From: an uncultured Desulfosporosinus sp.
Lineage (GTDB): Bacteria > Bacillota > Desulfitobacteriia > Desulfitobacteriales > Desulfitobacteriaceae
Assembly: GCA_927405585.1 (NCBI GenBank)
Contig: CAKMJS010000066.1
Coordinates: 1 to 32,222, forward strand
Direction: 5' to 3'
DNA length: 32,222 nt
Part shown: piece by piece, positions 1 to 32,222 of the stretch
Layout: each line of letters begins with the position of its first letter
Numbering within the stretch: position 1 is the stretch's first letter
Made by a program: the position numbers and the translations under genes
The notes under the pieces: generated by a model
Databases searched by the model: none
Told to the model about the DNA's origin: nothing
Seen by the model: only the letters and a program-made list of their open reading frames with translations

Positions 1-198
1 TTTGAGAGCTTAGAACAAGATCCCTTAGCATTTAAGAGACTAAAAGGACCTTATTACGAGACGTACCGAGTTTCTTTTCGTAGTGGATCTAAGGAATATC
101 GTGTGATTTACACCGTTTTTGGTTCAGAAAATCTAATTACAATTCTAACAGTTGGCGCACGAGAAGTACTTTACGAACGACTTAGCGGTATTGCCTGA
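1..198 (+). CDS. RelE/ParE-family toxin, C-terminal part (5' end outside window)
   Basis: The plus frame is open from the first base and stops with TGA at 196-198, leaving 65 visible residues and no start codon, so the gene begins left of the window. The residues show the usual core of the RelE/ParE fold: a KGPYYETYRVSF segment, a basic strand pair with KEYRVIYTVF, and the closing strand ILTVGAREVLYERL. Family members are short (about 85-100 residues) ribosome-dependent mRNA interferases or gyrase poisons, normally encoded with a small antitoxin that binds and silences them. The partner would lie upstream and cannot be seen, and nothing after the stop looks like an antitoxin. Whether the toxin is active, and whether it is RelE-like or ParE-like, cannot be decided from this fragment. 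The superfamily call itself is fairly secure. Confidence 0.72.
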   Translation, partial: FESLEQDPLAFKRLKGPYYETYRVSFRSGSKEYRVIYTVFGSENLITILTVGAREVLYERLSGIA

Positions 199-258
199 GC
201 TGGAATTTAATCTCTGAATAAGAATCCTTCTAATACTCCTTCTAAGAAGATATATATT

Positions 259-303
259 AAGAGGGATGTAACAAAACTTTGAAAAGTATGTTACATCCCT
301 CTT
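259..303. terminator. Perfect 15-bp inverted repeat, probable terminator of the toxin operon
   Basis: Arms at 259-273 (AAGAGGGATGTAACA) and 289-303 are exact reverse complements around a 15-base loop. The structure lies 60 bases after the toxin stop. The T tract after the stem is short (CTCTTT then GC), so it is a less classical intrinsic terminator than others here, but its position and strength fit that role. Confidence 0.6.
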
Positions 304-330
304 TGCTCGCAATTCCATCAAAATCGATTC

Positions 331-405
331 ATAGTGAACTCTTTCAACTAAAATTGAACAACGAGACTTCGGTGTGAGCCGACTATACCTCTTTAGTAAG
401 AGTTC
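331..405 (+). promoter_or_regulatory. Structured leader or operator region upstream of the exporter gene
   Basis: Several complementary segments sit just before the exporter. A 16-bp dyad TTCAA-6-TTGAA lies at 343-358, which resembles the half-site pattern of MarR-type operators. GAACTCTT (336-343) can pair with AAGAGTTC (398-405), and ATAGT (331-335) with ACTAT about 50 bases downstream. These pairings cross, so they could not all form together. No regulator gene is adjacent. The region could be an operator or a folded mRNA leader; I could not match it to a known riboswitch class. Confidence 0.3.
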
Positions 406-430
406 TAAAAAGGAAGGAGCCTGAAACATA

Positions 431-1906
431 GTGTATCAAGTCGGTAGTAATATCGTATTAGGTGTGAAGAACTCCCCTCGGTATCGCTGGTTTATACTGG
501 CAACCGTTTCCATTGGTACCTTCATGTCGACTTTGGATAGCAGTATTGTTAATGTGGCCCTTCCCACGATCTCTGCCAGCATATCAAACAAATCACACGT
601 AAATATTTCAACCTTGCAATGGGTTGTCACGGCCTATTTATTGACTATATCCAGTTTGCTACCTGTTTTTGGGCGAATAGCTGATCTATTAGGACGTAAA
701 AGAGTTTATTCGCTGGGATTTTTGGTCTTTACCCTCGGTTCGATTTTGTGCGGATTTGCACCAAATATTTGGTTTCTGATTGGAATGCGTATTCTCCAAG
801 CCATTGGGGCTTCAATGATAATGGCAAACAGTGCCGCTCTCATTATTGCTAACTTCCCTCCGAAAGAGAGAGGACGAGCTCTAGGCTTAATCGGGACTGT
901 TGTTGCTTTAGGCAGTTTAACAGGTCCTGCAATCGGCGGGATTTTTGTAGAATTCTTAAACTGGCGTTCCATTTTCTTTATCAACATACCAATTGGAATT
1001 CTTGGTTATCTAGTTGCACGAATCATTCTCCCCTCCGATGAGCCTCACCAACACAAAGAGACCTTTGATTTTCAAGGCGCTCTCTTCTTTACGCTCGGTA
1101 TGATTAGTCTTATGTTTGCTATCAGCAACGGTCAGAGTTGGGGTTGGAATTCCTACCCAATTCTTATAGGTTTAGTTCTTGCAACACTTTGTTTGGGAAT
1201 CTTCGTCGTTACCGAATTACGGGTAACCAATCCGATGATTGATCTATCAATGTTTCGAATCCCTATATTTTTTATAGGGAATATTACCGGACTTCTCTCC
1301 TTCGTGGCTATGTTTGCCAATGTAATACTGATGCCTTTCTATCTTCAACAAGTCTTAAGTTATAGTCCTGCCCAAGTGGGATTACTAATGACCGCTTTCC
1401 CCTTAACAATGGCGATCATCGCTCCGCTTAGTGGATATGCCTCTGACCGGATAGGTCCAGTTATCCTAACCACCAGTGGTCTTTTAGTGACTGCATTAGG
1501 CCTTTTTTATCTTTCGACTTTAACTATTACCTCCTTATTCTGGCAAATTGTTCCCGGTCTCTTGCTTATGGGTTTAGGGGCTGGCCTTTTCCAATCACCC
1601 AACAATAGTAGTGTCATGAGTTCTGTTCCACCGAATAAATTAGGTGTCGCTGGTGGAATTTCAGCCCTAGTCCGAAATGTAGGGATGGTAATTGGCATCG
1701 CCTTTTCTATCTCCTTGTTTCAGAATAGAGAAGCCTCACTCCTTGTAGGAATTATCAATCCAACATCTCTCCAGCAAGCCACCGCTTTTGTTGGTGCTTA
1801 CCAAACTGTTATGCTTACATCGATGGGCATCGCTCTTATTGCAGCGTTGATCTCTCTCAACCGTAAAGGATTCACTCGTTCAGAGACTCCCCCACCGAAG
1901 TCTTAA
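431..1906 (+). CDS. DHA2-family (14-helix) MFS multidrug efflux transporter
   Basis: This 491-residue membrane protein belongs to the EmrB/QacA branch of the major facilitator superfamily, proton-driven exporters of drugs and other amphipathic compounds. The sequence shows the DHA2 signature LDSSIVNVALP near residues 35-45, motif A (GRIADLLGRKR, residues 81-91) in the loop between helices 2 and 3, a glycine/proline-rich motif C with GSLTGPAIGG, and the WRSIFFINIPIG segment. The hydrophobic pattern fits 14 helices and the length is normal. I accept the GTG at 431 because AAGGAAGGAG lies about 11 bases upstream. The gene stands alone: a hairpin precedes it and a bidirectional terminator follows. 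No membrane-fusion (EmrA-like) partner is adjacent, as expected in a Gram-positive-type cell. The substrate cannot be predicted. Confidence 0.9.
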   Translation: MYQVGSNIVLGVKNSPRYRWFILATVSIGTFMSTLDSSIVNVALPTISASISNKSHVNISTLQWVVTAYLLTISSLLPVFGRIADLLGRKRVYSLGFLVFTLGSILCGFAPNIWFLIGMRILQAIGASMIMANSAALIIANFPPKERGRALGLIGTVVALGSLTGPAIGGIFVEFLNWRSIFFINIPIGILGYLVARIILPSDEPHQHKETFDFQGALFFTLGMISLMFAISNGQSWGWNSYPILIGLVLATLCLGIFVVTELRVTNPMIDLSMFRIPIFFIGNITGLLSFVAMFANVILMPFYLQQVLSYSPAQVGLLMTAFPLTMAIIAPLSGYASDRIGPVILTTSGLLVTALGLFYLSTLTITSLFWQIVPGLLLMGLGAGLFQSPNNSSVMSSVPPNKLGVAGGISALVRNVGMVIGIAFSISLFQNREASLLVGIINPTSLQQATAFVGAYQTVMLTSMGIALIAALISLNRKGFTRSETPPPKS

Positions 1907-1955
1907 GGTCAATATTAGGTTTAGGTGAGCGAGTTCTCTCGTTACCCTTAAAACA

Positions 1956-2002
1956 AAGAAGTCAGTACCCTTACCGAAAATAAGGCTACTGACTTCTTCT
2001 TT
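1956..2002. terminator. Bidirectional terminator between exporter and methyltransferase genes
   Basis: A 12-bp perfect stem (1956-1967 with 1987-1998) is extended inward by CCTTA/TAAGG. It is T-rich on the 3' side on both strands. It lies between two convergent genes, so it can end transcription from either side. Confidence 0.8.
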
Positions 2003-2022
2003 CTGTGAATAAAGCCGATACT

Positions 2023-2763
2023 CTAAGCAATAACTGAATTTACCTTGGGTTTACGCTCAGCAGCTAAAACAGTGGCCGGAGAATCTTCAGTCCACATGTC
2101 TTTGTCAAAGCTCCCCCATAACCCGGAAACTTCCCAACCAGTTTTTTGCAAGGCTTTTTTTAGATCCTCGCATTTGATCGGAAATAATAGGTTAATCCCT
2201 GAGACACCCTGACTCGTATCCGGAAACTCAATTTTCATGGTAAACTCTATCAAGCCATCCACTCGATAAGCATAGTTGCGATAAAAGGTTAAGTTTGACG
2301 TCTTAATGATGGGTAGTTCTTTGACTTGCTTAGCCAAAATCCGATCGTAGTTTACAGTTTGAACTAAGAGGTGAGTACCCTTCTCCCCAAATTGAGATAA
2401 GACCGTTATTAGCTCCGTTTCTCCAGACACATGTGCCAGTGTATTTCCTAAGCAGAGTACCCCGTCAAATTTTTCGTTAATATTACTGAGGTCCCGCATA
2501 TCCTCTAAAGAAAACGTTGCAGTACTTCCGATCTCTTGAGCCTTCTTTTTGGAAATCTCAACCATCTCATCACTTAAATCGACGCCATGCACTCGCACCT
2601 CAGCTTGGCTAATCTCTAAGGCAAAGGTTCCTGTACCACATCCGATATCGAGAACCGAGGTTAGAGATTCCTGTTTCAAATACTCGTGTAAAAATGTTTT
2701 CTGTGGTTTCCTTAACGGAAATATTTCATCGTAATGTTCAGATAAAGCGCGATAAAAATCCAT
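2023..2763 (-). CDS. Class I SAM-dependent methyltransferase
   Basis: This 246-residue protein has the Rossmann-type SAM-binding fold. Motif I is VLDIGCGTG at residues 37-45, an acidic residue after the second strand appears in VHGVDLSDEMV, and post-motif sequences FSLEDMRDL and FDGVLCLGNTLAH follow, where the last replaces the usual catalytic-loop motif. The C-terminal half has a beta-rich stretch (YRNYAYRVDGLIEFTMKIEF) seen in small-molecule methyltransferases of the Methyltransf_25/YodH-like groups. It starts with ATG after an AGAGAGGATGG site, 65 bases downstream of the glucan synthase stop with no terminator visible between, so it may be co-transcribed with that gene. The methyl acceptor is unknown. 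The family call is secure, but the substrate is open. Confidence 0.85.
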   Translation of the reverse strand: MDFYRALSEHYDEIFPLRKPQKTFLHEYLKQESLTSVLDIGCGTGTFALEISQAEVRVHGVDLSDEMVEISKKKAQEIGSTATFSLEDMRDLSNINEKFDGVLCLGNTLAHVSGETELITVLSQFGEKGTHLLVQTVNYDRILAKQVKELPIIKTSNLTFYRNYAYRVDGLIEFTMKIEFPDTSQGVSGINLLFPIKCEDLKKALQKTGWEVSGLWGSFDKDMWTEDSPATVLAAERKPKVNSVIA

Positions 2764-2828
2764 CTCGTTTCCATCCTCTCTCTAGTTGCAAGCCTGAACT
2801 TAGAGGTTATCATCCTATCTATTACGAT

Positions 2829-5800
2829 TTACAATGTTAAACGAACAGTATGAGTTTGACCATCATCCTTTAATAAAATCTCAGGCTCCAACAACACTTC
2901 TTCATCCAAAGTAATCCTGTCACACCCGGTCATTCTACTCATCGGATTTTCGATAATTATCTCATATGTTGCCGTTTTGAACTGATACGTTAATCGATAA
3001 CCCCGCCAGCGGCTTGGAATACAAGGCTTCAGAACTAATTTATCGCCATGACGTGTAAAGCCCAATATTCCCTCTAACCCAGCTTGATACATCCACCCCG
3101 ATGCTCCAGTATACCACGTCCATCCTCCCCGTCCTATATGCGGGTGAGAAGCATAAACATCGGCTGCCATCACATAAGGCTCCACTTTGTAGCGATTCAC
3201 CTCATGTTCTGTACGAGCATGATGAATAGGACTTAGCATCTGAAACAGTTCTAAGGCTTTGTCCCCTTCCCCTAAACTTGTGTAAGCCAGGATCGCCCAA
3301 GTAGCTCCGTGTGTGTACTGTCCACCATTTTCCCGAACCCCTGGAACATACCCTTTAATGTACCCAGGATCGGGCAGGAACTTGTCAAAGGGTGGAGTCA
3401 GTAAAAGGAGAACTCCGTCTTCTTTTCGCCATAAGTAGTGCTCTAAGGCCAACATAGCGTCCTTTGCCCGAGTTGGCTTTGCAGCACCAGAAAGTACTGC
3501 CCAGGACTGGGCAAGTGCATCAATTTGACATTCCTTGTTTTGCGAAGATCCCAAGGGAGTTCCATCATCAAAGTAGGCTCGCCGGTACCAACCGCCATCC
3601 CAACCATGCAACTCAATACTTTGGAGAAGTTCCGCCGCTATACGTCGATACCGCACTCCCCTCTCTAGGTCCTGCCGATCATCACATAGGCTAGAAAAAC
3701 GAGTTAAGGTTAGATAAAAAAACCACCCGAGCCACACGCTTTCTCCTTTTCCTTTAATGCCAATTCGGCTAAATCCATCATTCCAGTCTCCGGAACCGAT
3801 CAGAGGTAGCCCGTGTTCACCAAATCTCAGCCCTCTCTCGATGGTTCGAACACAATGCTCGTAAACATTTCCGTGCTCTTTTGTGCTCCTTGGAATCGAA
3901 TATACTTCATCTTCATCCTCCTTTAGGTGGTTATCCTCAAGAAAGACGTTTGTTTCATCTAAAATAGTTGTGTCCCCTGTACGCTCTATATAATGGGCAG
4001 TTACGAACGGCAACCACAACAAATCATCAGAAAATTTTGTTCGTATCCCTTTTCCCGTTTCAGCGTGCCACCAATGCTGTACATCCCCTTCTACAAACTG
4101 ATGACCACAGTGGAGAATGATTTGATTACGAGTGACCTCGGGGGACGTGTAGACAAGGGCCATCACATCTTGAAGTTGATCCCTAAAACCATAGGCTCCT
4201 CCTGACTGATAAAATGCCGATCGTGCCCATACACGACAGGCAATAGTTTGATAGAGCAACCAACGATTGAGAAGCAAATTCATTGAGGGGTCTGGCGTGT
4301 GTACTTGAACGTTCCCCAATACCTCGTCCCAATACCTCTTAACTTCCTCTAAAGCCTCCTTAATCTGCTGGGGCTGACTTAAATTAGTTGTAATTCTCTC
4401 GGCCTCTTGACTATTTTCTGTTTCACCTAGTAAAAAAGTGATGGCTTTTGATTCACCAGGGGCTAATGAAAACAGAAGTTGCAACGCACAGCATGGGTCA
4501 AGTCCCGCTCCTACTGTTTCTGAGAATAGATCCTGCTTCAAACCCATAGGATCTTCCAAAGTTCCATTCCGTCCAATAAATTCTGACCGATCCCCTGTAT
4601 AACTCGCTACCGGAGCCCCAAACGCAGTCAAAAATCCAAGCCTTCCTACAAATTCTTCTTGAAATGTGTTTCGTGTATAGAAGATGTCCCTTTCTCCGTC
4701 ATACTCTGTCACTAGGTAGGGAGCAGTATTCTGACGAGCGACACCCATCACCCATTCCGCATAATAGACTGCACTTAAGCGCAACTCGTGATTGGTTGTG
4801 TTGGTCATTAATAATTCGATAACCTTTACTGACTCGTCTATCGGGACAAAGTAATGCAACGATTGCTTGATACCATGACTATAATGCTCAAAAATTGAAT
4901 ACCCTTGACCATGTCGGATGGTATATGAACCCTTCTCACGTTTTGGACTAGCTGTAACCGACCAAAATTCACCACTGTGTTCATCACGCAGGTAGAGGGC
5001 TTCCCCTGGAGGATCGAGAATGGGATCATTTGACCAAGGGGTAAGCTTGTACTCTCGACTATTCAGAGACCAAGTATATCCAGCACCTACTTCTGATATT
5101 TGAAAACCAAATTTAGTATTGGCAATGACATTGATCCAAGGTAAGGGAGTGTTCATACCTTCCTGTAGATGAATAATATACTCTTTACCATCCTCACTGA
5201 ACCCACCGTACCCATTCGCAAACTGAAGACGATCCATCGATTTGTCTAGAGCCTCTTCGCGAAACTCACGAACTCGTTCTTGATCTCTTTTGAGCATTTG
5301 ATCTCGAGCCTTTTCAAGGGTTATCTTTTCGCGATGCTCTACATCTCCAGTCATAAATTTTCTTTTTTTGCGAACTTGAATAGAACACGATCCTCCTTCT
5401 CCATTAAAAGTCATCCGTGCTACGGCACATAGAAGAGTAACATCCTCTTGCTGAACATGACCTTTTTGCAGGAGAAAGACCCCACCTGACTGATTTAATA
5501 GATCACGAGCATGCCCCATTGAGATTAAATCCCTTAAGTTATCTTGGAAAGCCTGTAAATAACCGCTCTCATCTTCATTGAATATCACCAGATCAGCAAA
5601 TAGCCCTTTAAGTCTCCAGTATTCATGAATTGTTAGAAATCTACGAACTAAATCCATGTTTTCTGTATCTTTAACTCGAAGAAGGACGATGGGCAAGTCA
5701 CCTGAAATGGCATACGGCCATAAAGAAGACTGCCCTTTATGATTATTCTTAATGCATTCCGCGACATCACTTCGACATGGGCTCAGATAAAGCAAATGCC

Positions 5801-8800
5801 CTCCAAGACTCAAACCCTCGTTGGCCTGTGCTGCTGTCAAATTTAAATGCCGAAGCTCCATTTTGCTATGGGTCCATGCCAGTTCAAAAGCCCTATTAAC
5901 AGAAAGCGGGTCTCTGTACTTTTCTGCGATACGAATTATTTCCTCACGACTCTCCGCGTATCCAACCGAGAAGGAGACCCGGACAGTTTGACCTGGAGCG
6001 ATTCTAACCCGTTGACGCAAGCTCATCATTGGATCCAACACTGCTCCAACGGTATTAGACAAGGGATGATTAGCATCTAACGCTTGAGGCTGGGCAAGGC
6101 TTCTCCCCCGTCCTATAAATCGGGCACGGTCTGTCTCATATTGCAGTGAACCAATCTTCTCTCCCTCCGTCGCAACGGTGTGCATGAGCCATAATCGAGC
6201 TTGTTTCTCACTGCGTGGTCGTCTGGATGCCAGTAAAGCTCCCTGCTCAAATTCAGTTTGAATAAAGAGATTACCAAACGCTGGATGCGCTAAATCTTCA
6301 CTTAACCTAGCTAAAACCACTTCAAAATAGCTAGTGACCTCCACTGTTCGATCGTGTTTACTGCGATTCGTCAAAGAAATTCGACGCATTTCTGCTTGGT
6401 CTTCAGGGGACACGACGATTTCAGTCCGAGTAATAATGTTACCATCCTTGCGAGAGAATTCCACTCGATCAGGAGCATAGGTCACCTTATAGTCCTCTCC
6501 AGAATACCGACAAGGTTGGTGTGTAGCAGACCAGACCTCACCGGAATTTAGGTTTTGAATATAAAAGTACATCCCCCAGGCATCCTGTGTCACATCTTCG
6601 CGCCATCGTGACAGATTAATATCCCTCATACGACTGAACCCTGCACCTGCATTTGTCATCATCACTGAATATTGACCATTAGAAATACAGTGAGTGGCAG
6701 GAATTGCACTCTTGGCGGTCTCCATAATAATAAACTGGTTTTGTTCCGAATCAGGGTCTTTAACTTGACGTTCATTCACAACCTGCTCCCCTTCAACTTG
6801 AGGTACAGGAGGGGTGGACTCAGGTAAGCGTTCTTGGAGTAGTAGCTCTGTGGCTTGGATCATGGCTTCGCTGTGGAAACGCTTGGGCATGATATTCTCA
6901 TGTACCACATTATCAATTGCTAATAAACTCATTCCTTGATGATGGGCCATAAAGCTCTGGATTAGCATAAATGAACGTTCACTGGGGATCCGTTCAGGGG
7001 TAAAGTCAGCCGCTTCATATAACCCATAGCGTCCAGCAAAACCCATTTTTTCCATTGTCGAAATATTTAATAATGCCTCATGTGGAGAAACCATTAAGGC
7101 TAAAAAACTGGCATAGGGAGCAATGACTAGATCTTGAATCAAGCCCCGCTTAAGACCAAGTCCTGGAACTCCAAAGGCTTTATATTGATAATTCAGCTGT
7201 GGATCAAAGGCGTAAAACCCTGACTCTGAGATCCCCCATGGTACGTTGTGTTCGATTCCATACTTTCTTTGTACCTCCACAACATTACGAGACGTTTCAT
7301 CGAGGAGGGTTCCCTCAAAATTCAACATGACCAGAAGCGGCATTAAGAATTCAAACATTGTACCACTCCAGGATACTAAACTACGTTTTCCCTTCGCCAG
7401 GGTTAATGAACGTCCAAGTTTGAACCAATGATTGTGATGCACATCCCCTTTGGCAATGGCTATGAAGCTCGCCTGTCGAGCCTCTGAAGCCAACAAGTCA
7501 TAATACGACTTATCGAGCATGTTTTCTGCAACACGGTAGCCAATCGAAAAGAGTTTACGTTTATCATCAAATAGCGGACGGAAATCTGTCGCAAAAGCTA
7601 GCTTCTCAAGCCGCTGCTGTAGATCTATTGATTCTTGCTGATAACCTTGAATCTTCAGGAGCACTTTCTGAAGTAGCGCTTTCATCTCGGGTGAAAAACT
7701 CTGTTCCTCAAGCCCATCCAGATAACATTTGGAGAGCTCATCCAAGTTATTCGTTTTAAAAATCCGCGCATTGAATAGAGTTGTCTCGTCCATGTGATCC
7801 GGATCAAAATACCATGGGTAGATATCATGCGTCTCCTGACGGAACGTGACAATCATCGTTTCGAGACGGCGTGCCCAATAATCCCCCTCTTTTGTCAATT
7901 CCTGATCAACGAGGAGGGAAGGCCAACGGGATAATAGATTCATCCAGTTTTCAAAATTCCAGGCCTCATCGGAACTTAACATATGATCCAGGGCCTGCCC
8001 AAATCCTTTAAGTTCCTCATTACAATCTTCATCTATTGCTTCAATTAATAAGTTATAGGTATCTTTAAGACCGCGCACAAACTCCAAGTCTAGCAACGAT
8101 TTATTTAATATCTCAGAAAGACCGGATCTTAAGGTCAATAAATAAACCACGAAATTTCCACTATCTACCGTTGAAACATAGCGCGGCTCTAAGGGCGCAA
8201 GACTCTGAGTATCATACCAATTGTAGAGATGCCCTTTCCATTGATCTAGTCCTTCTAGAATTTGCAGAGTACTATTAATACGTTCATGCACTTTCGCTAG
8301 CGTAATGTACCCAAAATCCCTAGCAGCCAAGTTTGCGAGTAGAGCAAGCCCAATGTTGGTAGGGGAAGTTCGATGGGCTATACCATTAGGGGGTTCAATC
8401 TGAACATTATCTGGAGGAAGCCAGTGATCCTCGCTGCTAACGTACTCTTCAAAAAAGGCCCATATTTTCCTTGCCCAGCGACGCAAGGCATGCTGTTCAG
8501 AACTTGAGAGCATTGCCTTTTCATGTATTGTAGGCAGGCTAACTCGATAAGCGAACCAGGGAGAAGCTAACCAGACTATCGCCAAGGGTACAAATAGCCC
8601 TATCCTTGCGGGAAACATACTAAGAATCATTAAAAAGGAACCGATGACTAATAGAATAACTGACCACATCGAAAAAACCATAGTCTTCATTCTCACATCT
8701 AAACGTTTCTCCGTATCTGCGGCCGTTTCCCATTCTAAAAGAGAGCGGTGTGAGATAACCTGACGATAGACGCTACGAATAATTGCGTCTAGCATGATGA

Positions 8801-11423
8801 AGGCCTGATAAGGTAGTAAGATAAACTGAAGTGAGAACTGAATAACCATTGTCGAAATATCCTGACCCACGTTTTCTTTCTCTAATCCTTCAGTTAAGAG
8901 CATACTAAGCATATTCAAAACCATAGGCCAAATTAAACTTAAGGAAATTAGCCCTACCCATATCCACGGCTTTCCATAAAGGACCGTGAAAGCTACGATG
9001 AGCAGCAAAAATAGTGCAGGAGCTTCTAAACTCCTCCTTAAATTATCAAATATTTTCCAGCGTGAAACAAAGGGTATCGGCTTGAACAACCAAGGTAGGA
9101 GTTGCCAATCTCCCCTGACCCAGCGGTGCGACCGACGCATATAGGCAAGGTAGTTAGCAGGATAGCCATCGATCAGTTCTACATCCGTTACAAGCCCTGC
9201 CCTTGCGTATAACCCTTCGATTAAATCATGACTGAGGATAGTGTTTTCCGGAAACGCCTTAAAGGTAACCTGATGAAAGATAGCAACATCATAGATTCCC
9301 TTACCTGTGAAAATTCCTTCTCCAAATAAATCTTGATAAACATCTGATACAGCAGATGTGTAGGGATCAACTCCGACCCGACCTGAAAAGATCCGTGCAA
9401 ATTTTGACGCCCCTGCGCACAGAATTGAAACCCCTACCCGCGGTTGAAGTATCCCATATCCCTTCACTACTCGCCTTCCATCTGCACTCAATTGCGGAGC
9501 ATGAAGAGGGTGTGCGAGAGTACCAATGAGTTGTCTTGCAGTTCCTTGAGGTAACTGAGTGTCTGCATCAAGGGTAATTACATAACGAAAGGTCGGCAGG
9601 ATCGATAAATCACCTATTTGAACATCATAGCTAGTTTCTCCATCCTGGCGTAAAAGGCAGTTAAATTCAACTAATTTGCCGCGTTTTCTCTCCCACCCCA
9701 TCCAGACCCCTTCAGAATCATTAAATATCCGCTTTCGATGGAAGAAGTAAAAACGATTTTGATTATACTTTTTATTTAGGTTATTAATTGCTGCGGTTGC
9801 CGTCGAGATAATTTCCTCATCGCCTTGAACTACTTCGGACGAGGCGTCCGCGAAATCCCCAAGTAATGCAAAATACAAATTATCATCTTTGTTTGCAAGA
9901 TAATAAACTTCCATTTGACCAATTAGGTCATGAACTCTAGTAAGACTCGTTAATAGCGTTGGAACTGCAACCATTGTTCTCAATTCTTGAGGAATCCCTT
10001 CCCTCAACTCTAGTTTAGGCAGGAAAGTGGGTCGGAAAAGTACCGAGGCAATCCAATTCACCAACGGTAATATCAAACTACTCGCCCAAACCAAAAGCCC
10101 TAGAGCTATAACAACGTAGCCGAGGGAGAATGATGCATCTTGAAGTGCATACGATATAACCCCAGTCCCTAGGCTACCAACTCCAAGCAGCAAACCTCCA
10201 AAATAATACCTATTAGGCTGTTTCCGAATCGACCGACGAATTTTACTTGCAAGATTACGGGACTCCCCAAAGTCTTGTTCTACTTCTCTTTCAAGTTCAA
10301 TTCGTCCTGGTCCAATTAAATCATACCCGACATGAGAGGCTACATACTCCCCTTGATCATTTGCCTTATTTGATCTTGATACTACAGTTCTTGCCACGAC
10401 CAATTCTGAAACTCGATAACGTCGAGCAATTTTTTCTACATGATGACGATAAACATCTCGTGATTGAAAGTCCATTTTGCAATAGACGTTACTAGGATCC
10501 TTTTGAAATTCCCTTTCCACTAAACTAACTTCTTCAAAAAAACGAGGCCAATCTTCAGCCGTGACAAAATGGATGCTTTGAATAGCATGGCCCATAGAAA
10601 CTTGGTACATAGACTGTCGTTGACGCTCAAGTTTTGCCAATTCCTCAATCGTTGTGTCCTGCTTAGCGACTACTCGGTCCACCCAGTGCAAGAGCGGTGC
10701 CGTATCGATTCCAAGGTCCCTCAAACGTTTGAGCAACTGTTCTGCATAGGCTGAGGAATACTCCTCTTGAGCAGTGAGCGTTTTTAATATGCCTTCCCAT
10801 TCGTCTGGTCGATGTTCGGATTCCAATAAAGGCATCACCCATCGGTCTGCAGCTTCCCTTTCCGCTTGGGTGAAGATGATTTGTTCGGTTAACCTTCGGA
10901 TGTTTTCCAGAAGAACAATTCTTAACATAATTGGAATTGCCCATAGTTCTCCACTCGACAAAGGCACTTGAACCTGATAAGCATTAATAAACGCTTTAAG
11001 TGTGTCACTTTGCAACTGACTATCCGTATGTTCGATGAGTTCAACTAATAAACCATAAACCCGAGGATATCCTTGAAAATCTCCACTAGCGTTTCTTGGC
11101 AATTGACGTTCAAATTTATAAGGAAGACTTTTTTGAATTTCTTCCTTTAAGTTTTTTAAACTATAATAATTGTCTAATAACCATTCCGTAGCAGGCAAAA
11201 CATCCTGTGTTCTAGTTGAATAATCTACAATATCTCGATAGGCCTGCTCTAAAAACTTAATATTTTGTTTAACCCTAGGCAACAAGGTTCGCTTCGGTAA
11301 ATTAACTTCCTGGTGAGCATGTAAACGCGCAATCTCTTGGGCATGACTCAGCAGATCTTCCCTGTTTAAGACAATATCTTTGTATGGTTTATTTTTTGCA
11401 ATATATCGTGTAAATATCTTCAT
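2829..11423 (-). CDS. Cyclic beta-1,2-glucan synthase (NdvB/ChvB type; GT84 + cyclisation domain + GH94)
   Basis: This giant membrane enzyme (2864 residues from the chosen start) would polymerise glucose from UDP-glucose into beta-1,2-glucan and cyclise it. Visible in order are: two hydrophobic segments at about 404-463; the GT84 glycosyltransferase with the DAD motif at 619-621 and HRWVRGDW near 766-773; further membrane helices at about 797-845 and 915-962; a glycoamylase-like domain, the family now recognised as the cyclising transglycosylase, with ERSFMLIQSFMAHHQGMS near 1483-1500; then GH94 phosphorylase-type modules with the acidic GSGDWNDG motif, second Asp at 2549. Length matches Brucella and Agrobacterium enzymes. 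The open frame extends 31 codons further upstream, but that part overlaps the terminator of the preceding gene. ATG at 11423 has GGAG seven bases upstream and begins MKIFTRY. Product use in this organism (periplasm-like space, spore or export) is unknown. Confidence 0.9.
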   Translation of the reverse strand: MKIFTRYIAKNKPYKDIVLNREDLLSHAQEIARLHAHQEVNLPKRTLLPRVKQNIKFLEQAYRDIVDYSTRTQDVLPATEWLLDNYYSLKNLKEEIQKSLPYKFERQLPRNASGDFQGYPRVYGLLVELIEHTDSQLQSDTLKAFINAYQVQVPLSSGELWAIPIMLRIVLLENIRRLTEQIIFTQAEREAADRWVMPLLESEHRPDEWEGILKTLTAQEEYSSAYAEQLLKRLRDLGIDTAPLLHWVDRVVAKQDTTIEELAKLERQRQSMYQVSMGHAIQSIHFVTAEDWPRFFEEVSLVEREFQKDPSNVYCKMDFQSRDVYRHHVEKIARRYRVSELVVARTVVSRSNKANDQGEYVASHVGYDLIGPGRIELEREVEQDFGESRNLASKIRRSIRKQPNRYYFGGLLLGVGSLGTGVISYALQDASFSLGYVVIALGLLVWASSLILPLVNWIASVLFRPTFLPKLELREGIPQELRTMVAVPTLLTSLTRVHDLIGQMEVYYLANKDDNLYFALLGDFADASSEVVQGDEEIISTATAAINNLNKKYNQNRFYFFHRKRIFNDSEGVWMGWERKRGKLVEFNCLLRQDGETSYDVQIGDLSILPTFRYVITLDADTQLPQGTARQLIGTLAHPLHAPQLSADGRRVVKGYGILQPRVGVSILCAGASKFARIFSGRVGVDPYTSAVSDVYQDLFGEGIFTGKGIYDVAIFHQVTFKAFPENTILSHDLIEGLYARAGLVTDVELIDGYPANYLAYMRRSHRWVRGDWQLLPWLFKPIPFVSRWKIFDNLRRSLEAPALFLLLIVAFTVLYGKPWIWVGLISLSLIWPMVLNMLSMLLTEGLEKENVGQDISTMVIQFSLQFILLPYQAFIMLDAIIRSVYRQVISHRSLLEWETAADTEKRLDVRMKTMVFSMWSVILLVIGSFLMILSMFPARIGLFVPLAIVWLASPWFAYRVSLPTIHEKAMLSSSEQHALRRWARKIWAFFEEYVSSEDHWLPPDNVQIEPPNGIAHRTSPTNIGLALLANLAARDFGYITLAKVHERINSTLQILEGLDQWKGHLYNWYDTQSLAPLEPRYVSTVDSGNFVVYLLTLRSGLSEILNKSLLDLEFVRGLKDTYNLLIEAIDEDCNEELKGFGQALDHMLSSDEAWNFENWMNLLSRWPSLLVDQELTKEGDYWARRLETMIVTFRQETHDIYPWYFDPDHMDETTLFNARIFKTNNLDELSKCYLDGLEEQSFSPEMKALLQKVLLKIQGYQQESIDLQQRLEKLAFATDFRPLFDDKRKLFSIGYRVAENMLDKSYYDLLASEARQASFIAIAKGDVHHNHWFKLGRSLTLAKGKRSLVSWSGTMFEFLMPLLVMLNFEGTLLDETSRNVVEVQRKYGIEHNVPWGISESGFYAFDPQLNYQYKAFGVPGLGLKRGLIQDLVIAPYASFLALMVSPHEALLNISTMEKMGFAGRYGLYEAADFTPERIPSERSFMLIQSFMAHHQGMSLLAIDNVVHENIMPKRFHSEAMIQATELLLQERLPESTPPVPQVEGEQVVNERQVKDPDSEQNQFIIMETAKSAIPATHCISNGQYSVMMTNAGAGFSRMRDINLSRWREDVTQDAWGMYFYIQNLNSGEVWSATHQPCRYSGEDYKVTYAPDRVEFSRKDGNIITRTEIVVSPEDQAEMRRISLTNRSKHDRTVEVTSYFEVVLARLSEDLAHPAFGNLFIQTEFEQGALLASRRPRSEKQARLWLMHTVATEGEKIGSLQYETDRARFIGRGRSLAQPQALDANHPLSNTVGAVLDPMMSLRQRVRIAPGQTVRVSFSVGYAESREEIIRIAEKYRDPLSVNRAFELAWTHSKMELRHLNLTAAQANEGLSLGGHLLYLSPCRSDVAECIKNNHKGQSSLWPYAISGDLPIVLLRVKDTENMDLVRRFLTIHEYWRLKGLFADLVIFNEDESGYLQAFQDNLRDLISMGHARDLLNQSGGVFLLQKGHVQQEDVTLLCAVARMTFNGEGGSCSIQVRKKRKFMTGDVEHREKITLEKARDQMLKRDQERVREFREEALDKSMDRLQFANGYGGFSEDGKEYIIHLQEGMNTPLPWINVIANTKFGFQISEVGAGYTWSLNSREYKLTPWSNDPILDPPGEALYLRDEHSGEFWSVTASPKREKGSYTIRHGQGYSIFEHYSHGIKQSLHYFVPIDESVKVIELLMTNTTNHELRLSAVYYAEWVMGVARQNTAPYLVTEYDGERDIFYTRNTFQEEFVGRLGFLTAFGAPVASYTGDRSEFIGRNGTLEDPMGLKQDLFSETVGAGLDPCCALQLLFSLAPGESKAITFLLGETENSQEAERITTNLSQPQQIKEALEEVKRYWDEVLGNVQVHTPDPSMNLLLNRWLLYQTIACRVWARSAFYQSGGAYGFRDQLQDVMALVYTSPEVTRNQIILHCGHQFVEGDVQHWWHAETGKGIRTKFSDDLLWLPFVTAHYIERTGDTTILDETNVFLEDNHLKEDEDEVYSIPRSTKEHGNVYEHCVRTIERGLRFGEHGLPLIGSGDWNDGFSRIGIKGKGESVWLGWFFYLTLTRFSSLCDDRQDLERGVRYRRIAAELLQSIELHGWDGGWYRRAYFDDGTPLGSSQNKECQIDALAQSWAVLSGAAKPTRAKDAMLALEHYLWRKEDGVLLLLTPPFDKFLPDPGYIKGYVPGVRENGGQYTHGATWAILAYTSLGEGDKALELFQMLSPIHHARTEHEVNRYKVEPYVMAADVYASHPHIGRGGWTWYTGASGWMYQAGLEGILGFTRHGDKLVLKPCIPSRWRGYRLTYQFKTATYEIIIENPMSRMTGCDRITLDEEVLLEPEILLKDDGQTHTVRLTL

Positions 11424-11492
11424 TCTTCGTCTCCGTCTATTTTTTTGCATCATTAATGCATTATTCCCATTCCTCCATTCTTCATTCATCAT

Positions 11493-11530
11493 AAAGAAAC
11501 ACTCTAACCAATTCATTGTTGGTTAGAGTG
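11493..11530 (-). terminator. Intrinsic terminator after ftsK
   Basis: A 12-bp perfect stem pairs 11500-11511 (CACTCTAACCAA) with 11519-11530 around a 7-base loop. Read on the minus strand it follows the ftsK stop by 24 bases and is trailed by TTTCTTT. It separates ftsK from the glucan synthase gene and overlaps the longest possible reading frame of the latter, arguing against that longer start. Confidence 0.82.
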
Positions 11531-11554
11531 CTTCGGTTCTATTGCGTATCGTAA

Positions 11555-14032
11555 TCATCCGAATCGTTCATTAAATTCTTCTAAAGTTAAAAGCACCTGA
11601 CGCGGCTTACTTCCTTCATAGGTTCCTACGACACCTTGTTCTTGGAGCATATCCATTAACCTTGCGGCTCTGGTATATCCTAATTTCAACTTACGTTGCA
11701 GAAACGAGACAGAGGCAATCCCAGTCCTTATAAAAAGCTGACCAGCGTCAATGAACAAAGCATCATCCGGTCCGTTGCTTTCTTCACTTTTTAATGTTGT
11801 CTCTGCGAAAAGACGCTCTGGATCAAGATACTCCGGCCTGCCCAATTCTTTCCAGTGTGTAATCACTCGTTGTACTTCGTCATCCATGACCAAACACCCT
11901 TGGACGCGGAGCGCTTTATTCACTCCCAGTGGAGAATAAAGCATGTCTCCGCGCCCAAGAAGCTTTTCAGCGCCCGCTGCATCTAGAATAGTGCGAGAGT
12001 CGATCTGAGACGAAACGGCAAAGGAAATTCGGCTAGGGATATTAGCTTTGATCACCCCAGTAATGACATCAACTGATGGGCGTTGAGTGGCTATTACCAA
12101 ATGAATCCCCGCTGCCCGAGCCATTTGTGCTAATCGACAGATCGCTTCTTCAACTTCTCCAGCCGCGACTATCATTAAATCCGCCAACTCATCAATGATC
12201 ACGACTATCAAGGGCAAGGCCGGTTTCTGCCTTTTCGTTTCAGTGGCTTTCATTTTGTTATAACGTTCGATATCCCGAACCCCTGAAGCTGCAAAGAGTT
12301 CATACCGGTTTTCCATTTCTTTGACGATCCATTTTAATGCACTGGCTGCTTTCTTAGGGTCGACCACGACTGGTGCTAGAAGGTGCGGTATTCCGTTATA
12401 CTGACTAAGCTCAACCATTTTTGGATCTACAAGCAGGAGCTTAACTTCATCTGGAGTAGCATTGAAGAGAATGGAATTAATGATTGTCGTGATACAGACA
12501 CTCTTCCCTGATCCCGTAGCCCCGGCTACAAGGAGGTGGGGCATTCTAATTAAATCTCCGATGATCGGTTGATCTGCAATATCCTTACCCAAGGCAACTT
12601 TCAATTTCGAAGAGTGTACTTTAAAGGTATTTGTTTCAAGAACTTCTCTAAACGGGACAGAGCGCGCCTGTTTATTCGGAACTTCAATCCCAATTGCCGC
12701 CTTGCCTGGAATCGGAGCTTCAATACGCACATCCCGTGCAGCCAGCCCTAACGCAATGTCATCCGATAAATTGACGATCTTACTAATTTTTACGCCAGGT
12801 GCCGGAGCTAACTCATAACGAGTAATGACTGGCCCTCGTGTTACTCGAATAACCTTAGCCTTAACTCCAAAATCGAGTAGTACTTTTTCCAACAGTTTCG
12901 AAGTTTCCGTATCATGAATTATTACACGATTTATGATTGGCTCTAATAAATCAAATTGTGGAAGTTTCCATTGCGTGACCTTTTCAAGCGTAAAATCTTC
13001 TAACTTAGGCACAGACACTTCATGCTTTGGATTAAACTGTATATTAGGCGCCGCCTCGGTTCTTTCAAGCACAGGTTTTTCCTGTAACGTACTTGCTGAT
13101 TCTAAGAGCGCAACGCTCAAATCATTGACTAACTCAAACTCATTCGTCAAATCCTCTTTACCAACTGTATCGAACCTAATCACAGGTCCTATATCTAATT
13201 CATTTTCAGAATCTGGACACTCGACTACATTGCTATTCGTCTCTGACACATTAATAGGTCTACAGACCTGGAGGTCAAGCTCTTCGAGGTCCAACGAACT
13301 CTCATCATCTTTAAATTGAGCTAGGAATTCCTTTTGATCCGATTGGGACTTAAACACCGAAGAAAACAACGTTGGTTTGTCTGTAGGTTTTCTAGGGATC
13401 GAACTTGCCGAATAACTAGCTTGCCAAGGGAGCTCTTCTTTACATCTTTCCTCCTCGTCTACTTCCTCAATGTAACTCTTAAGCCCTTTAAGCGTTGTCA
13501 TTTTGCCCATCTTCCTAGGGTAAAATGACTCCCCTGTCCCAAAATAAGAAGGAAAATCCCTCCCCATTTCTTTCATCTCTTCCGCTTTCTGCACATCGGA
13601 ATCCTTCATTTCTACTATCTCAGGGGAAGTGAAATAGTCTTCAAATCCCCTCATACTGACAAGTTTTCCTTCTGGAAGTGAAATACCCTTAGAAAAAATG
13701 GTCTGATGAGCTTTTGATTTTTGAGTTTGATTACGAGTTTGAGAATCAGATCGTCGATTTCCCCGTTGCCTAGAGCCAGACTCCGGTGCCTCAGAGGACA
13801 TGATAAAGGATGTTAACTTCGTGGAATAAATCCAGAGTATGAGGGCTACTACCAAACATAAGAAGGGCCCCGCCCAATCCCAACTTCCCATAACCGCTGT
13901 GAACATGCTAAAAACCAATTTCCCAATCGAGAACCCCATAGACCCCAATAGCCCAGTAAATGCCAACAACAAAAAAACTACGCTGATAAATTTAAGCCAA
14001 AAAGAACTTGGTTCCTTTTTCCTTTTCGACAC
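11555..14032 (-). CDS. ftsK: FtsK/SpoIIIE-family DNA translocase with short membrane domain
   Basis: This 826-residue ATP-driven double-stranded DNA pump moves chromosome ends through a closing septum, at division or into the forespore. The N-terminus has two clear hydrophobic segments (about residues 10-30 and 58-78) with a weaker one between. A charged linker of roughly 250 residues follows, then the RecA-like motor with Walker A GATGSGKS (Lys at 510) and Walker B VVIIDELAD (Asp at 614), then a C-terminal gamma winged helix (from about 765) that reads KOPS/SRS-type orientation sequences. The four-helix domain of SpoIIIE is therefore abbreviated. The frame opens at an ATG six codons upstream, but GGAGGT ends seven bases before the GTG at 14032, so I take GTG. 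It stands alone between two terminators. I cannot tell a vegetative FtsK from a sporulation SpoIIIE. Confidence 0.92.
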   Translation of the reverse strand: MSKRKKEPSSFWLKFISVVFLLLAFTGLLGSMGFSIGKLVFSMFTAVMGSWDWAGPFLCLVVALILWIYSTKLTSFIMSSEAPESGSRQRGNRRSDSQTRNQTQKSKAHQTIFSKGISLPEGKLVSMRGFEDYFTSPEIVEMKDSDVQKAEEMKEMGRDFPSYFGTGESFYPRKMGKMTTLKGLKSYIEEVDEEERCKEELPWQASYSASSIPRKPTDKPTLFSSVFKSQSDQKEFLAQFKDDESSLDLEELDLQVCRPINVSETNSNVVECPDSENELDIGPVIRFDTVGKEDLTNEFELVNDLSVALLESASTLQEKPVLERTEAAPNIQFNPKHEVSVPKLEDFTLEKVTQWKLPQFDLLEPIINRVIIHDTETSKLLEKVLLDFGVKAKVIRVTRGPVITRYELAPAPGVKISKIVNLSDDIALGLAARDVRIEAPIPGKAAIGIEVPNKQARSVPFREVLETNTFKVHSSKLKVALGKDIADQPIIGDLIRMPHLLVAGATGSGKSVCITTIINSILFNATPDEVKLLLVDPKMVELSQYNGIPHLLAPVVVDPKKAASALKWIVKEMENRYELFAASGVRDIERYNKMKATETKRQKPALPLIVVIIDELADLMIVAAGEVEEAICRLAQMARAAGIHLVIATQRPSVDVITGVIKANIPSRISFAVSSQIDSRTILDAAGAEKLLGRGDMLYSPLGVNKALRVQGCLVMDDEVQRVITHWKELGRPEYLDPERLFAETTLKSEESNGPDDALFIDAGQLFIRTGIASVSFLQRKLKLGYTRAARLMDMLQEQGVVGTYEGSKPRQVLLTLEEFNERFG

Positions 14033-14095
14033 ATCTTCCACCTCCATGCTTCTTACCCATTATGGTAGATGAGTAAGGAAAATGTCAAAAGGTTT

Positions 14096-14142
14096 TTTTT
14101 TAAAACACAAAAAACCTGCAATTAAATGCAGGTTTTTGTGTT
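14096..14142 (-). terminator. Intrinsic terminator after the BON-domain gene
   Basis: AACACAAAAAACCTGCA (14104-14120) pairs with 14127-14142 with one unpaired A. On the minus strand the CCTGCA/TGCAGG core stem is followed by a T-rich run. It starts six bases after the BON gene stop and isolates ftsK from the operon upstream. Confidence 0.8.
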
Positions 14143-14147
14143 AAAAG

Positions 14148-15041
14148 TTAGGTTCCTTTGCTGGAATGTGCTGCTACTTTGATAGAATTATTAACATCAT
14201 GAATATTTGGGATAGTCTGAATCAGTTTCTCAGCTAATAAGCGATCTTCTTCTAAATACACTTCACCAGTCAAAAAGGCAATACCATTTTTAACAAAAGC
14301 ACGTATTTGTCCAGAATTCAAACGGTGTTGGCCAAGCTTTGCGACCAACTGTTCCGTTAACCACAAATCGTCCCCTTGCGAGCGGTGACGCGTGAGTATT
14401 TCGCTGACGACCGCTTTAACACCGCGTACCTGATAAGCGGTTTCTACTGCCCACTCCATGGATTCCTGAGTGTCAACAAGACCAGTTAGCGTAATCAGGC
14501 CATTTCGGGCTTCTGTTTTAATTTCGTGAGCATTAACCCACGGTGAGTCGACTAAGGCTTTTTCTACTCTATTAACTAAAGTGGCATCATCCACAGCCTT
14601 TTCCAAAAACTGAATTTCACTGCGTATTTCTTTAACCCCACGGACCTGAGAAGCTAAGCGTTTTGCCAAGCGTTCTGTACTCTGAGTCTCGACATGACCA
14701 AGGAGGGTCGCAATTCCTCTGCTTACTCGACAACCTAAATGCGTTATCTCATCATAATTAGATCCTTGAAAACGCTCAGCAATCCCTTTCTCAATATCTT
14801 TATCTTTGATCGTCCCGTCATTAGACACTGTTAATGAATTATCTAATTCTCTAACTCCGTCTATACGTCCCACTCGGCTTCCGAAATAATCTTTTTCAAC
14901 GAGACTGTCTACAGTCCCCCAAATTGTTGCTCGATCCCCTTTGACTTCGACATGAAGGCTTTGACCGCTATCACCGAAATGTGTATTAATTAGATTTTTG
15001 ATATCCCTAAGGACTTCTTTCTCAGAACGTGTATTATGCAT
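14148..15041 (-). CDS. Protein of four tandem BON domains
   Basis: This 297-residue protein consists almost wholly of four BON repeats, at about residues 9-75, 81-148, 152-218 and 225-292. Each has the alternating pattern of a helix, a strand with a central glycine (ATIWGTVDS, ATLLGHVET, ITLTGLVDT, AFLTGEVYL) and a closing segment such as VRGVKEIRSEI. BON domains bind phospholipid or other hydrophobic ligands in secreted proteins such as OsmY, and occur in cytoplasmic potassium-binding Kbp (YgaU). Here there is no signal peptide or membrane helix, so a cytoplasmic location is expected. It is last of a likely three-gene unit with a K+ channel and a PHP phosphoesterase, which makes an ion- or osmotic-stress-related role plausible but unproven. 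ATG is preceded by GGAGGGAG at good spacing. Confidence 0.88.
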   Translation of the reverse strand: MHNTRSEKEVLRDIKNLINTHFGDSGQSLHVEVKGDRATIWGTVDSLVEKDYFGSRVGRIDGVRELDNSLTVSNDGTIKDKDIEKGIAERFQGSNYDEITHLGCRVSRGIATLLGHVETQSTERLAKRLASQVRGVKEIRSEIQFLEKAVDDATLVNRVEKALVDSPWVNAHEIKTEARNGLITLTGLVDTQESMEWAVETAYQVRGVKAVVSEILTRHRSQGDDLWLTEQLVAKLGQHRLNSGQIRAFVKNGIAFLTGEVYLEEDRLLAEKLIQTIPNIHDVNNSIKVAAHSSKGT

Positions 15042-15125
15042 AAATCTCCCTCCACAATGAAAAGTTATTGTTCTCTCACTTAGAGGGTATTTTATCCCAA
15101 GCTTTTATCTTTTAATCTAACGATA

Positions 15126-16136
15126 TTAGTAAGATTGCAACTTTGAAAGGTTTGCAGCTACATCTTCTAGACGATGCAATTGTTCTCTCAAGCCTAAAAC
15201 AATTAAAAGATCTCCCTGCAAAATTTCCTCATTAGCTCCAGGATTACTGATAACTTGGTTTTCTCGTAAAATCGCAAGAACCATTGCGCCCGTTTGCTGT
15301 TTAATACCACTAGTTGACAATGTCTTCCCAACTAGACAAGAACCTTGGTCAACCCTTAGTTCCACCATTTCCATCTCAATATTGTGGTCATGAATTACAG
15401 TCTCGATATAATCCACACTAATAGGTTTTAATATAGACATTGCCATTCGCCACCCGCCTAGAATGGCTGGTGAAATAACTTTGTCTGCTCCGGCACGCAT
15501 TAACTTTTTTTCAGACTCCAAATGATCCATCCGAGCGACCACATTAATACCTGGATTTAGTCCTTTAGCTGTTAAGGTTACAAAGACATTTAATGAATCC
15601 TCTGGTAAAGCTGTAATAAGGCCTTTAGCCTTCTCAATGCGTGCCTTTTTAAGGGTTTCATCGTGTGTCGCATCACTATGGATCACTATAAACCCTTCTT
15701 CGATTAACTGATTTGCAAGATCTTCTTTCTGTTCTACAACAACGCACGAGGCCCCTTCTTTACGAAGGCGGTAAAGAACTTGCCTGCCCACACGTCCTGC
15801 TCCGCAGACAATGATATGATCCTGAAGTTGTATAATTTTTTTATTCATCTTTCTTCTCCCATATACACCTGCCAACTGTCCTTCAATCAGAAAGGTCATC
15901 ATAAGTCCCGCAAAATAAAGCATAACAGCTACTCCGCTAAGCATTAGGAAAACAAGAAAAACATGGCCGGAATTTGAGTATACTTCAATATCTCCATAGC
16001 CCACCGTCGTCACAGTTTGTACAGTTAAATAAATGGCTTGAGCTAAACTCAGATGTTCCGTAAGTATTAATCCGACTGTACCAACAATTAGTGTAATAAG
16101 TAAGGCCGCAAAGGCTAGCCTAATACGCTTTTCCAC
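15126..16136 (-). CDS. Two-helix potassium channel with RCK (TrkA-N/TrkA-C) domains
   Basis: This MthK/Kch-type channel subunit (336 residues from the chosen start) has a first membrane helix at residues 8-25, a pore helix, the K+ selectivity filter TVGYGD at 44-49, a second helix at about 59-85, and then the cytoplasmic RCK domain. The RCK opens with IIVCGAGRVGRQ (nucleotide-binding glycine motif) near residue 110, and a TrkA-C domain closes the protein from about 240. RCK domains gate the pore in response to Ca2+, NAD(H), ADP/ATP or, for TrkA-C domains in Firmicutes, c-di-AMP; the ligand cannot be read here. The frame extends to a TTG at 16157, but AAAGGAG lies seven bases before the GTG at 16136, which I prefer. 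It starts 45 bases after the PHP gene, so the two are probably one transcript. Confidence 0.93.
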   Translation of the reverse strand: MEKRIRLAFAALLITLIVGTVGLILTEHLSLAQAIYLTVQTVTTVGYGDIEVYSNSGHVFLVFLMLSGVAVMLYFAGLMMTFLIEGQLAGVYGRRKMNKKIIQLQDHIIVCGAGRVGRQVLYRLRKEGASCVVVEQKEDLANQLIEEGFIVIHSDATHDETLKKARIEKAKGLITALPEDSLNVFVTLTAKGLNPGINVVARMDHLESEKKLMRAGADKVISPAILGGWRMAMSILKPISVDYIETVIHDHNIEMEMVELRVDQGSCLVGKTLSTSGIKQQTGAMVLAILRENQVISNPGANEEILQGDLLIVLGLREQLHRLEDVAANLSKLQSY

Positions 16137-16181
16137 CAAATAGCTCCTTTCTGTCAAATTGAAGGTATAAACAAAGATATC

Positions 16182-17009
16182 TTAAGTATTTGCTAGGTAG
16201 GTTCGTAATTTCAGCACCCCTTCGAGCGGAACATCCATTTGACCCAGCTTAATCTGCCAAGAAGGGCCATGATAATCACTCCCACCTGTAGCTAATATAG
16301 CATATTTCTCTGCGATTTCCGCATAATACGGGATCAGCGTTGCTTGCCGATCCCAATAACCATAATACACTTCAAGTCCTATGGGTCGATAAGCCAAAAG
16401 CTCAAATATGGTTTTAGGATCGTGCAATAGTCCAGGATGAGCTAAAACTGGAAGTCCCCCACATGAATAAATAAGATCTACAGCATCTTCAAAGGTATGC
16501 TGTAGATATGGCAGATAAGCGCATCCCCCTGGCCGGAAATATTCTGCTATCACACGCCAGTTCTGAGGACAACCACAATCTCTATGATAGATAGCCCGCA
16601 TGATATGTCCCTTACTAACTACTCCCTCGGCACAAACTTCACGCTCAACATCTTGCCATTCCAACGAAAGACCGCCAGTTTTCAGACATTCAACCATATC
16701 ATAAGCTAAGGCTGTTCGTTGTGATCGTATTTCTCTCAAACGAGCCTGTAAGACAGGATGATTCACATTCTGGAAATACCCTAAGAGATGAACCTCTCTG
16801 CCTTGATAATTGGTCAGTAATTCTACACCAGGAATAATATCAATGTTTAAACGTTTTGCCAGACTTTGTGCCTTGGCTATGCCTTCAGTACTCTCATGAT
16901 CGGTAATACCTATGATTTGAACATTATTGGCATAGGCGAGGTTTACGACTTCTTCAACCGATTGTAAGCCGTCTGATTCTTGAGTATGCACATGCAGATC
17001 AATCTTCAA
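16182..17009 (-). CDS. PHP-domain phosphoesterase (YciV/RNase AM-like)
   Basis: This soluble 275-residue metal-dependent phosphoesterase belongs to the PHP superfamily. Metal-ligand motifs are visible in the expected order: DLHVHTQESDG (His6, His8, Asp13), GITDHES near 37-43, PGVELL, a central GHIMRAIYH, LAHPGLL, and C-terminal GSDYHGPSW. This order and the length match the YciV family, whose studied members hydrolyse 3',5'-nucleoside bisphosphates (pAp) and the 5' ends of short RNAs. There is no polymerase or histidinol-phosphatase context. The frame could start at GTG 17015, but the GGGAGGG site abuts that codon directly. TTG at 17009 lies six bases after it and gives MKIDLHVH, so I use TTG. 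It is first gene of the unit with the K+ channel and BON protein. Confidence 0.88.
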   Translation of the reverse strand: MKIDLHVHTQESDGLQSVEEVVNLAYANNVQIIGITDHESTEGIAKAQSLAKRLNIDIIPGVELLTNYQGREVHLLGYFQNVNHPVLQARLREIRSQRTALAYDMVECLKTGGLSLEWQDVEREVCAEGVVSKGHIMRAIYHRDCGCPQNWRVIAEYFRPGGCAYLPYLQHTFEDAVDLIYSCGGLPVLAHPGLLHDPKTIFELLAYRPIGLEVYYGYWDRQATLIPYYAEIAEKYAILATGGSDYHGPSWQIKLGQMDVPLEGVLKLRTYLANT

Positions 17010-17164
17010 AAACACCCCTCCCTTCCATTTTCTTATGTCTTCATATTAAGTCCCGAATTGGGGTAACTAGTACTTACTTTATTATGCCTATTCTGGCTTT
17101 CCCTTAAAAATCCTGCCTTCTTGTTCCTGTATATATAATTATTCTAATGACCTAATTTTTTTGA

Positions 17165-17193
17165 TTGACAGTTTTATCTTTTTCCGATATAAT
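17165..17193 (+). promoter_or_regulatory. Consensus sigma-A promoter for tRNA-Trp
   Basis: TTGACA (17165-17170) and TATAAT (17188-17193) are exact consensus hexamers separated by 17 bases. The predicted start near 17200 lies about 16 bases before the tRNA 5' end, as expected for a strongly expressed stable RNA. Confidence 0.92.
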
Positions 17194-17215
17194 TCAATTC
17201 GTTGCTAAAAATTAT

Positions 17216-17289
17216 AGGGGATTAGTTTAATGGTAGAACAGCGGTCTCCAAAACCGCTGATGGGAGTTCGACTCTCTCATCCCCTGCCA
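17216..17289 (+). tRNA. tRNA-Trp (anticodon CCA)
   Basis: The 74 bases fold into a standard cloverleaf. AGGGGAT at the 5' end pairs with ATCCCCT at 17279-17285, followed by discriminator G and an encoded CCA. The anticodon stem GCGGT/ACCGC encloses the loop CTCCAAA, giving anticodon CCA for tryptophan. The D loop contains AATGGTAG, and the T arm has GGGAG-TTCGACT-CTCTC. It is a single tRNA gene with its own promoter and terminator. Confidence 0.97.
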
Positions 17290-17297
17290 GCATGTAC

Positions 17298-17322
17298 AAG
17301 GGTTTCGGCCCTTTTTCTTTTT
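17298..17322 (+). terminator. Terminator of tRNA-Trp
   Basis: AAGGG (17298-17302) pairs with CCCTT (17309-17313) and is followed directly by a T-rich run to 17322. It begins nine bases after the tRNA 3' end. Confidence 0.75.
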
Positions 17323-17412
17323 GCCCATTTTGAGGTTTGGACCATTTAACAAACATAAATCACTAAAATCATGGAAATACTCTTATTAAATGATTTTAGG
17401 GAGGCGTTCATA

Positions 17413-17607
17413 TTGAGTAATAAAGATGAAGCTACACGAGAAGCATTAGCCAGTGAATTAGGAGAGCTTAAAGATAAATATTCCCAATTAGAGCAATCGT
17501 TTACTAACTTAAAGAAACAGACATCTTTACATGAAACACAAGGATTAGTTCAATCGTCCTCTGGACAATCAGATTTGGAGACGGCTAGTGAACTAGGACA
17601 TTCTTAA
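17413..17607 (+). CDS. Small hydrophilic coiled-coil protein of unknown function
   Basis: I do not recognise a family. The 64-residue product (MSNKDEATREAL onward) is highly charged. It has a heptad-like helix through residues 8-36 (ELGELKDKYSQLEQSFTNL) and then a Ser/Gln/Thr-rich, probably disordered tail. There is no cysteine, signal peptide or membrane segment. The open frame extends 14 codons further upstream, but GGGAGG lies eight bases before the TTG at 17413, so I start there. A strong terminator begins ten bases after the stop. It could share transcription with the tRNA if that terminator leaks. The clean ribosome site and dedicated terminator argue that it is expressed. Confidence 0.62.
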   Translation: MSNKDEATREALASELGELKDKYSQLEQSFTNLKKQTSLHETQGLVQSSSGQSDLETASELGHS

Positions 17608-17616
17608 GTAACATAG

Positions 17617-17644
17617 AAAGATCCCCGCGTCCGGGGATCTTTTG
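17617..17644 (+). terminator. Strong intrinsic terminator after the 64-residue protein gene
   Basis: AAAGATCCCCG (17617-17627) pairs with CGGGGATCTTT (17632-17642) around a 4-base loop and runs into TTTT. The GC-rich core makes it one of the strongest terminators in the window. Confidence 0.9.
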
Positions 17645-17744
17645 CGCAATATCCCATAGCCTTGACCTTATCTAATGGGAAGGGTCTTCTATTAGTTATA
17701 CGTTGGCGCATGTATTGTTAAGGGGGTTCATTGCTGATAATAGA

Positions 17745-17779
17745 AATATAAGGTAAAAAACAAAAAGTTTCCTTATATT
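17745..17779 (-). terminator. Possible terminator after the giant activase gene
   Basis: AATATAAGG (17745-17753) pairs with CCTTATATT (17771-17779) around a 17-base A/T-rich loop, immediately after the activase stop. The stem is AT-rich and the following T tract is poor, so termination here is only suggested. Confidence 0.4.
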
Positions 17780-20700
17780 CTATGAGTCTAATTTACATTC
17801 CAGTAAGTTTGTTTCTAAATTCAGGATCGATAGTTTATTATCTAGTTCATCCTCTAAAAGGTCCTTTGCCCCAATGGGTTCCTTTATCCCATTTTGCAAA
17901 TTATCCATGGCTACGGAAAGCATGAGCTTGATGCGATTCAGTTGATTCACTTCACTTGCCCCTGGATCATAATCAATGGGCGCAATATTTGCCATGGGAT
18001 ATGACCGTCTGATCTCCCGGAACATCCCTTTACCCGTGATATGATTGGGCAAACATGCAAAGGGCTGTAAACAAACGATATTATTAACACCGCTTCGAAT
18101 CAGCTCGACCATCTCTCCAGTGAGGAACCAACCCTCTCCAGATTGATTAGCCAGAGAAAGATGTTTTTCGGCATATTGGGCTATCTCTTGGATAGATTTT
18201 GGTGCATGAAATCGTTTACTAGCCTCCAAAGCCCTCTTCATGTCCTTGCGATAGGACTCTATTCGACCTATAGAGAAATAACCGGACACCATGCTCCAGA
18301 AACTACCCGATAATTTCTCGTATTTAATGCGATTATCATACGCGCCATATAAAAGAAAATCGGCAAGATCAGGAACAACTGCCTCTGCCCCTTCAGCCTC
18401 CAACAGTTCTACAATGTTATTATTGGCGGTAGGATGGAATTTAACTAAAATCTCTCCCACAACTCCAACTTTTGGCTTGATCATATCTTCGTAAAGTTCC
18501 AACTTATCAAAATCTTGAACAATTTGGCGAATATTATCGGCGTGATCCTTTCTCGTTCCTTTCTTTAAGGACTCTTGACACCGATTAACCCAATAGTCAT
18601 ATAAGAGATTAGCGGAACCCGGAAATTTCTCATAGGGTCGAACTCTATACAGCACCCGCATTAAAAGATCTCCATAAATAAGACCTCTCATTAGCTTATT
18701 AAACATTGGAATTGTAAATTTGAAACCTGGATTATTTTCTAAATTAGACGATTGCCCCAAATTCAAAGCAATTACCGGGACATGTTCTAGCTTAGCATCT
18801 TTAAGTGCCTTTCGGATAAACGCGATATAGTTTGTCGCTCGGCATCCTCCACCCGTCTGACTAATAATGACCGAGGTGTTGTTCAAATCATACTTGCCGG
18901 AAGATAACGCTTCCATCAACTGACCAACAACGATGATCGCTGGATAACATGCATCGTTATGCACATACCTTAATCCTTCTTCAATAGCCAACTTATCAAC
19001 CGAGGGCAAGAACTCAATCGTATACCCCGCATCTTCAAATCCCGTCTTAAAAAATTGAAAGTGTATTGGAGACATTTGAGGCACTAATATAGTATGGCTT
19101 TTCTTCATTTCCTCGGTAAATACAACTCTTTGAGGCCTATCGTAGAGCTTTTTAGGAATAAAATTTCTATTGTCCCTCTCTTTGATGGCAGCGATTAAGG
19201 AACGCAAGCGAATTCTCGCAGCCCCTAAATTATTTATTTCGTCAATTTTTAACACTGTGTAGATCTTTCCATAAGCTTCCAAGATCTCTTTGATTTGATC
19301 AGTGGTTACTGCATCAAGACCACATCCGAACGAATTCAGTTGGATTAATTCTAAGTCCTTTTGTTGTGCTACATAGCTGGTGGCAGAATACTCTCGCGAG
19401 TGGTACACCCATTGATCGACAACACGCAAAGGTCTTTCAACCTCACCCAGATGTTGAATAGCGTCTTCGGATAAAACTGCAAACCCATAGGATCCGATCA
19501 TCTCTGGTATACCGTGGTTAATTTCAGGATCAATATGATAAGGCCTACCTACGAGCACTATGCCCTTTAAATTGTTCTCCCGGATATAGTGGAGGGTTTC
19601 TTCTCCCTTATTTTTTACTTCTTGCTTATATCTGTCCTGTTCAGCGTATGCCTTTTCAAGAGCTCTAGCTAGTTCATATTTCGGAATTCCTTCTGGCGCT
19701 AACTCCTCAGCTAACCGTTTGACCATTCTCTTTGGCATATCCATGGGTAAGAAAGGATGATAAAACCTAACCATAGATTCTCTTAATATATCCATATTAG
19801 CATTAATGGTCTCTGGATAAGAGGTAACAATGGGACAGTTGTAATTATTATCTGCTGCTGGATCCTCTATTCTGATATTCGGGACGCAGGGATAAAATAA
19901 TTTATTGATCCCTTTTTTCACTAAATCAGCAATGTGACCATGGACAAGCTTTGCCGGGTAACAGGCAGACTCTGAAGGGATTGTATCCATTCCCTGCTCA
20001 TATATCTGTTTGGATGATCGACCAGAAAGGATAACTTGGTATCCTAATTCTGTAAAGAAAGTAAACCAAAAAGGATAGTCTTCGTAGATGTTTAAGACAC
20101 GAGGAATTCCGATGGTCCCTCTCGAGGCCTTCTCTTTTGACAAAGGCTTGTAATTGAAGACTCTTTTGTACTTATACTCGTAAAGATTGGGAATTTCACT
20201 TTTTACGATGTCTTTCCCTGCACCTCTATCGCAACGATTTCCTGAAATGTAGTCACTTCCGCTGGAAAAATGTTTTACACTTACTAAACAATTGTTTCCA
20301 CACAACCCACATCGTTTTATCGATGTTTGTGTATTAAAATCAACTAGATCGTTTCCTAGCATGAGATTCGTTTGATACCCCAAAGCATAACGATCTTTGG
20401 CAATCAAAGCAGCGCCAAACGCCCCCATAATACCCGCTATATCCGGGCAAACTACTTCTTGGTGAGTAATTATCTCGAATGCTCTCAGCACGGCATCATT
20501 ATGAAAGGTTCCCCCCTGTACGACAATTTTCTTGCCAAGGTCCTCGGCATTTCTCAAGCGAATCACTTTATAAAGTGCATTCTTAATCACCGATATGGCA
20601 ATACCTGCCGAAATATCGCTGATCTCTGCTCCTTCTTTCTGTGCTTGTTTGACCCTGGAGTTCATAAATACCGTGCAGCGGGTCCCGAGATCAACTGGAT

Positions 20701-22126
20701 GCCTCGAAGCTTGACTCAATCTAGCGAATTCTTGTACATCCAAATTCAAAGAATGAGCAAACGTTTCAACAAAGGAACCACACCCTGAAGAACAAGCTTC
20801 ATTCAGGGTAATGGACTCAATTACCCCATCACGGATCACTAAACTTTTCATATCCTGTCCACCAATATCTAAAACAAAATCAACGCCTGGTTGGAAAAAG
20901 TTCGCTGATGTATAATGAGCAACTGTTTCAATCTCCCCAATGTCCACTCTCAACGCCGCTTTGATAAGGTGCTCCCCATATCCTGTGACCGCTGAGTTAA
21001 CTACCCTAGTTTTCTTGTTTAGCTTCTCCGACATTTGCTTTATGGCTTCTATGGTCGATTCTAACGGTTTGCCCATATTACTGCTGTAAAACGAATACAG
21101 TAAGCCTCCAGCGTCATCGACAAGCGCAAGTTTAGTGGTTGTTGATCCTGCATCGATACCCAAATAAGCATTTCCTTCATAGTTATCTAAGTCTAGTCTC
21201 CTGACCTTATGCATGGCATGACGATCCTTAAATCGGTGATACTCCTCTTCGTTGGCAAATAAGATATCAAGTTTTTCACTCTCGTCATTATTAATTGTAT
21301 GAATTAGTGGGACTTTATAAAATAAGTTCTCTATTGAAATAATCGCCTTTTCTCTTGAGGACAGGGCAGCGCCAATGGCTACAAAATAGTGTGAGTTCTC
21401 CGGAAAGATTACTTGCTTAGCACCTAAATTAAGTGTTTCAATAAAACGTTGTCTTAGCTCAGACATGAAATACAATGGCCCTCCCAAAAATGCTATGTTC
21501 CCTCTGATCGGGCGACCTTGGGCTAGACCACTAATCGTTTGATTAACCACAGCCTGTAAAACGGACACAGCAATATCCTCTTTGGCTGCCCCTTCATTCA
21601 GCAAGGGTTGTACATCTGTCTTGGCAAACACACCACACCTAGAAGCAATAGGGTAAATATTTCGATAGTTTTTGGCAAGTTCATTGAGCCCTGGTGCATC
21701 GGTTTGCAACAATGACGCCATCTGATCGATAAAGGCACCCGTGCCCCCGGCACAAGTTCCATTCATTCTTTGTTCGATCGCTTCCCCAAAAAAGGTTATC
21801 TTGGCGTCTTCGCCACCAAGTTCGATCGCTGCATCCGTGTTCGGAATTACTATTTTAATGGCGTTAGTGCAAGCAATCACTTCTTGAATAAAAGGAACAC
21901 CCAACTTTTGGGATATATTATACCCCCCAGATCCTGTAACCATCATAGTAACGAGGTGCCCCTGTAAAGATGATTTGACATCGTCAAGCATCACCACTAC
22001 TGTTTTTTTAATATTTGAAAAATGTCTCAAATAATTTTTATAGATAATGTTTTTATGTCGATCTAAAACAACTATCTTTACAGTTGTTGAACCAACATCC
22101 AATCCGATATTTAAAACTCTAGTCAT
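17780..22126 (-). CDS. Giant fused 2-hydroxyacyl-CoA dehydratase activase-type protein (two activator + two HgdB-like domains)
   Basis: This 1448-residue iron-sulfur ATPase belongs to the BadF/BcrA/HgdC activator group. Residues 1-310 form an ASKHA ATPase domain ([19 protein letters not shown] with Cys125; SRCGVFAK with Cys164). A second copy at about 325-600 has [22 protein letters not shown] with Cys445 and TRCTVFMNS with Cys484. A cysteine knot follows (Cys606, 609, 613 and a fourth near 630). Then comes a DUF2229-type region with [16 protein letters not shown] and NSFGCGLDA, and last a related unit with [16 protein letters not shown] and [11 protein letters not shown]. In two-component systems a homodimeric activator holds one [4Fe-4S] cluster between Cys pairs and fires electrons into a dehydratase. 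Here all parts seem fused. ATG at 22126 has GGAGG six bases upstream; the longer frame is rejected. It is the second gene after tetR. The substrate is unknown. Confidence 0.85.
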
Positions 22127-22171
22127 TTTCTTCCTCCACAATGTGCATTTGATAAACCACACGTCAACCCA

Positions 22172-22753
22172 TCATACTGAGTGGGTTACTCCTCTTGCGA
22201 ATATTTTAACATAACTAGAAATACATGCCTGAATGTCGGTTTCAAATGTTAGCTTATTCATAACCAAAAAAGTAATAAACAAACCAAAATTAGTCGCTAA
22301 AACGCTGGTGGCCAACTCCTCTGGATTCTCCTTTATGACCCCTCGTTCTCTCATTGTTTCAAAATAGTGGCTTAATAGTCTTTTCAATTCATTAGGAATT
22401 TTAAATAATAAGGCATCAAATTCTGGATTTAATTCTTCATTCTTAAAATGCATTAGAATAATCTTTTTATTCTGAAGCAAGGTTTCTTGATAGGAAGTAC
22501 ATATCTTAATCAGATCTCTTTCTAAATCCCCTTCTAACCCCTCAAAAAGACCTATCAATTTAGGCGAGATGACAAATTTATCAAATGCTTTTTCGAACAA
22601 ATTTTGCTTGCTTTCAAAATGTCTAAAGAGTGTCATTTCGCTTAAGCCTGCTTTTTTTGCAATTTCCTTGGTGGTTACTGCGCTATAGCCTTTTTGCGAA
22701 AACAAAACAATGGAAGCATTTAAAATTTTGTCTTCAGTGTTTAAATTACACAT
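22172..22753 (-). CDS. TetR-family transcriptional regulator
   Basis: This 193-residue one-component regulator has its N-terminal helix-turn-helix at about residues 8-55, with the family pattern ILNASIVLFSQKGYSAVTTKEIAKKAGLS followed in the same helix bundle by MTLFRHFESKQNLF. The all-helical remainder, ending in a hydrophobic LFITFLVMNKL segment, is the ligand and dimer domain. The ATG is preceded by GGGAG at six bases. It is the first gene of a two-gene unit; the activase begins 45 bases after its stop, so it most likely controls the activase and itself. Two overlapping palindromes over its own promoter are candidate operators, fitting autorepression. The inducer is unknown; an acyl-CoA or related thioester would suit the partner, but that is a guess. 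Confidence 0.9.
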   Translation of the reverse strand: MCNLNTEDKILNASIVLFSQKGYSAVTTKEIAKKAGLSEMTLFRHFESKQNLFEKAFDKFVISPKLIGLFEGLEGDLERDLIKICTSYQETLLQNKKIILMHFKNEELNPEFDALLFKIPNELKRLLSHYFETMRERGVIKENPEELATSVLATNFGLFITFLVMNKLTFETDIQACISSYVKIFARGVTHSV

Positions 22754-22770
22754 ATTCGTCTCCCAAGTAA

Positions 22771-22838
22771 AACATGCCTTACGACTGGCATGTTAGTTAA
22801 TACTAACATATTCTATCATTTCTATTTAAAAACTTCAA
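22771..22838 (-). promoter_or_regulatory. tetR promoter with two overlapping palindromic operators
   Basis: On the minus strand TTGAAG (22833-22838) and TAGAAT (22810-22815) are separated by 17 bases, a good sigma-A promoter. Immediately downstream, over the expected start site, lies a perfect 20-bp palindrome (22790-22809, ATGTTAGTTAATACTAACAT). It shares five bases with a second dyad at 22771-22794 (AACATGCC-8-GGCATGTT). TetR-type repressors bind such dyads, so binding here would block initiation. Confidence 0.75.
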
Positions 22839-22948
22839 TCGAGTGAAGAATATTATTATTAATTATGTATGCTAACCTGTTCAAAAAGTTTATAAAAGTA
22901 GGCAACATATCTAGGACTTTTCTCGAAATCGATGATTTGTTACCCGAT

Positions 22949-22988
22949 AAAAGAGGATTATTCACCTAAGACATAGGGAATAATCCTC
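22949..22988 (-). terminator. Intrinsic terminator after the EF-G-like gene
   Basis: GAGGATTATTC (22953-22963) pairs perfectly with GAATAATCCTC (22978-22988) around a 14-base loop. On the minus strand it follows the EF-G-like stop by about 40 bases and runs into TTTTATC. The stretch between this and the tetR promoter holds nothing I recognise. Confidence 0.8.
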
Positions 22989-23026
22989 ATAATAAATTTA
23001 TATAAAATTCTTTACGAATCCTTTAC

Positions 23027-25051
23027 TTAATGACCTTGAGCAGATTTTAATTGACTTACCAATGATTCACTGAGTTTTCCCGGAACTTCTTCGTATTGGA
23101 GAAATTCCATCGTAAACGAGCCTCTCCCCTGAGTTAAGGATCTCAAATCAATCGCATAGCGCATCATTTCAGCTTGGGGTACATGGGCGCGGATTATTTG
23201 GTAGTTTTCACTGTCAGCAACCATACCCAACATTTTTCCGCGTTTTCCATTGATATCCCCGATCACATCACCCATAAAAATTTCTGGAACTTTAATTTCT
23301 ACTTCAACAACAGGTTCGAGTAACGTAGGTTTTGCCAACTCTACCCCCTTACGAAAGGCGATGATCGCTGCCAGTTTAAACGCCATTTCAGATGAATCAA
23401 CTGCATGATAAGAACCGTCGCAGAGCGTTACTTTAATATCCGTCACAGGATAACCTACCATAGTTCCTTCTGCCATAGCCTCTCGAATGCCTTTTTCGAC
23501 AGCTGGAATATATTGTTTAGGGACTGATCCACCGAAGATTGCCTCAGCAAACTCAAAGTCTTTACCTTCAGAGGGTTCTATATTAATCCACACATGGCCA
23601 TACTGACCATGACCACCCGTTTGTTTCTTATGCTTCCCTTCCACTTTAACCGCTTTACGAATTGTCTCGCGATAGGGTACACGCGGAACTTTCATAGATA
23701 CTGCTACTCCAAACTTTCGGGTCAGCTTCTCTAGATAAATTTCAAGGTGCATTTCTCCTAATCCAGTTAAAAGCAATTCTCTAGTTTCAGTATTCTTACT
23801 AATCTTAATTGTCGGATCTTCTTCTGACAAACGTGCCAACGCACTGCTAAGTTTATCCTCATCCCCTTTAGTCTTTGCCTGAATCGCCACTGATAAAGTA
23901 GGTATAGGAAAATCAATGCCTTGAAGTATAATTTGATGTTCTTTTGCGCATAAGGTATCTCCAGTTCTCACTTCTTGTAATTTGGCGACAACGGCAATAT
24001 CTCCAGCGGATACTGAAGTAACTGGTTCTTGTGTTTTCCCACGCAGATAAAATGGTTGCCCAATTTTTTCCTCTACCCCGCGACTAGAATTATAGACTAG
24101 AGTTTCTGCACTGAATTTACCTCCATAAACTCGGAAAAACGACATTTTACCAACGTAAGGATCAGCTAGTGTTTTGAATACTAAAGCCACTTTCTCAGGG
24201 ACTATCTCAGGGGTGGGAACGAAATCAGCTAAAAAATCCAGGATATTAGTAATCCCAATATTTCTGTATGCTGATCCGCAGAGTACGGGGATAATAAGAT
24301 TTTGTTTTAACGCCTGTTGCAAAGCAGTTTTTAAATCCTCTTCGGTTAGCCTTTCCCCTTCAAGATATTTCGTCAGGACCTCGTCATCCGCCTCGGCGAC
24401 TGACTCGGCTAACTGCTCTCTTAAAAGGTCAATCTCTAACTGGTACTCGTCAGAAACTTCTTTAACCGAAAATTTACCGCTCCCATTGGCTTCATAGTCA
24501 TAATGCTTATTCTTGACAATATCAATCACGCCCAGAAAACTATCCTCTTGACCGGTTGGTAGCTGTAAAGGAACAAAGCGCGCAAGTGGGTAAGTATCTC
24601 TAAGCTGTTCTAAGACCTTACTAAAATTGGCATTTTTACGATCCAGTTTATTAATAAAGATTACTTTAGGTAACTTCTGATGTTCCATCACGTTTAAGGT
24701 GATTTCTGCCTGAACTTCAAGACCTGCCACGCCACAAAGCACCAAAACGCCGCACTCGGCGACGCGCAAGGCACTCTTAACTTCCCCAAAAAAGTCTAAG
24801 TATCCTGGGGTATCAAGGACATTGATTTTAACCTCTTGCCACTCAATCGGAATAAGACTCGTACTAATCGACACTTTGTGTTTCACTTCTTCGGGTAAAA
24901 AGTCCGAGACGGTGTTCCCCTCAGTAATTTTGCCAATTCGATTGGTCACACCCGAATTGAAAAGAAAGGTTTCCGCTAAGGAAGTCTTTCCTGCTCCACC
25001 ATGCCCTACCAGACAGACGTTGCGAAGATGTTTTGTGTCATAGGTCTTCAA
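23027..25051 (-). CDS. Elongation factor G-like GTPase (paralogue)
   Basis: This 674-residue translational GTPase has EF-G architecture. The G domain contains P-loop GHGGAGKT (16-23), DTPG (80-83) and NKLD (134-137); a beta-barrel domain II follows, then domain III near LARLSEEDPTIKIS, domain IV with GGHGQYGHVWI, and domain V. The standard switch region (ERGITI in canonical EF-G) is replaced by PEEVKHKVSIS. That, together with the absence of ribosomal-protein or EF-Tu neighbours, marks it as the EF-G-like paralogue common in Firmicutes rather than the housekeeping factor. Its exact role (alternative translocation, recycling or stress) is not established by sequence. The start is TTG: GGAGGAG lies six bases before it. 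It has its own long leader and terminator, so it is probably monocistronic. Confidence 0.92.
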   Translation of the reverse strand: MKTYDTKHLRNVCLVGHGGAGKTSLAETFLFNSGVTNRIGKITEGNTVSDFLPEEVKHKVSISTSLIPIEWQEVKINVLDTPGYLDFFGEVKSALRVAECGVLVLCGVAGLEVQAEITLNVMEHQKLPKVIFINKLDRKNANFSKVLEQLRDTYPLARFVPLQLPTGQEDSFLGVIDIVKNKHYDYEANGSGKFSVKEVSDEYQLEIDLLREQLAESVAEADDEVLTKYLEGERLTEEDLKTALQQALKQNLIIPVLCGSAYRNIGITNILDFLADFVPTPEIVPEKVALVFKTLADPYVGKMSFFRVYGGKFSAETLVYNSSRGVEEKIGQPFYLRGKTQEPVTSVSAGDIAVVAKLQEVRTGDTLCAKEHQIILQGIDFPIPTLSVAIQAKTKGDEDKLSSALARLSEEDPTIKISKNTETRELLLTGLGEMHLEIYLEKLTRKFGVAVSMKVPRVPYRETIRKAVKVEGKHKKQTGGHGQYGHVWINIEPSEGKDFEFAEAIFGGSVPKQYIPAVEKGIREAMAEGTMVGYPVTDIKVTLCDGSYHAVDSSEMAFKLAAIIAFRKGVELAKPTLLEPVVEVEIKVPEIFMGDVIGDINGKRGKMLGMVADSENYQIIRAHVPQAEMMRYAIDLRSLTQGRGSFTMEFLQYEEVPGKLSESLVSQLKSAQGH

Positions 25052-25525
25052 GACGATCTCCTCCTTAATATGTTATATAAGAAAAAGGACGCATGCCTTT
25101 TTACTTGCAACAGTATTTACCGGAGTTTCTTTGTCAGAAGATACACGTTAGTCTCAGTTTATTGAACAAATCTGTTTAAGTATTCTCGTTTTCGAAAAAA
25201 TTAACTCGCTTTTCGTAAGTTCCCCATACCTTTGGCTGTTTGTTTCTTACCATGCATTTCCCTAATGACCAAACATCATGTACTTGTAATGCGAAGTATA
25301 TATTTTGGCATTTTTAAGCAAAATCCACACCATCTTCCGCTCCTCGGAGGTAGAATGCCCGAATTATGGTGTTATATTCTTGCATGAAAAGTCTTTCTCT
25401 ATTGATTTGTTAAAATCCTTTAAACTTTAGTGCTTGCGTTAAAAATTTATAAGCATTTCTTATTTTCCATAAGCATAGGTTTAGTAAACATGGCTTGTTT
25501 CAAGCCTTATCTTATGGAGGGTAAC
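25052..25525. other. 474-bp divergent intergenic region between EF-G-like and spoVB genes
   Basis: No gene of usual size is present. On the minus strand, in the EF-G-like leader, AAAAAGG (25082-25088) pairs with CCTTTTT (25096-25102), a small hairpin about 20 bases upstream of the ribosome site. On the plus side, ACACCAT (25327-25333) pairs with ATGGTGT (25366-25372). It encloses a GGAGG site followed after four bases by a 10-codon frame (25355-25387). Nearer spoVB, GGCTTG-TTT-CAAGCC (25492-25506) forms a tight hairpin before its ribosome site. I found no consensus sigma-A promoter that I would defend, and no T-box or known riboswitch motif. Confidence 0.55.
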
Positions 25526-27070
25526 ATGCCAAGAAGGACCTTTGTCTACGGAGCGACCATACTATTGGGAGCCAATTTAGTGAACCGTGTGATGGGCTTC
25601 GCTTACCAATATTTAATTATGAATAATATTGGCAGTGAAGCTTATGGTCTATTTAACATGGTCTTTCCAATCTACATGTTGGCCCTTGTCTTAACGACTG
25701 CCGGCATTCCCCTCGCCATTGCTAAAATGGTTTCAGAAGAGGTTTCCCTTGGACGTACAGCTCAAGCACAAGCCATCTTCCTCTTAGCGTTTTGGCTTTT
25801 ATTAATTTCCGGTTCCGTCGTATCAACCATCCTATATTTCCTTACTCCTTTCTTAACTCTTCGAATTTTCCCTGATCCCAGGGTACTAATTATTTTTAAG
25901 ATTTGCACACCGGCAATTTTTATTGTTTCCATATCTTCAGTATTTCGGGGATATTTTCAAGGCTTACAAAATATGGTCCCGACGGCTATAAGCCAAATCT
26001 GTGAACAACTCATCCGAGTCGCTGTAGGCTACACTGCTGCGCTTCGGCTCCTCAATGCTGGCGTAGAATGGGCTGCAGCAGGATTAGCCTTAGGCATGTT
26101 AGCTGGTGAGATGGGCGGTTTATTGGTCATTGCCATTCAGTATCAACGTGTTAAGCCTCAATCTAAAGCAGAAAATCACGAACCTAGTTATTCTTCACGA
26201 GCCATCTTAATCAAATTATGGCACCTAGCATCGCCTGTAACAGTCGGTAGGCTGTTTTCCACAGGGTTATCGGCCTTGGATGCCGTACTCATTCCCCTAC
26301 GCCTTCAGGTAGCAGGATACGCGGCTCGGGAAGCGACAACCTTATTCGGACAACTTGGGGGTGCAGCCTTTACTTTACTCACCTTCCCAAGTGTTTTCAC
26401 CTTTGCCTTGGCAACTTCACTAGTTCCTGCCATCTCTGAAGCAGCGGCTCGACGACAACTACATGTCGTCCGAGCCCGAAGTGCTGAGGCCATTCGCTTA
26501 ACGATCTTAATTGGCATTCCATGCCTTATTATCTTATTCTATTTTTCCCGTCCACTCACATCGTTTTTCAAGAGTACAGAAATTACGCCCATTTTACGTA
26601 TCTTAGCCTTAGGGGGCATCTTTTCGTATATACAACAAACCACAACGGGAATTCTCCAAGGTCTAGGAAAAGTTCATCTTCCAGTCCTCCATTCCATCAT
26701 TGCGGCTGTCATACGTATTCCAGTATTAGTCTATCTTACTGGCCTTCCTCAATGGGGTCTACGAGGAACGGCATTAGCTTATGTCATTGGGTTTGTTGTT
26801 ATGGCAGTTTTAAATCTCATCGCTATTACACGCTATACCGGAATGCCCTTAGACTTGCAAAGATTTCTCCTCCAACCTGTCAGTGGGGGAATCGGCATGG
26901 TCTTAATTTTTCATTTTCTCGATCCCATTTTTGGTGGACAAATTTTAGGGTACCTCACTGAATTTTCAATTGGAATTACAGTATATGGTATGACCTTATT
27001 TTTCAACGGTGGGATCACCTTAGCAGATTTAAAACGACTTCCTTGGGTTGGAAAATACCTTCCGCGTTAG
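25526..27070 (+). CDS. spoVB: SpoVB-like polysaccharide/lipid II-type flippase (MOP superfamily)
   Basis: This 514-residue polytopic membrane protein belongs to the MOP/MATE exporter superfamily, closest in pattern to SpoVB/YtgP/MurJ, which flip lipid-linked cell-wall precursors. The N-terminus RTFVYGATILLGANLVNRV, then NNIGSEAYGLFNMVFPIY, the TTAGIPLAIAKMVSEE segment, and RGYFQGLQNMVPTAISQ are characteristic of that group. About 14 helices are expected and the length matches SpoVB. The frame could extend 32 codons upstream, but GGAGG lies five bases before the ATG at 25526, so the shorter start is clear. In sporulating bacteria SpoVB is required for spore cortex synthesis. A spore protein gene lies nearby, which suits that role, though a vegetative paralogue cannot be excluded. 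It runs convergently to within two bases of the next gene, with no terminator seen. Confidence 0.85.
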   Translation: MPRRTFVYGATILLGANLVNRVMGFAYQYLIMNNIGSEAYGLFNMVFPIYMLALVLTTAGIPLAIAKMVSEEVSLGRTAQAQAIFLLAFWLLLISGSVVSTILYFLTPFLTLRIFPDPRVLIIFKICTPAIFIVSISSVFRGYFQGLQNMVPTAISQICEQLIRVAVGYTAALRLLNAGVEWAAAGLALGMLAGEMGGLLVIAIQYQRVKPQSKAENHEPSYSSRAILIKLWHLASPVTVGRLFSTGLSALDAVLIPLRLQVAGYAAREATTLFGQLGGAAFTLLTFPSVFTFALATSLVPAISEAAARRQLHVVRARSAEAIRLTILIGIPCLIILFYFSRPLTSFFKSTEITPILRILALGGIFSYIQQTTTGILQGLGKVHLPVLHSIIAAVIRIPVLVYLTGLPQWGLRGTALAYVIGFVVMAVLNLIAITRYTGMPLDLQRFLLQPVSGGIGMVLIFHFLDPIFGGQILGYLTEFSIGITVYGMTLFFNGGITLADLKRLPWVGKYLPR

Positions 27071-27072
27071 TA

Positions 27073-27330
27073 TTAATACCACCAACGGCGAATTTGTTCC
27101 CCCCATTGCCAATATGATAAAAGACCCGTCACTAAAATAAACACTAAGGCCAATAGTTTATAAACAAAGTAGACCTTGATCACGGACAAAAAGACCATAA
27201 TAACACCAAAAAGTGCGGGTATTGCCAAAAACTTAACTAGCATATTTGATTTTTGTTTGTTTCTTAAGCCTGGATAAGAAAAAACAACAATAAAAAGTAC
27301 GAAATAAAATACAAAAGTACCTATGATCAT
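27073..27330 (-). CDS. Small membrane protein of unknown function, three predicted helices
   Basis: No family is recognised. The 85-residue product is almost entirely hydrophobic, with likely helices at about 2-19, 31-50 and 53-71, a short basic loop (RNKQKSN) between the first and second, and an aromatic, basic tail QIRRWWY. The tail rich in Arg and Trp suggests a cytoplasmic C-terminus or membrane-interface anchor. The frame can be extended 23 codons upstream, but GGAGG lies ten bases before the ATG at 27330, so I start there. It is convergent with spoVB, with two bases between stop codons. Its own upstream region is shared with the spore protein promoter region, so the two could be divergently controlled. 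No terminator is evident. Confidence 0.6.
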   Translation of the reverse strand: MIIGTFVFYFVLFIVVFSYPGLRNKQKSNMLVKFLAIPALFGVIMVFLSVIKVYFVYKLLALVFILVTGLLSYWQWGEQIRRWWY

Positions 27331-27383
27331 GTATAACAATCCTCCGTTAATAAAAGAACATAGTCTATCCAAAATTTGAGTAC

Positions 27384-27412
27384 TATAAACAACCGACAAT
27401 CTGCAAATACTA
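27384..27412 (+). promoter_or_regulatory. Possible sigma-G-type promoter of the spore protein gene
   Basis: CTATAA ending at 27388 and AATACTA at 27406-27412 are 17 bases apart and resemble the -35 (G-ATA type) and -10 (CATACTA type) elements of forespore sigma-G promoters. The -35 match is imperfect. The idea rests mainly on the gene being a SASP, a class normally under sigma-G. Confidence 0.3.
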
Positions 27413-27462
27413 CAATTGTCCCGAAATAATTTTGCGAAAAGAAATGGGAGGAGATGTATCAG

Positions 27463-27687
27463 ATGAGTCGGAATAACAATAATAGTGGTATATTACCCCG
27501 TTCAGTATTGGAGCAATTCAAATGGGAAGTTGCAGATGAATTAGGTTTGAGCTCAAAAATCAAAAGTGAAGGATGGGAAAACATGACTTCACGTGAATGT
27601 GGACATGTAGGGGGACGAATCGGAGGCAGCATGGTCAAAAGCATGATACGTAGAGCGAAGGATTCCCTAAATGAGACTTCCCTGTAA
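27463..27687 (+). CDS. Alpha/beta-type small acid-soluble spore protein (SASP)
   Basis: This 74-residue DNA-binding protein coats spore DNA, shifts it toward an A-like form and protects it from UV and chemicals. Both family signatures are present: the first helix region with FKWEVADELG (residues 19-28), which contains the site cut by the germination protease GPR, and the second with NMTSRECGHVGGRIGGSMVKSMI. An upstream in-frame ATG at 27454 directly abuts the GGGAGGAG site, whereas the ATG at 27463 is eight to nine bases away, so the latter is used. The gene is monocistronic with a strong terminator. It is expected to be made late in the forespore under sigma-G. It is the clearest evidence in the window that the organism sporulates. 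Confidence 0.95.
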   Translation: MSRNNNNSGILPRSVLEQFKWEVADELGLSSKIKSEGWENMTSRECGHVGGRIGGSMVKSMIRRAKDSLNETSL

Positions 27688-27695
27688 ATCAACAT

Positions 27696-27725
27696 AAAGG
27701 AGTACAGACATTCTGTACTCCTTTT
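27696..27725. terminator. Bidirectional terminator between SASP and surE
   Basis: AAAGGAGTACAGA (27696-27708) pairs perfectly with 27712-27724 around a 3-base loop, with T/A tracts on both sides. It sits between the convergent SASP gene and the end of the queuosine operon and can stop both. Confidence 0.9.
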
Positions 27726-27726
27726 A

Positions 27727-28482
27727 TCATTTTTTATCAAAAATAGTTTGCCAGGATTTTACACATGCGAAATCCGTTAAATCACTATGCATGGGAGTAA
27801 TGGAAACATAGTCCTCCTGTATCGCTTTGAGATCAGTATCAATCTCCAGGTCTTGGGTTAAATTTCCACACTGCCAATAATACGATCTTCCATGAGGGTC
27901 AACCCGTCGTTCAAAAACATTTTCATAAACAGCTTTACCCAGTCGAGTTACTCTCACTCCACGCCACTCAGATAGAGGCTTTCCTGGAATATTTATATTC
28001 ATTAAACCGGTTTGATTATGCTGGACAATATAATCTAATTGCTCAGACAGATAAGTTGCAGCTGGTTCAAAATTCATAAACTCATAGCTCGCTAGAGATA
28101 CCGCAATTGCAGGGACTCCGAGTAATACCCCTTCCATGGCCGCTGAAACCGTACCCGAATAAAATACATCCGTTCCTAAGTTGGGTCCGAGATTTATTCC
28201 AGATATAACTAGATCGGGTCTGGAAACTATCCCCCCTTGTATTGCTAGCTTTACACAATCAGAAGGGGTACCACTTATGGCGTACCCCTTCTGCTGTCCG
28301 TCAAAATTGTGTTCTGTTAGAAAGAGTGGCTGAAATAAAGTTATAGAATGACCTGTGGCTGAACGCTGACCTTCAGGGGCAACTATGCTAATATCATGGT
28401 TTGTATGCGATCTAAGGGTATGATATAACGTTTGTATCCCAAGTGCATTATAACCATCATCGTTGGTCAGTAGAATATGCAT
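27727..28482 (-). CDS. surE: 5'/3'-nucleotidase SurE
   Basis: This 251-residue metal-dependent phosphatase dephosphorylates nucleoside 5'- and 3'-monophosphates and short polyphosphates and acts as a dimer in the cytoplasm. The N-terminal LLTNDDGY (metal ligands Asp8 and Asp9), VVAPEGQRSATGH-type segment (here IVAPEGQRSATGHSITL), SGTPSDCV, and SGINLGPNLGTDVFYSGTVSAAMEG blocks are all family hallmarks and include the Asn and Ser of the active site. Length is typical. The ATG follows a GGGGGAAAAG site. It is the last gene of the queD-to-surE run, 13 bases after the previous stop. SurE has no known step in deazaguanine synthesis, so co-transcription may reflect general nucleotide salvage. Confidence 0.96.
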   Translation of the reverse strand: MHILLTNDDGYNALGIQTLYHTLRSHTNHDISIVAPEGQRSATGHSITLFQPLFLTEHNFDGQQKGYAISGTPSDCVKLAIQGGIVSRPDLVISGINLGPNLGTDVFYSGTVSAAMEGVLLGVPAIAVSLASYEFMNFEPAATYLSEQLDYIVQHNQTGLMNINIPGKPLSEWRGVRVTRLGKAVYENVFERRVDPHGRSYYWQCGNLTQDLEIDTDLKAIQEDYVSITPMHSDLTDFACVKSWQTIFDKK

Positions 28483-28495
28483 TCTTTTCCCCCAA

Positions 28496-28690
28496 TCACT
28501 CGACTTCGTAAATTGAAATGACCATTTTATCTTCTCTTTTTGTCAAACCAAACATTAGGCGATAGTCTTTTAGATTCTTATTGAGAAAATCAACAACCTT
28601 ATAAAGTTCGCCATTTATGCCAATCCGTTGTGTCGCTATAAGCTCTAATTTCCCTTGTCGATCAGACGGATTTGTTGGTTGATCATCCAA
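28496..28690 (-). CDS. Small conserved protein resembling YpmA/DUF4264
   Basis: This 64-residue soluble protein has a core that begins with LELIATQRIGINGELYKVVDFLNKNLKDYRLMFGL. It resembles the short YpmA/DUF4264 proteins found widely in Bacillales and Clostridia; the assignment is from memory of the pattern (a strand, ELYKVVD helix, then a strand with MFGL) and should be treated as tentative. No catalytic motif, cysteine or membrane segment is visible. The start is TTG at 28690, supported by GAGGAG six bases upstream; no ATG offers an alternative. It lies 16 bases after folE and 13 bases before surE, so it is translated from the queuosine operon. Its function is unknown. Confidence 0.7.
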   Translation of the reverse strand: MDDQPTNPSDRQGKLELIATQRIGINGELYKVVDFLNKNLKDYRLMFGLTKREDKMVISIYEVE

Positions 28691-28706
28691 TGTGATCTCC
28701 TCTTTC

Positions 28707-29279
28707 TTAACGTCTATGTCCTTGAATCAGTGAAAAAGCTTCGGATCTTGTTATGGGATTTGTTTTGAAAATACCACGTACTGCTGAGGTCAATGTTTGG
28801 GATCCTGCTTTCTTGACCCCTCGCATAGTCATACACATATGCTCTGCTTCAATAACGACCAAAACACCTAATGGAGCAAGTTCTCCCATTATTGCATCGG
28901 CTATTTGGGACGTCAAGCGTTCCTGAAGCTGTGGTCTTCGAGCAAAACCCTCAACTACACGAGCGAATTTTGACAAACCGGATATTTTTCCTTTACGCGG
29001 GATATAGGCAACATGCGCTTTTCCATAAAAGGGTACCAAATGATGTTCACACATAGAATAAACTGGGATATCCTTAACAATGACCATTTCTTCATGAACC
29101 TCAGAAAATTGCACTTTCAAATGGCGACTTGGGTCATCATGTAACCCTGTAAAAATTTCTGCATACATTCTGGCGACTCGTTTCGGTGTATCCCTTAACC
29201 CTTCACGGTCAGGGTCCTCTCCAATAGCCTCCAAAATCATATAAACTGCTTGCTCAATCTTTTCTAAATCCATCTCCAT
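28707..29279 (-). CDS. folE: GTP cyclohydrolase I
   Basis: This enzyme converts GTP to 7,8-dihydroneopterin triphosphate, the first step of both tetrahydrofolate and 7-deazaguanine synthesis. It is a homodecameric zinc enzyme in the cytoplasm. From the chosen start it has 190 residues, normal for the type IA family. Zinc ligands lie in [11 protein letters not shown] (Cys77, His80) and in the [10 protein letters not shown] block, and [12 protein letters not shown] and RPQLQERLT are conserved substrate and assembly segments. The frame extends ten codons upstream to a TTG, but AAAGGAG lies nine bases before the ATG at 29279, which is preferred. The position directly after queE ties it to queuosine precursor supply. 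A second folE for folate may exist elsewhere. Confidence 0.96.
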
Positions 29280-29326
29280 AATCTCTTTCTCCTTTACAAT
29301 GGTCCTCAAATAATAAATTTCAATTA

Positions 29327-30058
29327 TTATAATTGTCCTATAAAAACATGTGTTTGTGGAATGACTCGAACATTAATGAGTTTCTCAAGTAAAAGGCTTT
29401 GCCATTCTAAGAGTTGCTTTGGTTTGGGTGTCAGAATGCCTTGCGATGGAGTCACAGGCTGAAGAATCGTTAGAATCGACGGGTCAACCCTAGCAATTAA
29501 ATCCCTAGCATATTGAAGGTCTTTCAGGGGTGTATCTTGATGAACAACTATTTTAACAAATACTTCTTTTTGATTACTGTATCGCAAAAAGGTTTCATGA
29601 ACATCCCAAAAATTCTTACTATCAAAAGGCAACTTAATGTCCATACTGACAACGTCAACCAGCGATAGTAATTGTAGAAGTTGATCTGGCAACGTTCCAT
29701 TGGTCTCAAGGTATATCTTTAAACCATTCTCCTTTATAAAGGGCAACAGCACTAGCAATTCGTCCGCCCAAAGAAGGGGCTCTCCACCTGTGACACTCAG
29801 CGAATGATGGATTGAAAAATCATAAGTCAGTAGCAGGTCAAGCAACTTATCGAGAGGTAAAGCATTGTCTATTTTGCTGAAAATCCGTGTCCCCGGTACC
29901 TTCTCAACCCGAAACTGTTTAGGTATCTTAGTCTCTGTATCACAATAGGGACATGTTAAGTTACACTTTGGTAATCGCAGAAATAGTTGTCGAACCCCCA
30001 CGTATGGACCTTCTCCTTGAATCGATGAAAATATCTCTGAGACTGGCAGCTTTAACAT
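29327..30058 (-). CDS. queE: 7-carboxy-7-deazaguanine synthase QueE (radical SAM)
   Basis: QueE rearranges 6-carboxy-5,6,7,8-tetrahydropterin into 7-carboxy-7-deazaguanine by radical SAM chemistry. The 243-residue protein opens with the family block [19 protein letters not shown] and carries the [4Fe-4S] cluster motif [11 protein letters not shown], with cysteines at 32, 36 and 39 (CX3CX2C). [10 protein letters not shown] is the SAM-contacting GGEP motif, and YLETNGT and VVSMDIKLP follow as expected. The ATG at 30058 overlaps the stop of the preceding DUF366 gene in a TAATG arrangement, implying translational coupling. folE begins 47 bases after its stop. It belongs to the queuosine operon. 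The family call is secure. Confidence 0.96.
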
Positions 30059-30621
30059 TATTGAACCCCTCGAACTTTACATCGGGCGAGACGTATAGAA
30101 TGCACTTCATCACAATAATGTTTAGCAACGCTCTCTCCGAACGATAAAATATCCTGTATATGAAGATTCTCTAAGCCAATGGTGGGAATCGGGGTATTCT
30201 GGTTCGATACATTAAGGCCACAATGAATCAGGGTGGATACCGGGGAAAGAGTACTGATACTCACAGAAAGTTTATTGTTCCCTTCATAGAGATCATCTCC
30301 ACTCCGCTTCAGAGTTGTAACTCCAAGCTTCTCAAGTTCTTCCTTAATTGTAGAAATGAGTAAACGTTGCCTTATAATAGTCTTCTCTAAATCCATTTCG
30401 AAATGTTCCACAATAAAGTGTAGCATGTCTTCGCTGTAGATCCAGTCCCGGGCTAAGACATCCTCCATATCCACCATCTCGTTTTGTTCTACACGGCATG
30501 AGCCCCGAAAGATACTTATGCTATCACCCATAAGCCCAAAATTTTTATAGGCAAACAAGGATTGGAGTTGGCTTCCATTATAGTTCATAGGTTTGTCGAG
30601 TACGATGTATTTCATGACCAT
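30058..30621 (-). CDS. DUF366-family protein, possible biotin/lipoate-ligase-like fold
   Basis: This 187-residue soluble protein matches my recollection of DUF366, a family of unknown function found in archaea and some bacteria. Visible blocks are GLMGDSISIFRGSCRV (30-44), DMEDVLARDWIYSEDM, an R-Q-R at 84-86, GDDLYEGNNKL (108-118) and IHCGLNV (132-138). The order 'N/D-D-L-x3-G-x-K-L ... I/H-x-G-x-N-V' recalls the ligand-binding strands of biotin protein ligase and lipoate ligase (BirA: NDLY...RKLAG, GAGINM), so a related fold is my inference. It begins three bases after the queD stop with GGAGG eight bases before the ATG, and its stop overlaps the queE start. This tight packing between QueD and QueE argues for a role in deazaguanine or queuosine metabolism, so far unproven. 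Confidence 0.75.
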   Translation of the reverse strand: MVMKYIVLDKPMNYNGSQLQSLFAYKNFGLMGDSISIFRGSCRVEQNEMVDMEDVLARDWIYSEDMLHFIVEHFEMDLEKTIIRQRLLISTIKEELEKLGVTTLKRSGDDLYEGNNKLSVSISTLSPVSTLIHCGLNVSNQNTPIPTIGLENLHIQDILSFGESVAKHYCDEVHSIRLARCKVRGVQ

Positions 30622-30624
30622 TCA

Positions 30625-31002
30625 TCAGTCCTCCTTAAAAATAGCCCATGCATCAGGAGATTCGTTGATCTGAACCCATGCTAAGCGCTTTTCCGTAAGG
30701 ACCAAGTCCTTTTTAAGCTCACTAAATATAACTTGTGCTAAGTTCTCAGCTGTTGGATTAACCCCATTTAAACCAAATGAAGGTATGTCATTTAATAAAC
30801 TATGATCCATTAATTTTAATTTTTCTCGAATAATCTGCTTAACTTCCTTGAAATCTATTAACATCCCTAAATGATCTAATTTTCTGCCTTCGATACAGAC
30901 TATTACATCCCAACGGTGACCATGCAATTGTGCACAGTTTCCGTCATAATTCCGAATAAAATGAGCAGCATCGAAATGCGCTTGAACACATACCTGAAAC
31001 AT
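30625..31002 (-). CDS. queD: 6-carboxy-5,6,7,8-tetrahydropterin synthase QueD
   Basis: QueD turns dihydroneopterin triphosphate into 6-carboxytetrahydropterin, the substrate for QueE. The 125-residue zinc enzyme belongs to the PTPS family. From the chosen start the zinc histidines are His14 (in FDAAHFI), His27 and His29 (LHGHRW). Cys23 in NCAQLHGH is the usual catalytic thiol. MDHSLLND supplies the second catalytic His, and PTAENLA contributes the conserved Glu region. The frame opens seven codons upstream, but AAGGAG is found six bases before the ATG at 31002, so that start is chosen. It is the first gene of the queuosine operon, behind a sigma-A promoter. I see no preQ1 riboswitch in the short leader. 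Confidence 0.95.
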   Translation of the reverse strand: MFQVCVQAHFDAAHFIRNYDGNCAQLHGHRWDVIVCIEGRKLDHLGMLIDFKEVKQIIREKLKLMDHSLLNDIPSFGLNGVNPTAENLAQVIFSELKKDLVLTEKRLAWVQINESPDAWAIFKED

Positions 31003-31044
31003 TTTTCGCTCCTTATTTGACATATTACACTCTATTTTAACATT

Positions 31045-31073
31045 ATTATCTACAAAAGAAAATGAAATATCAA
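31045..31073 (-). promoter_or_regulatory. Promoter of the queD operon
   Basis: On the minus strand TTGATA (31068-31073) and GATAAT (31045-31050) are separated by 17 bases. The expected start near 31038 leaves a leader of only about 36 bases before the queD ATG, too short for a folded riboswitch of known preQ1 types. Confidence 0.62.
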
Positions 31074-31095
31074 TAATTCTGCGACTTAGAGAAAA

Positions 31096-31127
31096 GGAAT
31101 AAAAAAGAGAAGGGTTTCTCCCTTCTC
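31096..31127 (-). terminator. Intrinsic terminator after the TPR gene
   Basis: GAGAAGGG (31107-31114) pairs with CCCTTCTC (31120-31127) around a 5-base loop; on the minus strand it is followed by TTTTTT. It lies directly after the TPR gene stop and isolates the queuosine operon from it. Confidence 0.92.
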
Positions 31128-31129
31128 CG

Positions 31130-32222
31130 TCAAGCTAACTTTAAAGCCTTATTAAAACAGTCAATTGCTGTATCATATTGATCAATTTGATCATAAATAT
31201 TTCCAAGTAGAGCCCACCCTGCTGAATGGTGTGGATCTATTTCAATAAGCAAGTTAAGTAAAACAATCCCTTCTTGCCAATTTCCTTTACGTGTGAGGCA
31301 GACACATAAATTATATAAAATGATTGGATGATTGGGTTTTAGTTCTAAAGCCTCACGATAATACTCTGCTGCTTTTCTAGTGCGACCCTGATGAACCAAC
31401 GTAAAGGCGTAGTTATTAAGTAGGATAGGATCCTTGGGATAAATAATTTTTGCGCGTTCTAATAGATTAATTGCTTCTTGAGAACGACCTTGGTTTTGAT
31501 AGACTGCTGCCAGATTGCTTAATGAATCGTAGTGATCAGGTTCATATTTTAGCGTCAGTTTATAATACTTAATTCCTTTTTTGATCTGATTATTTTGGAT
31601 ATAACAGTATGCTAATCGGGACGCTATATCCGGCGTTCCCCCATAACGAAGCGTATTTTCAAAACTTATACAAGCGTCCGTCAACTGTTCGAGCATCAAA
31701 TGCATCTCAGCCTTCATTTCCCAAAACAGAGAGTTGTGTGGTTTAACTTGACAACATCCTTTAAAACACCTTAATGCTTCCAAGTATTCCTCATGAAATG
31801 CGTAAATAATTCCTAAACGATAATTTGTTTCTGCATTTTTAGGTGCAGCACGCAATGAATTACCCAGTGCCTGGACCGCTTCACGCCACTCTCCGAGTTC
31901 AAGTAAACAATCCGCCAGCAAGTCCCAGTATATGGATTGTTCAGGCTTTAAGTGAATTGCCTGCTCAATTTTCTTCTTGGCCTGCGGAATAAGTGCTTGA
32001 CCGATATAACACCGTGCCAAAAGGTAATTTATCTCAGCTGATTCTTCATTTTGTTTACTTTCCTGAAGTTCCAAATAATCTCTTGCTTCTTGATAAGCTT
32101 GAGCTTCGATCAAACAACGTACTATTCTATAATGTGCCTTTGCTGAATCGCGACTTAATAAACTCACCCAAGTAAGAATAGCTTCATCTGTCTTTCCAAG
32201 GCGATGCTGCCATCCAGCTTGG
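31130..32222 (-). CDS. Tetratricopeptide-repeat protein (5' end outside window)
   Basis: A GTG at 32167 would give a 345-residue protein. However, the frame stays open and keeps coding TPR sequence (AGWQHRLGKTDEAILTW) to the window edge, so the gene starts beyond it; 363 codons are visible. About ten tandem 34-residue TPR units fill the product, with typical motifs such as NYLLARCYIGQALIPQAKK, ETNYRLGIIYAFHEEYLEALR, DSLSNLAAVYQNQGRSQEAI and ILLNNYAFTLVHQGRTRKAAEYY. TPR solenoids bind partner proteins. No enzyme domain is visible, and any N-terminal signal or membrane anchor would be outside the window. The function is unknown. A strong terminator follows. Confidence 0.88.
   Translation of the reverse strand, partial: QAGWQHRLGKTDEAILTWVSLLSRDSAKAHYRIVRCLIEAQAYQEARDYLELQESKQNEESAEINYLLARCYIGQALIPQAKKKIEQAIHLKPEQSIYWDLLADCLLELGEWREAVQALGNSLRAAPKNAETNYRLGIIYAFHEEYLEALRCFKGCCQVKPHNSLFWEMKAEMHLMLEQLTDACISFENTLRYGGTPDIASRLAYCYIQNNQIKKGIKYYKLTLKYEPDHYDSLSNLAAVYQNQGRSQEAINLLERAKIIYPKDPILLNNYAFTLVHQGRTRKAAEYYREALELKPNHPIILYNLCVCLTRKGNWQEGIVLLNLLIEIDPHHSAGWALLGNIYDQIDQYDTAIDCFNKALKLA

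Follow-up and report, generated by a model that had tools for sequence, protein, structure and literature searches.

DUF366, a protein family with a biotin/lipoate-ligase fold, belongs to bacterial and viral 7-deazaguanine gene sets and may act beside QueC

DUF366 (PF04017) is a conserved part of 7-deazaguanine gene sets, both those serving tRNA in anaerobic bacteria and those serving DNA in uncultured viruses. We describe it here from a gene in the window, the whole stretch of 32,222 nucleotides analysed, which comes from a genome close to Desulfosporosinus. The reading that we prefer, tentatively and at a little under an even chance, is that DUF366 is a catalytically built accessory enzyme of the segment from GTP to preQ0, and that its most likely target, in partnership with QueC, is the carboxylate of 7-carboxy-7-deazaguanine (CDG). 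The relevant features of the window are:

27727 to 28482, minus strand: surE, a downstream neighbour conserved in Bacillota and outside the pathway (profile match, survey of loci)
28707 to 29309, minus strand: folE (GTP cyclohydrolase I), downstream operon gene (profile match)
29327 to 30058, minus strand: queE-type radical SAM gene, a divergent QueE (scores under the NCBIfam QueE cut-offs)
30058 to 30621, minus strand: DUF366 (PF04017) gene, 187 aa, with a predicted biotin/lipoate-ligase fold (ORF list, Pfam profile, model)
30205 to 30273, minus strand: codons of DUF366 residues 117-139; both Lys117, which aligns with the catalytic Lys of biotin ligases, and Asn137, which aligns with the Asn of their GIGxN motif, are invariant
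30286 to 30300, minus strand: GDDLY codons of DUF366, residues 108-112; Asp110 aligns with the Asp of the biotin ligase WPND motif
30625 to 31023, minus strand: queD (6-carboxytetrahydropterin synthase), the operon gene upstream of DUF366 (TIGR03367 above cut-off)

The preliminary description had DUF366 packed between queD and queE. This packing is real; it lies on the minus strand, which that description did not give, and the plus strand of 30058-30621 is interrupted by stops. The operon runs queD, three bases, DUF366, a one-base overlap, queE, folE and then surE. The three bases separate the end of queD from the annotated ATG of DUF366; a second in-frame ATG at 30615, the start site of most homologues, gives a gap of nine bases, and the DUF366 stop and the queE start share one base within the TAATG at 30056-30060. 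The DUF366 product matches PF04017 with 241 bits (cut-off 29.9; E 6.8e-72) over residues 3-184, covering 184 of 184 profile positions, and its closest relatives are 88% identical. The QueE of the window scores 54-70 bits against QueE cut-offs of at least 200, and is therefore classed as divergent. A search for preQ1 riboswitches came up empty in the window and at seven operon loci. Elsewhere in the window, a single ORF of 2895 aa (2829-11516) probably encodes a very large cyclic-glucan-synthase-like enzyme, and an EF-G-like GTPase of 674 aa (23027-25051), in conserved synteny with the surE region, is probably a second EF-G copy.

The earlier guess of a biotin/lipoate-ligase fold, made from GDDLYEGNNKL (residues 108-118) and IHCGLNV (residues 132-138), proved right. 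The structure, predicted with confidence from 61 sequences (pLDDT 95.1, pTM 0.91), has a Foldseek probability of 1.00 for the biotin/lipoate ligase superfamily fold, and VIA-align gives Z-scores of 29.0 with 2ddz, up to 13.9 with biotin ligases, 13.4 with LipB and 12.6 with LplA, the ligases standing well above the background of the tool; a fold unrelated to the BPL/LplA/LipB group, which would have refuted the guess, did not emerge. The structure PDB 2ddz is that of PH1223 of Pyrococcus horikoshii, a solved homologue (E 1e-37, 42% identity) deposited without a function in 2007. In the family profile alignment, GDDLY....KLSVSIAT....IHxGLN falls on the biotin ligase core WPNDVYFQEKKVSGVLCE...GIGIN, so that the segment singled out earlier aligns with the ligase core, catalytic Lys included, and hhalign against a BirA returned the same register; this Asp-Lys-Asn match is one of sequence alignment only, by HMM and by hhalign. 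Asp110, Lys117 and Asn137 are invariant in the 61 homologues and likewise in the viral ones, and invariant Asp, Glu, Gln, Lys, His and Asn residues recur across bacteria, PH1223 and viruses. A Pfam search at E 0.01 found DUF366 alone, with no PF03099 match, and BPL chains appeared in a family-profile search at E 0.4-0.9 only. The N-terminal part of DUF366 carries a different conserved stretch, YDGxQLxSL, and the glycine-rich ATP/acyl loop (GRGRxG or an equivalent) is absent among the conserved columns. Thus, judging from the model, the fold part of the ligase reading is right, but ATP-dependent ligase chemistry is not secured, because this loop is missing. A ligase fold in deazaguanine synthesis had been put forward as new; the tie to the pathway stands, but the fold was already solved in 2007, and the new part is the distribution of DUF366 across deazaguanine loci.

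That distribution is broad. DUF366 scored above cut-off in 31 of 249 Bacillota genomes and, among 14 controls, in Methanocaldococcus and Methanosarcina, archaea that make no queuosine and need no preQ1. The gene order around it is far beyond chance, since it recurs in about 110 bacterial loci (Bacillota neighbourhoods plus 80 named loci, two sets that overlap in some genomes), where DUF366 mostly sits between a divergent QueC, here QueC', and QueE: queD-queC'-DUF366-queE-folE(-surE). The survey of neighbours bore out that DUF366 is very strongly associated with queD, queC, queE and folE; tgt lies elsewhere in the genomes tested. TGT and QueA are both encoded in all 40 DUF366 genomes tested. 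Several other Bacillota (G281, G282, G291, G312, G313 and G314, among others) have QueC, often with QueD and QueE, and neither QueF nor DUF366.

QueC' carries EEAxTFPDN where canonical QueC has DYSGYPDCR. Comparison with the published QueC-family proteins (PMC13279940) shows that it retains an aromatic residue and the Asp by which the base is read, and it should therefore still bind a 7-deazaguanine. Among the 249 phylum-wide and 73 order-wide genomes there was no case of QueC' without DUF366, QueC' being called by score plus the motif of fetched copies. Within Desulfosporosinus, DUF366 is absent only where QueC' is absent (Fisher p = 2.8e-4): in six genomes (G291, G312, G288, G297, G305 and G298) the syntenic locus reads queD-queE-folE-surE, with queC' and DUF366 cleanly gone and no QueF. 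The group C genomes of this genus retain queD and queE without DUF366, and their loss of the two adjacent genes was possibly one deletion.

The converse loss also occurs, and several lineages, that of the window included, have lost QueC' and retained DUF366. In the window operon queC' is missing; we rejected the idea that DUF366 substitutes for QueC there, as a QueC of a third type (EDARNWAYPDCT) is encoded on another contig of the same genome (C64). Heliobacteria and Carboxydocella keep DUF366 without queC', and have a canonical QueC elsewhere in those tested. In one genome (G228), which has TGT and QueA, the locus is reduced to DUF366-folE-surE, without queD, queC or queE, and there is no QueC anywhere in the genome. 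In the window's clade, where QueC' was lost, purifying selection still acts strongly on DUF366 (dN/dS 0.04-0.12, against 0.07-0.17 for QueE). The QueC gene on C64 (9449-10147, genes to 15074) immediately precedes the genes of an ABC transporter (permeases, a BMP-type binding lipoprotein and an ATPase); the transporter beside third-type QueC, seen also at loci L255 and L257, is a candidate 7-deazaguanine precursor transporter. At L247-L249, from one genus of the window genome's family, QueC stands by a Vut_1/QPTR-like transporter with no QueD, QueE or QueF nearby, an arrangement suggestive of salvage, the salvaged precursor being one that enters the pathway before QueC.

Relatives of DUF366, 36-47% identical to the window protein, are encoded on 16 uncultured viral contigs; a single-protein query gave no match, and the alignment queries agreed on these 16 contigs. 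In seven of them DUF366 adjoins queC, and four of these seven also carry a DpdA-type transglycosylase. QueC is directly upstream of DUF366 in the seven cassettes, except that a single small ORF separates the two in L304, and in six of the seven it is unlike the bacterial QueC'. The order in L308, L310 (of which L311 is a copy) and L312 is queD, (phosphoribosyltransferase), queE, queC, DUF366, folE, QueF and a DpdA-type transglycosylase, although only L308 has a confirmed phosphoribosyltransferase and L310 lacks a detected queE. L303, L304 and L306 share the order queD, folE2, queE, phosphoribosyltransferase, queC, DUF366, and L304 additionally has a protein with DUF5591, a domain known from archaeosine synthase, and a weak radical SAM match. 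L315 has queD, queE, folE, a DpdA-type protein, a QueC'-like QueC and DUF366; L305, L307 and L309 have queE and DUF366 beside an unnamed protein; and in L302 DUF366 adjoins folE2, with no queC in view. A small phosphoribosyltransferase (PF00156) in or beside the cassettes of L302, L303, L304, L306 and L308 could turn the modified base into a nucleotide. The two viral DUF366 copies that were compared with PHROGs matched nothing there, and no plasmid record matched PH1223. In the phage collection DUF366 occurs in a single record, Microcystis phage MaAM05 (MW495066.1, L181, 274 kb), in which the DUF366 gene is beside a penicillin-binding protein gene; we set this record aside as evidence, as it looks bacterial (secDF, glyS, fliM, fabI, ompA).

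Taken together, the bacterial and viral contexts tie DUF366 to 7-deazaguanine synthesis whatever the end product, and place it closest to QueC. Viral cassettes that have DNA-type transglycosylases carry the gene as well, which makes one option of the preliminary description, direct action on tRNA, unlikely as the only role of DUF366. DUF366 would instead serve the segment from GTP to preQ0, which is common to queuosine, archaeosine and the DNA 7-deazaguanines, and so to all of the systems that bear it. Two carboxylates in this segment, those of carboxytetrahydropterin and CDG, could be activated by a ligase fold; activation or transfer of one of them was suggested in the preliminary description and would agree with the data. 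We choose CDG because the neighbour shared by bacteria and viruses, QueC, acts on it. QueC adenylates first CDG and then the amide of CDG, an established chemistry (PMC13279940), and QueC-family proteins, Cap9 included, act on CDG with ATP (PMC13279940). The Asp, Lys and Asn kept by DUF366 would be those that ligases use around the acyl-adenylate; acting beside QueC on the CDG carboxylate, DUF366 might, for instance, form or handle a CDG-adenylate en route to the amide and preQ0. Its enzyme nature, its use of ATP and CDG as its substrate are all inferred. A protein-substrate role like that of Cap9 partners was rejected, as the N-terminus of DUF366 has no conserved Gly.

Several observations count for an accessory step at CDG: the queD-queC'-DUF366-queE-folE order in most of the bacterial loci, QueC upstream of DUF366 in the seven viral cassettes, the joint absence of QueC' and DUF366 in Desulfosporosinus with QueC' never found alone, the varied end products (genomes with QueA and TGT, viruses with QueF and DpdA, and the control archaea), and the fold (Z 13.9 to biotin ligases), the invariant Asp110, Lys117 and Asn137 and, in the clade without QueC', the dN/dS of 0.04-0.12 of the protein itself. 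Against it count the persistence of DUF366 with canonical QueC (Heliobacteria, Carboxydocella) and without any QueC (G228), the GRGRxG loop absent from the conserved columns, and the possibility that group C lost its two adjacent genes in a single deletion. The tie to QueC is also partly a tie to the whole operon, QueE and FolE being almost as constant, and L302 has no queC in view. Furthermore, DUF366 cannot be generally required, given that preQ0 is made in its absence by E. coli and B. subtilis; the E. coli QueC works unaided. The narrower proposal, that a ligase-type DUF366 itself adenylates the CDG carboxylate and so provides a second, QueC-assisting activation route in anaerobic bacteria, archaea and DNA-7-deazaguanine viruses, we regard as rather doubtful.

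Three other explanations deserve to be weighed. Our former leading idea was that DUF366 replaces QueF, converting preQ0 to preQ1, alone or with a redox partner, in Bacillota without the nitrile reductase. Among 73 QueC-positive Bacillota, two had both genes, 28 had DUF366 only, 29 had QueF only and 14 had neither, so that QueF was present in 2 of 30 genomes with DUF366 and in 29 of 43 without it (p = 1.4e-7; by family, p = 1e-5); in an order-level sample of 73 genomes, DUF366 occurred in 30 and QueF in 14, with zero overlap. This anticorrelation is real in the sample, and shared ancestry of the QueF-less lineages may lie behind it. The TGT and QueA found in all DUF366 genomes tested, and in G228 despite its missing QueC, would also agree with such a role. 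However, QueC, DUF366, FolE, QueF and DpdA are encoded side by side in three viral cassettes (L308, L310, L312), which speaks strongly against a replacement, the control archaea have DUF366 with no need of preQ1, and QueF also occurs in 4 of 32 named DUF366 genomes and in the genus of G028/G247. Many QueC-positive relatives, Desulfosporosinus included, have neither gene, which means that, if these make queuosine, another preQ1 route must exist. The fold, moreover, has no known redox chemistry, and no report of a QueF replacement turned up in the open literature searched. We therefore demoted this idea, on the same-genus genomes with neither gene and the viral co-encoding, and now consider it improbable.

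A role in which DUF366 would instead bind the finished base (preQ0 or preQ1) and hand it to TGT, DpdA or a phosphoribosyltransferase suits every end product, and it agrees with G228 and with the viral cassettes, in which DUF366 is combined with DpdA homologues and often with a small phosphoribosyltransferase beside queE or queC. We nevertheless find this unlikely: queC and queE are its closest and most constant neighbours, tgt is elsewhere, the phosphoribosyltransferase was not noted as a member of bacterial operons, and Desulfosporosinus group C does without DUF366. A role earlier in the pathway, at the pterin or QueE steps (on dihydroneopterin triphosphate or carboxytetrahydropterin), or as a non-catalytic partner or regulator of the operon enzymes, is little better placed. 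The carboxytetrahydropterin carboxylate could also be bound by a ligase fold, queE adjoins DUF366 in most bacterial loci, and folE or folE2 accompanies it in G228 and L302; however, the invariant Asp, Glu, Gln, Lys, His and Asn favour catalysis, and group C has queD and queE with no DUF366.

Through its tie to 7-deazaguanine synthesis in bacteria and in viral DNA-modification cassettes, PF04017, a family with a structure but no function since 2007, acquires a pathway, together with a candidate for its substrate and an assay that is simple. The loci also reveal an unexplained variant of the pathway, in which a divergent QueC never comes without its ligase-fold partner and most of the lineages lack the known preQ0 reductase. 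In the open literature searched, no paper on DUF366, PH1223, 2DDZ, COG2029 or PF04017 places the protein in this pathway, although unpublished or subscription reports may exist. We know of no precedent for the biotin/lipoate-ligase fold in nucleobase biosynthesis; if DUF366 does activate CDG, a fold of protein lipoylation and biotinylation would have been recruited for modified nucleobases.

Among known systems, PH1223 (PF04017; 2ddz) shares family and fold with the window protein over its full length; it is annotated as of unknown function, with no pathway, and the context reported here is that of bacteria and viruses only. LplA and LipB resemble DUF366 in fold (Z 12.6 and 13.4) but are less than 15% identical to it, no lipoylation genes were noted near DUF366, and the PCG cysteine, a motif of LipB, has no counterpart in the DUF366 alignments. 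With BirA and other biotin protein ligases it shares the fold, with Z reaching 13.9, as well as an Asp-Lys-Asn core by alignment, whereas DUF366 has YDGxQLxSL, no GRGRxG in its conserved columns, no PF03099 match and a genomic context of deazaguanine synthesis rather than biotin. QueF, the nitrile reductase, has a distribution in Bacillota that looks complementary to that of DUF366, but DUF366 has no QueF profile match and the two genes stand together in viral cassettes. Finally, the QueC family, Cap9 included, has the PP-loop fold, different from that of DUF366, and it is QueC that is the direct neighbour of DUF366.
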